A DNA stretch of 64,000 nt from Pandoraea pneumonica. GTDB taxonomy: Bacteria; Pseudomonadota; Gammaproteobacteria; Burkholderiales; Burkholderiaceae. Numbering within the stretch: the first letter of the stretch is position 1; each line of letters opens with the position of its first letter. Position numbers and translations under genes: made by a program. The notes below the pieces were generated by a model that worked only from the letters and a program-made list of their open reading frames with translations, did no database searches and was not told where the DNA came from. Shown in pieces: positions 1 through 64,000 of this stretch. Where the stretch lies: contig NZ_CABPSK010000001.1 in the NCBI RefSeq assembly GCF_902459645.1, forward strand, positions 1-64,000, given 5' to 3'.

Positions 1-76
1 GAGCGGTAGTTCAGTTGGTTAGAATACCGGCCTGTCACGCCGGGGGTCGCGGGTTCGAGCCCCGTCCGCTCCGCCA
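1..76 (+). tRNA. tRNA-Asp (GTC), first base cut off by the window edge
   Basis: The cloverleaf is readable: acceptor arm (minus G1) pairs with CCGCTCC near 64-72, the anticodon loop in CCTGTCACG gives anticodon GTC (Asp), the T arm GGGTTCGAGCCCC is standard, and an encoded CCA ends at 76. It is followed directly by a hairpin terminator, so this is the last gene of its transcript. Confidence 0.97.
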
Positions 77-83
77 AGTAAGA

Positions 84-117
84 AAGCCTGTTCAACGAAA
101 GTTGGACAGGCTTTTTT
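84..117 (+). terminator. Rho-independent terminator after tRNA-Asp
   Basis: AGCCTGTTCAAC, loop GAAA, GTTGGACAGGCT (one G-U pair), then a T run. It lies 7 bases past the tRNA 3' end and ends that transcript. Confidence 0.9.
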
Positions 118-252
118 CATTTCTGGACGCCATTTGGTGAATCTCTCGCTGCGTTTCCTCACTCTTTTGCAGCGTTAATTCTCGCTATCTCTGCTCAAAA
201 ATCCCCTTGCGGATGTTTCGCGTGATTTTTCGATATCACGCAATTCGCTCGC

Positions 253-289
253 ATTGCGACAGCGCCATGACAGGCGCTGCGCAATTTTT
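253..289 (+). terminator. Possible second plus-strand terminator in the tRNA-Asp/gudD gap
   Basis: ATTGCG-A-CAGCGCC, six-base loop, GGCGCTG-CGCAAT, then TTTT: a 13-bp stem with one bulged A. A second hairpin, GCGTGAT/ATCACGC, lies at 220-241. No plus-strand gene is visible between the first terminator and here, so it may be a backup terminator, end a small unrecognised RNA, or simply be the 3' structure of the convergent gudD transcript. Confidence 0.4.
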
Positions 290-304
290 CGGCAAACCTC
301 TCGT

Positions 305-1633
305 TTAGCGCACCAGACAAGGCCGCTTCGGATCGAATTTCCAGTCGGAAATCAGATACTGCATCGCCACGCTGTCGTCGCGCGCGCCCAATCCGTGTTC
401 GAGATATTGCGCGTGGGCGGCTTCCACGGCATCCATATCGAGCGTGACACCCAGCCCCGGAGTTGTCGGCACCTGCACCTTGCCATTCACGATTTGCAGC
501 GGTTTTTGCGTCAGATACTGACCGTCTTGCCAGATCCAATGCGTATCGATGGCCGTGATATTGCCGGGGGCAGCAGCAGCCACATGCGTGAACATCGCCA
601 ACGACACGTCGAAGTGATTGTTCGAATGCGAGCCCCACGTCAGCCCCCAGTCGTTACACATTTGCGCAACGCGTACCGAACCCTGCATCGTCCAGAAATG
701 CGGGTCGGCGAGCGGAATGTCGACCGACTGCAATTGAATCGCATGGCCCATCTGACGCCAGTCCGTCGCGATCATGTTGGTGGCTGTCGGCAGGCCGGTG
801 GCGCGCCGGAACTCGGTCATCACTTCGCGGCCCGAATAGCCGTTTTCTGCACCGCAGGGATCCTCTGCGTAGGCCAGCACATCGTGTTTGTCGCGGCACA
901 GGCGAACCGCTTCTGCGAGCGACCACGCGCCGTTCGGATCGAGCGTGACGCGCGCCTGCGGAAAGCGCTTGGCCAGTGCGGTGACCGCCTCGATTTCGGC
1001 GTCGCCCTCGAGTACGCCGCCTTTGAGCTTGAAGTCCTGAAAGCCATACCGCGCGTGTGCCGCTTCCGCCAGTCGAACCACAGCCTCGGGCGTCATCGCG
1101 ACTTCCGTGCGTACGCGCTCCCAATCGTCGCGCGCGTGGCGGTTGTCGTCGTAAGGCAGGTCCGTCGCATGACGATCGCCAATGAAGAAGAGATAGCCCA
1201 GCATCGCGACCTCGCTGCGTTGCTGACCTTCGCCAAGCAGCGCAGCGACCGGCACTTCCAGATGTTGGCCCAGCAGGTCGAGCAGCGCTGCTTCGAGCGC
1301 CGTGACGGCATGAATCGTCGTGCGCAGGTCGAAGGTTTGCAGGCCCCGGCCGCCGGCGTCGCGATCGGCAAACGCGCGGCGTGTCTGACCGAGAATCGCT
1401 TGCACGTTGGCGACGGATTGGCCGACGACATACGGGCGTGCATCCTCGAGGGTCTTGCGAATCGACTCGCCGCCGGGGACTTCACCAACGCCGGTGTGTC
1501 CGGCGCTGTCTTGCAAGATCACCAGATTGCGCGTGAAGAACGGGCCGTGGGCGCCGCTCAGATTCAGCAGCATGCTGTCGCGTCCGGCAACCGGAACGAC
1601 GCGCAACGCAGTAACGATGGGGGTACGGGGCAT
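305..1633 (-). CDS. gudD: Glucarate dehydratase (enolase superfamily)
   Basis: It converts D-glucarate to 5-keto-4-deoxy-D-glucarate, the first step of aldarate catabolism, in the cytoplasm. The 442 residues match the family length. Catalytic elements are visible: KLKGG with the two lysines at about 202 and 204, DPNG (Asp232, Asn234), AEDPCG (Glu257, metal ligand), Asn286, and His336 in GSHSNNH, each shifted by 3 from the E. coli enzyme. The ATG at 1633 begins [15 protein letters not shown]. No transporter or other aldarate gene adjoins it. Two GntR/FadR-type operator palindromes lie just upstream, so glucarate-responsive repression is inferred. Confidence 0.93.
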
Positions 1634-1646
1634 GGCGAGTGAGACC

Positions 1647-1657
1647 TTGTCTGACGA
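1647..1657 (-). promoter_or_regulatory. GntR/FadR-type operator, proximal site
   Basis: TTGTCTGACGA fits the FadR-subfamily pattern TNGTNNNACNA exactly and has the same core as the distal site. It lies 13 bases upstream of the gudD start codon, well placed to block transcription. Confidence 0.55.
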
Positions 1658-1698
1658 AAGAATGGATGGGAGATACGGGGGAGATTCAACGCCGTTGT

Positions 1699-1715
1699 AT
1701 GTTGTCAGACAACAT
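1699..1715 (-). promoter_or_regulatory. GntR/FadR-type operator, distal perfect palindrome
   Basis: ATGTTGTCAGACAACAT is a perfect 8+1+8 palindrome whose core TTGTCAGACAA fits TNGTNNNACNA, the pattern bound by FadR-subfamily GntR repressors of sugar-acid genes. It abuts a minus-strand TAAAAT -10-like sequence. The cognate regulator gene is not in this window. Confidence 0.65.
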
Positions 1716-1997
1716 TTTATGGAAAGTTCTTTCGAATGCCTTTTCGGGTATACCCTTTTGCACGCGAAATTCGGCGTGTTCGCGGGCTACATCCTTTGAT
1801 TTGTAGCGCCACGTGGCGGGCCTGCGTCGTCATTTGCGAGGTGCGGCGAGCGGATGATTCCGTCTGCCCGTCATGTCGTTCACGACGAAATTGTTATCGT
1901 ACAACGTGATGTCGCGAGCGGCTGCCAAGTCCGCCGCCGTCAATGTTCAGTTCTGTCTCGGCGGGGCCCGGCAGCGGGCATTACGTTATCCGCTGGA

Positions 1998-2936
1998 TCA
2001 AGCGCTTTCTGCGGGCCGATGCATCGCATGCGGCCGGTTCATGAGCCAGTCGATGAACGTGGTCAGGCGGGCGTCGTCGTCGGTTCGATACAGGCAGTGA
2101 TAGGGCGGGCCTTCGAGGCGTACCGTGTCGTCGAAGAGGGCCACCAGCCGCCCACGGTCCAGATCGTCCTGAATGACTGCGCGTGGGGCGAGACAGATGC
2201 CATGACCGCTCGACGCGGCTCTTAGCACCAGCAGAAACTCATCGAAGATCGTTCCGCGCAGCGTTTCGCCCACGCTCACCTGAGCGCAGTGGAACCAGTA
2301 CTGCCAGCCTTGCGGAAGGCCTGCGTAGTGCAGCAATGGGGCGCGAAGCAGGTCCGCGGGAGTACGGACGTCAGCAAGCCCAGGATGGTCGGGCGCACAG
2401 ACGGCGACCGCTTCGCTGCGTAGCCACGGTTTCGACGTGAAGCCCTGTCGACGTAGCTCAGGTGTGTATCGGCGAATGACGACGTCGCTGGTTTCGTCGA
2501 TGTGCGCCACGTGCTGATCTGGCGTCGCGATGAGTTCGACATCGATGTCTGGATGATGCGTGCGGAAATCGGCGAGTTGCGGCAGCAGCCACGCATGGGT
2601 GAACGACGTGGACGCATTCACGCGAATCGGCAGGTGGGTGGTGCTGTCCAGCATCTGCTCGGTCGCTTCGGCAAGGCGGCCGAGGCAGGCGGTGACGTCG
2701 GTCCAGTAGTGGCGGCCACGCACCGTCAACCGCACTGAGCGACCATCGCGCTCAAATAATTTCTGACCGAGAAAAGACTCGAGAGCGCGAATTTGCTGGG
2801 CGACGGCACTTTGCGTGACGTTCAGCGCATCGGCGGCGAGCGTCAGGCTATTCAGACGCCCGGCGGCCTCGAAACTGCGCAGTGCGTTTAGGGGCGGAAG
2901 GCGGCGCATGTGGCGCGAGGGGCGCAGGGGGCGCAT
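1998..2936 (-). CDS. LysR-family transcriptional regulator (GcvA-like)
   Basis: An N-terminal winged helix-turn-helix (about residues 12-72: LNALRSFEAAGRLNSLTLAA, then VTQSAVAQQIRALESFLG) is followed by a periplasmic-binding-like effector domain; 312 residues is normal. The PPLNALRSFEAAGR opening is typical of the GcvA branch. The start at 2936 has AAGG upstream; the alternative Met10 has no ribosome binding site. It diverges from the lipoprotein gene at 3040, the usual LysR target geometry, though nothing shows that it controls that gene. Effector unknown. Confidence 0.9.
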   Translation of the reverse strand: MRPLRPSRHMRRLPPLNALRSFEAAGRLNSLTLAADALNVTQSAVAQQIRALESFLGQKLFERDGRSVRLTVRGRHYWTDVTACLGRLAEATEQMLDSTTHLPIRVNASTSFTHAWLLPQLADFRTHHPDIDVELIATPDQHVAHIDETSDVVIRRYTPELRRQGFTSKPWLRSEAVAVCAPDHPGLADVRTPADLLRAPLLHYAGLPQGWQYWFHCAQVSVGETLRGTIFDEFLLVLRAASSGHGICLAPRAVIQDDLDRGRLVALFDDTVRLEGPPYHCLYRTDDDARLTTFIDWLMNRPHAMHRPAESA

Positions 2937-3039
2937 GGCAAAACCTTGTAGAACGGCTAATGCGTTGGCAAGAAAATGTCATTTGTGGCGGGCAATGCGG
3001 GTTCCTATTATAGGGGCGCTCTCTCGTCCTCCTAAATGC

Positions 3040-3648
3040 ATGAATTCGATCAAACTACCGCAAATTTTTGTCCTGCCCGTGGTGGGTGTTGGGCTTCTCG
3101 TGGGACTCGCCGCGTGCGCCAGCCCACCGGCGAATGAAAGGGAGACGGGGAGCGGAGGCGACTTGGTGCGCTACAGTTCGCGGCAAGTCAGTGTCGACCT
3201 CACCGACGAGCAGCGAGAGACGCTGCGGCAATTGCGGGATCGACGTTTCGTCGGGAATGTTGGGAATGCCGGGACGCAGCAGGCGCGCATACTCGATGCC
3301 ATCTCCAAAACGCTCGCTCAGCAGGGTTATGCGCCGATCTCCGTCGATGCAGACACGGGCGTGGTCGAAGCCGAGCGCAATACGGTGCTGGTGCCCAAGT
3401 GGCGTCAGATCGCGCGGGGCGTTCTGAAGGCGCGTATCGGCGGGCTGCCGGGGCGGCCCGATCACGAGCGGATGGCGGCAATCATTACGGTGCGCACCGT
3501 CGATGGCAAACAAGAGTTGCTGGTGCGTGTGCGATTCGACCGCACAGTCTGGGACAGCAATGGCGATGCCCGGACGGAGACCGTGATTCAGAAGGACGTC
3601 TACGACGGATTTTTCGGGGCGCTGGAGGTGGCCGTGCGCGCAAATTAG
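3040..3648 (+). CDS. Putative lipoprotein, function unknown
   Basis: The 202-residue product starts MNSIKLPQIFVLP and has a signal peptide ending in the lipobox LAAC (Cys24), so it should be lipid-anchored in the envelope. The mature part has no motif I can name; it holds VDADTGVVEAERNTVLVPKWRQIARG followed by a beta-rich stretch ending in a possible helical C terminus. The open frame extends upstream to 2815, but the ATG at 3040 directly precedes the signal peptide and is the credible start. It diverges from the LysR gene. Confidence 0.75.
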   Translation: MNSIKLPQIFVLPVVGVGLLVGLAACASPPANERETGSGGDLVRYSSRQVSVDLTDEQRETLRQLRDRRFVGNVGNAGTQQARILDAISKTLAQQGYAPISVDADTGVVEAERNTVLVPKWRQIARGVLKARIGGLPGRPDHERMAAIITVRTVDGKQELLVRVRFDRTVWDSNGDARTETVIQKDVYDGFFGALEVAVRAN

Positions 3649-3688
3649 CCGAATGAGCCGAAAGAGCCGCGGCGTCCGGCAGTTTTCA

Positions 3689-5038
3689 CTACCCTTTGGC
3701 GCGCGCCACCCAGCGCAAATAGCCCAGCAGCCCGAACGCTGCGACGGCAAGGCTCGCGCTGTTGGCGAACCAGAAGCCCTTAGCGCCGTGCAGCCATACC
3801 GGCGAGAGGCCCCAGCTGTCGAAGCCCAGCACGTAACCACCGCCCAGCCCCACGCCCCACAACGAAATGGCGTAGATGACGGTCGGAATGACGGCGACTT
3901 TCCAAGCGCGCAACACGAAGACGGCGCTCACTTGCAGCGCGTCGAAGAGGTGATAGAACGCGACGAACGCCAGCAGCGGGGTGGCTACGGCGGCCACCAT
4001 CGGGTCCGTCGTATAGGCTTCGACGATCAGCGGGCGGCCGAGCCAGACGAGCGTAGCCAGACCTGCGCTGAGCATCGCGGCAAACGCGATGCCGTGCCGT
4101 CCGACGAGATGCGCGGCCTTGAAGTCGCGGGCGCCGATCGCTTGCGCGGTGAGCGTGGCCGTCGCAATGGCAATCGACATCGGTAGCATGTACACCAGCG
4201 CACCGAGGTTGGCCGCGATCTGATGCCCGGCGAGCGTGATGTCGCCCATGCGCGTGATGAAGATCGCCATGAACGAGAAGGCCGTCACTTCGATCAGATA
4301 GCTCAGCCCCATCGGTACGCCGAGTTTGAGCAGTGCGCGGATGGCGGTCCATTGCGGCCAGCAGAACTGCGAGAAGATGCCGAACTCGCGCAGCTTCGCG
4401 TGCCGCACCATGAGCGTGAGCCCCAGCGCGCACGAAACCCAGTTGATTGCTGTCGTCGCGATGGCGCAGCCGGTGCTGCCGAGCGGCGGAATGCCCAGAC
4501 TCTCCACGCCGTAGATCAGCGCGAGATTGAGCGGCACCTTCAGTGCCAGCCCGGTGAGCTGAATCGCCATGACGATGCGCGGCTGCGCGACGGCCGTCGA
4601 GAGCGACGAGTACACGCGAAACAGCAACGCTGCGGGCAAACCGAGCGCGAGCACTTGCAGATAGGCGCTCGCGCGCGCTTCCAGTTCGGGGTTCGCTTCC
4701 GACAAGCGCAGGATGAACTGCGGATGCGTGAGCAGCAGAAAGCCGGGGATCGCGAGAAAGAGGGCGAGCCAGATAGCTTGGCGCACTTCCTCGCCGATCG
4801 CCGACCGCTCGCCCGCGCCAAAGAGTTGCGCGGCGATCGGTGAAAGCGCGACGAGAATGCCCATCAAGCCGACGTACACGGTGATGTAGATCGAACCGCC
4901 GAGGGCGAGCGAGGCGAGATCGAAGGCCGACGCGCGCCCGACCATGGCCGTATCCATCACACCGAAGGCGATGACGGCGAGTTGCCCGATCAGCACCGGC
5001 CAGGCGAGGCTGGCGATGCGCTTGATGTCATGCCACAT
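3689..5038 (-). CDS. MATE-family multidrug efflux protein (NorM-like)
   Basis: An inner-membrane cation-coupled drug antiporter of 449 residues, the expected MATE length, with about twelve hydrophobic segments in two related halves. The N-terminal LAWPVLIGQLAVIAFGVMDTAMVGR is the classic opening, and SIYITVYVGLMGILVALSPIAAQLFGAG follows the usual TM2-TM3 pattern. It lies 12 bp downstream of the glycosyltransferase gene on the same strand and is probably cotranscribed with it. Substrate not predictable. Confidence 0.92.
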   Translation of the reverse strand: MWHDIKRIASLAWPVLIGQLAVIAFGVMDTAMVGRASAFDLASLALGGSIYITVYVGLMGILVALSPIAAQLFGAGERSAIGEEVRQAIWLALFLAIPGFLLLTHPQFILRLSEANPELEARASAYLQVLALGLPAALLFRVYSSLSTAVAQPRIVMAIQLTGLALKVPLNLALIYGVESLGIPPLGSTGCAIATTAINWVSCALGLTLMVRHAKLREFGIFSQFCWPQWTAIRALLKLGVPMGLSYLIEVTAFSFMAIFITRMGDITLAGHQIAANLGALVYMLPMSIAIATATLTAQAIGARDFKAAHLVGRHGIAFAAMLSAGLATLVWLGRPLIVEAYTTDPMVAAVATPLLAFVAFYHLFDALQVSAVFVLRAWKVAVIPTVIYAISLWGVGLGGGYVLGFDSWGLSPVWLHGAKGFWFANSASLAVAAFGLLGYLRWVARAKG

Positions 5039-5050
5039 GGCGGCGACCGA

Positions 5051-6781
5051 TCAACGCGGACGCGCCGAGCGGCGCCACGGACGTTCTTGCAAGACGTAAA
5101 GACGGAATCGCTCGTCGCGGTCGGCGGCGCGCCGACCTTCCCAGAGCTGACGCCACTCGTACGGGGCGAGCGAAAGCGGCTCGCTGTAGTCTTGCGAATC
5201 TTGGCGCAGCAGCACGTCGCAGTCGTCGTTTGCCGAGCCAAAACGCATCTTGCCGAAGTAAGCGAACGAGGCGAGCTGCGCATCGCCCACGCGTGCGGTG
5301 CGAATGCAGGTGTAGTCCGCGGGCAGGTGCGCGGCAATCTGTGCGGCCACGTCGCGATACGTGCGGCCGTAGTTCACCACCGGCAGCCAGAGCGTCATGA
5401 GCAGCACCCACATCAGGGTAGTACCGCCCGACGAGAGCACGACGCTGCGCCACATGACCTTCGGGCTGCGCGACACGCGCCACGCCACGAGTGCCACCCA
5501 TGCGCCAGTGACGGCCAGCGCGCTGATGAGCGTCACCCAACTGAATTCGGGATTGAAGCCGGGCACGAGGCGGCGCAGATTGCGCGCCGTCGATGCCGGA
5601 AAACCGGTGATGCCCGCCAGCCACACAATCCACACGAAGCACGCCAGCACGGTGAACGACAACACGGCAAACCAGTCGATCGCGTTCACCGTGCCGCGCT
5701 TGAGCGTTGGCAGGCCGAACGCGGCAATGATCGAAAGCGCGGGCAACGCGAGCATGAAGAGCTGGTTGCCCTGATGGGCTTGCAACACGATCAGCACCAG
5801 AATCGGCACGGCGAGCGCCAGCGGAATGGCGATGTGCGGTGCCCGGCGCATGCCGCGCCACGAATACAGCGACCACGCCGCCAACGGCCATGCCGGCCAC
5901 GCAAACAGCGCCAGATTCTTGGTGATGTAGCTCAGCGAGTCGAGTGTCGGGCCGCTGAATGCGTCGATCCCGATATGCGCCCACTCCCGCAGCCAGCGCT
6001 GCGCGCCATCGGCAAATTTAAGCGCGGCGAGCGGCCAGGCGCAGGCGATGATCACGGCGACGGGCGTCGACACGATCAACAGCATGCGCAGCGGCACAGC
6101 GCGGCAGAGTACGCCGACGGCGATGCCAGCCACCCACAGCGCAAGCGTCATGAGCGGCGACGACGCGAGCGCCATGCCGCCCAGTGCGAGGCCGAACCAC
6201 ACGGCACCCTGACGCGGCTTGTCGAGGCTGCGCACCAGGCCGTAGATCGCCATGGAGATGAGCGTCAGTTGTCCGACCGTGGCGGTGGTTTCGTGGCCGC
6301 GTTCGGCCAGACCGAAGCAGGCCAGCAAAATGAGCAGTGCGCCATCGGCGAGCGTGCGGCCGTAGTCGCGCGGTTCCGGTTCGCCGCCGAAGGCATATTT
6401 GAACGGTTGCACTTCCGGGCGGCGGCCCAGCAAATAGGTGCCGTACCAGATGAACGTGCAGGTTGCGTAGAAGCACAGGCCGGTGACGATGCGCGCGGCG
6501 TCCGGCGCGTCGAGCCACGAGAAGGTGCGAATCGCGAGAGCGCCCAGCCAGGACACCAGCGGGCCGTTATCGTAGATGGGCTTGCCGGCGATGTTAGGCA
6601 GCAGCCAGTCGGCCACTTGGCCGTGCGCCATTGTCCACATGATGCCGAACCCGGCAGCATCTTCGTTCTTCCACGGATCGCGACCGAACAACCCCGCCAG
6701 CACATAGATGACACAAATGGCAAAAAGCAGCGAGCGAGGAAGCGCGCTGGTAGCGGAGGCAGTGATGCGAACTCGTTTCAT
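5051..6781 (-). CDS. Glycosyltransferase family 39 (ArnT-like) membrane protein
   Basis: A polytopic membrane protein with about eleven to twelve hydrophobic segments and a soluble C-terminal tail. Near the N terminus, GRDPWKNEDAAGFGIMW followed by PIYDNGPLVSWLGA resembles the acidic first periplasmic loop and the YxxxPL segment of ArnT/PMT-type enzymes, which move sugars from polyprenyl phosphate to lipid or protein acceptors in the periplasm. The acceptor is unknown. I prefer the ATG at 6781 (MKRVRITAS); a GTG at 6805 is possible, and neither has a clear ribosome binding site. Likely cotranscribed with the MATE gene. Confidence 0.8.
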   Translation of the reverse strand: MKRVRITASATSALPRSLLFAICVIYVLAGLFGRDPWKNEDAAGFGIMWTMAHGQVADWLLPNIAGKPIYDNGPLVSWLGALAIRTFSWLDAPDAARIVTGLCFYATCTFIWYGTYLLGRRPEVQPFKYAFGGEPEPRDYGRTLADGALLILLACFGLAERGHETTATVGQLTLISMAIYGLVRSLDKPRQGAVWFGLALGGMALASSPLMTLALWVAGIAVGVLCRAVPLRMLLIVSTPVAVIIACAWPLAALKFADGAQRWLREWAHIGIDAFSGPTLDSLSYITKNLALFAWPAWPLAAWSLYSWRGMRRAPHIAIPLALAVPILVLIVLQAHQGNQLFMLALPALSIIAAFGLPTLKRGTVNAIDWFAVLSFTVLACFVWIVWLAGITGFPASTARNLRRLVPGFNPEFSWVTLISALAVTGAWVALVAWRVSRSPKVMWRSVVLSSGGTTLMWVLLMTLWLPVVNYGRTYRDVAAQIAAHLPADYTCIRTARVGDAQLASFAYFGKMRFGSANDDCDVLLRQDSQDYSEPLSLAPYEWRQLWEGRRAADRDERFRLYVLQERPWRRSARPR

Positions 6782-6925
6782 AGGCCGGACGACGTTACCG
6801 GCCACTAGGCCGGTTCGCGGAAAAACAGGGCGCGAGCCAGAGATGGCTCAGGAGAAAATACAGGGAAAACCAGAAAAGCCGACAGTATGACAGTAACCCG
6901 GGGCGTAACGCTGGGCACACCCAAC

Positions 6926-6953
6926 AAAAAGGGGCAGCCTGAGCTGCCCCTTT
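6926..6953 (-). terminator. Rho-independent terminator after rpmE2
   Basis: On the minus strand: GGGGCAG, loop CTCAGG, CTGCCCC, then TTTTT. It ends the rpmE2 transcript about 100 bases past the stop codon. Confidence 0.85.
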
Positions 6954-7052
6954 CCGATGCTTTCCAACGCTGGGGATTCAACCCCGAGATGTCGGCCCGT
7001 CGGACTTGCCGAGGGCGAGACTTCGCGTTGTGCGGCGCGTCGCCTGTAAAAC

Positions 7053-7319
7053 TTAGGCGACCTTGCCGCCGGCGCGGTTGCCGAACTTCTTCTTGAACTT
7101 GTCGACGCGGCCTTCGGCATCCATGATGCGCGTTTCGCCGGTGTAGAAGTTGTGCGATGCCGACGACGTATCCAGCTTCACGAGCGGGTAGGTCGTGCCA
7201 TCAACGTCGATCGTTTCCTTCGTCTGGATCGTCGAGCGGCTGATGAATTGGAAGTCGATGCCCGGGGTCATGTCCTTGAACACGACTTCGCGGTAATTCG
7301 GGTGAATGCCTTCTTTCAT
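7053..7319 (-). CDS. rpmE2: 50S ribosomal protein L31 type B
   Basis: Large-subunit protein of 88 residues starting [17 protein letters not shown], the type B L31 opening. It contains no cysteine, so it is the zinc-free paralogue rather than the CxxC zinc form. The start is fixed by homology and by AGGT eight bases upstream; the frame is open further upstream, but that part does not resemble L31. A terminator follows. In many bacteria the type B copy replaces the zinc form under zinc limitation; I see no convincing Zur site here, and it may be the only copy. Confidence 0.95.
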
Positions 7320-7478
7320 GATGTACCTATGGTTAAGTCGGTAGCCAGTCTGCGCGGGGGACCTCCCCGCTAACGCCGTCGCGCACGTGTGAACGTCTGC
7401 GACTGAAAAGGCGTCAACCACTTTCCGGGTGAGCAAAACGCGCATTATGCCACGAGAATCGCGAATTTCGCAACGATT

Positions 7479-8333
7479 TCATGGGCTTGGGGCCACTGGC
7501 GGGGCCTTGGGTGGCGCGGTTTCACCGCCTGCTGTCTGCGTTGCGGCCGGATCCTGCAAAAAATACCGAGAAAACAACGTGTAAAGCGCCGGATATTCGT
7601 TGCGAAACGCAACTGGTGCGACGAAAAACGCTTCTGCGCAGATCGCAAAGAACTCCGATTCGTGCTCCGTGGCGTAGGGGTCCAGCAGCGATGTCGAGGC
7701 GAAGGCTTCCCAGCGGGTGTCGGGTACGTTCGACACGTGATGGCAGAAGTCTTCGTAAGCCGGATCGAAGACCTCGCACCACGCCTGTTCGGTCAGGTCG
7801 CCGTGCAAGCGCCGGATGAGCGGCGGCACGCCGTTGGCTTCACCGTTCTCCATATCGAGCTTATGGACGAACTCATGAATCACTACGTTGTAGGCGAGCA
7901 CGTCACTCGTTTGCACGTCTTGCCACGAAAGCATCACGGGGCCGCCGTCCCAGGCTTCGCCGCTGGCTTCCTGTGCCACGTCGTGCACGACACCGTCTTC
8001 GTCTTCCACCGTCTTGCGAATCAGAAACTCGCCCGGATACAGCACGATGCCTGTCCACCCGCGATAGAGCGCGGGCGGCAACTGGAGAATGGGCAGGCAG
8101 GCTTGCGCGGCCACCGACACCTGCATCGCTTGCGTGAGCGGTAGATCGTGTGCGGTGGAGAACTGTTTGCCGCCCAGAAAGTCGGTGGCCAATGCGCGCA
8201 GCTTGTCGAGATCGGCAGCGCTACGAGAGGCGAGAAAGGGCAGTGCATCGACGACTTCGCGCCACAGATCATCGTCGATGGCGGGGCTTGGCGCGTGCGA
8301 TGGCATGAAGCGTGAGAGCAGAGCTTTGAGCAT
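7479..8333 (-). CDS. mtfA: Zinc-dependent peptidase MtfA (Mlc titration factor A family, M90)
   Basis: Cytosolic metallopeptidase of 284 residues from MLKALLSRFMPSH. The zinc-binding motif HEFVHKLD is at about 153-160, with a downstream glutamate-rich ESEFFAICAEAFF that should supply the third ligand. In E. coli MtfA binds the repressor Mlc and has aminopeptidase activity; whether this homologue does the former is unknown. The frame is open to a GTG at 8402, but the ATG at 8333 matches the usual N terminus. The Pro/Ala-rich C-terminal tail is not conserved. Confidence 0.88.
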   Translation of the reverse strand: MLKALLSRFMPSHAPSPAIDDDLWREVVDALPFLASRSAADLDKLRALATDFLGGKQFSTAHDLPLTQAMQVSVAAQACLPILQLPPALYRGWTGIVLYPGEFLIRKTVEDEDGVVHDVAQEASGEAWDGGPVMLSWQDVQTSDVLAYNVVIHEFVHKLDMENGEANGVPPLIRRLHGDLTEQAWCEVFDPAYEDFCHHVSNVPDTRWEAFASTSLLDPYATEHESEFFAICAEAFFVAPVAFRNEYPALYTLFSRYFLQDPAATQTAGGETAPPKAPPVAPSP

Positions 8334-8411
8334 GACGGCCGAGGCAGCGAGAGCAGGAGCGCCGGTGCGCCCCGATGTCGTGGCGCGCCCTCCGGCGGGC
8401 ACGTCACGATT

Positions 8412-10025
8412 CTAATTTAGCTGCTTCTGGAACGCTGCAAATATCGCGCCGCACAGGGCCACGATGGCGATGAAATGGAAGCCATCGATGAACGACAGAA
8501 AAGCGGCCTGCCGCTCGATCATTTGCGCAATCTGGGCGAGCGCCGCGCCGTGCGTTTGCGACACAGCAACGCCAGCGTGCGCGAGGGCATTGGCGAGTGT
8601 GTCGAGCGTCTGCGTGAAAACGGGGTTGTAGGGGTTGGCAATCTCCGTGAGGCGTGTGCGGTGCAGCGCTTCACGATGCTGGTCGAACGCCACGATGGTC
8701 GAGACGGCAAACGAGCCGGAGAGCTGACGCAGGATGTTTTTGAGCCGGTAGCCGTGCACGAAACTCTCGTGATCGAACGTGCGGAACGTCAGATTGGCGA
8801 CTGGCAGCACGGTGAAGATGCCGAAGACTGCCTTGAGCGCGAGCACCCCATAGAGCTGGCTTTGCCCGGCATTGGGCGGCATCGCACCGAGCCAGAGACT
8901 CGTGGCGATGGTCATCACGAAGCCGCTGACGATCAGATATTTCTTGCGGGTGATGAACTTCGCGACCCGGAAGTACAGCATCAGCAGGATGACGGTGAGC
9001 AGCGCCGAATAGCCGAGCAACTGGCCGGTACGCTCGACCGTGAAGCCTAGCCCTTGTTCGAGCAGGCGCGGCATCAAATAGCTCTGCGTGTTCGCCAGAT
9101 AGTAGTAAGCGGCGTAGAGCAGCAGACCGACCTGAAATTCGCGCCGACGCAGCGATTGCAGGCGAATGAAGGGGGCTGGGTGTTGCCACTGGTGATAGCC
9201 GAACCACACCAGCGCTCCTACGCCAGCCACGGTGAGTAGCGGCAGCCAAGGGGTTTGCAGCCAGAGGGTGTAGCGCATTTCCTGAAGCACGACCTGAAAT
9301 GCGCCCATCGCGAGGGCGAAGGCCATGAACGGTGCAAACGGGTAGCTGCCGCCAGTGGCGCGATCGCGCAGGCGTCCGACGTCGGGAATGGCGAACCAGG
9401 CGAGGGCCGCGAGCAGCACGGCGGGTGGCGCGGTGCATAGGAAAAGCGTGCGCCACGTGTAAGCCGAGACGAGCATGCCGCCGATGAGCGGGGCGGCTGC
9501 CGAGCCGGTAAAGAGCAGCAGGGCAAACGTCTGCACTGTCTTGCCGCGCCGCTCGGCGGGCACGCTGACTTGCGCGAGGATGCGGCACGAACTCATCCAG
9601 CTACCGGCGCAAAACCCTTGGCAGGCGCGCGCGATCACCAGTTGCGTAACGCTTTCGCTGGTGCCCGCGAGTACTGCGCCGCAAGCGTAGAGAAGCAGGG
9701 AGGCGGTGAGGTATCGCCGGTAACCGATGCGCTCGACGAACCACTGCTGTTTGAGGATGGCGAGGACCGACGCGATGCCGTAGGCGGTCGTCATCCAGAC
9801 GAATTCTTTGGGGGAAGCATCGACGCCGCCCGAGACATAGACGGCGAAGTAGACCAGCAGCGCGTTTTCGAAGAATTCCAGCCCGGGGATGAGGCCGAGC
9901 GCATAGCGATAGGCTTCGGCGCGCATCGGCCGCAGCGAGCCGCCGCCTGCGCTGCCCGAGCCGCCCTGTGCGGGCATCGCAGGCGGTGTGGGCGTGGGGC
10001 CGGTGGGCGGGGCGGCGGAGGTCAT
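8412..10025 (-). CDS. MFS transporter, DHA2-type (EmrB/QacA-like), 14 TM
   Basis: A 537-residue proton-coupled efflux protein of the inner membrane. After a Pro/Gly-rich N-terminal leader of about 30 residues come about fourteen hydrophobic segments; RACQGFCAGSWMSSCRILAQVSVPAERRGK is the motif C and motif A-like region, with a mid-domain TLFLCTAPPAVLLAALAW. It lies 16 bp downstream of the MerR gene and is presumably its target, a common arrangement for drug-responsive efflux. The real start could be an internal Met (17 or 34). Confidence 0.85.
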   Translation of the reverse strand: MTSAAPPTGPTPTPPAMPAQGGSGSAGGGSLRPMRAEAYRYALGLIPGLEFFENALLVYFAVYVSGGVDASPKEFVWMTTAYGIASVLAILKQQWFVERIGYRRYLTASLLLYACGAVLAGTSESVTQLVIARACQGFCAGSWMSSCRILAQVSVPAERRGKTVQTFALLLFTGSAAAPLIGGMLVSAYTWRTLFLCTAPPAVLLAALAWFAIPDVGRLRDRATGGSYPFAPFMAFALAMGAFQVVLQEMRYTLWLQTPWLPLLTVAGVGALVWFGYHQWQHPAPFIRLQSLRRREFQVGLLLYAAYYYLANTQSYLMPRLLEQGLGFTVERTGQLLGYSALLTVILLMLYFRVAKFITRKKYLIVSGFVMTIATSLWLGAMPPNAGQSQLYGVLALKAVFGIFTVLPVANLTFRTFDHESFVHGYRLKNILRQLSGSFAVSTIVAFDQHREALHRTRLTEIANPYNPVFTQTLDTLANALAHAGVAVSQTHGAALAQIAQMIERQAAFLSFIDGFHFIAIVALCGAIFAAFQKQLN

Positions 10026-10041
10026 ATCAGGCGGTGGGGAA

Positions 10042-10560
10042 TTACGATTTGCGCCGTTTGGCGGCGCGCTCGGCCAGCAGGTCGTCGGCGGGCACGCCGC
10101 GCAGTCGCTGGTCGATATATTCGAGGTCGTGGGTCATTTGCGCTTCCATTTTTTCGGCTTCGCGCAACTCGCGCCGCACTTGGGCGGTGCGTTCGCGCAG
10201 CGTTTCGAGCTGCGAGTGGAGGGCGTCACGCACGACTTGCAGATCTTCGTCGTTCATCCGCGACTTGCCTGCTTCGACGAGTCGCATGGGGCGTTTGAGC
10301 ATCTCCGTGATGGCGGCGATGGAGAAGCCGAGCGAGCGCATGCGCAGAATGCGGCCGAAGGTGGCGAGATCGGCCTGCGTGTACATGCGGTAGCGGCCTT
10401 CGCTGCGGGCGGGCACGACGAGATTGAGTTCCTCGTAATACTTCAACGTGCGCGCGGTGACGCCAAGCGCGGTGGCCGCCTGACTGACGGTGAGTAGGTC
10501 GCTGTCAGCGGCATCGTGGCGTGGGGCAGACGACGCCGTGTCGGTGGGATCTGTGGGCAT
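10042..10560 (-). CDS. MerR-family transcriptional regulator
   Basis: The 172-residue product has the MerR DNA-binding domain at about residues 20-90 (LLTVSQAATALGVTARTLKYYEELNLV, then RYRMYTQADLATFGRILRMRSLGFSIAAI) and a long C-terminal coiled coil (LHSQLETLRERTAQVRRELREAEKMEAQM) for dimerisation. There is no conserved metal-binding cysteine, so it is probably drug- or metabolite-responsive. The start at 10560 has GGAGG seven bases upstream. A perfect 16-bp palindrome 45 bp upstream is its likely operator. Confidence 0.9.
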   Translation of the reverse strand: MPTDPTDTASSAPRHDAADSDLLTVSQAATALGVTARTLKYYEELNLVVPARSEGRYRMYTQADLATFGRILRMRSLGFSIAAITEMLKRPMRLVEAGKSRMNDEDLQVVRDALHSQLETLRERTAQVRRELREAEKMEAQMTHDLEYIDQRLRGVPADDLLAERAAKRRKS

Positions 10561-10604
10561 GGGGCTGCCTCCGATCAAATGATGGGCAGCATATTAGCAC
10601 AACA

Positions 10605-10620
10605 TGTACGTGAACGTACA
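10605..10620 (-). promoter_or_regulatory. Palindromic operator upstream of merR-MFS
   Basis: TGTACGTGAACGTACA is a perfect 7+2+7 palindrome. On the minus strand a -10-like TAATAT lies about 10 bases downstream, so the palindrome occupies the -35 to -10 area, where MerR regulators bind. Autoregulation of the merR-MFS unit is inferred. Confidence 0.6.
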
Positions 10621-10673
10621 GGTTTGGGTGAAAGAAGGAAGACAGGGGGCGGGCGCCCGAAGGCGCCGCAAAT

Positions 10674-11027
10674 TTAGCGAGCGGATTCGTTCGGCGCGGT
10701 TTCCCAGCGAATCGCGCGTACCCCTGGGGTATCGCCAAGGGATGAGACCAGATGCACGAGCGCGGCGCGTTGTCCGCGTTCGCAGCGCAGTACGTAGTCG
10801 AGTTCGAGCAGGTAGCCGCCTGAACGTTGGGTACGTGCGGCGGTTTCCAGCTTGAGTTGCTGCGATTGAAGGGCGGTGCGCACCTTGACGTCGATCGCGC
10901 TGGCTTTTGAAGCGAGCGTGAGCACGACCAGCCGGTATTGCGGCGACGTCGTGACGGTGGCCGGCGCGGCGGACGTGCGGGCGCGCTGGCGGCCGAACAG
11001 CGTTGGGATGAGCATTTGCAGCGTCAT
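10674..11027 (-). CDS. Small protein resembling the MgtC C-terminal (ACT-like) domain
   Basis: 117 residues starting MTLQMLIPTLFGRQRA with a strong AGGAGGT site five bases upstream. From about residue 37 (YRLVVLTLASKASAIDVKV) to the end (LVSSLGDTPGVRAIRWETA) it resembles the soluble C-terminal domain of MgtC/SapB proteins, whose tails have a similar LSxxPGVxxVxW pattern. The membrane half of MgtC is absent and no remnant is visible upstream. Function unknown; a regulatory or binding role by analogy is inference. It sits alone behind a 620-bp leader. Confidence 0.6.
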   Translation of the reverse strand: MTLQMLIPTLFGRQRARTSAAPATVTTSPQYRLVVLTLASKASAIDVKVRTALQSQQLKLETAARTQRSGGYLLELDYVLRCERGQRAALVHLVSSLGDTPGVRAIRWETAPNESAR

Positions 11028-11651
11028 GTTGACCTCCTGAATCGAGGGCCCGAATCGATGGGCCTGAGACGGTGGATGCCGGGGCATGGCGGCGCGTGTC
11101 ACGTTGGCAGCGCACGCGTGCAGGCGGATCGCCGGCGCACGTGACGGTGCTGCGGTTGGTGCAAACGCGCGAAGGTTACGCAAGCGTCGACAGGCTATGC
11201 GGGCAGGGCTTGCTGCCAGTGCGGTGGCGAGCAAACACGCGCATCAAGCGTGTCGTTCCCGAACGCGCGAGCGCATTCGGTCATAGCTGAACTGCGGTTG
11301 GAGGTGCTGGAAAACGTTGATCGCTGCCGAAAATCAGAGCCAGCCTTGAGGCTGATGATATTGGTGCGATCGATGCACTACCGCTGCGACATTGGGGCCG
11401 GCAGCGGCAGTCGAGAGGCGACTGCGGGTTACCGGGCCAACGCCTCGTCGGTCATTGCCGACGCTTGCGTGCTACTAGAGCAACTGCCCACGGAAAACTC
11501 CGTCGTAATTGGAAAGACGTGATTTTAGGGTTTTATGCCGCTTCTGTAAAGAAAACGGCCCGATTTCGCGGCGTTTTGTCGCGAAATTGACGATATTTTT
11601 ACGGAGTTCGGCAGGTTTTCGAGTGAAAAGGCGCTGATACCTGGGTGCACG
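11028..11651 (-). other. Long hairpin-rich intergenic region before the MgtC-like gene
   Basis: No gene is visible. The distal part holds three consecutive hairpins: GCAGTCG/CGACTGC (11408-11426, perfect 7 bp), CGTCGG/CCGACG (11446-11463, perfect 6 bp) and ACGGA/TCCGT (11490-11503). Their spacing looks like a structured 5' leader of the minus-strand gene, but no known riboswitch consensus is recognisable. AT-rich sequence at 11515-11620 could hold the promoter. Confidence 0.45.
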
Positions 11652-13073
11652 TCAGTCCGGCAGCACTTTCCCGGGGTTCATCAGGCCGAGCGGATCGAGG
11701 GCGGCTTTGATCTGGCGCATCAACGCGAGTTCGACGGGGGATTTGTAGTGGGCAGACGCGTCGCGCTTGAATTGCCCCAGCCCATGTTCCGCGCTGATCG
11801 TGCCGCGATGGGCATGCACGCTGTCGTGCACCGCCGACGTGACCGGTGCTTGGTAATCGCGCAGAAACGCTTCCGGGTCGGCCCCCGCCGGGGCCATCAC
11901 GTTGTAGTGGAGATTGCCGTCGCCAAGGTGCCCGAACGTCACCATGCGGGCGCCGGGCGCGATCTGCTGCACGATCGGATCGGTAGCTGCGAGAAAGGCG
12001 GGGACTTGCGATACCGGCACGGCGATGTCGTGCTTGATGTTCAAACCGGTGGCCGATTGTGCGAGCGGAATGCTCTCGCGCAGGTGCCAGAGGGCGTTCG
12101 ATTGTGCGAGGCTGGCCGCGACGATGGCGTCGCGCACGATGCCACGCTCGACGGCCGTGGTGAGCAGTCGCTCCAATAATTCGCGGGCGTGGGTTTCGCT
12201 TTCGTTGTCGGAGAGTTCGAGCAGCACCGCCTGCGCATGGGGTTCGCCAAACGGATAACGCTGCTGCGGGAACACTTGGGCAACGAGTTGCAGACAGAAG
12301 TCCGACATCAACTCGAAGCCGGTGAGCAGCGGGCCAGCCATCGATTGCGCAAGATTGAGCAAGGCCAGTGCTTGCGCCGGACTATCGAGGGCGGCGAGCG
12401 CCGTCATGCGGGCGGCGGGTTGAGCGAACAGCTTTAGTGTGGCTGCGGTAATCAGCCCCAGCGTGCCTTCCGCGCCGATGAAGAGGTCGCGCAGGTCGTA
12501 GCCGGTGTTGTCCTTGCGAAGCCCTCGCAGGCCATCCCACAACTCGCCTTGCGGGGTGACGACTTCCAGCCCCAAACACAGCTCACGGGCGTTGCCGTAA
12601 CGCAGTACCGCTGTGCCCCCCGCGTTCGTTGCGAGATTGCCGCCAATGGTGCAACTGCCTTCTGCCGCGAGACTCAACGGGAACAAACGCTGTTCTGCCG
12701 CCGCCGCGGTCTGCACGTTAGCGAGCAGAACCCCGGCTTCTGCGGTGAGCGTCATGTTCTCGGCGTCCACCTGCCGGATGCGATCCAGCCGTCGCAGGCT
12801 AATGACGACCTGCTGCCCGCTTGTGTCGGGGGTGGCACCCCCGGCCAAACCGGTATTGCCGCCTTGCGGCACCATCGACACGCCATGCGCGACGCACAGG
12901 CGCACCAGGGCCGCGGTCTGCGCGGCGTCGGCGGGGCGCAGCACGGCGAGGGCGCGTCCGACGTAGCGCTTGCGTTGATCGATCAGATAGGGGGCGATGT
13001 CCGCGTCGTCGCGCAGCACATGGTCGCCGCCGAGGAGGTCGCGACAGGCGGTGAGAAAGGCGGTGTCGTTCAT
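11652..13073 (-). CDS. FAD-linked oxidase, D-2-hydroxyacid dehydrogenase type (GlcD/D2HGDH/DLD family)
   Basis: A 473-residue flavoprotein oxidising a D-2-hydroxyacid (2-hydroxyglutarate, lactate or glycolate are candidates). The PCMH-type FAD domain spans about 40-215 (VSMVPQGGNTGLAGG, then EGSCTIGGNLATNAGGTAVLRYG and GAEGTLGLI). The C-terminal half has GHLGDGNLHYNVM with metal-binding histidines, RGTISAEHGLGQFK and a final LMNPGKVL. It is the third gene of a minus-strand run, 5 bp after the DUF2069 gene. Electron acceptor and exact substrate cannot be read from sequence. Confidence 0.88.
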   Translation of the reverse strand: MNDTAFLTACRDLLGGDHVLRDDADIAPYLIDQRKRYVGRALAVLRPADAAQTAALVRLCVAHGVSMVPQGGNTGLAGGATPDTSGQQVVISLRRLDRIRQVDAENMTLTAEAGVLLANVQTAAAAEQRLFPLSLAAEGSCTIGGNLATNAGGTAVLRYGNARELCLGLEVVTPQGELWDGLRGLRKDNTGYDLRDLFIGAEGTLGLITAATLKLFAQPAARMTALAALDSPAQALALLNLAQSMAGPLLTGFELMSDFCLQLVAQVFPQQRYPFGEPHAQAVLLELSDNESETHARELLERLLTTAVERGIVRDAIVAASLAQSNALWHLRESIPLAQSATGLNIKHDIAVPVSQVPAFLAATDPIVQQIAPGARMVTFGHLGDGNLHYNVMAPAGADPEAFLRDYQAPVTSAVHDSVHAHRGTISAEHGLGQFKRDASAHYKSPVELALMRQIKAALDPLGLMNPGKVLPD

Positions 13074-13078
13074 CGGAA

Positions 13079-13519
13079 CTAATGCGTGGCTGCTGTTTGC
13101 CGACTGCGGGCCTTCGCCGCGCGTTTGAACGGGCGCAGGTAGAAAACGGTGGCGAAAAAGAAGATGGCCGATAAGGCCGTCTCAATCCACGCGAGCGTGG
13201 CGGAGGGGCCGGTGTCCGTCATGCCGCGTACCACGCCTTCTGCAAGAAACAGCAGGATGAACATGCTCGACCATTGCAGCGTGTACAGATTGCCGCGCAA
13301 CACGCCGCGCAACGGCAACAGAAGCAACAGCGCCTTGAGTACCAGCCACGAGCCGCCCGGACGCAGCGGTGCGAGCCACAACTCCCAAGCGACCGATAGC
13401 GCAATTAACGCCAGCAGGCTGGCGATGCTGATGCGCCGCAGCGTGCTGGCGCTTGCCGGTTGGTCACGCTGATCGGCGGATTTTTGCGACTCGGGCGTCT
13501 CGGGCGGTGTTGCAGTCAT
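13079..13519 (-). CDS. DUF2069 family inner-membrane protein
   Basis: The 146 residues hold four hydrophobic segments (SIASLLALIALSVAWELWL, then GSWLVLKALLLLLPL, MFILLFLAEGVVRGM and ALSAIFFFATVFYLRPF), matching the small DUF2069 membrane family often found beside wrbA in betaproteobacteria. No function is known. The N-terminal about 30 residues are polar and low-complexity. It lies between wrbA and the FAD oxidase in a likely operon. Confidence 0.8.
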   Translation of the reverse strand: MTATPPETPESQKSADQRDQPASASTLRRISIASLLALIALSVAWELWLAPLRPGGSWLVLKALLLLLPLRGVLRGNLYTLQWSSMFILLFLAEGVVRGMTDTGPSATLAWIETALSAIFFFATVFYLRPFKRAAKARSRQTAATH

Positions 13520-13615
13520 GGGCTGTCTCGGTTGCCTTAACTACTGCTGCGTGGAGCGATATGCCTAGCGCGTCGCCTCTTCGTGCGCATTCGCTAGGCA
13601 ATCACGCAAAAAACG

Positions 13616-14290
<675 letters not shown>

Positions 14291-14397
14291 TTATAGGGCG
14301 TTCCTAAGCGAGTAACCTTGGCCGTGCGCTTGCGTGTTCTTGCCCATCCTTGCATGTTCTCGCATGTCCCCGTAAGGCCTTTCTCAAGGAGCCCGAT

Positions 14398-15738
14398 TTG
14401 ATCAAGCTGTCCCGCATCAACTGGAACAACGTTCGCCAACTGCTGAAGTACGCGCTCTCGCGTGCTCAGGACGATCGGATTCCCCAGGTGGCGGGTAGCC
14501 TCACGTTCACTTCGATCCTCTCGATCGTGCCGCTGTTCGCGGTCACATTCGCGCTGTTCACGGCGTTTCCGATCTTCAAATCGTTTCGCGATTCGCTGCA
14601 AGGCTTTCTCATCGAGCATCTGATGCCGGAGAGCGTCAACGCGCAAATCTTCGGCTATCTCAATCAGTTCGCGGCGAAGGCGACGAGTCTCACGGCGTTC
14701 GGCCTGATCGGTTTGCTGGTCACGTCGGTGCTCACGTTGATGACGGTGGAATCGGCGTTCAATGTGATTTGGCGCGTGCCGCGCCCGCGCCCGCTGGCTC
14801 AGCGGTTGTTGATCTATTGGAGCCTGCTCACGCTGGGGCCTTTGCTGTTCGGCGTGAGTCTGTCGATCAGTTCGTACATCTTCACGCAATCGATGTCGCT
14901 GGTGAGCACAATGCCGCCGGCCGCCGCGTCGCTGCTGAGCTTGATTCCCCCGGCGCTCACGAGCGTGGCGTTCATGCTGATGTATCTCTACATGCCGAAC
15001 TGCAAGGTCGATTGGCGCGACGCGCTCGCCGGGGGTGTCGTGGCGGCGCTGGCCCTCGATCTGACCAAACGGGGATTCGGTTTGTACATTCGGCAGTTTC
15101 CGACGTACACGGCGGTCTACGGCGCGTTTGCGGCGGTGCCGATTTTCCTGTTGTGGATTTATCTCTCGTGGCTGGTGGCACTGGTGGGCGCGACGATCGC
15201 CTCAGTACTGCCTGCGCTGCGTTTGGGGCACTTTCAGTACCCGCAGTTTCCGGGGAGCGATTTGCTCGATGGTCTGACGCTGATTCACCTGCTCAATCAG
15301 GACCGCGAAACCGGCGGACGGGGCCGTACGACGATCGAACTTGCGCGCGCCATGCACACGAGTCTCGATCATGCCAACGCATTACTGCTGCGGCTGGAGC
15401 GCATGGGGTGGGTTGGCCGCATGATGATGCAGCCGCCTGCCGAGCGTTGGTTGCTGCTGGCGAACCCGCATACCGCGACGCTCGCACCGCTCGTCGGGCA
15501 ACTCGCGCTGAACGTGGACGAACTCGCCCGTCAGATGGAGCGCCACGCACTCGACGGCGCGCACGTGGCCGAGATTCTGCGCGAAGGCAAATGGGATGTG
15601 CCGCTCATCGATGCGCTGCCTCGTGAAGTCGCTGATGAGGACGATGCCACGTCTGAGCCTGCGCCCGATGGGCGCGAGGGGCACGACGGGCATGACGGCA
15701 CCGAAAGCGCTAGGGGGCAGGGAAGCGCTAGAGCTTGA
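14398..15738 (+). CDS. YihY/UPF0761 family inner-membrane protein
   Basis: A 446-residue member of the YihY (BrkB-like) family with six hydrophobic segments; FTSILSIVPLFAVTFALFTAFP and FPTYTAVYGAFAAVPIFLLWIYLSW are hallmark stretches. The C-terminal about 150 residues form a cytosolic extension with a winged-helix-like part (LTLIHLLNQDRETGGRGRTT) and an acidic, His/Asp/Gly-rich tail. I choose the TTG at 14398 because AAGGAG lies six bases upstream; no ATG has a comparable site. The name RNase BN is historical, and no nuclease motif is present. The 3' end overlaps the Mpo1-like gene tail-to-tail by 11 bp. Confidence 0.85.
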   Translation: MIKLSRINWNNVRQLLKYALSRAQDDRIPQVAGSLTFTSILSIVPLFAVTFALFTAFPIFKSFRDSLQGFLIEHLMPESVNAQIFGYLNQFAAKATSLTAFGLIGLLVTSVLTLMTVESAFNVIWRVPRPRPLAQRLLIYWSLLTLGPLLFGVSLSISSYIFTQSMSLVSTMPPAAASLLSLIPPALTSVAFMLMYLYMPNCKVDWRDALAGGVVAALALDLTKRGFGLYIRQFPTYTAVYGAFAAVPIFLLWIYLSWLVALVGATIASVLPALRLGHFQYPQFPGSDLLDGLTLIHLLNQDRETGGRGRTTIELARAMHTSLDHANALLLRLERMGWVGRMMMQPPAERWLLLANPHTATLAPLVGQLALNVDELARQMERHALDGAHVAEILREGKWDVPLIDALPREVADEDDATSEPAPDGREGHDGHDGTESARGQGSARA

Positions 15739-16051
15739 TGCGCCCGAGGCAGATGTCGCGAAACATCACCCAGTCACCCAGCAGGCTGTAGAACGGATGG
15801 CGAAACGTGGCAGGCCGGTTCTTCTCGAAAAAGAAATGGCCGACCCACGCAAACGCATACCCGCACACGACGGCCGCCGGTAGCCACCAGACATTACCCG
15901 TCACCGCAAACACCAGCACACACGCAATCACGCCCCACGAGCCGACAAAGTGCAGACGGCGGCACGTGGTATTTCTGTGTTCGCCCAGATAAAACGGGTA
16001 GAAATCCGCAAACCGCGTGAACGCGGGCGCGGCGTCGTGGGAATCTCGCAT
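15728..16051 (-). CDS. Mpo1-like (DUF962, YGL010w-like) membrane protein
   Basis: The 107-residue protein contains YPFYLGEHRNTTCRRLHFVGS near the N terminus and GYAFAWVGHFFFEKNRPATFRHPFYSLLGD in the middle, the His-containing hallmarks of the Mpo1/DUF962 family. Yeast Mpo1 is a membrane dioxygenase that alpha-oxidises 2-hydroxy fatty acids with Fe(II) bound by such histidines; activity here is inferred by homology. Two hydrophobic segments lie between the motifs. AGGAGG lies upstream of the ATG (revcomp of 16056-16063). A 12-bp tandem repeat separates it from the upstream hydrolase gene. Confidence 0.85.
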   Translation of the reverse strand: MRDSHDAAPAFTRFADFYPFYLGEHRNTTCRRLHFVGSWGVIACVLVFAVTGNVWWLPAAVVCGYAFAWVGHFFFEKNRPATFRHPFYSLLGDWVMFRDICLGRIKL

Positions 16052-16108
16052 GGCAAGCCTCCTTTGCGAGTTGGCGCGCTGGATGTCGCGGCAATTCGCG
16101 CATTCAAC

Positions 16109-16216
16109 CGCACACTCAGTCGCGCACTTAGTGGCGCAATGAGTAGCGTGCCTAGTCGCGCATCTAGTAATGCGTCTAGTGACCTATTTAGCGACGCACT
16201 TAGTGTCGCATGAATT
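16109..16216. repeat. Degenerate 12-bp tandem repeat, about nine units
   Basis: Nine consecutive 12-base units, consensus near CGCGCACTTAGT; examples are CGCGCACTTAGT (16121), CGCGCATCTAGT (16157) and GACGCACTTAGT (16193). Seven of nine end in AGT. The array starts in the intergenic gap and runs over the stop codon of the hydrolase gene. The phase is kept without indels despite base divergence. A similar array lies at 22864-22923. Confidence 0.8.
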
Positions 16217-17090
16217 GAATTAGCGCATCGAGCAACGCGTCGGGCTGTTCCGTCATGATGGCGTGCCCCGCGTTGACGGTTTTGACCGTGACCGGGACAC
16301 CGCCTGGATTGCCTGTACCGCCCACACCACCCACACCACTCGCGCCTTCGGTGCCACACGAGGCGCTCGCATCACCCGCCCGCAGTGCGTCCAGCAGTGC
16401 TTTCGCCGAGCGTGGCGGTGTCATCAGATCGCGTTGTCCAAGCACCGCCAGCACGGGGCATTTCACCCGTGCCGCCGCCTCCCAGCCCTGATCGTAGCTA
16501 TTGCAGGCTTCGAAATCGGTCAGAAACACTTTCTCTCCGGGGTTGCGTTTTGCGACGCGCTCCATCAGCCGCTGGTTACCGCCCCACGTCCAGAAACCGG
16601 GGCCGGGTGCCGAGGGTTTTGCGGCAAGCGTGCTGTGCGACCACTCGTTGACGAGCGCAATCGCTTCCGGTTCGCGCTGCGCAGCGGCTTCAAGCAATGC
16701 GTCGGAGACTTTCATCGGATACGCGGTGCCGACGAGCGCGATGCGCGACACGCGCGTTGGGTGACGGGCCGCCGCATCCAACGCAATCAGCGAGCCCATG
16801 CTGTGACCGATCAGCGCGGCGGACTTGACGCCCGCCGCGTCGAGCACGGCAACCACCCAGTCGGCCAGCGCGCCGATCGTCTTGAGGGGGGTGCCTGCGC
16901 TGCGATGGTGGCCCGGCAAGTCGAGCGCGAGCACGTTCATGCCGTGATTCGCGAGATATCGGCTTTGCAGTCCCCACACGCTGTGGTCGTGCTGCGCGCC
17001 GTGCAGAAAGACGACCGTCGGCTGCGACGGCAGAATCGGTTTGCCAGCGGTATAGGCGTAGACGGTGTTGCCCGCGACGTCGAAGTTCAT
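16200..17090 (-). CDS. Alpha/beta hydrolase
   Basis: The 296 residues from MNFDVAGNTVYAYTAG show an alpha/beta-hydrolase fold: oxyanion region FLHGAQHDHSVWG, nucleophile elbow GHSMGS (Ser near 101), acid in LGQRDLMTPP and a C-terminal NAGHAIM supplying the histidine. A Gly/Ser-rich insertion (ASCGTEGASGVGGVGGTG) lies just before the final strand and looks like recent expansion. It follows metY by 14 bp and is probably cotranscribed. A homoserine-acyl-type role is not suggested by motifs; substrate unknown. Confidence 0.88.
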   Translation of the reverse strand: MNFDVAGNTVYAYTAGKPILPSQPTVVFLHGAQHDHSVWGLQSRYLANHGMNVLALDLPGHHRSAGTPLKTIGALADWVVAVLDAAGVKSAALIGHSMGSLIALDAAARHPTRVSRIALVGTAYPMKVSDALLEAAAQREPEAIALVNEWSHSTLAAKPSAPGPGFWTWGGNQRLMERVAKRNPGEKVFLTDFEACNSYDQGWEAAARVKCPVLAVLGQRDLMTPPRSAKALLDALRAGDASASCGTEGASGVGGVGGTGNPGGVPVTVKTVNAGHAIMTEQPDALLDALIQFMRH

Positions 17091-17104
17091 GAATCGTGTC
17101 CCCT

Positions 17105-18391
17105 TTATCGTTTTGTCGATGCCTTCAGGCCGCGTTTGAGGTCTTGAATCAGATCGTCCGGATCTTCCAGTCCGATCGACAGGCGCACCGTCCCCTCGCC
17201 GATACCCGCGGCAGCCAACGCTGCTGCGTCCATGCGGAAGTGCGTCGTCGAGGCCGGATGGATGACGAGCGAGCGGGCATCGCCGACGTTGGCCAGATGC
17301 GAGAACAACTGCAACGATTCGATGAATCGGCGCCCGGCTTCGCGGTTGCCGTTCAGATTGAAGCTGAAGACCGCGCCAGCACCGCGCGGCAACAAGCGCT
17401 TGGCCAGCGCGTAATCCGGGTGCGAGGGCAGTTCGGGGTAGGCGACTGACGCGACCGCTTCGTGCCCCGCCAGAAACTCGACGACGCGGCGCGCGTTCTC
17501 CACATGTCGTGCCATGCGCAGCGGCAGCGTTTCGATACCTTGCAATAGTTGCCATGCTGCCTGCGGGTGAAGGCACGCACCGAAGTCACGCAAGCCTTCG
17601 CGGCGCGCACGAAGCAGGAACGGTGCGACGGAGCTTTCTTCGGCAAACACCATGCCGTGAAAGCCGTCGTAAGGCTCGGTCAGTTCGGGAAATTTGCCGC
17701 TGGCCTCGAAGTCGAACGTGCCGCCGTCGATCAATACGCCGCCAATCGTCGTGCCGTGTCCGCCGAGAAATTTGGTGGCCGAGTGATAAACGAGGTCGGC
17801 ACCATGCTCGAACGGCTTGATGAGCCATGGCGTAGTGAACGTGCTATCGACCATCAACGGCACACCGGCGTCATGTGCGATTTGCGCGACGCTCGGGATG
17901 TCGAGCACGTCGAGCCCAGGGTTGCCGAGGGTTTCGCCGAAAAACAGACGCGTCTCCGGCCGCACGGCGGCTCGCCATCCGGCAATGTCGCCCGGTCGCA
18001 CGAAGGTGGTTTCGATGCCAAAGCGGCGCAACGTGTAATGCAGCAGGTTGTGCGATCCGCCGTACAACGCGCTCGACGCCACGATGTGCGAGCCCGCCCC
18101 CATCAATGTGGCGATGGCCAGATGCAAGGCCGCCTGACCACTCGCCGTGGCAATCGCGCCCACGCCGTTTTCGAGCGCGGCCATGCGTTCTTCAAACACA
18201 GCGTTGGTCGGATTGGAAATGCGCGAGTAGACATGCCCGGCGCGTTCCATGTTGAACAGCGCGGCGGCCTGATCCGAATCGGTGAAAACGAAGGAAGTGG
18301 TCTGGTAGATCGGGGTGGCGCGCGCGCCCGTTGTGGGATCGGGGGCGGCCCCGGCATGCAGGGCAAGCGTGTCGAAATGCGGTACGGACAT
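17105..18391 (-). CDS. metY: O-acetylhomoserine sulfhydrylase (aminocarboxypropyltransferase)
   Basis: PLP enzyme making homocysteine from O-acetylhomoserine and sulfide in methionine synthesis. Of 428 residues, MetY-like in length, it carries ATPIYQTTSFVF, YSRISNPTNAVFEERMAALE, and the PLP lysine in YHSATKFLGGHGT (Lys207). The ATG at 18391 (MSVPHFDTLALHAG) matches the family start; an upstream TTG at 18415 is less likely. The hydrolase gene follows after 14 bp. I could not recognise a SAM-type riboswitch in the 440-bp leader. Confidence 0.92.
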   Translation of the reverse strand: MSVPHFDTLALHAGAAPDPTTGARATPIYQTTSFVFTDSDQAAALFNMERAGHVYSRISNPTNAVFEERMAALENGVGAIATASGQAALHLAIATLMGAGSHIVASSALYGGSHNLLHYTLRRFGIETTFVRPGDIAGWRAAVRPETRLFFGETLGNPGLDVLDIPSVAQIAHDAGVPLMVDSTFTTPWLIKPFEHGADLVYHSATKFLGGHGTTIGGVLIDGGTFDFEASGKFPELTEPYDGFHGMVFAEESSVAPFLLRARREGLRDFGACLHPQAAWQLLQGIETLPLRMARHVENARRVVEFLAGHEAVASVAYPELPSHPDYALAKRLLPRGAGAVFSFNLNGNREAGRRFIESLQLFSHLANVGDARSLVIHPASTTHFRMDAAALAAAGIGEGTVRLSIGLEDPDDLIQDLKRGLKASTKR

Positions 18392-18831
18392 GTCGGTGAA
18401 GGCCTCGTAGCACAAAAGAGAACAGCGGGAGATCCAGCGGGAGCGTCGGCCGCTGCGTCGTGAATGTCTGCGAGAGAAGCGGCGGCGGTGTTACTTGACG
18501 TATACGGCAATGCTAGCACCACCTTCGGGCGCGCCGACAAGGTTTCGTGAAGGTGTCGTGGAAATTGCGGTGTCGTACGAGACATTGCATAGCGTGTTGT
18601 CCGAGCGGGAGGGGAGAATCGGCCGAAAACCCGCGCCACGCGGCGATGGACGCGTTGTCGCGCCTTTCCTTTTGAGATGCTTTCCGATAGCATCACTTCA
18701 ACTAATTACAATTCAGTGCGGAGACGCTGGCAGACACGCCGGTGCTTCGCGTCGCTCATGAAGTCCGGCGGCAGGATCTGCGGTAGCGTTGTGCAGCCTG
18801 CGCCCGAGTCATACCAAGAGGAGTGTGTGCC
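18392..18831. other. Divergent intergenic region between metY and the CBS gene
   Basis: The 440 bp hold no credible gene. One inverted repeat, CACCTTC/GAAGGTG (18528-18564), could form a stem in the metY leader. Both promoters must lie here. AT-richer sequence around 18685-18715 is a candidate promoter area for the CBS gene. Confidence 0.4.
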
Positions 18832-19287
18832 ATGCGTGTGTCTGACATCCTGAAGGTAAAGGGCAACACCCTTTTCACCGTGACCCCGGAAACGTCGCTG
18901 GCCGAAGCCGTCGACACGATGGCGGAGCACGACATCGGCTCACTCGTCGTGATGGAGTACGGCGATCTCGTGGGCATGCTCACGTTCCGCGAAATCATCA
19001 ATACGATCAGCAAGAACGGCGGGACGGTCGGCACGTCCACCATTCGCAAAGTGATGGACGATCACCCGCTCACCTGCACGCCCGAGACGGATGTCAACGA
19101 AGTGCGCCGCATGATGCTCGAGCGCCACGCGCGTTATCTGCCGGTGATGGACAGCCGTACGTTGATGGGCGTGATTTCGTTCTATGACGTGGCGCGTGCG
19201 GTCGTCGAAGAGCAGTCGTTCGAGAATCGTATGCTCAAGGCCTACATTCGCGACTGGCCGGCCGAGGAAGCGGAAAGCACCAAGTGA
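18832..19287 (+). CDS. CBS-domain pair protein
   Basis: Two tandem CBS domains fill the 151 residues: about 1-70 (MRVSDILKVKGN with VMEYGDLVGMLTFREII) and 75-135 (VMDDHPLTCTPETDVNEVRRMM with VMDSRTLMGVISFYDVARAV). Such stand-alone Bateman modules bind adenine nucleotides and act as energy sensors; the partner is unknown. The start at 18832 has AGAGGAG eight bases upstream. The stop overlaps the GTG start of the next gene by four bases, so the two are translationally coupled, which hints at a link to phospholipid handling. Confidence 0.9.
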   Translation: MRVSDILKVKGNTLFTVTPETSLAEAVDTMAEHDIGSLVVMEYGDLVGMLTFREIINTISKNGGTVGTSTIRKVMDDHPLTCTPETDVNEVRRMMLERHARYLPVMDSRTLMGVISFYDVARAVVEEQSFENRMLKAYIRDWPAEEAESTK

Positions 19288-21203
19288 GCCAGCCCAGCCA
19301 GCGCGGGGCACGCGGCGAGGGCCACCAATCCCGATTATTGAAAGAGCGTCGTTTCGCGCCGTTTTTCTGGACACAGTTCCTGGGCGCGATGAACGACAAC
19401 GTGTTCAAGATCGCGTTCACGTCGCTTGTCACGTACCACGCATCGCTCTTCCAAGACGTCGACGGCAAGACGGCCGCGTTCCTGATTTCCGCGATCTTCA
19501 TTGCGCCGTTCCTGCTGTTTTCTGCCACCAGCGGGCAGATTGCCGACAAGTTCGACAAGGCGCGCCTGATCCGCTTCGTCAAGACGTTGGAGATCGCCAT
19601 CATGGCCGTCGGTGCGGCCGGCTTTCTCTGGGCGAGTGCGCCGCTGCTCTACGTTTGTACGTTCCTGATGGGGCTGCACTCGACGCTGTTCGGGCCGGCG
19701 AAGTACGCCTATCTGCCGCAACATCTCGGTGACCACGAGCTGGTGGGGGGCAACGGACTGGTGGAAATGGGGACGTTTGTCGCCATTCTGATCGGCACCA
19801 TCATCGGCGGCGAAATTGCCGGGATCGGGGCATCGGCGTTGCCGTGGCTGGGCGGTGTGTGTGTCACGCTGGCCGTCGTGGGACGATTCGTTTCCTCGTG
19901 GGTGCCATCGACACCGGCGGCACAGCCGGACCTGAAAATCAACTGGAATCCGTTCACCGAGACGTGGCGAAACCTGCGCATCGCGCGTACCGAGCGGGCG
20001 GTGTTTCTCAGTCTGCTGGGCATCTCTTGGCTGTGGTTTCTCGGGGCGACGTTCCTCGCGTCGTTCTTCAATTTCTCCCGTGATGTGCTGGGTGCCAACC
20101 CGAACGTCGTGACGTTGCTGCTGGCGATGTTCTCGATCGGTATCGGTGTCGGCTCGATGCTCTGCGAGCGCCTATCGGGCGGCAAGGTCGAGATCGGTCT
20201 CGTGCCGTTCGGCTCGGTCGGTATGACGGTCTTTGCCGTGGATCTGTATTTTGCAAGCCGTGGCGGTGCACCCGGGGCAACGTTGCAGACTGTCGGCCAG
20301 TTTCTTGCACAACCGGGCCACTGGCGCATCCTGGCCGATCTGTTCCTGCTGGCAATGTTCGGCGGCTTCTACAGCGTGCCGCTTTACGCATTGATTCAAA
20401 GCCGGAGCGCTCCCTCGCATCGTGCGCGCATCATCGCTGCAAACAACATTCTGAATGCCCTGTTCATGGTGGTGTCGGCGCTGATGGCCATGGCACTTAC
20501 GCGTGCCGGATTCACCATCGACCAGTTGTATCTCGTCACGGGCATTCTGAATGCGCTGGTGGCGGTGTATCTCTATACGCTGCTGCCTGAGTTCCTCATT
20601 CGCTTTGTCATGTGGTTGCTTCTGCACACCGTGTACCGCATCGATGTGCGGGGCGCCGACAGGATTCCCGACGAGGGGCCGTGCGTGCTGGTGTGCAATC
20701 ACGTGAGCTTCGCGGATGCCGTCGTGATCGGCGCGTCGATTCGTCGGCCGGTGCGCTTCGTGATGGATCACAGAATCTTCCGCATCCCGGTGCTGTCGTG
20801 GTTCTTCCGTACCGTGAAAGCGATTCCGATTGCCCCCGCGCATGAGGACGCAGAAGCGCTTTCGCGTGCGTATGAAGCCATTGCGAAAGCGCTCGATGCG
20901 GGCGAGGTCGTGTGTATCTTTCCCGAGGGGAAGCTCACGGCGTCGGGCGAATTGCAGGCCTTCAAGCAAGGCGTGCGACGCATTCTCGACCGCTCGCCGG
21001 TGCCCGTGGTGCCCATGGCGCTTCGCGGGCTGTGGGGCAGCTTCTTCTCGCGCCATGGTGGCGCGGCGATGACGCGGCCGTTCAAGCGCGGCATCCTCAA
21101 CCGACTGGAGCTCGTGATTGGCGAGCCGGTCACCGCAACCCAGGCTACGCCCGAGGTGCTGCGCGAGCGCGTGCTCGAATTGCGCGGCCCTTGGCCTGTC
21201 TGA
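19284..21203 (+). CDS. MFS transporter fused to 1-acylglycerol-3-phosphate acyltransferase (LplT-PlsC type)
   Basis: The 639-residue membrane protein has two parts. Residues 1-430 form an LplT-like MFS domain (FFWTQFLGAMNDNVFKIAF, then LMGLHSTLFGPAKYAYLPQ). Residues about 445-630 form a PlsC acyltransferase with NHVSFADA (an NHxSxxD motif I) and FPEGKLTASGE (motif III). Known fusions of this kind flip lysophospholipid inward and reacylate it; that function is inferred here. The third, AMP-ligase domain of Aas is absent. It starts with GTG inside the CBS stop codon. Confidence 0.9.
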   Translation: MSQPSQRGARGEGHQSRLLKERRFAPFFWTQFLGAMNDNVFKIAFTSLVTYHASLFQDVDGKTAAFLISAIFIAPFLLFSATSGQIADKFDKARLIRFVKTLEIAIMAVGAAGFLWASAPLLYVCTFLMGLHSTLFGPAKYAYLPQHLGDHELVGGNGLVEMGTFVAILIGTIIGGEIAGIGASALPWLGGVCVTLAVVGRFVSSWVPSTPAAQPDLKINWNPFTETWRNLRIARTERAVFLSLLGISWLWFLGATFLASFFNFSRDVLGANPNVVTLLLAMFSIGIGVGSMLCERLSGGKVEIGLVPFGSVGMTVFAVDLYFASRGGAPGATLQTVGQFLAQPGHWRILADLFLLAMFGGFYSVPLYALIQSRSAPSHRARIIAANNILNALFMVVSALMAMALTRAGFTIDQLYLVTGILNALVAVYLYTLLPEFLIRFVMWLLLHTVYRIDVRGADRIPDEGPCVLVCNHVSFADAVVIGASIRRPVRFVMDHRIFRIPVLSWFFRTVKAIPIAPAHEDAEALSRAYEAIAKALDAGEVVCIFPEGKLTASGELQAFKQGVRRILDRSPVPVVPMALRGLWGSFFSRHGGAAMTRPFKRGILNRLELVIGEPVTATQATPEVLRERVLELRGPWPV

Positions 21204-21267
21204 GCGCGGCGGGGCGGGATCGCTGGCATAATAGGGCCTTCCCGTCTCACCCGAACCTGATCCCCGT

Positions 21268-22371
21268 ATGTCTGGCAATACGCTTGGAACCCTGTTTACC
21301 GTCACCACTTTCGGCGAATCGCATGGCCCGGCCATCGGCTGCGTCATCGACGGCTGCCCGCCGGGAATGGCGCTCACGGAAGCCGATATCCAGGTCGAGC
21401 TGGATCGCCGCCGCCCCGGCACGTCGCGCCATGTCACGCAGCGTAACGAGCCCGATGCCGTCGAGATTCTCTCCGGTGTCTTCGAGGGCGTGACGACGGG
21501 CACGCCGATCGCTTTGCTCATCCGCAACACCGATCAGCGCAGCAAGGATTACGGCAATATCGTCGAGACGTTCCGCCCGGGGCATGCCGACTACACCTAC
21601 TGGCAGAAATACGGCGTGCGCGACTATCGCGGCGGCGGCCGGTCGTCGGCACGTCTGACGGCACCGGTGGTGGCGGCAGGCGCGGTGGCTAAGAAGTGGC
21701 TGTCCGAGCGGTATGGCGTGCAAATTCACGGCTGCATGACGCAATTGGGTGAAGTCGAGATCCCGCAGACCGACTGGTCGCAAGTCTCACAAAACCCTTT
21801 CTTCGCAGCTAATGCGGACGTCGTGCCTCAGCTCGAGACGTATATGGACGACCTGCGTAAGGCAGGGGACTCCGTCGGTGCGAAGTTGCGCGTCGTTGCG
21901 TCGGGCGTGCCGGTGGGCTTGGGCGAACCGTTGTTCGACCGCCTTGACGCCGATATCGCCCACGCGATGATGGGGCTCAATGCGGTGAAGGGTGTCGAGA
22001 TCGGTGCGGGCTTCCGTAGCGTGACGCAAAAGGGTTCGGAGCACGGTGACGAACTGACGCCGGAAGGCTTTGTCGGCAACAACGCCGGTGGCGTACTCGG
22101 CGGCATTTCGACCGGGCAAGACATTGATGTGTCGATCGCGATTAAGCCGACGTCGAGCATCCGTACGCCGCGCCGTTCGATCGACAAGGCAGGCGATGCG
22201 TCGACGGTCGAAACGTTCGGCCGTCACGATCCGTGCGTCGGTATTCGCGCGACGCCGATTGCCGAAGCGCTGCTGGCATTGGTGTTGATCGACCACGCAC
22301 TGCGCCATCGTGCGCAATGCGGCGATGTGCATGTCGATACGCCGATCATTGCACCGCACGCGCCGGAATAA
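21268..22371 (+). CDS. aroC: Chorismate synthase
   Basis: Last shikimate-pathway step: 5-enolpyruvylshikimate 3-phosphate to chorismate, using reduced FMN without net redox. The 367 residues include [19 protein letters not shown] (signature 1), [24 protein letters not shown] (signature 2) and [19 protein letters not shown]. The C terminus [25 protein letters not shown] is intact. It is followed by a hairpin terminator and appears monocistronic. Confidence 0.97.
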
Positions 22372-22419
22372 GCGTTCTGTAGTCGTCGTCGCTAGCGACG
22401 TTAGCGGACCGCCGTAAAG

Positions 22420-22449
22420 AAAAACGCCAGACGATGTCTGGCGTTTTTT
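22420..22449 (+). terminator. Rho-independent terminator after aroC (possibly bidirectional)
   Basis: AAAAACGCCAGAC, loop GAT, GTCTGGCGTTTTTT. A-run and T-run flank a 9-bp stem symmetrically, so it could also serve the convergent lysozyme-inhibitor-like gene that ends at 22472. Confidence 0.9.
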
Positions 22450-22471
22450 ATTGTGCTGAAGGGTTCACGAC

Positions 22472-22807
22472 CTATTCTTTGCATTGCGTAATCGGCTGCT
22501 CACCCTTTGCGCGATAAAGGGTTCCTTCAGGCCCCTTGCTCCACCAGATCAGTGTGCGTCCCACATGCTTCTCGCCACTCGCCGCGCGCGTCGGCTTGAG
22601 CACTTCGCGCTTGCCCATCCAATAGAGCGTGACGTCGCCGCCCAGATTTTGATCGTCGTAGACCACGACCGCGACGTGTCCGTTTTCGCAAAGATAGCTC
22701 ACTGTCTTTGCCTGCGCGCCGACGCTTGCCAGTAGTAACGCCCCGGTGAGCGCAGCGGTGCCGAGAGAAAACGTGGAGAACCGGGATGTTGAGGAAATCC
22801 GCAGCAT
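22472..22807 (-). CDS. MliC-like periplasmic protein (lysozyme inhibitor family)
   Basis: The 111-residue precursor has a signal peptide cleaved after AQA33. The mature part has the MliC pattern: KTVSYLCENGHVAVVVYD, then ASGEKHVGRTLIWWSKGPEGTLYRAK, with two cysteines (Cys40, Cys109) placed to form the domain's disulfide. Membrane-bound and periplasmic MliC proteins inhibit c-type lysozyme; this one lacks a lipobox and should be soluble. Activity is inferred only. It converges on aroC. Confidence 0.8.
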   Translation of the reverse strand: MLRISSTSRFSTFSLGTAALTGALLLASVGAQAKTVSYLCENGHVAVVVYDDQNLGGDVTLYWMGKREVLKPTRAASGEKHVGRTLIWWSKGPEGTLYRAKGEQPITQCKE

Positions 22808-22863
22808 GAAGCCTCCTTGCCTTTGGCGTTGAAGATGCGAGCCGTCACGAAATTGCCGGTGGC

Positions 22864-22923
22864 ATGACTCGCGTCATGATCCGCGAGATGACTCACGTAA
22901 TGACTCGCGAAATGACAAACCGC
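22864..22923. repeat. Degenerate 12-bp tandem repeat, about five units
   Basis: Units ATGACTCGCGTC, ATGATCCGCGAG, ATGACTCACGTA, ATGACTCGCGAA and ATGACAAACCGC follow each other without gaps between the MliC-like gene and the terminator of the ETF-QO gene. Period and core (ACTCGCG against AGTCGCG) resemble the array at 16109-16216. Confidence 0.75.
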
Positions 22924-22938
22924 CGGGCGAACCGGCGG
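22917..22938 (-). terminator. Terminator hairpin after the ETF-QO gene
   Basis: On the minus strand CCGCCGG, loop TTCGC, CCGGCGG followed by TTTGTCATTT: a 7-bp GC stem with a weak T-run, 11 bases past the stop codon. Confidence 0.65.
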
Positions 22939-22948
22939 CTGTCGTGAA

Positions 22949-24619
22949 TTACATGTTCGGGTAGTTCGGCCCGCCGCCACCTTCCGGCGTGACCCACACG
23001 ATGTTCTGCGTCGGGTCTTTGATATCGCACGTCTTGCAATGCACGCAGTTCTGCGCATTGATTTGCAGACGTTCCGAATCGTCGTCGTTCTTCACGAACT
23101 CATACACCCCGGCCGGGCAGTAACGCTGTTCTGGGCCGGCGTATTCCGAAAGATTGATGCCGACCGGCACGCTCGGATCCTTGAGCGTGAGGTGAGCCGG
23201 CTGGTTCTCTTCGTGGTTGGTGTTGGAGATGAACACCGAGGACAGACGGTCGAACGTGAGCTTGCCGTCCGGCTTCGGGTAGACGATCGGTTGGCACTGC
23301 GAGGCCGGCAGCAGACACTCGTGATCGGCCTTCTTGCGGTGGATCGTCCACGGCATCTTGCCGCCCAGCAGCTTTTGCTCGATACCGGTCATCAGCGTGG
23401 CAACCGTCAGCCCCTTCTTGAACCACTGCTTGAAGTTGCGCGCCTTGTTCAGTTCCTCGTGCAGCCACGATTGCTCGAACGCCACCGGATAGGCGCTCAG
23501 TTCATCGCGTTGACGATCGGCGACGAGTGCATCGAACGCTGCATCGGCGGCCATCATGCCGGTCTTGATCGCGGCGTGACTGCCCTTGATGCGGCTGGCG
23601 TTCAAGAAACCGGCTTCGCAGCCGACGAGTGCGCCGCCCTTGAAGACGAGCTTTGGCAGCGAGAGCAGGCCACCGGCGGTGATCGCCCGCGCGCCATACG
23701 ACACGCGCTTGCCGCCTTCGAGGAAGTGGCGAATCGACGGGTGCGTCTTGTAGCGCTGGAATTCTTCGAACGGCGACAGATACGGGTTGCTGTAGTCGAG
23801 GCCGACGATGAAGCCGACAGCCACTTGATTGTTCGGCAGGTGATAGAGGAACGAGCCGCCGTAGGTCTGCGAGTTGAGCGGCCAGCCGGCCGTGTGCACG
23901 ACAAGCCCTTCCTTATGCTTGGCCGGATCGATCTCCCACAATTCCTTGATGCCCAGACCGTAAGCCTGCGGGTCGCGGCCTTCGTCCAGGTTGAACTTGC
24001 GCATCAACTGACGGCCGAGGCTGCCGCGCGCACCTTCCGAGAAGATCGTGTACTTGGCATGCAACTCCATGCCGAGCTGGAAATTCTCCGTCGGCTCGCC
24101 GTCCTTGCCCACGCCCATGTTGCCGGTGGCAACGCCCATCACCGCGCCGTTCTCGTCGTACAGCACTTCGGCGGCGGGGAAGCCGGGGAAAATTTCGACG
24201 CCGAGCGCTTCGGCCTGCTGGCCGAGCCAGCGCACCACATTGCCGAGACTGATCACATAGTTGCCGTGGTTCTGGAAGCACGCGGGCAACAGCCACAACG
24301 GCGTGGAGGTCGCGCCGGTTTCCGTCAGAAACAGGAAACGGTCTTCGCTCACGGGGGTATCGAGCGGAGCGCCGCGTTCCTTCCAGTCGGGGATGAGTTC
24401 GGTAAGCGCCTGCGGATCCATGACGGCGCCGGACAGGATGTGGGCACCGATTTCCGAGCCTTTTTCCAGCACGCAAACGGAAATCTCTTTACCGGCTTCC
24501 TGCGCGCGCTGCTTCAGACGGATGGCTGTGGACAGACCGGCCGGACCGCCGCCAACAATGACGACGTCGTACTCCATCGATTCCCTCGGGCCGTACTGCT
24601 CGAGCAGCTTGGGATCCAT
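22949..24619 (-). CDS. Electron transfer flavoprotein-ubiquinone oxidoreductase
   Basis: The 556-residue membrane-associated enzyme passes electrons from reduced ETF (fatty acid and amino acid oxidation) to ubiquinone. An N-terminal FAD Rossmann motif VVIVGGGPAGLSTAIRL is near residue 20, GAVMDPQAL and GWPLNSQTYGGSFLYHLP are family stretches, and the C-terminal ferredoxin-like domain has RYCPAGVYEF and INAQNCVHCKTCDIKDP, giving the four cysteines of a 4Fe-4S cluster. The start at 24619 has AGGAG seven bases upstream; the longer open frame is not needed. Confidence 0.95.
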   Translation of the reverse strand: MDPKLLEQYGPRESMEYDVVIVGGGPAGLSTAIRLKQRAQEAGKEISVCVLEKGSEIGAHILSGAVMDPQALTELIPDWKERGAPLDTPVSEDRFLFLTETGATSTPLWLLPACFQNHGNYVISLGNVVRWLGQQAEALGVEIFPGFPAAEVLYDENGAVMGVATGNMGVGKDGEPTENFQLGMELHAKYTIFSEGARGSLGRQLMRKFNLDEGRDPQAYGLGIKELWEIDPAKHKEGLVVHTAGWPLNSQTYGGSFLYHLPNNQVAVGFIVGLDYSNPYLSPFEEFQRYKTHPSIRHFLEGGKRVSYGARAITAGGLLSLPKLVFKGGALVGCEAGFLNASRIKGSHAAIKTGMMAADAAFDALVADRQRDELSAYPVAFEQSWLHEELNKARNFKQWFKKGLTVATLMTGIEQKLLGGKMPWTIHRKKADHECLLPASQCQPIVYPKPDGKLTFDRLSSVFISNTNHEENQPAHLTLKDPSVPVGINLSEYAGPEQRYCPAGVYEFVKNDDDSERLQINAQNCVHCKTCDIKDPTQNIVWVTPEGGGGPNYPNM

Positions 24620-24791
24620 TGATGCTCCTGTTATAAACGTTAGAATTCGTGGGTGCGGCCATTTTCCGGGAATGGGGAACACCTCGCAACCGCATATTAA
24701 TAGCACGATCGTTCGGTTTGCTAGGTAAGAAGCTCTAGCGGCGGGCCATGCGGCACTGTCGATATTCAATGCGCGTCCGGGCGCGAGGGAG

Positions 24792-25574
24792 ATGAGGATG
24801 GGGCGTTCACTGAATCTGGAAGGGAAGGTGGCACTGGTTACTGGTGCGTCGAGCGGGCTTGGCATGCAGTTCGCCAAGGTGCTGGCACAAGCCGGTGCCA
24901 AGGTCGTATTGGCCAGTCGCCGTGTGGAACGGCTCAAGGAATTGCGCGCGGAAATCGAGGCGATGGGCGGGGCGGCGCACGTGGTGCCGCTCGACGTGAC
25001 CGACTACGACAGCATCCGTGCGGGTGTGGCGCACGCCGAGACCGAAGCGGGGGCGATCGACATTCTCATCAACAACTCCGGCGTTTCCACGCAGCAGAAG
25101 TTGGTCGATGTCACACCGCAGGAGTACGACTACGTGCTCGACACGAACACGCGCGGTGCGTTTTTCGTGGCGCAAGAGGTGGCCAAACGCATGCTCCGCC
25201 GCGCCAAGGGCGATCCGCAGCGCCAGCATCGGATTATCAACGTGGCGTCGGTGGCCGGTCAGCGCGCGATTTCGATGCTCGGGGTGTATTGCGTGAGCAA
25301 GGCCGCCGTCATTCACATGACGCGCGCGATGGCACTCGAATGGGGCAAGTTCAACATCAATGTGAACGCACTGTGCCCGGGCTACATCGACACCGAGATT
25401 AATCACGACCACTGGCAAACGGAGGCGGGGCGCAAGCTCATTCAGATGCTGCCGCGCCAACGGGTTGGCGAACCGAGCGATCTCGACGGGCTGATTCTGC
25501 TTCTGGCGTCGGACGATTCTCGTTTTATCAACGGCTCGATCATGACCATCGACGACGGTTTGGCCGTCGGTTGA
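24792..25574 (+). CDS. Short-chain dehydrogenase/reductase (SDR)
   Basis: The 260-residue classical SDR has the cofactor motif TGASSGLG (about 17-24), structural NNSG, catalytic Ser in NVASVAG, and YCVSK (Tyr-xxx-Lys). ASRRVERLKEL has Arg residues after the second strand, favouring NADP(H). It diverges from the ETF-QO gene; substrate cannot be predicted, and several homologues are loosely annotated as 3-oxoacyl-ACP reductases or hydroxyacyl-CoA dehydrogenases. An ATG six bases downstream (24798) is an equal start candidate. Confidence 0.88.
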   Translation: MRMGRSLNLEGKVALVTGASSGLGMQFAKVLAQAGAKVVLASRRVERLKELRAEIEAMGGAAHVVPLDVTDYDSIRAGVAHAETEAGAIDILINNSGVSTQQKLVDVTPQEYDYVLDTNTRGAFFVAQEVAKRMLRRAKGDPQRQHRIINVASVAGQRAISMLGVYCVSKAAVIHMTRAMALEWGKFNINVNALCPGYIDTEINHDHWQTEAGRKLIQMLPRQRVGEPSDLDGLILLLASDDSRFINGSIMTIDDGLAVG

Positions 25575-25785
25575 CATTGATCGAGGATGGGGGCGAGGGG
25601 CGCGTACGGACACGTGGGTCGCGCGTCGCTTCGCCCGACGCCGTATGGTTTCGCCCCGATTGCGCAGGCTCGCTGCAATGCGGCAATCGGGGATTGTCCG
25701 AGGCAGTCAGCGTGATGGGGGCGGGCGCATAATTCTCCGATGCTCACGGGGTCGCACAAGGACCCCGAATCATCTCGAGGACACC

Positions 25786-26856
25786 ATGCGTAATCCAGGC
25801 TGGCGGGGGCTCATCGGAGTCGCGCTTGCCCTCGCCGCAACGGCGTTGCCCGTTGCCGCTCAAACTTACAAAGCCGAGTACACACTGTCGATCGTGCCCG
25901 ATGCGGGCACGCCCTGGGGCAAAGGCACGCAGCTCTGGGCCGATATGGTCCGGGAGCGCACGCACGGACGCATCAATATCAAGTTGCATCCGGGGGCGGC
26001 GCTGGTCGGCGGCGACCAGACGCGCGAATTCTCCGCGCTGCGTCAGGGAGTGATCGACATGGCCGTCGGCTCGACGATCAACTGGTCGTCGGCGATCCCT
26101 GAATTCAATGTCTTTTCTCTGCCGTTTCTGCTCAAGGGCTATCGCTCGCTCGATGCGCTCACGCATGGCGACGTTGGCCGGGAACTGTTCCGGCGCGTTG
26201 AGGAGCAGGGCGTGGTGCCGCTCGCCTGGGGGGAAAACGGCTTCCGGCAACTGACCAATTCCCGCCGCCCGATCCGCTCGCCAGACGACATGCGCGGCTT
26301 GCGCTTCCGTGTGGTCGGCTCGCTGCTGTTCAACGATATTTTCACGGCGCTGGGCGCGTATCCGACCCAGATGACGTGGAACGATGCGATTCGTGCGCTG
26401 CGCAGCCGCAAGATCGACGGGCAAGAAAATCCGATGACGATCTATAACAACGTCCGACTCGATACCGTTGGGCAGCGTTACGTCACCGTGTGGGATTACG
26501 TGGCCGACCCGATCGTTTTTGTCGTCAACCGGCAAGTCTGGGATAGCTGGTCGGCGCAAGATCGCGACATCGTGCGCGACGCGGCGGTGGAAGCCGCACG
26601 CTTCGAAGTGACGCTCGCGCGCGAGGACTTGCTCAGTTCCGGGCGCGCGATGTGGGAAGACTTGGATTCGCGCGGCGTCAAAGTTGTGCGCCTCACACCC
26701 GACCAGCGTCAACGCTTCATCGATGCGACCCGGCCGGTCTATCAAAAGTGGAAAGTGCTCGTCGGGCGCGATTTGGTGGAGAAGGCCGAAGCCGCCGTGA
26801 AAGGCGACGACGTCGTGAGCAACAAGACCCGCCCGGCAGTCAGTGCGCTGAAATAG
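25786..26856 (+). CDS. TRAP transporter solute-binding protein (DctP family)
   Basis: A periplasmic receptor of 356 residues with signal peptide 1-26 (LALAATALPVAAQ). DctP features: KGTQLWADMVRERTHGRINIKLHPG, MAVGSTINWSSAIPEFNVFSLPFLL, and GLRFRVVGSLLFNDIFTALGAYPTQMTW, whose Arg usually binds a carboxylate. GAGG precedes the ATG at 25786. The frame extends to 25645 without a plausible start. No DctQ or DctM membrane subunit lies nearby, so its transporter partner must be elsewhere, or it serves another role. The ligand is probably an organic acid. Confidence 0.9.
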   Translation: MRNPGWRGLIGVALALAATALPVAAQTYKAEYTLSIVPDAGTPWGKGTQLWADMVRERTHGRINIKLHPGAALVGGDQTREFSALRQGVIDMAVGSTINWSSAIPEFNVFSLPFLLKGYRSLDALTHGDVGRELFRRVEEQGVVPLAWGENGFRQLTNSRRPIRSPDDMRGLRFRVVGSLLFNDIFTALGAYPTQMTWNDAIRALRSRKIDGQENPMTIYNNVRLDTVGQRYVTVWDYVADPIVFVVNRQVWDSWSAQDRDIVRDAAVEAARFEVTLAREDLLSSGRAMWEDLDSRGVKVVRLTPDQRQRFIDATRPVYQKWKVLVGRDLVEKAEAAVKGDDVVSNKTRPAVSALK

Positions 26857-27010
26857 GGCAGATGTCCGCCTGCGAGGCGGCCGGGGCCGTCAATCGATCG
26901 GACGCTTCCGGTCGCGTATCTCTCGTCATTCCGAAAACCTGGCCATCGAGGCCGGCCACTACGCCGCTGCTGCACGCCCAGCAGGCCAACGCGCTACACT
27001 TTGTCTCCAT

Positions 27011-27045
27011 AACGCCCTGCCACCGCTCGGCAGGGCGTTGTCTTT
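27011..27045 (+). terminator. Terminator between the TRAP gene and the thioesterase gene
   Basis: AACGCCCTGCC, loop ACCGCTC, GGCAGGGCGTT, then GTCTTTT. The stem is 11 bp perfect. It ends the TRAP-protein transcript only 25 bases before the thioesterase start. Confidence 0.75.
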
Positions 27046-27063
27046 TCACATGGAGAATTCGCA

Positions 27064-27477
27064 GTGTCGTCGCAATACAAGGAAGTCTTTCGCATGAGCA
27101 TGCCCATTCGCTGGGGCGATATGGACGCGTTCGGTCACGTCAACAACACGGTCTACTTCCGCTATATGGAGCAGGTGCGTATCTCGTGGCTGGAGACGCT
27201 GGATGTCGAATCGGAGGAGCGCTCCGCGGGCGAGGGTCCGGTCATCATCAACGCGAACATGACGTTCCTGAAGCAACTGCGTTACCCGGGTGATATCGAT
27301 TGCCGCATGTTCATCGGCGCGCCGGGGCGTTCGAGCATCGATACGCGTTTCGAGCTGCGTCGAGCAGACACCCCCGACGTGATCGTCGCTGAGGGCGGCG
27401 CAAAGATCGTGTGGGTGAACTATCAGGAAGAGAAGTCGGTGCCGCTGCCGGCGTCGATCCGCGAACTGGTGGAGTGA
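27064..27477 (+). CDS. Acyl-CoA thioesterase, YbgC/4HBT hotdog family
   Basis: The 137-residue hotdog-fold protein carries IRWGDMDAFGHVNNTVYFRYMEQVR, the 4HBT motif with catalytic Asp about residue 20 and the following HVNN, and FLKQLRYPGD typical of the second half. It should hydrolyse acyl- or aroyl-CoA thioesters in the cytosol as a tetramer. The likely start is GTG at 27064 (MSSQYKEV) with GGAG upstream; Met11 is an alternative. It lies alone between a terminator and a convergent regulator gene. Confidence 0.9.
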   Translation: MSSQYKEVFRMSMPIRWGDMDAFGHVNNTVYFRYMEQVRISWLETLDVESEERSAGEGPVIINANMTFLKQLRYPGDIDCRMFIGAPGRSSIDTRFELRRADTPDVIVAEGGAKIVWVNYQEEKSVPLPASIRELVE

Positions 27478-27501
27478 TCTGGTGACGCGAGTCCGCGACG
27501 T

Positions 27502-28140
27502 TTAGTTGCCCAGCAGTCGCTGCACGAGTTCCGTCGCGGTGCCCGCACCGTATTTCTGCATTAGACGTGCACGGTAAATATCGACGGTACGCGGGCTGAT
27601 TTCGAGAATCTTGCCGATTTGCTTGCTCGTCTTGCCCTGTACGAGTTGCGCAGCAATCTCGCGCTCACGGGCGGTCAGGGCGACGGCAACGCGTCGTGTC
27701 GCGGAGATGTCTTCGAATGTCCAGAGGCCAGCCGCGTGCGGGTCGTTCACGTCGAGCGAGCGGCCCGTGACATGGCACCAGAACAGCTCGCCGTTGCCTC
27801 GGCGCATGATGCGTTCGTCGGAATACACACCCTGCGAACTCATGATCGGCGGAATGCGCTCGCCAATGCGTTCGAACTCTTTGGGCGAGGGGTACAGCAC
27901 CTGAAACGACTGGCCGATGAGCGTGGTGTGGTCGCAGCCGAAGATTTTGCCGAGTTGGCGATTGCAGTCCTCGATGATGCGCTGGCGAGAAATGACCAGT
28001 CCGACCGGGGCGATGTGAAAAGCTGTCTGGTAGTCGAACGTCGGCATGAGGGCAGGGCGGAGCGGGGGCTGATCGGGTCGGTCCTTGCGCTGGAGCGCCG
28101 CGTGCGGCGGCCCGGCACGCGGGAAGATATGTAATTTCAC
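27502..28140 (-). CDS. PAS-LuxR-type transcriptional regulator
   Basis: One PAS domain (about residues 35-145: FHIAPVGLVISRQRIIEDCNRQLGKIFG) is followed by a LuxR/FixJ-type helix-turn-helix (LTAREREIAAQLVQGKTSKQIGKILEISPRTVDIYRARL). The N-terminal 31 residues are doubtful: the start may be the ATG at 28047 (MPTFDYQTAF), which matches the usual homologue start, or the GTG at 28140. It diverges from scoAB across 144 bp and is the obvious candidate activator of ketone-body degradation; the ligand of the PAS domain is unknown. Confidence 0.85.
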   Translation of the reverse strand: MKLHIFPRAGPPHAALQRKDRPDQPPLRPALMPTFDYQTAFHIAPVGLVISRQRIIEDCNRQLGKIFGCDHTTLIGQSFQVLYPSPKEFERIGERIPPIMSSQGVYSDERIMRRGNGELFWCHVTGRSLDVNDPHAAGLWTFEDISATRRVAVALTAREREIAAQLVQGKTSKQIGKILEISPRTVDIYRARLMQKYGAGTATELVQRLLGN

Positions 28141-28284
28141 GTATTGTGCCCCATTTGCACGGCACCGTAAGCTCTATGATTGCATGAGACGCGTGGCTAC
28201 CCGGTGAGATCGGGCCGCGTGAGCGACGCAACGCGCTAGCGCGCGGCATAATTTCAATTCTCAACCGAGGGAAAGGGACAAACG

Positions 28285-28983
28285 ATGAACAAGGTATTCG
28301 CCAGCGCCAAGGAGGCGCTCGCCGGTGTCGTCGCAGACGGGCAAACGCTCGCCGTCGGCGGCTTCGGCCTGTGTGGCATTCCGGAGGCCCTGATCGCAGC
28401 ATTGCGCGACTCGGGCGTCAAAGGGCTCACTTGCATCAGCAACAACGCGGGCGTCGACGGCTTCGGCCTGGGCCTGCTGCTCGAGACGCGTCAGATCGAG
28501 AAAATGATCTCGTCGTACGTCGGTGAGAACAAGGAATTCGAGCGCCAGTATCTGGCCGGTGAACTCGAGTTGGAATTCACGCCGCAAGGCACCCTCGCGG
28601 AAAAGCTGCGCGCTGGCGGCGCCGGTATCCCCGCATTCTTCACGAAGACCGGTGTCGGTACCGTGGTCGCCGAAGGCAAGGAAACGCGCGAATTCGACGG
28701 CGATGTGTACGTGATGGAGCGCTCGCTGCGCGCCGACGTCGCCCTTATCAAGGCTGCCAAGGCCGACCGCGCCGGTAACCTCGTGTTCCATCGCACCGCT
28801 CGCAACTTCAACCCGATGGCCGCCATGGCCGGGAAGGTCACGATCGTGGAAGTCGAAGAACTGGTCGAGACCGGTGCCATCGATCCGGACGACGTGCATC
28901 TGCCGGGCATCTTCGTTCAGCGCATCGTGCTGAACAGGACGCCGGAAAAACGCATCGAACAGCGCACGGTACGTGCCAAGTAA
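28285..28983 (+). CDS. scoA: Succinyl-CoA:3-ketoacid CoA-transferase, subunit A
   Basis: Together with ScoB it moves CoA from succinyl-CoA to acetoacetate. The 232 residues begin [16 protein letters not shown] and contain the CoA-binding signature [16 protein letters not shown] (about 23-38), [14 protein letters not shown], and [32 protein letters not shown]-type purine-rich sequence precedes the ATG, and a CATAAT -10-like box is at 28248. It is 23 bp from scoB, one operon. The regulator gene upstream on the other strand and bdhA downstream make this a ketone-body cluster. Confidence 0.95.
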
Positions 28984-29006
28984 GCGCCGAGATCAAGGAG
29001 ATAACC

Positions 29007-29645
29007 ATGGCATGGAATCGTGATGAAATGGCTGCGCGCGCCGCGCGTGAGCTGGAGGACGGCTTCTACGTGAACCTCGGCATCGGTTTGCCCACGTTGG
29101 TGGCCAACCATGTGCCGGACGGGATGGAAGTCTGGCTGCAATCGGAAAACGGTCTGCTCGGCATTGGTCCGTTCCCGACCGAAGACGAAGTCGACGCCGA
29201 CATGATCAACGCCGGTAAGCAGACGGTGACGACGCTAGCAGGGTCGTCGATCTTCTCGTCGGCCGACTCGTTCGCGATGATTCGCGGCGGTCACATCAAT
29301 CTGGCTATCCTCGGTGCGATGCAGGTCAGCGAGAAGGGCGATCTGGCGAACTGGATGATCCCGGGCAAGATGATCAAGGGCATGGGCGGCGCGATGGACC
29401 TCGTGGCCGGTGTCGGCCGTGTGGTCGTGCTCATGGAGCACGTGGCCAAGGGCGACGCCCACAAGATTCTGAAAGCGTGCGATCTGCCGCTCACGGGCGT
29501 GGGCGTGGTCAATCGCATCATCACCGACTTGGGTGTGATCGACGTGACGCCGGACGGCCTCAAGGTCATCGAACTGGCTTCGGGTGTGACCAAGGAAGAG
29601 ATTGCGCAGAAGACCGGGGCACCGCTCGATACGAGCGCTGTCTGA
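29007..29645 (+). CDS. scoB: Succinyl-CoA:3-ketoacid CoA-transferase, subunit B
   Basis: The catalytic subunit, 212 residues, with the active-site glutamate in [11 protein letters not shown] (Glu47), which carries the CoA thioester intermediate. [15 protein letters not shown] and [27 protein letters not shown] are typical of the family. AAGGAG lies upstream of the ATG at 29007. It ends the operon before a perfect palindromic terminator shared with convergent bdhA. Confidence 0.96.
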
Positions 29646-29729
29646 GGACTGGGCTTCGCGTCGGTCACGCTGACGCGTCACCTTGCTGAGGGCATCGGGG
29701 CCGTTGAACCCCGTTGTCGATGGAAGGCG

Positions 29730-29757
29730 AAACGGGCGGGGATATCCCCGCCCGTTT
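29730..29757. terminator. Bidirectional terminator between scoB and bdhA
   Basis: A perfect 28-base palindrome, centre GGATATCC, with stem GGGCGGGG/CCCCGCCC, flanked by an A run on the left and TTTTGTTTT on the right, so it can end both convergent transcripts. It is 84 bp past scoB and 4 bp past bdhA. Confidence 0.9.
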
Positions 29758-29761
29758 TGTT

Positions 29762-30553
29762 TTATTGGGCGACCCAGCCGCCGTCCATATTCCACGCCAC
29801 GCCACGCACCTGCGAGGCGGCGTCGCTGCAAAGAAACACGGCGAGCGCGCCGAGTTGTTCGGGGGTGACGAACTCGCCCGACGGTTGTTTTTCGCCAAGC
29901 AGCGAGCGCTTGGCGTCATCGCCGGACAGGTTGTCGCGCGCAGCGCGAGCGTCAACTTGCTTTTGCACGAGGGGCGTCAATACGAAGCCCGGGCAAATGG
30001 CGTTGGCCGTTACGCCGTTTTGCGCGTTTTCGAGTGCCGTTACCTTGGTCAGACCAATGATGCCGTGTTTGGCGGCAACGTAGGCCGACTTGCCAGCCGA
30101 GCCGACGAGGCCATGCACGGAGGCGATGTTGACGATGCGGCCCCAGTTACGCTCGCGCATTTTCGGCAAGGCAAGTCGCGTGGTGTGAAACGCCGACGTG
30201 AGATTGATCGCGATGATCGCGTCCCATTTGTCCGTCGGAAAATCCTGAACTTCAGCGACGTGCTGGATGCCCGCGTTGTTCACGAGAATGTCGACACCGC
30301 CGAATTCGGTGTCGGCGTACTGCATCATCGCTTCGATTTCGCTCGCGCGGCTCATGTCGGCACCGTGATAACCGACGCGGCTCTCGCCGTGTCCCGCGTT
30401 GGCGGCGGCTTCGGCAATGGCTTTGCGCGCGGCGTCGGCATCGCCGAACCCGTTCGCGATCAGGGTGGCACCCTGTGCCGCGAGCGCCTGCGCCAGCCCC
30501 AGTCCGATGCCGCTGGTCGAGCCGGTCACGAGGGCGATTTTTCCTTTCAGCAT
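29762..30553 (-). CDS. bdhA: 3-Hydroxybutyrate dehydrogenase
   Basis: NAD-dependent SDR oxidising (R)-3-hydroxybutyrate to acetoacetate, the substrate of the neighbouring ScoAB. Of 263 residues, it has TGSTSGIG, NNAGIQHVAEVQDFP, catalytic Ser in NIASVHG, and YVAAKHG. The stretches GLVGSAGKSAYVAAKHGIIGLTK and WNMDGGWVAQ at the C terminus are characteristic of this enzyme rather than SDRs in general. The ATG at 30553 (MLKGKIALVTG) is the start; the frame continues upstream to 30610 without similarity. Confidence 0.94.
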   Translation of the reverse strand: MLKGKIALVTGSTSGIGLGLAQALAAQGATLIANGFGDADAARKAIAEAAANAGHGESRVGYHGADMSRASEIEAMMQYADTEFGGVDILVNNAGIQHVAEVQDFPTDKWDAIIAINLTSAFHTTRLALPKMRERNWGRIVNIASVHGLVGSAGKSAYVAAKHGIIGLTKVTALENAQNGVTANAICPGFVLTPLVQKQVDARAARDNLSGDDAKRSLLGEKQPSGEFVTPEQLGALAVFLCSDAASQVRGVAWNMDGGWVAQ

Positions 30554-30704
30554 TACGTCGTCTCCGTTGGCATATTGCGTGTGAATCTTGCTGCGAGCCA
30601 CAAGCACCAATGCGCAATGCGGCCCATGAGTCGACCCATTCTAGCTTACGGTTTGCGACAAGCGCGGTAGAATTCGGGCTGTATACCGATCCGATGAGTC
30701 TGCC

Positions 30705-31583
30705 ATGTCGAACCACGTGCCACGTCTGTCGAGCGTTCAATGTCTGAGCCCTTCCGGTCTGCATCGGATGGCCTACGCGGAGTGGGGTGACCCCGAGAAC
30801 CCGCGCGTGCTGGTGTGTGTGCATGGCCTCACGCGCTGCGGCCGCGATTTTGACGCGATGGCGCGCGCCTTCGCCGACGACTATCGTGTCGTATGCCCCG
30901 ATGTGGTCGGGCGCGGTCAGTCGGACTGGCTGCGTAACGCGGCAGGCTATGTGGTGCCGCAATACGCATCCGACATGGTCACGCTGATTGCGCGGTTGGG
31001 CGTTGCGACGGTCGATTGGTTCGGCACGTCGATGGGCGGCTTGATCGGTATGGGGCTGGCCGGGTTGCCCGACTCGCCCATTCGCAATATGGTGCTCAAC
31101 GACGTGGGCCCGCATATCGACGCGGCGTCGCTCACGCGCATTGGGCAGTACGTCGGTATTCCGAAGCGATTCGCGTCGATCGATGAAGCCGTCGATTATT
31201 TGTGGTCGATCTCGTCGTCGTTCGGGCCGCACACGCGAGAGGAGTGGCGCGCGTTGAGCGAACCGCTGCTCAAGGCAGATGGCGAAGGGTATGTGCTGCG
31301 CTACGATCCGGCCATCGGTGCGGCGTTTTCGGCGGTGCCGGCGGAGGCCATTGCGGCCGGTGAGGCCGTGCTGTGGGCATCGCTCGCGGCGTTCCCCGGG
31401 CGGACGTTGATCGTGCGCGGCGAGCAATCCGATTTGCTCTCTCGCACCACGCTTGAACAAATGCTGGCACACGCACAACATGCGCGTGCCGTAGAAATCC
31501 CCGGTGTGGGCCACGCGCCCACTTTTGTGCACGACGATCAGATTCAGATTGCACGCCGGTTTTTTGACGGATACGCCGACTGA
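30705..31583 (+). CDS. Alpha/beta hydrolase
   Basis: The 292-residue protein shows VCVHGLTRCGRDFDAMA (oxyanion region), nucleophile elbow FGTSMGG (Ser about 108), and a C-terminal VGHAPTF with the catalytic histidine; the acid is probably in IVRGEQSD. The GTSMGG elbow and LTRxGRDFD region resemble esterases or meta-cleavage-type hydrolases. Substrate unknown. It diverges from bdhA and is followed by RidA after 89 bp. Confidence 0.87.
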   Translation: MSNHVPRLSSVQCLSPSGLHRMAYAEWGDPENPRVLVCVHGLTRCGRDFDAMARAFADDYRVVCPDVVGRGQSDWLRNAAGYVVPQYASDMVTLIARLGVATVDWFGTSMGGLIGMGLAGLPDSPIRNMVLNDVGPHIDAASLTRIGQYVGIPKRFASIDEAVDYLWSISSSFGPHTREEWRALSEPLLKADGEGYVLRYDPAIGAAFSAVPAEAIAAGEAVLWASLAAFPGRTLIVRGEQSDLLSRTTLEQMLAHAQHARAVEIPGVGHAPTFVHDDQIQIARRFFDGYAD

Positions 31584-31622
31584 TATTGGTGCCCATATCC
31601 ACTGATATTCACTGATATGGGC
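31579..31622. repeat. Short direct repeats and inverted repeat before the RidA gene
   Basis: ACTGATAT occurs three times (31579, 31601, 31611), and GCCCATATC/GATATGGGC form a perfect 9-bp inverted repeat (31591-31622) around two of the copies. There is no T-run, so it is not a canonical terminator; it may be an operator or mRNA structure between hydrolase and RidA genes. Confidence 0.5.
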
Positions 31623-31672
31623 CGGTAGGCGGCTGGTCCGAAGTTCCAAAAGAATACGAGGAGTCTTACATC

Positions 31673-32029
31673 ATGGCAGTACAACGTTTCTACGTCGAAA
31701 AGCGCTGGTCGGACATGGCCATTCACAATGGCACCGTTTATCTCGCCGGCCAGACCCCCGACGACCGCTCGCAGGATATGGCCGGTCAGACGCGTCAGGT
31801 ACTCGCCCACATCGACCGCCTGCTCGCGGAAGCGAACAGCGACAAGTCGCTCATTCTGTCGTGTCAGATATTCGTCTCCGACATGAAGTACTTCGGTGAG
31901 ATGAATCAGGTGTGGGACGAATGGGTGCCGGCGGGCAATGCGCCGCCGCGTGCCACTGTCGAGGCAGCCCTCGCCGACCCCGCAATGCTCGTTGAAATTG
32001 TGGTCGTTGCCGCCCAGCGCGAAAGCTGA
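31673..32029 (+). CDS. RidA/YjgF-family protein
   Basis: The 118-residue protein belongs to the RidA family of imine/enamine deaminases. The catalytic arginine lies in APPRATVEAALADP, and IHNGTVYLAGQTPDDRSQDMAGQTRQVLAHIDRLLAEA is family-typical. Its short N terminus and lack of the canonical RidA loop suggest a paralogue subgroup rather than RidA proper. GAGGAG is 10 bases upstream of the ATG. It precedes relA by 47 bp and may be cotranscribed with it. Confidence 0.88.
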   Translation: MAVQRFYVEKRWSDMAIHNGTVYLAGQTPDDRSQDMAGQTRQVLAHIDRLLAEANSDKSLILSCQIFVSDMKYFGEMNQVWDEWVPAGNAPPRATVEAALADPAMLVEIVVVAAQRES

Positions 32030-32076
32030 GCGCACGATCCGTACCCTGAGGGGCGCTGGCCGCCCCGTGTAACGAC

Positions 32077-34383
32077 ATGACCCAACATCAAGCGCCGACA
32101 CCCGCTGCTGCCAAGGCAACGAACCCGTCGAATTCGAAGTCTGTGACGAATTCCACGGCAGGTGTGGGCGACGCTTCGCTGCCCGCCACGCTCGACGACG
32201 CGCTCGCGTTCGCCGCAGCGCTGTGCGGCGAGAACGTGCTCTCGTCAGGCGAACCCGTTATGGCGCATGCCCGCGGCATGCTTGCCATCCTCGACACGCT
32301 GCGTGTGGACGAGGCCACACATCAAGCCGCCGCACTGTTTTGCGCCGGCGAATTTCTCCCCGATACCCAAACCACGCTGACGCAGAAGTTCGGCGCGGAA
32401 GTCTCGGCACTCGTCATCGACGTTCGTAAGTTGCAGCGTCTTTCGGGCGCTGGCTCGCTGGCCGCGCACGCGATGCCCGCCGATGGCCGCGACCGCGATG
32501 CCTCGGAAGAGCGCAAGTCGCAAGTCGAAGCGTTGCGCAAGATGCTGCTGGCGTTCGCGCAGGACATCCGGGTCGTGATGATTCGGCTGGCCTCGCGGTT
32601 GCAATCGCTTCGCTGGTATGCCGCCGAGAAGAAGCCGCCGCCTGAGGACATGCCGCACGAGGTGCTGGAAATCTACGCGCCGCTCGCGAACCGCCTCGGG
32701 ATTTGGCAACTGAAGTGGGAGCTCGAAGACCTTGCGTTTCGCTTCCTCGAGCCGGTGACGTACAAGCAGATCGCTAAGCTGCTCGAAGAGAAGCGGGTCG
32801 AGCGGCAGACCTTTATCGAAGGCGCGATCGAGCGGTTGCAGGACGAACTGGCGCGCGCAGGGGTGAAGGCCGAAGTATCCGGTCGGCCGAAGCACATCTA
32901 CAGCATCTGGAAGAAGATGCGTGGCAAGGCGGTCGACTTCGCCGAGCTCTACGACGTGCGCGCGTTTCGCGTGATCGTGGACGACATCAAGGATTGCTAC
33001 ACGGTGCTGGGCATTGTCCACAACCTGTGGCAGCCGATTCCGAAAGAGTTCGACGATTACATCTCGCGGCCCAAGCCGAACGGCTACAAGTCGCTGCATA
33101 CGGTGGTCATCGGGGATGACGGTCGTGCGTTCGAGGTGCAGATTCGTACGCACGAGATGCACCACTTCGCCGAGTACGGCATTGCCGCGCACTGGCGCTA
33201 TAAGGAAGCGGGGCAGCGCGGCTACGGCGGCGCGTTTTCGGCGGGCGATGCTTACGACGAGAAGATCGCGTGGCTGCGTCAGTTGCTGGCGTGGAAGGAC
33301 GACGTGGCGGACACGGTGGGCGCAGAAGGTGCCGCGCAGCCGTGGGAGCAACTCAAGCGCGCGACCATCGACGATCACATTTATGTGCTGACGCCGCAGG
33401 CGCGTGTGATTTCGCTGCCGCAGGGTGCAACGCCGATCGATTTCGCGTATCACCTGCATTCCGAGCTGGGGCATCGCTGCCGTGGCGCGCGGGTGGATGG
33501 CGCGATGGTGCCGCTCAACACGGGGTTGCAGAACGGGCAGACGGTTGAAATCGTCACGGTCAAGCAGGGCGGGCCGTCGCGTGATTGGCTCAACCCGCAA
33601 CTGGGGTATCTGCAAAGCCATCGGGCGCGGCAGAAGGTGCGTCAGTGGTTCAACACGATCGATCTCGAAGAGACGATCGCGCATGGTCGCACGCTCATCG
33701 ACAAGACCTTGCAGCGCGAAGGCAAGACGTCGGTCAATCTCGAAGAACTGGCCGCTCGGCTGGGTTTCAAGACGCCGGACGACTTGTACGCGTCGGTAGC
33801 GAAGGACGAGTTTAGTCTGCGGCATGTGGAGCAGGCGCTCTCGGGCAATTTGCCGGGGCCGGAGCCGCGCGACGAAGATACGCTGGTCGCCAAGAAGAGC
33901 CTGGATACCAGCGTCGCGCAGGGCGCCAAGAGCGGGGTGCTGGTTGTCGGCGTGGGCGCGTTGCTCACGCAACTGGCCAAGTGCTGCCGACCGGCGCCGC
34001 CGGACCCGATTGTCGGGTTTGTCACGCGCGGCAAGGGCGTGTCGATTCACCGGCAAGATTGCACCAGCTTTCAGGCGATGAAGTCGCGCGCTCCCGAGCG
34101 CGTGATCCAGACGGCTTGGTCGGGCGATGTGCTCGAGGGCCGAGGCGTTGCCGCTTACCCGGTCGATATTCAGATCGAAGCGACGGACCGTCAGGGGCTG
34201 CTGCGCGATATTTCGGAAGTGTTCTCGCGGGAGAAGCTCAACGTCACTGGTGTGAGTACGCAATCGCGAGGGCCGCAGGCGTTCATGCAGTTCACCGTCG
34301 AAGTGCGCGATGGCGGTCAGTTGCAGCGGGCGCTGGCACAGCTCTCAGGCGTGACTGGGGTGGTGTCGTCGCGTCGGCGATAA
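32077..34383 (+). CDS. relA: GTP pyrophosphokinase RelA ((p)ppGpp synthase)
   Basis: Ribosome-associated alarmone synthase, 768 residues. The N-terminal HD-like domain (about 40-200) lacks the catalytic HD..ED residues, and the synthetase domain (GRPKHIYSIWKKMRGKAVDF, then EFDDYISRPKPNGYKSLHT) has the EFDD motif of synthesis-only RelA instead of the RxKD of SpoT. TGS (IYVLTPQARVISLPQGATPIDFAYHLHS) and C-terminal zinc-finger and ACT domains follow. The N-terminal 30 residues are Thr/Ser/Ala-rich and may not be conserved. A spoT homologue should exist elsewhere. Confidence 0.95.
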   Translation: MTQHQAPTPAAAKATNPSNSKSVTNSTAGVGDASLPATLDDALAFAAALCGENVLSSGEPVMAHARGMLAILDTLRVDEATHQAAALFCAGEFLPDTQTTLTQKFGAEVSALVIDVRKLQRLSGAGSLAAHAMPADGRDRDASEERKSQVEALRKMLLAFAQDIRVVMIRLASRLQSLRWYAAEKKPPPEDMPHEVLEIYAPLANRLGIWQLKWELEDLAFRFLEPVTYKQIAKLLEEKRVERQTFIEGAIERLQDELARAGVKAEVSGRPKHIYSIWKKMRGKAVDFAELYDVRAFRVIVDDIKDCYTVLGIVHNLWQPIPKEFDDYISRPKPNGYKSLHTVVIGDDGRAFEVQIRTHEMHHFAEYGIAAHWRYKEAGQRGYGGAFSAGDAYDEKIAWLRQLLAWKDDVADTVGAEGAAQPWEQLKRATIDDHIYVLTPQARVISLPQGATPIDFAYHLHSELGHRCRGARVDGAMVPLNTGLQNGQTVEIVTVKQGGPSRDWLNPQLGYLQSHRARQKVRQWFNTIDLEETIAHGRTLIDKTLQREGKTSVNLEELAARLGFKTPDDLYASVAKDEFSLRHVEQALSGNLPGPEPRDEDTLVAKKSLDTSVAQGAKSGVLVVGVGALLTQLAKCCRPAPPDPIVGFVTRGKGVSIHRQDCTSFQAMKSRAPERVIQTAWSGDVLEGRGVAAYPVDIQIEATDRQGLLRDISEVFSREKLNVTGVSTQSRGPQAFMQFTVEVRDGGQLQRALAQLSGVTGVVSSRRR

Positions 34384-34539
34384 AAGGGGAGGGGGGGGCT
34401 GAGGCCTGGCGTTCAGGCGAGTGTTCGGTGGCGGGGGAAATGACCGCAAAGGGAGGCCCGGGCGGCGCGGTTTCTGCGCAGGGAAGTCGCCCGGAATCGC
34501 CGCCCGACGCGGTTTTTCGCGACCGGGCACAATAATCGC

Positions 34540-34568
34540 TTGGCGATGTGCGGAAACCTTGCTAGAAT
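34540..34568 (+). promoter_or_regulatory. Sigma-70 promoter for tRNA-Val
   Basis: TTGGCG, 17-base spacer, TAGAAT, with the tRNA beginning 16 bases past the -10 box. Placement and spacing fit a tRNA promoter, and transcription could run on into the thrS leader. Confidence 0.6.
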
Positions 34569-34584
34569 CTCGTTCTCTTGCAAT

Positions 34585-34661
34585 AGGCTCGTAGCTCAGC
34601 TGGTTAGAGCACCACCTTGACATGGTGGGGGTCGTTGGTTCGAGTCCAATCGAGCCTACCA
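34585..34661 (+). tRNA. tRNA-Val (GAC)
   Basis: A 77-base cloverleaf: acceptor AGGCTCG/CGAGCCT, anticodon stem CCACC/GGTGG around TTGACAT giving anticodon GAC, T arm TTGGTTCGAGTCCAA and encoded CCA. It is single, between relA and the thrS leader, with no terminator directly after it; the first strong one is the hairpin at 34811. Confidence 0.97.
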
Positions 34662-34724
34662 ACGAATTTTGATGCATTACAGTCCGCGAGACCCCGCAGA
34701 CACAGACGCTGGAAGAAAACACTC

Positions 34725-34772
34725 ATGTTGAAGACGGCCCGAACTTTCACAGTGGTGAAGGTACGACGTTAG
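34725..34772 (+). CDS. Candidate thrS leader peptide (15 codons, three Thr)
   Basis: An open frame MLKTARTFTVVKVRR starts at the ATG at 34725 with GGAAGA about eight bases upstream. Three of 15 codons are Thr (ACG, ACT, ACA) within six residues. Its TAG stop (34770-34772) touches the GTCGAGG segment that can pair with the 5' arm of the terminator at 34811. This is the layout of a ribosome-mediated attenuator. The peptide is too short to call by statistics; that it is translated is inferred. Confidence 0.55.
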   Translation: MLKTARTFTVVKVRR

Positions 34773-34821
34773 TCGAGGGTGTTTTTCGTCTGGATGCAAG
34801 GAATGAAGAGACGGCCTCGAC
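34772..34821 (+). promoter_or_regulatory. Candidate antiterminator pairing in the thrS leader
   Basis: GTCGAGG at 34772-34778 is complementary to CCTCGAC at 34815-34821, which is the 5' arm of the terminator hairpin. The two pairings exclude each other, so a stalled ribosome on the leader peptide could decide between read-through and termination. Only seven pairs, but placed exactly after the leader-peptide stop. Confidence 0.55.
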
Positions 34822-34843
34822 GACAGTCGAGGCCGTTTTTTTT
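34811..34843 (+). terminator. Strong terminator (attenuator) in the thrS leader
   Basis: ACGGCCTCGAC, loop GACA, GTCGAGGCCGT, then a run of eight T: an 11-bp perfect GC-rich stem ending 58 bases before the thrS start codon. It either ends the tRNA-Val transcript or acts as the conditional terminator of thrS. Confidence 0.9.
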
Positions 34844-34901
34844 CGTGGTTTTGCCGCGTGGCGTGGGCCGCGTGTGACGTTTTAGCGCATGGGAGTGCGA
34901 C

Positions 34902-36809
34902 ATGATTTCGGTACGTTTGCCTGACGGTTCGCAACGCCAGTACGAAGCCCCGCTGACGGTGGCTCAGGTCGCCGGTTCGATCGGCTCGGGTCTGGCAAAG
35001 GCGGCGCTGGCCGGCCGCGTCGACGGCAAGCTGGTCGATACGTCCTTTCTGATCGATCACGATGTGAACCTCGCGATCGTCACGGACAAGGACGCCGACG
35101 GTCTGGACGTCATCCGTCACTCGACGGCTCACTTGCTGGCCTATGCCGTCAAGGAGCTGTTCCCCGAGGCGCAGGTCACCATCGGCCCGGTCATCGAGAA
35201 CGGTTTCTACTACGACTTCTCGTTCCACCGCCCCTTCACGCCGGAAGATCTCGAAGCCATCGAGAAGAAGATGCACGAGCTCGCCAAGAAGGACGAGCCG
35301 GTCACGCGTGAAGTGCTCTCGCGTGACGACGCGGTGCGTCTGTTCATGTCGATGGGCGAAAAGTACAAGGCTGAGATCATCGAGTCGATTCCGGCCACGG
35401 ATGAGATTGGTCTGTATCGCGAAGGCAAATTCGTTGACCTTTGCCGTGGTCCGCACGTCCCGTCGACGGGCAAGCTCAAGGTCTTCAAGCTGATGAAGGT
35501 GGCCGGCGCCTACTGGCGTGGCGACGCGAAGAATGAGCAGTTGCAGCGTATCTACGGTACGGCCTGGACGAAGAAGGAAGACCAGGACGCTTATCTGCAC
35601 ATGCTCGAAGAGGCGGAGAAGCGCGATCACCGCAAGCTCGGTAAAGCGCTGGACCTCTATCACATGCAGGAAGAGGCGCCGGGTCTCGTCTTCTGGCATC
35701 CGAAGGGCTGGACGCTCTGGCAGCAAATCGAGCAGTACATGCGCGGCGTCTATCGCGATAACGGTTACCAGGAAGTGAAGGGTCCGCAGATTCTGGACCG
35801 TTCGCTGTGGGAGAAGTCGGGCCACTGGCAGAACTACAAAGACAACATGTTCACGACGGAATCGGAGAGCCGCTCGTACGCGCTCAAGCCGATGAACTGT
35901 CCTGGTCATGTGTTGATTTTCAATTCGTCGCTGCATAGCTATCGCGATCTGCCGCTGCGCTACGGCGAATTCGGTCAGTGCCACCGCAACGAGCCGTCAG
36001 GCGGTTTGCATGGCCTGATGCGCGTGCGCGGCTTCACGCAGGACGACGGTCACATCTTCTGCACGGAAGATCAGATCCTCGACGAGTGCGTGAACTACAC
36101 GGCGTTGCTGCACAAGGTGTACAAGCATTTCGGATTCTCGGACATGATTTACAAGGTCGCGACGCGCCCTGAGCATCGTGTCGGTTCCGACGAGAATTGG
36201 GATAAAGCCGAATTTGCCTTGATGGAGTCGCTGCGCCGCTCGGGCTGCGAATTCGTGATCGCCGAAGGCGACGGCGCGTTCTACGGTCCGAAGATTGAGT
36301 ACACGCTCAAGGATGCGCTTGGCCGTCAGTGGCAATGTGGCACGATGCAGGTCGATTTCTCGATGCCTGAGCGTCTGGACGCCGAGTACGTCGCGGAAGA
36401 CAACAGCCGCAAGCGTCCGGTCATGCTGCACCGTGCGATTTTGGGTTCGTTAGAGCGTTTCATCGGTATTTTGATCGAGCACCATGCTGGTGCAATGCCG
36501 ACGTGGCTCGCGCCGGAACAGGTGATTGTGCTGAATGTCTCCGAAAAAACGGCCGATTACGCGCAGGAAGTGACGAAAAAGTTGAAAGAACAAGGGCTTA
36601 GGGCTCGGAGCGATTTGCGCAACGAGAAAATTAGCTATAAAATACGCGAGCACTCGTTGCAGAAAGTTCCCTATCTCGTGGTAGTGGGGGACAAAGAGCA
36701 AGAGGGGAATACGGTAGCCGTGCGTGCCCGTGGCGGCGTGGATCTGGGTGTGATGCCCGTTGACGCGCTCATCGAACGCCTTGCGCAAGAATGCGCATCG
36801 TTCCAATAA
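34902..36809 (+). CDS. thrS: Threonyl-tRNA synthetase
   Basis: Class II synthetase charging tRNA-Thr, 635 residues. Domains in order: TGS (1-60), N-terminal editing domain with [11 protein letters not shown] (HxxxH) and a later Cys/His pair, catalytic core with zinc-binding Cys in LKPMNCPGH, motif 2 [20 protein letters not shown] and motif 3 [21 protein letters not shown], and an anticodon-binding domain from about 530. It is the first gene of the thrS-infC-rpmI-rplT run; regulation by the upstream attenuator is proposed. Confidence 0.98.
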
Positions 36810-36861
36810 CGCCTGTCGGACAGCGCGGCTAAATTTTTGACTTTTTTCGAGGATAAGCAAC

Positions 36862-37380
36862 ATCGCTACCGATAAGTCGCATCGCATTAACGGCGAAATT
36901 ACTGCGCCCGAAGTGCGTCTAGTTGGGGTCGACAATGAGCCGATCGGCATCGTAAAGCTGGCCGAAGCGTTTCGTATGTCAGAAGAGGCCGATGTCGATC
37001 TGGTGGAAATCGCACCGCAGGCTCAGCCGCCGGTGTGCCGTCTGATGGACTACGGCAAGTTCAAGTATTCGGAACAGAAGAAAGCGCACGAGAACAAGCT
37101 GAAGCAGAAAGTCGTCCAGATCAAGGAAGTCAAATTCCGACCTGGCACCGACGACGGCGACTACAACGTCAAGTTGCGCAATCTGAAGCGGTTCCTCGAA
37201 GACGGCGACAAGACCAAGATCACGCTGCGTTTCCGCGGCCGTGAGATGGCTCACCAGGAAATCGGCGCTCGTATGCTGGAACGTCTGAAGTCCGATCTCG
37301 AAGAGTTCGGTCAGCCGGAACAGATGCCGAAGATGGAAGGCCGTCAGATGATCATGGTCATCGCGCCGAAGAAGAAATAA
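36862..37380 (+). CDS. infC: Translation initiation factor IF-3 (AUC start)
   Basis: The 172-residue factor binds 30S subunits and checks start codons. Homology begins with [21 protein letters not shown], in frame directly after ATC at 36862, with GAGGA eight bases upstream and no ATG, GTG or TTG closer than 36913, which would cut off the conserved N terminus. E. coli infC likewise uses a non-canonical AUU, the basis of its autoregulation by IF-3; AUC here should work the same way. The N domain, [17 protein letters not shown] linker and C domain are complete. Confidence 0.95.
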
Positions 37381-37557
37381 GCCGTGGCGGTGTCGAGTGA
37401 CACCGCCGGGTTGTCAAGAATTGCCGCAGTGGCCCGAGAGGGCTGCCGCAGCGATGCAGGGTGCAGTTAGGCCCTGAAAATAAGTGATCCCGGGTTCTAC
37501 AAGGGGCGCGATTTTGGCGTCACACCTGTGATCATGTTAAAAACCTCGGAGTTTTTC

Positions 37558-37755
37558 ATGCCTAAGATGAAAACCAAGAGCGGTGCCAAGAAGCGCTTTC
37601 GCGTGCGTCCGGGCGGTACCGTTAAGCGTGGTCAGGCTTTCAAGCGTCACATTTTGACGAAGAAGTCCACCAAGAATAAGCGTCACCTGCGCGGTGCCGT
37701 CGGCGTTCATGATTCCGATCTGAACTCCGTACGCGCAATGCTGCCCTTCGCTTAA
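37558..37755 (+). CDS. rpmI: 50S ribosomal protein L35
   Basis: The 65-residue basic protein [20 protein letters not shown] is full-length L35. The preceding in-frame stretch from 37528 is not part of it. It is followed by rplT after 25 bp. In E. coli, L20 represses rpmI-rplT by binding the leader; the 177-bp infC-rpmI gap here could hold such a site, but I did not identify one. Confidence 0.98.
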
Positions 37756-37780
37756 ACCCCGACTTAGATAGGAGAGAAAT

Positions 37781-38140
37781 ATGCCTCGAGTCAAACGTGG
37801 GGTCACTGCACGGGCCCGCCATAAGAAAGTCATCGCAGCTGCCAAGGGTTTCCGCGGCCGCCGCAATAACGTCTTCCGCATCGCTAAGCAAGCGGTCATG
37901 CGCGCTGGGCAATACGCCTACCGCGATCGCCGTAACAAGAAGCGCGTGTTCCGCGCCTTGTGGATTGCGCGTATCAATGCAGGTGTGCGTCAGCACGGTA
38001 TGACCTACAGCGTGTTCATCGCTGGTCTGAAGAAGGCCTCGATCGAACTCGACCGTAAGGTGCTGTCCGACATGGCCATCAACGACAAGCCGGCATTTGC
38101 CGCGATTGTCGCCCAGGTGAAAGCCGCCGTCGCAGCCTGA
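37781..38140 (+). CDS. rplT: 50S ribosomal protein L20
   Basis: The 119-residue protein starts [18 protein letters not shown] and contains the basic N-terminal tail and globular C domain ([18 protein letters not shown]) of L20, an early 23S rRNA-binding assembly protein and, in enterics, a translational repressor of its own operon. AGGAGAG precedes the ATG. A strong terminator follows before pheS. Confidence 0.98.
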
Positions 38141-38188
38141 AGCTGTAGTTAGCGTATAGCGCGTTTTACCGCGCGCCATTCGCCAGGA

Positions 38189-38220
38189 GGGGGCTCTCAT
38201 CGGAGCCCCCTTTTGTTTTT
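38189..38220 (+). terminator. Rho-independent terminator between rplT and pheS
   Basis: GGGGGCTC, loop TCATCG, GAGCCCCC, TTTTGTTTTT. It sits 49 bases after rplT and 60 before pheS. It may end the ribosomal transcript; pheS would then need its own promoter, or partial read-through. Confidence 0.9.
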
Positions 38221-38279
38221 CGACTGCTTTTTTGCATGTAATGCGGCCATTCCGACCGCCTAACTTGAGCCTGTAGCAT

Positions 38280-39293
38280 ATGGATCTGGAACTTATCGTC
38301 AGCGAAGCGCAGCGTGCGTTCGCCGCCGCTCCCGACGCCGCCGCGCTGGAAAACGAGAAAGCTCGCTTTCTTGGCAAGACCGGCCAACTGACCGAGTTGC
38401 TCAAGGGCCTCGGCAAGCTCGATCCTGAAGCCCGCAAGAGCGAAGGCGCACGGATCAACGCGGCCAAGCAACAGATCGAAGGCGCCTTGCAGGCGCGCCG
38501 TCAGGCCATGGCCGATGCGCTGCTCGATGCGCGCTTGTCCGCCGAAGCCATCGACGTGACGCTGCCCGGGCGCGGCCTGGGTGCCGGCAGCCTGCACCCC
38601 GTGCTCAATACGTGGGAACGCGTTGAACAAATTTTCCGTTCCATCGGATTCGACGTGGCCGACGGCCCCGAGATCGAAACCGACTGGTTCAACTTCACTG
38701 CCCTGAACAGCCCGGAGAACCACCCGGCGCGTTCGATGCAGGACACCTTCTATGTCGAAGGCAATGACGACGCCGGCAAGCCGTTGCTGCTGCGCACGCA
38801 CACCAGCCCGATGCAGGTGCGTTACGCGCGCATGAACAAGCCGCCGATCAAGGTGATTGCCCCGGGGCGCACCTATCGCGTCGACTCCGATGCCACGCAC
38901 TCGCCGATGTTCCATCAGGTTGAAGGCCTGTGGATCGCTGAAGACATCAGCTTTGCCGACCTGAAGGGCGTGTACACCGATTTCTTGCGCAAGTTCTTCG
39001 AGCGCGACGACATTCAAGTGCGCTTCCGCCCGTCGTACTTCCCATTCACGGAACCGTCCGCCGAGATCGACATGCAGTTCGAGACCGGCAAGAACGCCGG
39101 TAAGTGGCTGGAGATTTCGGGTTCGGGCCAGGTGCATCCGAGCGTGGTGCGCAACATGGGTCTCGATCCGGAGCGCTACATCGGCTTCGCGTTCGGTTCG
39201 GGTCTCGAGCGTCTGACGATGCTGCGTTACGGCGTGCAAGACTTGCGCCTGTTCTACGAGAACGACCTGCGCTTCCTGCGCCAATTCATGTAA
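38280..39293 (+). CDS. pheS: Phenylalanyl-tRNA synthetase alpha subunit
   Basis: The 337-residue catalytic subunit of the heterotetramer. An N-terminal coiled coil (about 1-90) precedes the class II core: [29 protein letters not shown] (motif 1-2 area), [19 protein letters not shown], and [26 protein letters not shown] (motif 3). It starts at the ATG at 38280; no clear Phe-rich leader peptide lies between the rplT terminator and this start. Confidence 0.98.
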
Positions 39294-39379
39294 TTGATGT
39301 CGACGGCCCTGTGCAGGCGCGCCAAGCCGCTGCCGCCGGGCTCTCGGATGTGAAGACTTAACTGCGAGCGAACTGATCC

Positions 39380-41821
39380 ATGCAATTCTCTGAATCGTGG
39401 CTGCGTACCCTGGTCGACCCAGATCTGTCGACCGACGCGTTGGCGCACGCCCTGACGATGTCCGGGCTCGAAGTCGAGGAAACCGACGCTGTCGCCCCGC
39501 CGTTTACCGGTGTCGTGGTGGCGAAGGTGCTCGAAGTGGCCCGTCACCCGGATGCTGACCGTCTGAACGTGTGCCAGGTCGATGCCGGCACCGGCGAGAC
39601 GCTCACCATCGTGTGCGGTGCGCCGAACGTTGCCCCCGGTATCAAGGTGCCTTGCGCCACCGTGGGCGCCGCACTGCCGCCGGCAGAACCTGGCGCAGCA
39701 CCGTTCCAGATCAAGATTGGCAAACTGCGTGGTGTGCAAAGTTTCGGCATGCTGTGCTCGGCCCGTGAGCTCAAGCTCTCGGAAGACCACGCCGGTCTGA
39801 TGATCCTGCCCGACGATGCACCGGTCGGCATGAACATCCGCGAGTATCTGGACCTGGACGATACCGTCTTCGTCGTGAAGCTCACGCCGAACAAAGCCGA
39901 TTGCCTGTCGTTGCTCGGTATCGCACGCGAAGTGGCCGCGATCACCGGCGCACCGCTCAAGGATCTGCCGGGGCAGGGCGCGCAAGCGGCGTCGATCGCC
40001 GACACGTTCCCTGTGCGCATCAGCTCGCCCGAAGGCTGCGGACGTTTCGGCGGCCGCATCATCCGCAACGTGAATGCAGCCGCACCGTCGCCGCGCTGGA
40101 TGGTCGAGCGCCTGGAGCGTGCCGGTCAACGCAGCATCTCGGCACTGGTCGACATCACCAACTACGTGATGCTCGAACTCGGTCAGCCGCTGCACGTTTA
40201 TGACCTGAACCGTCTGCAAGGCGGCATCGACGTGCGCTTCGGCCGTGCTGGCGAAACGCTCAAGCTGCTCAACGAACAAACCGTGACGCTCGATGAGAGC
40301 GTGCTGGCCATTACCGATGCGAGCGGCCCGATTGGTCTGGCTGGCATCATGGGCGGCGACTCGACCAAGGCCGGTCTGGAAACGCAGAACATCTTCCTCG
40401 AAGGCGCGTTCTTCTTCCCGCAAGCCATTCAAGGCCGCGCACGCAAGTACAACTTCACGAGCGATGCGTCGCACCGTTTCGAGCGTGGCGTCGACTTCGC
40501 CGGTAACGTGCGCGCGCTGGAGCGTGCCACGCAACTCGTGCTCGAAATTTGCGGCGGGCAAGCTGGCCCGCTGGAAGATCAGGTCGCCCGTTTGCCGGAG
40601 CGCAAGCCGGTGACGATGCGCGTTGCCCGTGCCGTCAAGATTCTGGGCGTGCCGGTGAGCGAGCAGGAGATGGGTGAAATCTTCACGCGTCTGGGCTTAC
40701 CGTTCACGCTGAGCAATGGCGTCTTTGAAGTCACGCCGCCGTCGTATCGCTTCGACATCGAGATCGAAGAAGATCTGATCGAAGAAATCGCACGCATCTA
40801 CGGCTTCGACCGCATTCCGGCCAACCCGCCGGTGGCCGCTAGCGCGATGCGCCCGACGCAGGAAGGCCGCCGCTCGCAACACGCGGTGCGTCACGAGATT
40901 GCGGCGCGCGATTATCACGAGACGGTGGGTTTCAGCTTTGTCGACGTCGAGTGGGAAGCCGATTTCGCAGGCAACGACAACCCGATCAAGCTGCTCAACC
41001 CGATCGCGAGTCACCTCGCCGTGATGCGCTCGACGCTCATCGGCAGCCTGATCGCCACGACGCGCTACAACCTGAACCGCAAGGCATCGCGCGTTCGCGT
41101 GTTCGAAATCGGCCGCACGTACCATCGCGACAACACGGTGGCATCGGGCGAGCTGACGGTTGGCGGCTATCGCCAGCCGGTGACGGTAGCGGCCTTGGCT
41201 TATGGCCCGGTACTCGACGAGCAATGGGGTGCCGCATCGCGTCAGGTCGATTTCTTCGATGTGAAGGGCGATCTCGAAGCACTGCTCGCACCGCGCACTG
41301 CGCGCTTCGTGAAGGCTGAGCACCCGGCGTTGCATCCGGGACGCAGCGCTGCCATCGAAGTCGATGGTAAGCGTGTCGGATTCCTTGGCGAACTGCATCC
41401 GCGTTGGCAGCAGAAGTACGACCTGCCGCATGCGCCGGTGCTCTTCGAGATTGAAGCCGAAGCGCTGTTCGCGCGCGACGTGGCGAGCTACGAGGAAATC
41501 TCGAAGTTCCCGCCGGTCACGCGAGATCTCGCACTCGTGGTGTCGCAAGCGCAGCCCGTGCAACCGCTGATCGACGCGATGTTGGCGGCTCGCAACGACG
41601 ATCCGGCATGCAGCGTGGTGCAGTCTGTGCAGCTGTTCGACGAGTTCCGACCGAAGGCTGGCACAGCCTCGGGATCGCTCGGCGCGCAAGACAAAAGCCT
41701 AGCGTTTCGTGTTACTCTGCAAGACCCCTCGGGTACCCTCCAGGACGAGACCGTCGAGCGCGCTGTCGCTGCGTTGGTACAACGGGTTGGAGACGCGTTC
41801 GGCGCACGTTTGCGCGCGTAA
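39380..41821 (+). CDS. pheT: Phenylalanyl-tRNA synthetase beta subunit
   Basis: The 813-residue beta subunit has the tRNA-binding (EMAP-like) domain at about 40-150, B3/4 editing domain with [18 protein letters not shown]5 DNA-binding-like fold, a class II-like catalytic remnant, and the C-terminal FDX-ACB domain ([14 protein letters not shown]). Length matches the bacterial norm. It follows pheS by 86 bp and is followed by ihfA after 61 bp, the same order as E. coli. Confidence 0.98.
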
Positions 41822-41882
41822 AGCATTGTAGAGTCTGGTTGCGAGTGGTTTATCGCACTGTCATCGCCATCGCGTGGGACGT

Positions 41883-42275
41883 ATGAACGAAATGAATCCT
41901 GGTGAATTTGAAGCCATGCTCGCGGCGCAGCGTATCGCGCTGGGTCGTAGCGAAGTGAACGAAGTCGGAAGCGAAGCCCCGACGCTGACCAAGGCCGAAC
42001 TGGCCGAGTTGTTGTTCGAGCACGTGGGTCTGAACAAGCGCGAGGCCAAAGATATGGTCGAAGCGTTTTTCGAATCGATCCGTGATGCCCTCGAATCGGG
42101 TGACAGCGTCAAGCTCTCCGGCTTCGGCAACTTCCAGTTGCGCGATAAGCCGCAGCGTCCGGGCCGCAACCCGAAGACGGGGGAGGCCATCCCGATCGCC
42201 GCCCGTCGTGTCGTGACCTTTCACGCCAGTCAGAAGCTCAAGTCGATGGTGGAGTCTGGCGTACTGAGCAAGTAA
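41883..42275 (+). CDS. ihfA: Integration host factor alpha subunit
   Basis: A DNA-bending histone-like protein, partner of IhfB. It has 130 residues: an N-terminal extension of about 30 ([16 protein letters not shown]...) typical of Burkholderia relatives, then [30 protein letters not shown] and the DNA-binding arm [23 protein letters not shown] with the intercalating proline. The ATG at 41883 is preferred over GTG at 41874. Coupling to pheT is conserved across proteobacteria. Confidence 0.96.
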
Positions 42276-42340
42276 GTCCCCGGCCGCCGCTTTCTGTGGC
42301 GGCCGCATCCTAACTGTCGTTCAACACCGCTGACGCCGCG

Positions 42341-42739
42341 ATGGATCACGTTGCCTTGCCGCCGATTCCCGCCAAGCGTTACTTCACCATCGGTGAAGTG
42401 AGCGAGTTGTGTGGCGTCAAGCCACACGTGCTGCGCTACTGGGAGCAGGAGTTCACACAACTGCGCCCGGTCAAGCGCCGCGGCAATCGACGGTACTACC
42501 AACATCATGAAGTTCTGCTGATCCGGCGTATCCGGGAACTGCTCTATGAGCAGGGCTTCACCATCAACGGTGCCCGCAACCGGCTTGAAGCCGATACCCC
42601 GCGGGGCGCGCGCAGTGCTGGTGGTGTGGCGGCCGCACGTGCCGCTGCCGACGCTGGCGCAGGTAACACCGATGCCGGGTTCGACATCGACGAACTTCGC
42701 CACCGGCTCGAAGCAGTCATCGACTTCCTGAAGTCCTGA
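42341..42739 (+). CDS. MerR-family transcriptional regulator (downstream of ihfA)
   Basis: The 132-residue protein has a MerR-type winged helix at about 14-80 (FTIGEVSELCGVKPHVLRYWEQEFTQLRPVKRRGNRRYYQHHEV). The C-terminal part is short and Ala-rich and ends in a probable dimerisation helix. This small MerR protein is commonly found after ihfA in beta- and gammaproteobacteria; its target is unknown. It lacks effector-binding cysteines. Confidence 0.92.
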   Translation: MDHVALPPIPAKRYFTIGEVSELCGVKPHVLRYWEQEFTQLRPVKRRGNRRYYQHHEVLLIRRIRELLYEQGFTINGARNRLEADTPRGARSAGGVAAARAAADAGAGNTDAGFDIDELRHRLEAVIDFLKS

Positions 42740-43032
42740 TTCGGGATTCTCCCGATGCGGCGAACGCCGAAATATCCGTAATCCGAGATAAGAGACGCCG
42801 TTGCGGCGGGGCGGTGCTCGCCGGTCGCCAGATCGTCATGAGACGCGTTTGCGTACACCAACGGCATCCTCCGATTGAGTGACGTGCAACCGCTTCCGGC
42901 GCCGCGCCGATTGTCATACACTTGCCGGAAAACATGGCGGTCATTCGATGCACCGCTCGTTGGATCCTCTGCATACTCCGGGCCAACACCGACCATCTCG
43001 CGGGGGCGAGGTGGCTCAAAGGATCTCGACCT
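42740..43032. other. Gap between merR and the Cache-GGDEF-EAL gene
   Basis: Nothing recognised beyond a short hairpin (TCGGGA/TCCCGA, about 42741-42756) after the merR stop that lacks a T-run. The open frame that continues upstream of 43033 has no supported start. Confidence 0.35.
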
Positions 43033-45309
43033 ATGGTGGAACCGAGCACGACGGGCGCGCGGCGAGGGCGTTGGACGACGTCCTATCGCTCGATCGTCGC
43101 GATTCTGATTTTCGGTTTCCTGATCCTTGTCCTTGTCTGGACAGCGGTGCTTTGGCGCATCTCCATCGAACACAAAGCGATCTTGCGCGACGCTGCCGCA
43201 TCGGCATCGACCGTCGCCAACGCGCTCGAACAGCAGACCTTGCGAGCTATCCGTCAGGTCGACCAGATCACCCGCTTCGTCAAATACGAGTTCGAACATC
43301 ATCGCAGCGAGTTCAACCTGAACGCGACGATGGATGCGGGCATCGTCGCCGACCGTCATATGGTGCTGGTGAGTTTGGCCGATGCCAAAGGCAACATCAC
43401 GGCGGCAACGATTCCTGAGCGCAGTACATCCGGGGTGAGCATTGCTGATCGCGAACATTTCCGCGTGCACGTCGACGACACGAACGAGAGTCTGTTCATC
43501 AGTCACCCGGTCTTCGGCCGGGTATCGCACAAGTGGGTGCTGCAATTTAGCCGACGGCTGAATAATCCGGACGGCAGCTTCGCTGGCGTGGTCGTCGTTT
43601 CGCAAGAACCCAGTTACTTCACCGCAGACTTTTACACTAACGCCGTCCTCGGTCAGTACGGCCAGATTGCCGTCATCGCCGACGATGGAACGTTGCTCGC
43701 GCGCAGCACGGGGGCCAGTGTCGCCGTGACCGGTTCGGGCGAGTTGCCGCCGTTCCCTGCCGCGCAGCGTATCTCCGGCGTGCAACGCGACCCGATCGAT
43801 GGCGTCGAGCGCGTCGTGGCTTACCGGCACCTGGGTGACTATCCGCTCGCCGTGCAGGTGGGACTGTCGATGGACGAGGAACTGGCCGAGTATCGGCACG
43901 TCGAGCGCGTCTATCTCACGATGGCGACGTTCGTGTCCGTCGCGCTGGTGGTGTTCTTCGGGCTCATCGCGTACCTGATGCAGCGCCTGATCGGCCGCGA
44001 CCAGCAGCTCACTCGCCTTATCTCGTATGACGCCCTGACCGGTTTGCCGAATCGCTACGCCTTGATGGAGTCGCTGCGAAACGACCTGTCCGACACCGGC
44101 AGCGTGGGCAAGGTGGCATTGCTGCATATCGATCTGGACAACTTTAAGAGCGTGAACGATACGCTGGGGCACGCACAGGGCGACGAAATCATCCGGCAAG
44201 TTTCGGAACGGTTTGCCACGCGCGTGCCGCCCGAAGCCTTGCTTGCGCGCTTTGCAGGCGACGAGTTCATGGTGGTGTTACGCGGCGACGATGCCGTGGC
44301 GCACGCCGAGCCGCTCGCCGAAACCCTCCTCGCGGCGCTCAAGGCACCGATGGTGGCCGATAGCACCTCGTTCGCGCTGCACGCGAGTATCGGTGTCACG
44401 TTCTGGTCCAAACCGGAGGAGACCGAGGCCGACCTGATCAAGAAGGCCGATCTGGCGATGTATTCGGCGAAAGAGGCGGGCAAGAGCGTCGTGCGCGTGT
44501 ACTCGCAGCAGATGACGTATCAGGCGCACCAATTGGTGGTGTGGGAGCGTCAGATGGAACAAGCGCTCGCCAATGGCGAGTTCTTCCTGGCGTATCAGCC
44601 GATCGTCGCGCTCGAATCCGATTGCATCTGTGGCATGGAGGCGTTGATTCGCTGGCGCCATCCCGAGCGCGGCGTGATCGCGGCGGGCGAGTTCATCCCG
44701 TTGGCCGAGACCACCGGGCAAATCGTCGCCATCGGCGAGTTCGCGCTGGCGCAGGCGTGCCGACAACTGGCGGCCTGGCGCGATACTCCCATGGCCTCGC
44801 TGCGTCTGGCGGTCAATGTCTCGTCGGTACAGTTTTGGCGGGGCGACATTTGCGAGTTGGTCGAGCGCTATGTCAAAGAGTACGAAATTGGTCCCAGCCT
44901 TCTGGAGTTGGAGATTACCGAGTCGGTCATGGTCAAGAACCCGGCGTTGGTGGAGTCGAAGATCAACCAGCTAAAACGCACGGGCGTGCGCATCGCACTC
45001 GACGATTTCGGCACCGGTTATTCGTCGTTATCCTATCTGACGCGCTTTGCCGTCGATACGCTCAAAGTCGACCGTTCGTTTGTCGAATCGATTCCCGACT
45101 CGTCGCGCTCGTGCCTGATGATTTCTAACATCGTGAACATTGCGCGCTCGCTGGGCATCGAATTGATCGTCGAAGGGGTGGAGAACGAACGCCAACTGGC
45201 GTGGCTGCGCCACTTCGTACCATTGGCTGCGCAGGGCTACTGGTTTTCCCGGCCGGTGGAAATCGAACAGATGGATTCGGTAATTGCGCGATTTGGTATT
45301 TGCGGATAA
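43033..45309 (+). CDS. Cache-GGDEF-EAL membrane c-di-GMP protein
   Basis: 758 residues. An N-terminal TM (about 20-43), a periplasmic Cache sensor (45-290: DRHMVLVSLADAKGNITAA, GVSIADREHFRVHV), a second TM (about 300-325), then GGDEF and EAL domains. The active-site loop reads AGDEF (FAGDEFMVV), a variant that can be active or serve as GTP sensor. The EAL domain is intact: EALIRW, EITES, DDFGTGYSS, DTLKVDRSF and VEGVEN. It is best called a sensor phosphodiesterase with uncertain cyclase activity. The ATG at 43033 is chosen; the open frame runs to 42922. Confidence 0.92.
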   Translation: MVEPSTTGARRGRWTTSYRSIVAILIFGFLILVLVWTAVLWRISIEHKAILRDAAASASTVANALEQQTLRAIRQVDQITRFVKYEFEHHRSEFNLNATMDAGIVADRHMVLVSLADAKGNITAATIPERSTSGVSIADREHFRVHVDDTNESLFISHPVFGRVSHKWVLQFSRRLNNPDGSFAGVVVVSQEPSYFTADFYTNAVLGQYGQIAVIADDGTLLARSTGASVAVTGSGELPPFPAAQRISGVQRDPIDGVERVVAYRHLGDYPLAVQVGLSMDEELAEYRHVERVYLTMATFVSVALVVFFGLIAYLMQRLIGRDQQLTRLISYDALTGLPNRYALMESLRNDLSDTGSVGKVALLHIDLDNFKSVNDTLGHAQGDEIIRQVSERFATRVPPEALLARFAGDEFMVVLRGDDAVAHAEPLAETLLAALKAPMVADSTSFALHASIGVTFWSKPEETEADLIKKADLAMYSAKEAGKSVVRVYSQQMTYQAHQLVVWERQMEQALANGEFFLAYQPIVALESDCICGMEALIRWRHPERGVIAAGEFIPLAETTGQIVAIGEFALAQACRQLAAWRDTPMASLRLAVNVSSVQFWRGDICELVERYVKEYEIGPSLLELEITESVMVKNPALVESKINQLKRTGVRIALDDFGTGYSSLSYLTRFAVDTLKVDRSFVESIPDSSRSCLMISNIVNIARSLGIELIVEGVENERQLAWLRHFVPLAAQGYWFSRPVEIEQMDSVIARFGICG

Positions 45310-45771
45310 ATGACCGGCCAATGATAAAGGCCGTGTTTTTCTAGTTAATAGATTAAATAGGGCTTCGTAATAAGACGGTGTTTTGTTAGTTTTGAGTTCT
45401 GATGGACCGTCGGAGTGCTATAGAATTACCGAAACTTCTCCAGATTAAGTGCGCGCGGGCAGGATGCCGACGGCGCAACGGAAGCAGACAACATGGAACA
45501 TTACGGCAGACTGTCAACAGCCTGCAATTGTCGGGGTGGAGAATAGTTTGCAGCAACGATCCGAAGGCGCGGGGCGCGACAAGCCGAGGGTCGGGAACGG
45601 GGAAAACAGTTTGACGCGCAGACCAGAATTGGCAGGTATTTGCCGGCACAACGAATGCCGGTCGCGACCAGAACTTCTGTCCGGGGAAACGACAGAAGCG
45701 CGATCAAATCAGGCGAATCGCTTTGCCAACGTAACAAGTGAAAAATATTAGAACGAGCGTTTGATTTTCGG
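45310..45771 (+). other. Intergenic leader between two c-di-GMP genes, hairpin-rich
   Basis: No gene is visible. Hairpins: CTGCAA/TTGCAG (45522-45553), CCGGCA/TGCCGG (45643-45661) and CTTCTGTC/GACAGAAG (45674-45698). The first 120 bases are AT-richer and could hold the promoter. I looked for a GEMM-type c-di-GMP riboswitch and did not recognise the conserved elements. Confidence 0.4.
45315..45340 (+). terminator. Weak terminator after the Cache-GGDEF-EAL gene
   Basis: CGGCC, nine-base loop, GGCCG, TGTTTTT. The stem is only 5 bp, but it sits 6 bases past the stop codon. Confidence 0.5.
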
Positions 45772-47355
45772 ATGAGGATACGGCATTGGCTTTATGCCGC
45801 CTGCGTTGCGGTTGGCGTGCTGGTCGCCTGCTGGGTCGCGGCGGATCGGACCGCCACCTCGTTGGTTGGCGATAAGCTCGCGCAGAGCGTCGAAGCCGAG
45901 CAGACGGTGGCGGATCGCGTCGCCGACGGCATGATTCACGCCATCAACACAGATCTGGCCATGGTGCGGGCCATTCCTTCGACGCTGGCCGAAGTGGACT
46001 TGCTGCGCGACGTGCTGCGCCCGGCGAGTGGCACCGCGAACGCGCCGGACGTCGTAGCCCGTGCCAACGACTTTCTGCAATCGGCGCAGGGCTATTTCGG
46101 TGTCGACCGCGTGTGGCTCGTCGATACGCGCGGCGTGTGCGTGGCTGCCAGCAATTACCGCGACACGCCGTCACCCGTCGGTCAATCGGTGGCGGGGCTG
46201 CCGTACTTCACGAACGCGATTCTGGGCGCACGTTTCGAGAGCTACGCGGCCGGCTGGGAGCATCAGGCCCCCGGCCTTTATTTCAGCGCACCGGTCTATC
46301 GCGACGGCATCCTCATTGGCGTGGTGATGACCAAGATCGGGCTCGCGCGTTTGCGTCACTGGGTGGCCAACGGCGAGTCGTTTATTACCGATGGCAATGG
46401 CGTGGTCATCATGGCCAACGACCCGCGCTTCGAAAATCGCTTCATGCTCGACGGCAAACTCGGCGGGCTATCTGACATCGAGCGTCAGGCGCTCTATCAG
46501 CGCAACGATTTCTCGCGCATGCCCATCTTCCCGTTCAAGCGTGCACCGGGCCGCGCTAACGCTTGGGTGCCGCAGGAACTGCTCGACCAGATGTCGGAGT
46601 TCGACGAATTTCACAAGCCGTTCGTCATCACGCAGCGCGCGAGTTCGAGTAACGACCTGACGGTCTACGCGGTGGAAAACGTCGACGCGTGGGAAGGCCT
46701 CACGCGCCAGCATGCGAAAGATTTCGCGTTGTGCTTTTTGCTGTATCTGGGTGGCGTGATTATCTTGATCATGGCTGGCCGTATCTATTGGCGCGAGCGC
46801 AGGATGCATCGCCAGACGCTCCAGTCGAACGAGGAACTGCGCGCGGCGAACAATCAACTGGCGTTCGAGGCGAGTTACGACGAGCTCACGGGCAGCCTCA
46901 CGCGCCGCTACTTCTTCCACCGCTTCGATCAGTTGCTGGAGAACGCCCAGCGCAAGAACGAGCCGATGAGTCTGATCGTGGCCGATCTCGATCACTTCAA
47001 GTCGATCAACGACACCTACGGGCACGCCATCGGCGATCAGGTCTTGTGCCGTTTTGTGCTCGTCTGTTCGTCGACGTTGCGAGGCGACGACTTGATCGGG
47101 CGTATCGGCGGCGAAGAGTTTGCCATTCTGCTGCCGGGCGCGAGCGAGCGCGATGCGCTGCGTGTGGCCGACCGGATTCGGGAGCGTTGCAAGCGCGAGT
47201 CGCTGGAAGGCAGCGAGCCGCCGCTGCGTTTCTCGGCGAGCTTCGGTATCACCGAATGGCAGGATGAAGATTCGGCGATGAACATGGTCGAGCGCGCCGA
47301 TATGGCGCTCTACCGTGCCAAGCGCGCTGGGCGTGATCGCTGCTGGGTGTTCTGA
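45772..47355 (+). CDS. Diguanylate cyclase with periplasmic Cache sensor
   Basis: The 527-residue membrane protein makes c-di-GMP from GTP. An N-terminal TM (5-27), dCache-type periplasmic sensor (about 40-315: VWLVDTRGVCVAASNYRDTPSPVG, PGLYFSAPVYRDGILIGVVMTKIG), second TM (about 322-342), then a GGDEF domain: DLDHFKSINDTYGHAIGDQVL and an intact GGEEF loop. RGDD lies five residues before GGEEF, the inhibitory I-site RxxD. No EAL domain. It is likely an active, product-inhibited cyclase. Confidence 0.93.
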   Translation: MRIRHWLYAACVAVGVLVACWVAADRTATSLVGDKLAQSVEAEQTVADRVADGMIHAINTDLAMVRAIPSTLAEVDLLRDVLRPASGTANAPDVVARANDFLQSAQGYFGVDRVWLVDTRGVCVAASNYRDTPSPVGQSVAGLPYFTNAILGARFESYAAGWEHQAPGLYFSAPVYRDGILIGVVMTKIGLARLRHWVANGESFITDGNGVVIMANDPRFENRFMLDGKLGGLSDIERQALYQRNDFSRMPIFPFKRAPGRANAWVPQELLDQMSEFDEFHKPFVITQRASSSNDLTVYAVENVDAWEGLTRQHAKDFALCFLLYLGGVIILIMAGRIYWRERRMHRQTLQSNEELRAANNQLAFEASYDELTGSLTRRYFFHRFDQLLENAQRKNEPMSLIVADLDHFKSINDTYGHAIGDQVLCRFVLVCSSTLRGDDLIGRIGGEEFAILLPGASERDALRVADRIRERCKRESLEGSEPPLRFSASFGITEWQDEDSAMNMVERADMALYRAKRAGRDRCWVF

Positions 47356-47384
47356 ACCCACGCGCCGCCCTTTATTCCGCTGGC

Positions 47385-47408
47385 GTTACCAATGTCACGT
47401 TTGGTAAC
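47385..47408. promoter_or_regulatory. Inverted repeat upstream of the Gly/Tyr-rich lipoprotein gene
   Basis: GTTACCAA, 8-base spacer, TTGGTAAC: a perfect 8-bp palindrome, 110 bases upstream of the lipoprotein start. Without a T-run it reads better as an operator than a terminator. The regulator is unknown. Confidence 0.4.
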
Positions 47409-47518
47409 CAAAGAGGGTGCACTCATAGTGCATCTTGCGGGAACCCGCCTGTCTAACGAGTAAGTGTCGCGCCGCAGTTCGCGGCGTGGCCTGAAGCACT
47501 TACGCGGGAGACATCATC

Positions 47519-47788
47519 ATGAAACGCATACTCATGCTGGCGGGCGGCGCGCTCATCGCGACGCTGATGGCGGGTTGCGTCGCTGTGCCTTATGGTGGCC
47601 CAGCGTACGGCAGCGCCTACTACGGGACCGACGATTACAACTACTACGGCTATGGGCCCGGATACGCCGTGGCGCCTGCGCCAGTGGTGACCGTTGGCGT
47701 CGGCGGCTATTATGGCGGCGGTTATTACCGCGGTTGGCGTGGCCGAGGCTGGGGTGGCCGTGGCGGCGGCTGGGGCTGGCACCACTAA
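47519..47788 (+). CDS. Small Gly/Tyr-rich lipoprotein
   Basis: The 89-residue precursor has signal peptide MKRILMLAGGALIATLMAGC with lipobox LMAGC (Cys20). The mature part is low-complexity, Tyr/Gly-rich first (YYGTDDYNYYGYGPGY), then Gly/Arg/Trp-rich ending GWGWHH. A GGGAG site precedes the ATG. Function unknown; such composition suggests an extended envelope surface protein, not an enzyme. Confidence 0.75.
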   Translation: MKRILMLAGGALIATLMAGCVAVPYGGPAYGSAYYGTDDYNYYGYGPGYAVAPAPVVTVGVGGYYGGGYYRGWRGRGWGGRGGGWGWHH

Positions 47789-47822
47789 GCTGGCGTCTGG
47801 CCAGCTTGATCCGGATCGCTGA

Positions 47823-48017
47823 TCAGAACTCCGAGAGTGCGAAGTCTTCTTTCGAGACGTCGCATTCCGGGCAGCGCCAATCGGCGGGCACATCGGCCCA
47901 GCGCGTACCGGGGGCGAGGCCGTCGTCCGGTGCGCCTTCGGCTTCGTTATAAATCCAGCCGCAAATCAGGCAGATCCAGCTCTTGAATTCGATCGGGGTA
48001 TCCAGCGTGGTGGTCAT
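47823..48017 (-). CDS. Rubredoxin
   Basis: The 64-residue electron carrier has the Fe(Cys)4 pair CLICGWIYNEAEG and CPECDVSKEDF, with DGLAPGTRWADVPADW between, the standard rubredoxin fold. About ten extra N-terminal residues (MTTTLDTPIE) precede the core. In related species rubredoxin serves alkane hydroxylases or oxygen detoxification; no partner gene is adjacent here. It converges on the lipoprotein gene. Confidence 0.95.
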   Translation of the reverse strand: MTTTLDTPIEFKSWICLICGWIYNEAEGAPDDGLAPGTRWADVPADWRCPECDVSKEDFALSEF

Positions 48018-48126
48018 AGCGTTTGGGTAACAGGGAAACTGACGCGACCCGCATTGTAAGACACGCGAGCGTCGAATTTCGGATCGCGTCCTCCCGGCCC
48101 GCAGGAAAGTTAATCCAGATCAAGTG

Positions 48127-48163
48127 AAAAGCGCCCGCACACAGCGATGTGGCGGGCGCTTTT
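48127..48163 (-). terminator. Terminator after the 48216-48539 gene
   Basis: AAAAGCGCCCGC and GCGGGCGCTTTT form a 12-bp perfect stem around a 13-base loop. Symmetry allows both directions; on the minus strand it follows the 107-residue hypothetical gene by about 50 bases. Confidence 0.8.
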
Positions 48164-48215
48164 CGTTTGCGTCCTGGCGCGGCCGGTCACGGCGCGCGCC
48201 AGGACCGAGGCAGGC

Positions 48216-48539
48216 TTACCAATGAATCGAATTGAGCAGAATCGGCGCCATTTGTGCCAGTGAATTGAGCAACGACATGGCGGTGTCCTTATTCGACACT
48301 TCCCGCCACAGTCGGCTTCGCTCGACGACCCGCTGACGGTCCTCAGGCGTTTTCACGTCGGGCGAGCGCAGTTCCTTGATCAGATCGATGACGGAGGCAC
48401 GGTCGACCGTCTCGGTCACCGAGTGGTGCGCGAGCAGTTCGTCCAAATGGACGCGGTCGGCCTCGTTGGTGTTGTCGGTACTGGCCGTCGCCGGGGAGGG
48501 GGACGACGGTGCTACAGACGGCTTATCGGATTGGGTCAT
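48216..48539 (-). CDS. Hypothetical protein, 107 residues
   Basis: It starts MTQSDKPSVAPSSPSP with GGGAG upstream. The first 40 residues are Ser/Pro/Thr-rich and probably disordered; the rest is helical (RVHLDELLAHHSVTETVDRASVIDLIKELRSPD, then LWREVSNKDTAMSLLNSLAQMAPILLNSIHW). No signal peptide or known motif. I do not recognise it. A terminator follows. Confidence 0.6.
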   Translation of the reverse strand: MTQSDKPSVAPSSPSPATASTDNTNEADRVHLDELLAHHSVTETVDRASVIDLIKELRSPDVKTPEDRQRVVERSRLWREVSNKDTAMSLLNSLAQMAPILLNSIHW

Positions 48540-48906
48540 ACCAGACGTTCTCCCGGAAGTTACTGAAGCGTCACGCCGCCATCGCGTCAAAAATGTTGCG
48601 CAAAGTGCGGCGGCTCGACTCCATCATAGGCCGATTCCCTCACGCTGCGAACCCTCCCACAATGGGTAAATTAGGGCACCGATGCGGGTTTTTCGTGACG
48701 AATTAACGCATGTCAAAGCGGTGACATCGACGCCCAGAAGCGGGGCAAATCGTCAAGCGCAAAAAATTTGCTCAAGGCTGACGCCGAAACGGGCAATCCT
48801 CTTGACAGCGTGGAACGACGGGCCTTTTCGGTGGGTGGTGGCAGGTTATCCAGTGGGTTATCCACAGAAGCTGTGGGTAACTTTCCGATATCCGCGCGGG
48901 GGATGA
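48540..48906. other. Intergenic region with a DnaA-box cluster
   Basis: No gene. It contains three DnaA-box-like 9-mers at its right end. The left part is AT-richer around 48660-48700 (possible promoter of the minus-strand hypothetical gene). Confidence 0.5.
48846..48880. promoter_or_regulatory. Cluster of three DnaA-box-like 9-mers
   Basis: TTATCCAGT (48846), TTATCCACA (48858, the perfect consensus) and TGTGGGTAA (48872, one change from consensus, opposite strand) lie within 35 bp. The first two are spaced 12 bp start to start. There is no dnaA, dnaN, parA or gidA nearby, so a regulatory or titration role is more likely than the chromosomal origin. Confidence 0.5.
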
Positions 48907-49209
48907 TTACCGGAAGAGCGGGCGCAGCATCATCAACGCGAAGAACAGCGCGACGCCGACTGGCAGCAGGCCGGTGAAGAAGGCGGGCCACGGTCCGCGG
49001 CCCTTGCGCCGTGCACCGAACGACGAGATCAGACCAGCGCAAAGGCACAGCACGCCCACGGCCCACGTCGGGTTGGGGTTCTTCAACACCCAAGCGGCGG
49101 CGGCGAGCAAGCCGATCCATGCCAGTGGCGTTGCCCCGGGCGGCGGCGGTTTGACGGCGGAAGCAGGCGAGGCGGGAGGCGGGGTCTTGCGTGGGGTGTC
49201 GGTGGACAT
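48907..49209 (-). CDS. Hypothetical small membrane protein
   Basis: The 100-residue protein starts MSTDTPRKTPPPASPASAV with GGAG nine bases upstream. After a Pro-rich N terminus it has three hydrophobic segments: ATPLAWIGLLAAAAWVL, TWAVGVLCLCAGLISSF, and WPAFFTGLLPVGVALFFALMM. I recognise no family. The frame is open far upstream, but the composition there is that of a non-coding frame. Confidence 0.6.
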   Translation of the reverse strand: MSTDTPRKTPPPASPASAVKPPPPGATPLAWIGLLAAAAWVLKNPNPTWAVGVLCLCAGLISSFGARRKGRGPWPAFFTGLLPVGVALFFALMMLRPLFR

Positions 49210-49298
49210 CGAAGCTCCGGAGAAAGCGGCGACGCGTGCGGGTGGGGGCCAGCCGCGCGCGGGAAAGCCGCAGCATAGCAAACGTCGACCGTCGACGC

Positions 49299-49769
49299 TC
49301 AGGAGGCAACCGACGGCAAGGTGGCGGGCGACGACGTCACGCGGGTGTGCGCGGTGCCGTGCGGGCCTGGCACCGCGTCGAGCGGCATGCTGACATACCA
49401 GACGGTGGTGGTGTCGGTATCGCGCGTGGGAGCGAATTCGGGAAGATTGGCGCACCGGTCGTCCAAATCGACATAACGCTTGAGCACGCGCTCGGACTGC
49501 CCCGAGACGATCGGCCGGACGCGTTTGGCCGATTCCGGCGTGCCGAGATCCGTTCGGCCGCGTATCTCGACGCAAGGCTGATGAAAGGGATCGGTGGGGG
49601 CATTGACGGCGGGCGGCATGCCCTGCGCTTGCGCGCCATGGGGAAATAACGTGCCCAGGCTGCTCAACAGACATAGCCACATAAGGGCGATCGCGCGCCG
49701 CCATGCGTGACATGAACGAACTGAGCGATCAGGGCAATGTGCGCGGGGTGTGGCAGGGCTCGGCGGCAT
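49299..49769 (-). CDS. Putative secreted protein, function unknown
   Basis: A hydrophobic signal-like stretch (IALMWLCLLSSLGTLFPHGAQAQ) with a probable cleavage site after AQA is followed by about 110 residues with two cysteines (PCVEIRG, DRCANLPEF) that may form a disulfide. The start is uncertain; ATG at 49769 has GGAG six bases before it and gives 156 residues with a long N region. No family recognised. Confidence 0.5.
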   Translation of the reverse strand: MPPSPATPRAHCPDRSVRSCHAWRRAIALMWLCLLSSLGTLFPHGAQAQGMPPAVNAPTDPFHQPCVEIRGRTDLGTPESAKRVRPIVSGQSERVLKRYVDLDDRCANLPEFAPTRDTDTTTVWYVSMPLDAVPGPHGTAHTRVTSSPATLPSVAS

Positions 49770-50011
49770 GGCGGGCTCCGTCGGGACGAGCATGGAATCG
49801 ACGTACATCGTCGGTGCCCCGCGACGCGGCGCTGGCACCTCTCGTCTGCCATAAGCCAATATCGTGCCGGAAGTGGCAAGCCAATGATTTTTATGGGGAT
49901 TTCAGTGTTGACTGGTGTGCAGCGCTGCGCCAACCCACATCAAGTGTTGCAGTTCCGAAACGTGGGCCTGAGAATCGAACTCTGCGACGGGCGATTCTCC
50001 GATTCCGCGAT

Positions 50012-50031
50012 TACTGTATATAATCACAGTA
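50012..50031 (+). promoter_or_regulatory. LexA (SOS) box overlapping the DUF3717 promoter
   Basis: TACTGTATATAATCACAGTA matches the LexA consensus (CTG-N10-CAG, AT-rich centre, flanking TA) almost perfectly. It contains TATAAT (50019-50024) as a -10 box and lies 29 bp upstream of the ATG at 50061, so LexA binding would occlude the promoter. Confidence 0.8.
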
Positions 50032-50060
50032 TTCCATTCAACGGCGAGACCGAACATTCG

Positions 50061-50294
50061 ATGAAAGCCAATTACTCCATCGCCGAAATCGAGCAGGCGA
50101 TCAACTACTGGACCCGCCGTCAGGCGGCCGACAGCCATTGGGCGCTGTGTCCGTCGGCCCGCGTGCTGGCCGACGTCTACGGGGAGATGATTTACCGCCA
50201 CGACACGAGCGTTGCTGCCGAAACGCTCAACGAGCGCCAGAGTCAGGCCATTGAAACCGCGTTACATCAGATGGAGTTAGGTCTCGCGCCGTGA
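50061..50294 (+). CDS. DUF3717 family protein
   Basis: The 77-residue protein MKANYSIAEIEQAINYWTRRQAADSH belongs to the small DUF3717 family found in Burkholderia relatives; function unknown. It is helical, has a WxRRQ segment and LCPSARVLADVYGEMIYRH, and no export signal. The preceding LexA box predicts induction by DNA damage. Its 3' end overlaps the DosP-like gene tail-to-tail by 28 bp. Confidence 0.85.
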   Translation: MKANYSIAEIEQAINYWTRRQAADSHWALCPSARVLADVYGEMIYRHDTSVAAETLNERQSQAIETALHQMELGLAP

Positions 50295-52918
50295 GTGGCT
50301 TCCGTGCGCCGCCGGGCATCCCATCGCGCTAGCCACGGTTCCAGATCTTCGGCGCTGAGCGCGGGCGAAAACAAGAAGCCCTGTGCCACCTGATAGCCCT
50401 GTGCGATCAGCAGATCGCGCTGGGCAACGTCCTCGACCCCTTCCGCCACGACCGTCAGATGCAGGCTCCGGCCAATGCTGATGATGGCATTGGTCAGCGC
50501 GCGCACAGTTTCGTCGCGCGTCACGTCATGCACGAAGCTGCGGTCCAGCTTGAGCTCCGAGACCGGCAGGCGGCGCAGATAGCCGAGGCTCGAATACCCC
50601 GTCCCGAAATCGTCCATCGATAGCCGCACGCCCATGGCGTGCACGGCTTCGATGATGCGCAGCGTGCTCGGGTTGTGGTCCATCAGCACGTTTTCGGTAA
50701 TTTCGATGGCCAGACACGTCGGCGGCAAATCGTTGGCAGCGAGCGTCTCGGCGATCATTTGCGGCAGATCGTGATCGTGGAAATTGGTCGGCGACAGGTT
50801 GACCGAGATGCTGCCGATCGCCACCCCGCGCCGACGCCACTCCGCTAGCTGCCGACACGATTCGCGCAGCGTCCACGCCCCCAATTCCCCGATGAGCCCG
50901 CATTCCTCGGCCAGTGCGATAAACCGCGTGGGCGATACGTCGCCGTATTGCGGATGCACCCAGCGGGTGAGCGCTTCCACGCCGCATACCGACTCGTCGA
51001 GCAGATTGATCTGCGGCTGGTAGTGCAGGCGCAAGGCGTCGCGTCGTAGCGCGTCACGCATCGCGGTCTCCAATTCGAGCCGCTCCTGCGCGTGGATATT
51101 CATGTCCTCGTGATAGAACCGCACGCTGCCCGGGCTGGCCATCTTGGCCTGATACATCGCCATATCGGCGCGTTGGAGCAGAATGTCGAACGCTTGCCCG
51201 TGATTCGGATAGAGGCTGATACCGAAGCTGCCCGAAGGCGTCAACGTCACGCCGTCGACCTGACACGGCGCCGTGAGCGCGCTGCGCATGCGCTCGATGG
51301 CGGCGTCCAGCCGGTCGGGGTCGCACTCGGTGAGTACGGCCACGAACTCGTCGCCGGACAGTCGCGCCACGATATCCGCACCGCGCAGCGACCGGCGCAG
51401 ACGTTGCGCAATCGTGCGCAACAGCACGTCGCCCGCCTGATGGCCGAGCGAGTCGTTGACCTGCTTGAAGCGGTCGAGATCGAGGAAGATCACCGCCATG
51501 CGCGTATTGAGCTCATGCGCGCTGGCAATCGCCTGCGCGGCAAGCACCCCGAGCATGCTGCGATTGGGCAGGCCGGTCAGGCTATCGGAGAACGCCAACT
51601 GGCGAATGCGCGTGCGCGACTCATCGCGCTCGAACGCCAGTTTGCACAGATGTACGCACACGTCGACCAGCCGCTCGTGCAAGGCGTCGGGGCCGCGCAC
51701 GGTACGGTAATAGAACGCGAGCACGCCCAGCACCCGGCCGTCGTTGGCGATGATGGGCATGGCCCACGAGGCGGCCAGCCCGTAGGTGGCGGCCATGTCG
51801 CGAAAATCGGCCCAGCGCGGGTCGTGAGCAATGTCGGTGACGATGACCGGGCGCGCCTGAAACGCAGCCGTGCCGCAAGTGCCGACATTGGGCCCGATGG
51901 CAATGCCATCGATGAACTGGTGATACTGCGCAGGCAAGCTCGGACCGGCCTGCGGGCGTAACCGGCCCTCGGCATCCACGCGCACCACCGAGGCCATAAC
52001 CTCCGGGGCAATCTGTTCCAGTTCGCGGCAAATCAGCATCAGCACTTCCACGAGCGGCGCGTCGCGCACCATCGCGGCCAGTGCCTTGTGTTGCAGCACT
52101 TCCTGAATCTTCGATTGGGTGATGTCGGTGAAGAGCGCGACGGCATTCACGAGTTTGCCGTTCGCATCGAGAATCGGGTTGGTGACGATCGACGCCCAGA
52201 GCGGCTGCCCCTGTGCCGTGCGCACGAGCACTTCGCAGTGACAACTGCGCCCGTCGCGGGCCGACACGAGACAGCCCGTCAGGGCTTGCTGCACGTCGAC
52301 GGCGGCCGAGCCGCTGGCGAATTCGTCGACCGGCGCGTCACCGAACGGGCTATGCCCCGGCTTGCCGACCACCTCGTCGGCGCGATAGCCCAGCATGCGG
52401 GTGAAGCCTGCGTTCACATAGCAGACGACGCCTTGCGCATCGGTGATCAGCACCGCGTTATCGGTCTCGTCCACGCCCAGCGAGAGCAGATGCAGGCGGG
52501 CATTGTCTTGAGCCTCGCGCTCGACGCGATGCGTCACGTCGGCGGCGAGCTTGATCACGTAGGCGAGTTTGCCTGCGTCATCGAAAACGGGGTTGTAAGT
52601 GGCCTCGAACCAGACCGTGCCGCCATCGCGACGGCGGCGGCGGACCTGCGCCGTGTGGGCGCGTCCGGTGCTGACCACGTGTGCCAGGGCGTCGCCGCAG
52701 GCGGTGTCGCCTGGGTCGCAAAGCGTGGTTTGAGGTTGGCCGACGAGTTCGTCGCGGGTGTAGCCGACCACGCCGAGCAGTTTGTCGTTGACGTCGACGA
52801 TCACACCCTCGGGGGTGAGCGTGAGCATGCCGAGCGAGCGGTCGAGCGCTGCAAGCAGCGCGTCGGGCCCCGGCGCCGGCAAAGCGCCGGCGGTGGACGG
52901 TGAACCGGGCACGGCCAT
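50267..52918 (-). CDS. PAS-PAS-GAF-GGDEF-EAL c-di-GMP phosphodiesterase (DosP-like architecture)
   Basis: 883 residues, cytosolic. PAS1 (about 20-130: LTPEGVIVDVNDKLLGVVGY), PAS2 (145-265: LITDAQGVVCYVNAGFTRMLGY), GAF (280-435), GGDEF (about 450-605) and EAL (about 625-870). The GGDEF loop is degenerate (SGDEF), while the EAL site is complete: VEALTRW, NLSPTNF, EITENVL, DDFGTGYSS, KLDRSF and AEGVED. That combination and domain order match E. coli DosP, a heme-PAS oxygen-responsive phosphodiesterase; heme ligands are not evident in PAS1, so oxygen sensing is not claimed. AGGAGG is eight bases before the ATG at 52918. Confidence 0.93.
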   Translation of the reverse strand: MAVPGSPSTAGALPAPGPDALLAALDRSLGMLTLTPEGVIVDVNDKLLGVVGYTRDELVGQPQTTLCDPGDTACGDALAHVVSTGRAHTAQVRRRRRDGGTVWFEATYNPVFDDAGKLAYVIKLAADVTHRVEREAQDNARLHLLSLGVDETDNAVLITDAQGVVCYVNAGFTRMLGYRADEVVGKPGHSPFGDAPVDEFASGSAAVDVQQALTGCLVSARDGRSCHCEVLVRTAQGQPLWASIVTNPILDANGKLVNAVALFTDITQSKIQEVLQHKALAAMVRDAPLVEVLMLICRELEQIAPEVMASVVRVDAEGRLRPQAGPSLPAQYHQFIDGIAIGPNVGTCGTAAFQARPVIVTDIAHDPRWADFRDMAATYGLAASWAMPIIANDGRVLGVLAFYYRTVRGPDALHERLVDVCVHLCKLAFERDESRTRIRQLAFSDSLTGLPNRSMLGVLAAQAIASAHELNTRMAVIFLDLDRFKQVNDSLGHQAGDVLLRTIAQRLRRSLRGADIVARLSGDEFVAVLTECDPDRLDAAIERMRSALTAPCQVDGVTLTPSGSFGISLYPNHGQAFDILLQRADMAMYQAKMASPGSVRFYHEDMNIHAQERLELETAMRDALRRDALRLHYQPQINLLDESVCGVEALTRWVHPQYGDVSPTRFIALAEECGLIGELGAWTLRESCRQLAEWRRRGVAIGSISVNLSPTNFHDHDLPQMIAETLAANDLPPTCLAIEITENVLMDHNPSTLRIIEAVHAMGVRLSMDDFGTGYSSLGYLRRLPVSELKLDRSFVHDVTRDETVRALTNAIISIGRSLHLTVVAEGVEDVAQRDLLIAQGYQVAQGFLFSPALSAEDLEPWLARWDARRRTEATHGARPNSI

Positions 52919-53152
52919 CGCAAGGGCCTCCTCAGACGACCTGCGGACTGGGTTGGGTGTTACGCGGGCTGACACACCAAAAACGCTTTCAAGTATAGCG
53001 ACCTGCGAGGGCAGGCCGACATGGGAGAAACCGGGAGAGCGCACCCAAAAGTGCGCGCTTGGGGGAGGGGCGTTCGGTGCGCGTGCGCCGCCGGGTTTGT
53101 CGGGCTTACGCCGGGCTTCGGACGGTGTTCAGCCCGAACTTCTGCCAAGACG

Positions 53153-53371
53153 TCAGCCCGCTACGACGCGAATACGTATGCCGTCGAGCGAAACCGTCTG
53201 TCCGGCGCGGATTTTGGCGGTCTTGCGCGATTCCAGCTTGCCGTCGACGCTGACCAGGCCGCTTGCCACAAGCGCCTTGCCGGCGCCGCCGGAGTCGGCC
53301 ACACCTGCCACTTTGAGCAGGTCGTTCAAGGCGATGAATTCGCCGGTGAGTTCAAAAGTAACGTTTTGCAT
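53153..53371 (-). CDS. S4-domain RNA-binding protein (YbcJ-like)
   Basis: The 72-residue protein is almost entirely one S4 domain: FIALNDLLKVAGVADSGGAGKALVASGLVSVDGKLESRKTAKIRAG, with the SGGAGK loop and paired basic residues that bind RNA. Small S4 proteins of the YbcJ type are common and of unclear role, perhaps in ribosome or tRNA-related processes. It stands alone. Confidence 0.85.
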   Translation of the reverse strand: MQNVTFELTGEFIALNDLLKVAGVADSGGAGKALVASGLVSVDGKLESRKTAKIRAGQTVSLDGIRIRVVAG

Positions 53372-53464
53372 GATGGACCGGATACTACGTAAAAACCCGA
53401 TGCGCGTCGACTGTTGCGCGCTGACGGCTGGGATGCCCGTGCGACACGTGATCGGGCGGGTCCG

Positions 53465-54046
53465 TCAGCCTTCGATGACGTGTTCGATACGCCGGTCGGG
53501 AATCAGCCAGACGATGGCCACCAGCGCGTAGAGACCGAGCGATACGGCCGGCATCACGAACGCGAATGCAATGGCCAGTGCATAGCCGACGACGGAGAGC
53601 TTTCCCTTGGCATCTCGCCCGATCGCCGTCGCCAGCTTGACGTTGGCGCCTTCGCCGTGCACGGCCAACAGGGCGCGCGTGAGAATGTAGTAAGCGACGG
53701 CCGCCATGAAAAGCACGGCGCCATACAGGGCGGTCGGCCAGGCGGTGAGGTGATTCTCGCCCAGCCAATGCGTGACGAAGGGAATGAGCGAGAGCCAGAA
53801 CAACAGGTGCAAGTTGGCCCAGAGCACGCCGCCCGAGACGCGCTGCACAACGTGAAACAGATGGTGGTGGTTGTTCCAGTAAATGCCGACGTAGATGTAG
53901 CTCATGATGTACGTCAGGAAGGTCGGCAGTATCGGCAGCAACTCATCGAGATCGGTGCCGTGCGGGGCTTTCATCTCGAGCACCATGATCGTGATGATGA
54001 TGGCGATCACGCCATCGCTAAAGGCTTCCAGTCGGCTTTTGCCCAT
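53465..54046 (-). CDS. TMEM175-family (DUF1211) potassium channel-like protein
   Basis: The 193-residue membrane protein opens with MGKSRLEAFSDGVIAIIITIMVLEMK, containing the RxxxFSD signature of TMEM175, whose bacterial members are K+-selective tetrameric channels. About six hydrophobic segments follow, with a His-rich NNHHHLFH in the third. Ion selectivity here is inferred. A run of ten G (C on the coding strand) lies 21 bases upstream of the start, in the leader. Confidence 0.85.
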   Translation of the reverse strand: MGKSRLEAFSDGVIAIIITIMVLEMKAPHGTDLDELLPILPTFLTYIMSYIYVGIYWNNHHHLFHVVQRVSGGVLWANLHLLFWLSLIPFVTHWLGENHLTAWPTALYGAVLFMAAVAYYILTRALLAVHGEGANVKLATAIGRDAKGKLSVVGYALAIAFAFVMPAVSLGLYALVAIVWLIPDRRIEHVIEG

Positions 54047-54066
54047 GGCGTTGGCTCTTGGTTTGA

Positions 54067-54076
54067 GGGGGGGGGG
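54067..54076. repeat. Homopolymeric G10 tract upstream of the TMEM175 gene
   Basis: Ten consecutive G (C10 on the coding strand), 20 bases upstream of the minus-strand ATG at 54046. Tracts this long slip during replication, so the length may vary between cells and change promoter or leader spacing. Confidence 0.6.
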
Positions 54077-54083
54077 ACAGCGA

Positions 54084-54109
54084 AACGCCGTTGCAATGTC
54101 AACGGCGTT
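54084..54109 (-). terminator. Hairpin after the diguanylate cyclase gene
   Basis: AACGCCGTTG, six-base loop, CAACGGCGTT: a perfect 10-bp stem just past the stop of the minus-strand cyclase, with only TTTCG after it. A weak or Rho-assisted terminator is likely. Confidence 0.5.
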
Positions 54110-54135
54110 CCTGAAAAACTAGGCGCCACGCCGAT

Positions 54136-55422
54136 TCAGGCGATGGCAACGCGATTCCGGCCAGACTGCTTTGCCGTGTACAGCGCGCGATCGGCACGTT
54201 GCAAAACGGCCCCGAAATCGGCGTCGTCGGCGCTAAGGCTACCCACGCCGATGCTCGCTGTAAAGCGCACTGGCCCAGTGGCACCCGGCACGCTCGTATT
54301 GCCGATGGCCGAGAGCAACCGGTCGGCGGCCTGCATGGCGCGTTGTGCATCGGCTTCGGGCAGCAGCACGGCGAACTCTTCGCCGCCGAGCCGTCCCATG
54401 ACCGTGCCCTTGCGCAACGTAGCACGCGCGACCAGCGTCAATTCCACAATGACGCGATCGCCGATCGCATGTCCCCAGGTGTCGTTCACTGCCTTGAAGT
54501 GATCGATGTCGATCATCAGCACCGAGAGCCGGCGGCGCTGCGCGCGCGCGTTGGCGAACGCTTGTTCGGCCTGCATGAGAAACGCCCGGCGGTTGAGCGC
54601 GCCGGTCAGGCCGTCGCGCATGGCCATGTCGCCAAGCACTTGATTGACGCGGCGCAGTTCGAGTTCGTCGACCACGAGCGCCGAGAGGTCGGCAAGTAGC
54701 GCGCGCATTTCCGGATCGAGCGTGCGCGGGCGGCGGTCGATAACGCACAGCGTGCCGAGCCGATGGCCTTCAGGCGTGCGCAGCGGCGCACCGGCATAGA
54801 AGCGGATGTGCGGGTCGCCGGTGACGAGCGGGTTGTCGGCGAAGCGCCGGTCGGCATGGGCGTCGGGCACCACGAGCACGTCGTCGCCCAGAATGGCATG
54901 CGCGCAGAACGCCATCGAGCGCGGCGTTTGCGTGGCATCGATCCCTTGTTTCGCTTTGAACCATTGGCGCGTCTCGTCGATGAGCGACACGAGCGAGATG
55001 GGCGCGCCCACGATGTACGAGGCGATGCGCACGATGCGATCGAACGCGGGTTCTGGTGAGGTGTCGAGAATATCGTAACGACGCAGGGCCGCCAGGCGGG
55101 CCGCTTCGTCGATGGTCGCGCCGGTGTTGGGCGAGAACGACGTCGGTCGCAGGCTTTGCAGAGACTCTTGCGGCACGGCGTGCGGTGAGGGAGCTCCGGG
55201 TGTAGTCATGTCGCGACGGGCTGGTGAGGCGTGGCGAGTGGATGACAACAGCTCCGTCACCGGCAGCATGGATGACGGCAACTGCATGAAGGGTGTGGCG
55301 CTCATTCTGCCGCGCATGTCGTCGCTTGGCAAATTCGGCGGCAGCAGCAAGGCTTCGCGCCAGAGGTCTTGGGCGGCGCGAATGGGATCGTCGGTGGCGG
55401 GCGTGGCAGCGCTGTGGGTCAT
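54136..55422 (-). CDS. GAF-GGDEF diguanylate cyclase
   Basis: 428 residues, no TM. An N-terminal disordered region (1-100), a GAF domain (about 110-255: ALRRYDILDTSPEPAFDRIVRIAS, FCAHAIL, FYAGAPLRTPEGHRLGTLCVID) and an intact GGDEF domain (DHFKAVNDTWGHAIGD, GRLGGEEFAVLL). The I-site position reads RKGT instead of RxxD, so product inhibition should be weak. Its ATG overlaps the TGA of the upstream flavin reductase gene by four bases, so translation is coupled. The true start could be one of several internal Met codons. Confidence 0.88.
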   Translation of the reverse strand: MTHSAATPATDDPIRAAQDLWREALLLPPNLPSDDMRGRMSATPFMQLPSSMLPVTELLSSTRHASPARRDMTTPGAPSPHAVPQESLQSLRPTSFSPNTGATIDEAARLAALRRYDILDTSPEPAFDRIVRIASYIVGAPISLVSLIDETRQWFKAKQGIDATQTPRSMAFCAHAILGDDVLVVPDAHADRRFADNPLVTGDPHIRFYAGAPLRTPEGHRLGTLCVIDRRPRTLDPEMRALLADLSALVVDELELRRVNQVLGDMAMRDGLTGALNRRAFLMQAEQAFANARAQRRRLSVLMIDIDHFKAVNDTWGHAIGDRVIVELTLVARATLRKGTVMGRLGGEEFAVLLPEADAQRAMQAADRLLSAIGNTSVPGATGPVRFTASIGVGSLSADDADFGAVLQRADRALYTAKQSGRNRVAIA

Positions 55423-56006
55423 GTCTTGACTTCGAAGGCTTCACCGGTCTCGAAGAAGTTGCCGCCGGCGATGTAGTGAATACTGCGCGACACGCCGGGC
55501 GCGAACTGCCAATGCCCGTCGCGAAACGCACGCGGATCGGCCCAGGCCGCAACGACCTCGCCGAGAAACAGATCGTAGCGATCCTGATTGTGCGGCTCGG
55601 GAATCACACGGCATTCGAGCCAAGCCAGGCAGCCGCCGATGAGCGGGGCCCGAATGTGTGTGCCGTCGAACGCCTCAACGCGGTTTCCTTCACCAGACTC
55701 GTCGCTGAATTTGTCGACATCGCGTCCCGAGACCGAGCCGACGGCCAACGTTTCTCGAGCGATGGCGCGGGCGGGGACGTTGAGCGAGAACTCGCCCGAG
55801 GCTTCCACCAACTCACGCGTGAGCGTATTGCGATCGATGACGACGGCCACTTTGGGTGGCGAGAAGTCGAGCGGCATGGACCATGCGGCGGCCATCACGT
55901 TACGGCGTTCGCCATGGGCGCTGCCCACAAGCACGGTCGGGCCGTGATTGAGCAGGCGATAAGCTTTCGGTAATTCAACGGGCAGGCGTTCGATGATTTC
56001 GGTCAT
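55419..56006 (-). CDS. Flavin reductase family protein (FMN-binding)
   Basis: The 195-residue protein resembles the DIM6/NTAB flavin reductase-like group: SAHGERRNVMAAAWSMPLDFSPPKVAVVIDRNTLTRELVEASGEFSLNVPA carries the FMN contacts, with a later WLECRVIPEPHNQDRYDLFLGEVVAA. It probably reduces or binds flavin with NAD(P)H; partner unknown. The ATG at 56006 is preferred over a GTG at 56015. It is coupled to the diguanylate cyclase gene through an ATGA overlap. Confidence 0.85.
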   Translation of the reverse strand: MTEIIERLPVELPKAYRLLNHGPTVLVGSAHGERRNVMAAAWSMPLDFSPPKVAVVIDRNTLTRELVEASGEFSLNVPARAIARETLAVGSVSGRDVDKFSDESGEGNRVEAFDGTHIRAPLIGGCLAWLECRVIPEPHNQDRYDLFLGEVVAAWADPRAFRDGHWQFAPGVSRSIHYIAGGNFFETGEAFEVKT

Positions 56007-56101
56007 GGCGGGCACTCGACAGCTTGGCTTCGGTAGAGCGGGTCATGATAGCGCGGCACGTGCCGCGGCGACGCTTGCAATAACGGTTATAGCGGCATCC
56101 G

Positions 56102-56133
56102 AAAAAACGGCCCGCAGGGTGAGCTGCGGGCCG
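56102..56133 (-). terminator. Orphan minus-strand terminator
   Basis: On the minus strand CGGCCCGCAG, loop CTCACC, CTGCGGGCCG, then TTTTTT: a textbook terminator. No minus-strand gene lies upstream of it, since the next gene to the right (DUF72) is on the plus strand. It may end a small RNA or a transcript entering from the MITE-like element, or be a leader terminator of the flavin reductase gene. Confidence 0.7.
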
Positions 56134-56175
56134 ATAAACGGCACGGTGCGGGGAGCGCGTGCCGGATCAGATGTG

Positions 56176-56446
56176 TAGGGTCTGTTCACATGACTTTCGG
56201 GCTCGTGAACGTGTTCTACCGGCTGGCTGGCAAGGCGCCCGTAGCGCCGCTTGGTCGCTCCAAGTAAGTTACGGGCAACGCCGCCAGACGGCCGGTAGGG
56301 CACGTTCCCTCCGGGTTGCCCACCCAAAGGGGCGATCGCCGCGTCATGACCCTCGCGAATATTTCCGATATTCGCTTCGGCTCATTCCTTGCGCTCGCCC
56401 CTTTGGCCGGGCAACACGAGCCCGAAAGTCATGTGAACAGACCCTA
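56176..56446. mobile_element. MITE-like element with 32-bp perfect terminal inverted repeats and TA flanks
   Basis: 271 bp bounded by a perfect 32-bp inverted repeat (56176-56207 and 56415-56446) whose outer ends are TA followed by GGGTCTGTTCAC, so a TA target duplication is probable, as with IS630 or some IS5-group elements. The interior is two long hairpins: arm A 56207-56307 (GAACGTG/CACGTTC, CTACCGG/CCGGTAG, CCCGTA/TACGGG, CTTGG/CCAAG) and arm B 56316-56414 (TTGCCC/GGGCAA, a 12-bp pair, and GCGAATAT/ATATTCGC). No transposase frame fits inside, so it needs one in trans. Confidence 0.8.
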
Positions 56447-56562
56447 GTATCTAATAGCATCGTCCTAGTCCAGTCCCCACGAAGCGCGTGAAATCGACGG
56501 CTACGCGGTGCATGAAACGCGACACCCGGTCGGCAATGTGACGTTCTGAGAAAGGGGCGTGT

Positions 56563-57525
56563 ATGAGCGGCAACGTATACGTAGGCACGGCATCGTGGAC
56601 GGATAAGTCGCTCATCGCGTGCAAGCGTTTTTATCCGCCGGGGCATTCATCGGCCGAAGCGCGTCTGCGCTACTACGCGAGTCGTTTTCCGATGGTGGAA
56701 GTCGATAGCAGCTACTACGCGATGCCTTCGGGATCCAATGCGCAGTTGTGGACGGAACGCACGCCGCCGTCATTCCTATTCAACATCAAAGCCTTTCGCT
56801 TGCTTACCGGGCACCAGACGCCGCGCGTGGCGTTCCCGAAAGATTTGCAGGCGGAGTTGCCGCCGGGGCCGCGTGCCAACGTGTATTACAAGGACGTGCC
56901 TGCCGCGTTGCAGGACGAGATATGGCGGCGCTATCTCGAAGCCATCGCGCCGCTCGGGCGTGCGGGCAAGCTCGGTCTGGTGCATTTCCAATTTCCCCCG
57001 TGGCTCACTGGCGACCACGCGAGCCGCGCGCATATCGAGATGTGTGCGCAACGCATGACGGCATATGGCGTTGCCGCCGAGTTCCGGCATCGCCATTGGT
57101 TCGACGATGCCCACCGCGACGCCACGCTCGCTTGGTTGCGCGAGCTAGGCTGGGTCAACACCATCGTCGACGAGCCGCAAGGCTTCACCAACAGCATTCC
57201 GACGGTGTGGGCGAGCACCACGGCCCGTGCCGCCGTCCTGCGCTTGCACGGGCGCAATCACGAAACGTGGAACGTGCGCGATGCCACCGCCGCGTCGGAT
57301 CGTTTCAATTACGACTATCGCGAAGCCGAACTTGCGGCGCTCATCGACCCGATACGTGTCATCGCCAAAGAAGTCGCCCGTGTCTACGTGGTCTTCAACA
57401 ACAACTATGAAGATCAAGGGCAACGCAATGCGCTTGTCCTCATGAACCTGCTCGGCGATCTCGCCGCATTGCCAGGCGACGATCCAGAGTCTCTGCCGCT
57501 TGGCGCTTCAGCTTCGCTTCTCTGA
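56563..57525 (+). CDS. DUF72 family protein
   Basis: The 320-residue protein belongs to DUF72, a TIM-barrel-like family of unknown function: VYVGTASWTDKSLIACKRFYPPG, ASRFPMVEVDSSYYAMP, FNIKAFRLLTGHQTP, LVHFQFPPWL and YVVFNNNYEDQGQRNALVLMNLL are the characteristic stretches. GAAAGGGG precedes the ATG. It is followed by the GST gene after 94 bp. No enzymatic role is established. Confidence 0.9.
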   Translation: MSGNVYVGTASWTDKSLIACKRFYPPGHSSAEARLRYYASRFPMVEVDSSYYAMPSGSNAQLWTERTPPSFLFNIKAFRLLTGHQTPRVAFPKDLQAELPPGPRANVYYKDVPAALQDEIWRRYLEAIAPLGRAGKLGLVHFQFPPWLTGDHASRAHIEMCAQRMTAYGVAAEFRHRHWFDDAHRDATLAWLRELGWVNTIVDEPQGFTNSIPTVWASTTARAAVLRLHGRNHETWNVRDATAASDRFNYDYREAELAALIDPIRVIAKEVARVYVVFNNNYEDQGQRNALVLMNLLGDLAALPGDDPESLPLGASASLL

Positions 57526-57619
57526 TTGGGCGGGGCGCTATTTGCAATGCTGACAATTTTTGACGCAGTAACATGTTTTGATAGCCGCAACATGTGCTCA
57601 ACCTTGGAGGCAGGCGAAC

Positions 57620-58258
57620 ATGACGATCGACCGGAGAGTCACGTTTTTTCACGCGCCCAACACGCGCTCGACCGGCGTGCTGGTGCTGCTCGACGAACTA
57701 CAGGCCGACTTCGACCTGCACCTCTTGCGCTTCGCTACCGGCGAACAACGCAGTGCCGAATTCCTCGACATCAACCCGATGGGCAAAGTCCCCGCCATTC
57801 GTCATGGCGACGCGGTGATTACCGAGCAAGCGGCGGTGTATATGTATCTCGCCGAACTCTATCCGGAGAAGGGGTTGTCGCCGCCGCCGGGCGATCCGCG
57901 CCGAGGCGCCTACTTGCGATGGATGGTCTTCTACGGCTCGTGTGTCGAACCTGCCGTGATCGACAAGGCGCTGGCACGCCCCGTGATGGAACACTCGCGC
58001 TCGCCTTACGGCGATTACGACGAAGTCATGTGGACGATTGAACGCCACCTGACCCATAACCCTGGGCCATGGTGGCTGGGCGAATCCTTTACTGCCGCCG
58101 ACGCACTGTGGGGCAATGCAATGCAGTTCCTCACGCTCGTCAAGATGGTGCCCGCTACCCCGGCGATCTCAGCCTACGTCGAACGTTTTCGCGAACGCGA
58201 CTCGGTGAAACGGGGGCACGCGCGAGACGCCGAACTGGCGAAAAGCCTTACCCCCTGA
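57620..58258 (+). CDS. Glutathione S-transferase family protein
   Basis: The 212-residue protein has an N-terminal thioredoxin-like domain (FFHAPNTRSTGVLVLLDELQADF, then NPMGKVPAIRHGDAVITEQAAVYMYLAELYPE, with cis-Pro and the ES-like EQ glutathione contact) and an all-helical C domain (about 90-205). The start at 57620 has GGAGG nine bases upstream. Substrate unknown. Confidence 0.9.
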   Translation: MTIDRRVTFFHAPNTRSTGVLVLLDELQADFDLHLLRFATGEQRSAEFLDINPMGKVPAIRHGDAVITEQAAVYMYLAELYPEKGLSPPPGDPRRGAYLRWMVFYGSCVEPAVIDKALARPVMEHSRSPYGDYDEVMWTIERHLTHNPGPWWLGESFTAADALWGNAMQFLTLVKMVPATPAISAYVERFRERDSVKRGHARDAELAKSLTP

Positions 58259-58277
58259 GCCAAGCGCGTTCTCGCCG

Positions 58278-58754
58278 TTAGTCGGGCAACACCTCGATGT
58301 GCGGCTCGCAGTCGATGGGGAAGTTGACCGAGTTGGCGACGTAGCACTTGGCATGGGCTTCGTGATGCAACTCGGCGGCGAGTTTGGCGTCGCTGCCCGC
58401 GCGCAGCGTCACATGCGGGCGCAGCACGATGCGCGTGAACCGACCCTCCTGCGGCGTATCGATCATGGTGCCGAGCGCATCGTCTTGGTACGCCTCGACA
58501 CGAATGCCAGCGTCCGAACACAAGTGCAGATACCAGAGCTTGTGACAGGCGCTGGCCGAAGCGACCAGCAACTCTTCGGGGTTCCAGCGCGCGGCGTCGC
58601 CCCGGAAGGCCGGATCGGCAGACCCCGGAATCTCGGGCTTGCCGTTGGCTTCAATCACATGGTTGCGGCTGTACTCGCGATAGCCCGACGTGCCGGTGCC
58701 CTGATTGCCGATCCACTCGATGCGAACGCGGTACTGGTGTTCTCCTGATGCCAT
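58278..58754 (-). CDS. OsmC-family peroxiredoxin-like protein
   Basis: The 158-residue protein MASGEHQYRVRIEWIGN has the OsmC fold with the two active-site cysteines in SASACHKLWYL and HAKCYVANSVNFPID, which reduce organic hydroperoxides as a dimer. NPEELLVASASACH is the family signature. It converges on the GST gene across 19 bp. The frame is open upstream to 58853; homology begins at 58754. Confidence 0.92.
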   Translation of the reverse strand: MASGEHQYRVRIEWIGNQGTGTSGYREYSRNHVIEANGKPEIPGSADPAFRGDAARWNPEELLVASASACHKLWYLHLCSDAGIRVEAYQDDALGTMIDTPQEGRFTRIVLRPHVTLRAGSDAKLAAELHHEAHAKCYVANSVNFPIDCEPHIEVLPD

Positions 58755-58905
58755 GACGTGTCTCTCTGCGAGAAAAGATGTGGGGGAGGTGGCGCGACGC
58801 GTCAGCCGCGCCGCGCGACATTCTTGCAGGCGCGCGTCTTGGCCGCTCGCCATTTTCGGCCATCAAATTCTCCGCGGTACCCGATGGCCGATGATCACAA
58901 CCCGC

Positions 58906-59778
58906 TCAGGCAATCGGCTCTGTCGTGAGGGCGCGCGTGAGGCCATGCATGGGCCTACGCATGGCGACATCGAACGGATTGGTCTGCGGGCCGATCAGTT
59001 CGGCTTGACGGCGCAGCAACTCGACGACCATCGGCAGACGGTCTTGCGACAGACGCGCGGCCAGCGTGCCGATACTCAGTGCAGCGACGGCATGCCCCGT
59101 GCGGTCGAAAATCGGCACCGCGACGCCTGCCATGCCTTCGAGCACACCACTGTTGCTGCCCGCATAGCCGAGTTGCCGCACCCGTTCGATCTCCGTGCGC
59201 AAATACACTTCGTCGAGCACGCCATAACCGCGCAAGCGCGGCACGTTGAAGCGAATAATTTCCTCGCGTTCAGCCTCGGGCAGAAACGCCAGAATCGCCA
59301 AACTTCCCTGACCGACGCCCAGTGCCACGCGCCCACCGATATCGCCGGTGAACGAGCGAATGGGAAACGGGCCCTCGCACATGTCGAGGCACACCGCGTC
59401 GAAGCTGCTGCGCACCAGCAGGAAGATGGTGTCGCCAAGGCTGGCGCATAAGCGCAGCAGCGAAGGGCGGCAGAGCGTACGCATACCGCTCGGGTTGCCC
59501 GCCTGTGCGGCCATGGCGAAGAAGTCGACACTCAGCCGATACAGCTTGGAGGTCTCGTCCTGTTCCACCACCTGCTCGGCGATCAGGGCATGGAGGATGC
59601 GGTGAACGGTCGCCTGACTCAGCCCGACCGCCTTGGCGATATGCGTGACGCGCTCGCCTTCGGGCTTGGCCACGCCAAGGGCGCGAATGACCGCGAAAGT
59701 ACGTTGCAGAATGCCCGCGCCTGCGGCATCGGCGGCTGCCGGGGCATTAGCGTCGCGAGGTGAATCGGAAGTGCGCAT
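58906..59778 (-). CDS. IclR-family transcriptional regulator
   Basis: The 290-residue regulator has a Pro/Ala-rich start, a winged helix (about 22-85: ILQRTFAVIRALGVAKPEGERVTHIAKAVGLSQATVHRILHALI) and a GAF-like effector domain (about 100-270: SSFDAVCLDMCEGPFPIRSFTGDIGGRVALGVG, GVLEGMAGVAVPIFDRTGHAVAALSIG). It diverges from the ABC operon, and a perfect palindrome (59792-59810) lies 14 bases upstream of its start, implying autoregulation. A related site lies nearer the ABC genes. Confidence 0.93.
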   Translation of the reverse strand: MRTSDSPRDANAPAAADAAGAGILQRTFAVIRALGVAKPEGERVTHIAKAVGLSQATVHRILHALIAEQVVEQDETSKLYRLSVDFFAMAAQAGNPSGMRTLCRPSLLRLCASLGDTIFLLVRSSFDAVCLDMCEGPFPIRSFTGDIGGRVALGVGQGSLAILAFLPEAEREEIIRFNVPRLRGYGVLDEVYLRTEIERVRQLGYAGSNSGVLEGMAGVAVPIFDRTGHAVAALSIGTLAARLSQDRLPMVVELLRRQAELIGPQTNPFDVAMRRPMHGLTRALTTEPIA

Positions 59779-59791
59779 GAGTGTCTCTATT

Positions 59792-59810
59792 TATTCCGTC
59801 AAACGGAATA
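59792..59810. promoter_or_regulatory. IclR operator, perfect palindrome near iclR
   Basis: TATTCCGTCAAACGGAATA: 8+3+8 perfect palindrome, 14 bp upstream of the IclR start. TTCCGT-N3-ACGGAA repeats in weaker form at 59945, which argues that both are sites for the local regulator. Confidence 0.65.
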
Positions 59811-59944
59811 CTAGCGCAAGCCGATATGAGTTGAAAACAGACGCAATGCGCCGAAACACGCGAAAACACTGAATAATCATCATAACTTAGGGATTATCCC
59901 GAGACGCTGTCGCGAAACGAATGGCATGCGCTTTCATTCATGTG

Positions 59945-59959
59945 TTCCGTCAAACGAAA
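59945..59959. promoter_or_regulatory. IclR operator, second copy near the ABC operon
   Basis: TTCCGTCAAACGAAA is the site at 59792 with one changed base in the right arm. It lies 118 bp upstream of the transporter ATPase start, in AT-rich promoter-like sequence (59955-59990). Confidence 0.55.
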
Positions 59960-60076
59960 TAATCATAAAATTTATCTCGTTTCATGGAATCGTTATCTTG
60001 CGGCAAGGAATTTGGCTCGCTACTGTTCGATGCAATTGCATCAGATGCGGTGCTTACGCGCCCGAAGGTAGTGACC

Positions 60077-61195
60077 ATGTCTTTTCTGACTCTGACGGAT
60101 GTCTCCAAAACGTTCGGCGAATTGAATGCCGTCTCGAACGTCAATCTCTCGGTGGAGAAGGGCGAGTTCGTCTCGCTGCTCGGCCCCTCGGGCTGCGGCA
60201 AGACCACCACGCTCCAGATGATTGCCGGTTTCGTCGAAGCGACGACCGGGCGCATCACGCTCGACGGGCGTGACATCACGAACATGCGCCCCAACAAGCG
60301 CGGGCTGGGCATTGTGTTCCAGAGCTACGCGCTGTTTCCGCACATGACGGTGGCCGACAACGTCGGCTTTGGTCTGGAGATGCGCGGCGTCGACAAGGCC
60401 GAGCGCAAGGACCGCATTCGCGAAGCCCTCGCACTGGTGCGGCTCGATGCACTGGGGCATCGCTTCCCGCGCGAGTTGTCGGGCGGCCAGCGTCAGCGCG
60501 TGGCCATTGCGCGCGCTGTCGTCATTGCGCCGCCGGTGCTGCTGCTCGACGAGCCGATGTCGAACCTCGACGCCAAGCTGCGCGAAGACATGCAATTCGA
60601 GCTGCGCTCGATCCAGCGCAAGATCGGCACGACGACGATCATGGTGACGCACGATCAATCGGAGGCGCTCTCCATCAGCGATCGTGTCGTCGTGATGGAA
60701 GCTGGCCGCATCACGCAAGTCGATACGCCGTACCGCGCCTACGAGCGCCCGGAAAACCAGTTCGTTTCGCAATTCATCGGCAAGGCCAACATGCTGGCCG
60801 GGCGCGTGTCTGCGCGCGACGGTGAGCATTTGCATGTGGAACTCGACGGCCCGCGCATTGAAGACCGAATCACACAACGCGCACCGCTGGCCGACCTCTC
60901 GCCGCGCGAGCGCAGCGTGGCCGTGGGCGACGCCATCACCTTGTGTCTGCGTCCGGAAAAAGTGCGCTTGTGTGCGCCGAACGCGGGCCGCGTGTCTGCT
61001 ACGGTGACGAGCCGCTTCTTCCTCGGCAGCCAATGGCTGTATCGCGTCGACAGCGCGCTGGGCGAAGTGCTGGTGTGCTGCCAGAACGAGGGCGGCGAAC
61101 CGCTCACGGAAGGCGCACCGGTCGGCCTCGACTGGCACGCCGAAGCGGTGCGTTTCATCGCACCGGCGGCAGCAGGAGACCGGGCTCATGGCTGA
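60077..61195 (+). CDS. ABC transporter ATP-binding protein (polyamine/opine-type, PotA-like)
   Basis: The 372-residue ATPase has Walker A GPSGCGKTTT (36-45), Q-loop FQSYALFPHMT, signature LSGGQRQRVAIARA, Walker B LLLDEPMSNLD and the H-loop VTHDQSEAL, then a C-terminal TOBE domain (about 280-360) as in PotA/UgpC-type importers. The ATG at 60077 gives MSFLTLTDVSKTFGELNAV. Its end overlaps the first permease by 8 bp. It is the first gene of the IclR-controlled operon. Confidence 0.94.
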   Translation: MSFLTLTDVSKTFGELNAVSNVNLSVEKGEFVSLLGPSGCGKTTTLQMIAGFVEATTGRITLDGRDITNMRPNKRGLGIVFQSYALFPHMTVADNVGFGLEMRGVDKAERKDRIREALALVRLDALGHRFPRELSGGQRQRVAIARAVVIAPPVLLLDEPMSNLDAKLREDMQFELRSIQRKIGTTTIMVTHDQSEALSISDRVVVMEAGRITQVDTPYRAYERPENQFVSQFIGKANMLAGRVSARDGEHLHVELDGPRIEDRITQRAPLADLSPRERSVAVGDAITLCLRPEKVRLCAPNAGRVSATVTSRFFLGSQWLYRVDSALGEVLVCCQNEGGEPLTEGAPVGLDWHAEAVRFIAPAAAGDRAHG

Positions 61196-62093
61196 AACCC
61201 TGCAAGTGACGCAGGCGGCACCGGCCGCGCGAGCGCGCGCCCCGTGGCACGCCTATCTGCCGATGTGGGTGATGAGTGCTCCGGCCATGTTGCTGTTCAC
61301 GGCGCTGGTGCTTATCCCGCTGCTGATGACGTTAGCGCTCACCTTCTATCAGTTCGATCCGGCGAGCGGTCCGATCGCGGCGTTCCAGTTCGGCAACTAC
61401 GCCGAAGTGCTGTTCGACGATTACTTCCACACGATCTTTTTGCGCACGTTCGGCATCTCGCTGACGGTGACCGCCGTTTGCGCGGTCGTGGGAACGTTCG
61501 AAGCCTATGTGCTCTCGCGCATGGGTGACCCGTGGCGCTCGATTTTCCTGCTGGTGATTCTCTCGCCGCTGCTGGTTTCGATCGTCGTGCGCGCATTCGG
61601 CTGGAGCATGTTGATGAGCTCGGGCGGCCTGATCAATCAGGCGTTCGCGTTCGTCGGCATGGGGCCGTACAAGATGGAGTACACAAACTTCGCCATCGTC
61701 GTGGCGCTGGTGCACGTGATGCTGCCGTTCATGGTGATTCCCGTGTGGACGTCGCTGCAACGGCTCGATCCGCAAACGGAGAACGCCGCGCTCTCGCTGA
61801 TGGCCTCGCCCGCGACCACGTTGCGCCGCATTGTGCTGCCGCAACTCGTGCCGGGCATCTTGTCGGGCAGCCTGATGGTGTTCGGCTTGTCGGCCAGCGC
61901 GTTCGCGATTCCGAGTCTGCTGGGCGGACGCCGTCTGAAAGTGGCGGCTACCGCCGTCTACGACCAGTTCCTCAGTTCGCTGAACTGGCCGCTGGGCGCA
62001 ACGATTGCCGTGCTGCTGCTCGTGGCGAACCTGATCGTGATGCTGACGTATTACCGCGTGCTTGAGCGCCGTTACGCGCGCAGCATGGGTTGA
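61188..62093 (+). CDS. ABC transporter permease (PotB-like)
   Basis: The 301-residue inner-membrane subunit has about six TM segments and the EAA loop ENAALSLMASPATTLRRIVLPQLVPGILSG, which docks the ATPase. It resembles PotB-type permeases of polyamine/opine-like ABC importers. It overlaps the ATPase gene by 8 bp and is followed by the second permease. Confidence 0.93.
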   Translation: MAETLQVTQAAPAARARAPWHAYLPMWVMSAPAMLLFTALVLIPLLMTLALTFYQFDPASGPIAAFQFGNYAEVLFDDYFHTIFLRTFGISLTVTAVCAVVGTFEAYVLSRMGDPWRSIFLLVILSPLLVSIVVRAFGWSMLMSSGGLINQAFAFVGMGPYKMEYTNFAIVVALVHVMLPFMVIPVWTSLQRLDPQTENAALSLMASPATTLRRIVLPQLVPGILSGSLMVFGLSASAFAIPSLLGGRRLKVAATAVYDQFLSSLNWPLGATIAVLLLVANLIVMLTYYRVLERRYARSMG

Positions 62094-62133
62094 GCCGCCA
62101 GTCACCGCAGAACCGAACTCTACTGCCGCCATC

Positions 62134-62928
62134 ATGCGTAAAAACAGTCCTCTGGCGCTCGCGTTCCACACGCTCGTCATCCTCTTCGTGCTCGCGCCGC
62201 TCATCATCGTGACGCTGGTTGCCTTCACGCCCGAAGAAACTCTCTCGCTGCCGACGCACGGTTTTTCATTGCGCTGGTTCCGCGCGATTCTCGACTATCC
62301 GGACTTCATCGCCTCGTTCTTCACGAGTTTGAAGCTTGCGTTTTTGTCGGCCACGCTCTCGCTGCTGATCTCGCTGCCCGCAGCGCTGGCCATCGGCCGT
62401 GCCCGCTTTCCGGGGCGCAACTTTCTCAACGGCCTGCTGCTTTCGCCGCTGGTGATCCCGGGGCTGGTGCTGGGTATCGCGCTGTTGCGCTTTTTCGCGA
62501 TGCTCGGGGTGACCGGCTCGTTTGCGGCGCTGACGTTCGCGCACATGATCGTCATCACGCCGTTCATCATGCGGCTCGTGCTCGCGTCGATCAGCGGGCT
62601 CGATCGCAGCGTCGAGCATGCCGCGGCGTCGCTGGGGGCAGGCTCGTGGACCACGTTTCGCCGCGTCACCATGCCGATGATCTTGCCGGGCATCACGGGC
62701 GGCTGGCTGCTGGCGTTCATCAATAGCTTCGATGAACTGACGATGTCGGTCTTCATCACGTCGCCGCAGACGATCACGTTGCCGGTGCGCATGTACATGT
62801 ACGCCACCGAGTCGATCGACCCGATGATGGCGTCGGTCTCCGCGTTGGTGATCGTCATCACGCTGGGCGCGATGTTGCTGCTCGACCGCGTCTACGGCCT
62901 GAACCGCATTCTGATCGGTCAGCACTGA
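62134..62928 (+). CDS. ABC transporter permease (PotC-like)
   Basis: The 264-residue second permease has six TM segments, N-terminal MRKNSPLALAFHTLVILFVLAPL and the EAA loop EHAAASLGAGSWTTFRRVTMPMILPGITGG. No clear ribosome binding site precedes 62134; the frame is open to 62062 within the previous gene, so a longer, coupled N terminus is possible. No periplasmic binding-protein gene is seen in the window; it may lie past the right end. Confidence 0.9.
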   Translation: MRKNSPLALAFHTLVILFVLAPLIIVTLVAFTPEETLSLPTHGFSLRWFRAILDYPDFIASFFTSLKLAFLSATLSLLISLPAALAIGRARFPGRNFLNGLLLSPLVIPGLVLGIALLRFFAMLGVTGSFAALTFAHMIVITPFIMRLVLASISGLDRSVEHAAASLGAGSWTTFRRVTMPMILPGITGGWLLAFINSFDELTMSVFITSPQTITLPVRMYMYATESIDPMMASVSALVIVITLGAMLLLDRVYGLNRILIGQH

Positions 62929-62952
62929 GCGAGCGCTCACACGAGACTTTTC

Positions 62953-63363
62953 ATGGCCCGCCTCATGCAAGATCTGCAACATTCTCCACAACTGGCGCGT
63001 CTGGCAGAAACCGCGCGCGCGCCGGTGACGTTTTATCTCGATGGTGCGCCGGTGCAAGCACTCACCGGCGACACGCTGCTCACCGCGATTCTCATGCACC
63101 AGCGGCATGTGCGCATCAGCGAATTCAGCGGTGCGCCGCGCGCGGGCTTTTGCCTGATCGGCGCGTGTCAGGACTGCTGGGTGCGCTGCGAAATGACCGG
63201 GGGCGATGCGGTAGAAGCCGATAGCGCTGCGCCGCAAGGGCAGCAACTCACGCGACTGCGCGCGTGCTCGACGCTCGTGCGAGAGGGGATGCGCATCGTC
63301 ACCAGCGCAGCGGCCGCGCCGCAAATAAGCAGCGACGGCGTTTATTACGGGGGCGAAGCATGA
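62953..63363 (+). CDS. (2Fe-2S)-binding subunit of an FAD-dependent dehydrogenase (HcnA/OoxC-like)
   Basis: The 136-residue protein binds one 2Fe-2S cluster through Cys67-x4-Cys72-x2-Cys75 (GFCLIGACQDCWVR) and Cys105 (LRACSTLV). It corresponds to the small subunit of opine oxidases, hydrogen cyanide synthase HcnA and D-hydroxyproline dehydrogenases. It overlaps the next gene by four bases (ATGA). That the operon's ABC transporter brings in the substrate is inferred from linkage. Confidence 0.9.
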   Translation: MARLMQDLQHSPQLARLAETARAPVTFYLDGAPVQALTGDTLLTAILMHQRHVRISEFSGAPRAGFCLIGACQDCWVRCEMTGGDAVEADSAAPQGQQLTRLRACSTLVREGMRIVTSAAAAPQISSDGVYYGGEA

Positions 63364-64000
63364 GCGCCCGCCCGGAAGTGGTGATCGTCGGCGCTGGCCC
63401 TGCCGGGATTCGCGCCGCACAGACGCTCGTGGCCGCGGGTATCCGCCCGATCGTGCTCGACGAGAACGCGCGCTGGGGCGGTCAGATCTACCGCCAGCCG
63501 CCAGCCGATGCAGGCTTCGCAAGAAGTAAACAGACGCTCTACGGCTTCGAAGCGAAGAAAGCCGATGCCGTGCACGCCACCATGGCCGCATTGCTGCCGC
63601 AGATCGACTATCGCCCTGACACGCTCGTGTGGGCGTGCGACCCGGTGAGTACGTCGGCAGATATCGCGAGCACGACGGGCACCTCAGGCACAGCAGGCAT
63701 CGCGGGGCCAACGAGCGCGACGGGCCATCGATACCGACTGCACACGATGCACGCGGGCCGTGAGACGGCGGTGCCGTTCACGCATCTGCTCATCGCTAGC
63801 GGCGCGACCGACCGCGTGCTGCCTGTGCCGGGCTGGACGCTGCCGGGTGTCTACACGCTGGGCGGCGCGCAGGTAGCGCTCAAATCGCAAGGCTGCGCCA
63901 TCGGCGAGCGCGTGGTGTTCGCGGGCACGGGGCCATTGCTTTACCTCGTGGCTTATCAATACAAAAAAGCCGGGGCAAACGTCGTGGCCGTACTGGACAC
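63360..64000 (+). CDS. NAD(P)/FAD-dependent oxidoreductase, HcnB/OoxA-like, cut by the window end
   Basis: The open frame from ATG 63360 runs to the window edge (about 213 codons) without a stop. It begins MSARPEVVIVGAGPAGIRAAQTLVAAG, an FAD-binding Rossmann motif, then DENARWGGQIYRQPP, LIASGATDRVLPVPGWTLPGVYTLGGAQ (second nucleotide motif area) and GERVVFAGTGPLLYLVAYQYKKAGA. That fits the large subunit of the opine oxidase/HcnB/hydroxyproline dehydrogenase group, partner of the 2Fe-2S protein just before it. A Ser/Thr/Gly/Ala-rich insertion (about 63646-63723) looks low-complexity. Confidence 0.85.
   Translation, partial: MSARPEVVIVGAGPAGIRAAQTLVAAGIRPIVLDENARWGGQIYRQPPADAGFARSKQTLYGFEAKKADAVHATMAALLPQIDYRPDTLVWACDPVSTSADIASTTGTSGTAGIAGPTSATGHRYRLHTMHAGRETAVPFTHLLIASGATDRVLPVPGWTLPGVYTLGGAQVALKSQGCAIGERVVFAGTGPLLYLVAYQYKKAGANVVAVLD

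Follow-up and report, generated by a model that had tools for sequence, protein, structure and literature searches.

Expression of thrS in the window (the whole stretch of 64,000 nucleotides analysed here) is, with a probability of about 0.87, controlled by ribosome-mediated transcription attenuation governed by the supply of charged Thr-tRNA. Comparison with relatives strongly suggests that a shortage of Thr-tRNA raises the level of threonyl-tRNA synthetase (ThrRS) through a switch in the leader. We found the parts of such a switch in the window, conservation of the leader as a coding sequence, its association with thrS across genera, and an alternative pairing that co-varies. The original prediction of a threonine attenuator is supported by the conserved Thr codons, by the co-varying pairing and by an excess of Thr leaders in the order as a whole.

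The features of the locus are compiled in Table 1. We take the upstream ORF to be relA and the regulated gene to be thrS; the three genes behind it are presumably infC, rpmI and rplT, named from the encoded proteins. The region between relA and thrS had been regarded as a bare gap, which overlooked an intervening tRNA-Val gene. As this gene is located just upstream, with 63 nt separating its end from the leader ATG, the attenuator sits within the trailer of the tRNA. The promoter-like site just 5' of tRNA-Val was the sole one found on the + strand from 34000 to 38500. Its case is argued by position only, because the count of such sites is close to chance (two per 4.5 kb, 1.8 expected); the second hexamer is kept across L001-L027 in the genus alignment (by eye). 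Between tRNA-Val and the leader the same scan found no promoter-like site, and therefore tRNA and leader probably belong to a common transcript, of which the terminator is likely the default 3' end as well. No terminator-like site was found on the + strand from thrS to the end of rplT, so that expression of infC, rpmI and rplT is probably under the predicted attenuator, too. For infC we noted a probable ATC start (..ACATCGCTACCGATAAGTCG..) that lies upstream of the GTG given in the ORF list.

Table 1. Features of the thrS region in the window
Feature	Position	Strand	Remarks
ORF named relA	32077-34383		ORF list
Promoter-like site: TTGGCG, 17 nt, TAGAAT; TG before second hexamer	34540..34568	+	16 nt before tRNA gene
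tRNA-Val (anticodon GAC)	34585..34661	+	ARAGORN; Rfam RF00005
Shine-Dalgarno-like GGAAGA	34711..34716	+	8 nt before leader ATG; read directly
Predicted leader peptide MLKTARTFTVVKVRR and stop	34725..34772	+	Read directly; genus conservation
Putative antiterminator 5' strand GTCGAGG	34772..34778	+	Pairing extends downstream in folded model
Intrinsic terminator, 11 bp, loop GACA, T run	34811..34843	+	Predicted attenuator
CCTCGAC strand, in terminator 5' arm	34815..34821	+	Pairs with upstream GTCGAGG or terminator 3' arm
thrS, threonyl-tRNA synthetase, 635 aa (regulated gene)	34902..36809	+	ORF and homologues
infC (probable ATC start), rpmI, rplT	36862..38140	+	ORFs

We infer that the leader is translated, that ribosomes stall on it, that it is co-transcribed with the tRNA and that the switch responds to threonine. 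In the proposed mechanism, polymerase starting at the tRNA-Val promoter would transcribe the leader. With plentiful Thr-tRNA, the ribosome would reach the stop codon at 34770 and mask GTCGAGG; CCTCGAC would then join the 3' arm of the terminator, transcription would end at about 34843, and the product would be tRNA-Val with a short trailer. A shortage of Thr-tRNA would instead stall the ribosome at Thr codon 4, 7 or 9 and leave GTCGAGG free to bind CCTCGAC ahead of synthesis of the 3' arm, thereby allowing read-through into thrS and probably infC-rpmI-rplT.

The leader frame comprises 15 codons from the ATG at 34725 to a TAG at 34770-34772, with Thr codons at positions 4 (ACG 34734), 7 (ACT 34743) and 9 (ACA 34749). 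Direct reading bore out the coordinates originally given for a GGAAGA-preceded 15-codon frame with three Thr codons in six residues. Taken as a single sequence, this frame is weak evidence, as it does not exceed chance: when the gap between tRNA and terminator was shuffled 2000 times with dinucleotides preserved, 249 shuffles (12%) contained a frame with at least three Thr in six residues. Such a frame is thus expected in about one shuffled gap in eight, and the case therefore rests on the relatives. The same frequency, together with the proximity of the tRNA gene, would also fit the simpler notion that the hairpin is a plain tRNA-Val terminator and the Thr-rich frame a chance frame in its trailer. 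A scan of three long leaders against Pfam and NCBIfam gave no match, leaders of less than 20 residues (the window's included) being unscannable.

Within the genus (32 genomes, 30 of them aligned; L numbers denote loci), the leader frame, its RTFT core and the stop codon are kept in 31 of the 32 genomes; the core is lost in the 1.2-Mb genome G018. Twenty genomes read MLKTARTFTVVKVRR (MLKT type). Sense variation among these twenty occurs at five codons (AAG/AAA, ACG/ACT/ACC at Thr4, GTG/GTA, GTA/GTG and CGT/CGC), each time at the third codon position and always synonymous, which argues against a chance frame. A 1-nt indel at the end of the frame only changes TAG to TAA and does not shift the end position. 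Six genomes have a later start (MIARTFT..) with Ile at the place of Thr4, and G003, G023, G025, G028 and G030 read MTARTFT or MTTRTFT. Retention of the Thr codons in close relatives, a check named with the original prediction, was accordingly observed for both Thr of RTFT in 31 of 32 genomes and for Thr4 in the 20 of MLKT type. The pairing strands are similarly stable: 28 of the 30 aligned genomes (L001-L028, by eye) share the same GTCGAGG and the same terminator arms, and in the remaining two, G023 and G025, both strands are changed and the antiterminator pairs are retained as G-U (by eye). As a separate observation, the Shine-Dalgarno-like GGGAG preceding thrS lies in the loop of a 4-bp hairpin at 34886-34899, which is kept in L001-L028 (by eye).

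For the comparison beyond the genus, we drew thrS upstream regions from 80 titled contigs and from genomes at the level of family, order and class; five of the 339 loci (L161, L191, L195, L196 and L301) gave no thrS start in the sequence collected. We tallied one locus per genus, the first by locus number, leaving out second thrS copies and loci with less than 300 nt upstream. The tally represents 45 of the 49 labelled families of the order. Among the 88 genera of the order, 35 have a frame with at least three Thr in seven residues ahead of thrS, compared to 4.8 expected from shuffles, and 19 have one with at least four Thr (0.37 expected). The reverse-strand control yielded 8/88 and 0/88, respectively. 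Outside the order, where 37 genera from 113 genomes were examined, a single genus has a Thr-rich leader (1.3 expected). At the family level, Thr leaders occur in 14 of 45 families, or in 20 if two-Thr R-T leaders are counted. When the tally was made for each of the 20 amino acids, Phe alone showed a similar excess (27 vs 8.8 expected and, with the stricter threshold, 7 vs 1.3), which the T runs of terminators probably explain. In at least two of the 35 genera the Thr leader (VEHDSRPFDGVEKTDWTYKTGFGWKF, MNRNVTQTT) looks like a chance frame. An intrinsic terminator was called after the leader in 31 of the 35.

By the rule of the tally, 45 of the 88 genera have neither leader type, and 32 of these 45 still carry a same-strand tRNA upstream, a point in favour of a plain tRNA terminator with a chance frame. 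On the other hand, eight of the 35 Thr-leader genera have no same-strand tRNA within 700 nt upstream; the leader is therefore independent of the tRNA. We reject a chance frame in a tRNA trailer on the comparative counts, though the single locus is indecisive, and we consider this explanation very unlikely. The terminator probably serves both tRNA-Val and attenuation.

The leaders differ between lineages. MTPRTLTETTSERR and its kin in the family amount to 26 distinct sequences of 14 codons from nine genera and 31 genomes, and MTSVFSATTTTTTTPLAW is found in one genus of the family. Further examples are MIQAPRTTTASERQ in Ralstonia, MTPRTTTAGKRQ in Cupriavidus, MTPRTTTLEGFKRR in a Massilia, MTPRTTTKLWE in a Duganella, MTPRTTTTPTKV in Roseateles and MFKRTTTTRISR in Vogesella. 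The window frame also has Val codons (10, 11 and 13), which might suggest that the leader senses another amino acid, namely Val, or translation generally. However, the Val stretch is partly replaced within the genus (A-V-K-G in G028, E-V-K-A in G023, G025 and G030), a Val codon is present in only one of the 26 distinct Burkholderia-type leaders, and the order-wide excess of Val-rich frames is mild (13 vs 8.2 expected). On these three observations we reject valine sensing; moreover, the regulated gene is thrS. We regard this alternative as very improbable and retain threonine as the signal.

In a test that does not start from thrS, we searched 200 whole genomes of the order for the 18-nt string around the leader start ATG ACA CCG CGA AC (MTPR), tolerating one mismatch. 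Matches occurred in 22 genomes from 15 of 108 genera, once per genome, whereas the reversed motif gave no match in the 200 genomes. Each of the 22 matches shares the strand of thrS and precedes this gene by 113-193 nt, a distribution that likewise disagrees with chance frames. The motif is absent from the genome and genus of the window, where the leader begins differently, and from the five other genomes of the family outside the genus in the 200-genome sample. In the window's genome, the 21-nt RTFT stretch occurs once exactly and once more with three mismatches. Some lineages retain MTPRT with two Thr codons only. The nucleotides of the start region GGTTATGACACCGCGAAC (L340-L361) are conserved down to the third codon positions, also in leaders with few Thr codons further on, and CGGT..ACCG could make a small hairpin with the ATG in the loop.

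The terminator has its arms at 34811-34821 and 34826-34836 and a run of eight T at 34836-34843, which begins with the final base of the stem; the terminator ends 58 bp before the thrS ATG (34902). GTCGAGG overlaps the leader stop codon by one base, and a ribosome at the stop would therefore mask it. This arrangement, with GTCGAGG at the stop, CCTCGAC in the 5' arm of an 11-bp terminator, eight T and 58 bp to thrS, had been reported before and could be read directly. The antiterminator had been described as modest, with seven base pairs. This is an underestimate: further pairs extend GTCGAGG..CCTCGAC, and the predicted fold of a transcript that stops before the terminator 3' arm reaches -23.7 kcal/mol (z of -2.7 or -3.4, matched by 9 or 0 of 500 shuffles, depending on the start point).

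The duplex between leader and terminator was compared with shuffles in 31 genera, the four Thr-leader genera without a terminator call being skipped, and in 26 named loci handpicked for having a leader. Singly, p≤0.05 was reached in 6/31 genera and 3/26 named loci, and the window gave p = 0.06; the summed p values were 1.3e-5 and 3e-4, respectively. Because this test is weak per locus, we added a second one, in which the strand at the leader stop was paired with its own or a swapped terminator. In 52 loci, including 21 named ones that were handpicked for having a leader and some of which may duplicate unnamed organisms, the own terminator gave -12.6 and the swapped one -10.2 kcal/mol; the permutation p of 5e-5 is the lowest that the test can return. 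When each of 12 families was represented by a single genus, the median p was 0.0016 and the highest 0.012, and 14 genera of the family gave p = 0.0055. The pairs themselves change, for example from GTCGAGG/CCTCGAC to GGTGAGC/GCTCACC or CTGAGCC/GGCTCAG. Conservation of the alternative pairing, the other check named at the outset, was thus found in the form of sequences that change between genera while pairing with the own terminator beats swapped pairing, in the 12 families as well as in the 14 genera. These comparisons point to an antiterminator that is mutually exclusive with the terminator and co-varies, the signal at single loci being weak.

Between the leader stop and the terminator, L001-L027 hardly vary (by eye), a degree of conservation beyond what coding or pairing alone would need. 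Together with the nucleotide-level constraint around MTPR, this could mean that the trailer is a trans-acting sRNA (a tRNA-trailer sRNA) or a translational operator bound by ThrRS, with the frame being secondary. Yet it is the Thr frame and the pairing that are kept between genera, and not the sequence; also, no Rfam family except tRNA attains its gathering score in the window (33000-38500) or in eight relatives. Such an RNA therefore strikes us as highly improbable, and attenuation at Thr codons remains the preferred reading.

We further modelled the folding of the window leader with a ribosome edge at defined positions. When Thr4 or Thr7 occupies the A site, the antiterminator is predicted with a probability of 0.93; when the stop codon occupies it, the terminator is predicted with 1.00. 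A ribosome at Thr9 leaves an equilibrium in favour of the terminator (0.98). Untranslated RNA beginning at the leader ATG would form the antiterminator with 0.78 and the terminator with 0.22, and one starting at the tRNA end would form the terminator with 1.00. Given the values for Thr9 and for the untranslated RNA from the ATG, the mechanism would need kinetic trapping or a stall at codon 4 or 7. Across 31 genera, the difference in terminator-arm pairing between stall and stop averages 0.23, compared to 0.07 in shuffles (Wilcoxon p 0.0012), with several genera showing no difference and the window alone giving p = 0.066. As modelled, the antiterminator strand would be free on stalling and covered at the stop, in the window except for Thr9 at equilibrium, and on average over the 31 genera.

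Attenuators of enteric amino acid operons are known with trp, his, thr, ilv and phe leaders. The window resembles them in having a short leader rich in the relevant codons, a terminator before the first structural gene and a putative alternative hairpin whose 5' strand could be covered by a ribosome at the stop. It differs in that a synthetase gene would be controlled, that the attenuator would form part of a tRNA-Val transcript, in its trailer, and that Rfam has no match. In E. coli, pheST is controlled by an attenuator with the leader peptide pheM, which is likewise leader-peptide attenuation of a synthetase gene and in the same thrS-infC-rpmI-rplT-pheST neighbourhood; here, however, threonine replaces phenylalanine and the leader is upstream of thrS. 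The gap between rplT and pheS in the window contains a terminator-like hairpin at 38184-38215 that is not preceded by a Phe-rich leader (by eye). The thrS gene of E. coli is autoregulated at the translational level, with ThrRS binding mimics of the tRNA anticodon arm in an operator before the start codon. In both cases thrS would respond to the state of synthetase and tRNA, although control in E. coli is protein-mediated and the window has a transcription terminator with a Thr leader.

Autoregulation of E. coli thrS by ThrRS is described in PMC2965389. In Firmicutes, a T-box brings about antitermination at thrS on Thr-tRNA shortage (PMC2494555, PMC12452182), the same outcome as proposed here, and in some Clostridium it controls a thrS-infC-rpmI-rplT operon (PMC12452182). 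The T-box, however, reads uncharged tRNA directly, and its covariance model had no match at E≤1 in the window (33000-38500) or in eight relatives. The same holds for the Rfam Thr_leader (thrABC type); beyond tRNA, the Rfam scan of these sequences gave sub-threshold matches only. Attenuators of the enteric type are described in general in PMC3766115, according to which Rfam then contained only the His, Leu, Thr and Trp motifs, with Ile/Val and Phe also known.

Peptide attenuation had been suggested as a third mode of thrS control. It is not wholly new, since thrL, a threonine-dependent leader directly upstream of thrS, has been proposed in Streptomyces lividans (PMC8079986). As described there, thrL has 18 residues (MKRVRPFLETTPGFVPAR) with two Thr, a leaderless start and one hairpin but no U-rich stretch, and termination is not clear-cut. 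By this description both loci have a proposed Thr leader before thrS; the window differs by its clear terminator and conserved putative antiterminator, and the account of S. lividans thrL reports no tRNA linkage (PMC8079986). Our literature search found no Thr leader before thrS for Betaproteobacteria, though a 2010 survey of aminoacyl-tRNA operons by Lopatovskaya et al. may hold an earlier prediction. The proposed mechanism is the classical one.

If real, this would give a large Gram-negative group a control of thrS unlike both autorepression by ThrRS and the T-box. Named loci with a leader include Ralstonia, Cupriavidus, Massilia, Roseateles and Comamonas, and Burkholderia presumably belongs to the leader-bearing group as well. 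Of the leader-peptide type, it would be the first control of thrS that we found to combine a terminator with a co-varying antiterminator and broad conservation, and its leader family is absent from Rfam. An attenuator, it appears, can be housed behind an unrelated tRNA, in its trailer, and can also exist where that tRNA is missing. More tentatively, and with some doubt on our side, one may envisage an old system of the Burkholderiales in which the tRNA-Val promoter feeds Thr-gated read-through into thrS-infC-rpmI-rplT, the nucleotide constraint on MTPRT reflecting a second function of the leader. Charging of Thr-tRNA would then set the level of ThrRS and also of IF3 and two ribosomal proteins.

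Some genomes encode a second, divergent thrS copy. Three such copies, L194 (G045), L296 (G170) and L297 (G210), have frames of their own with runs of six Thr (..VTTTTTTGNG.., ..TTTTTTSTAT), whereas L193 (G100) and L295 (G244) have no six-Thr run. At L194 a terminator-like hairpin follows the frame by eye, where the scripted finder called none. The three genomes with six-Thr frames before second copies belong to two genera, which suggests that the same solution evolved repeatedly. In addition, truncated ThrRS homologues (approximately residues 240-627) are present besides the full gene in at least seven genomes, e.g. G040:C12 and G050:C10.
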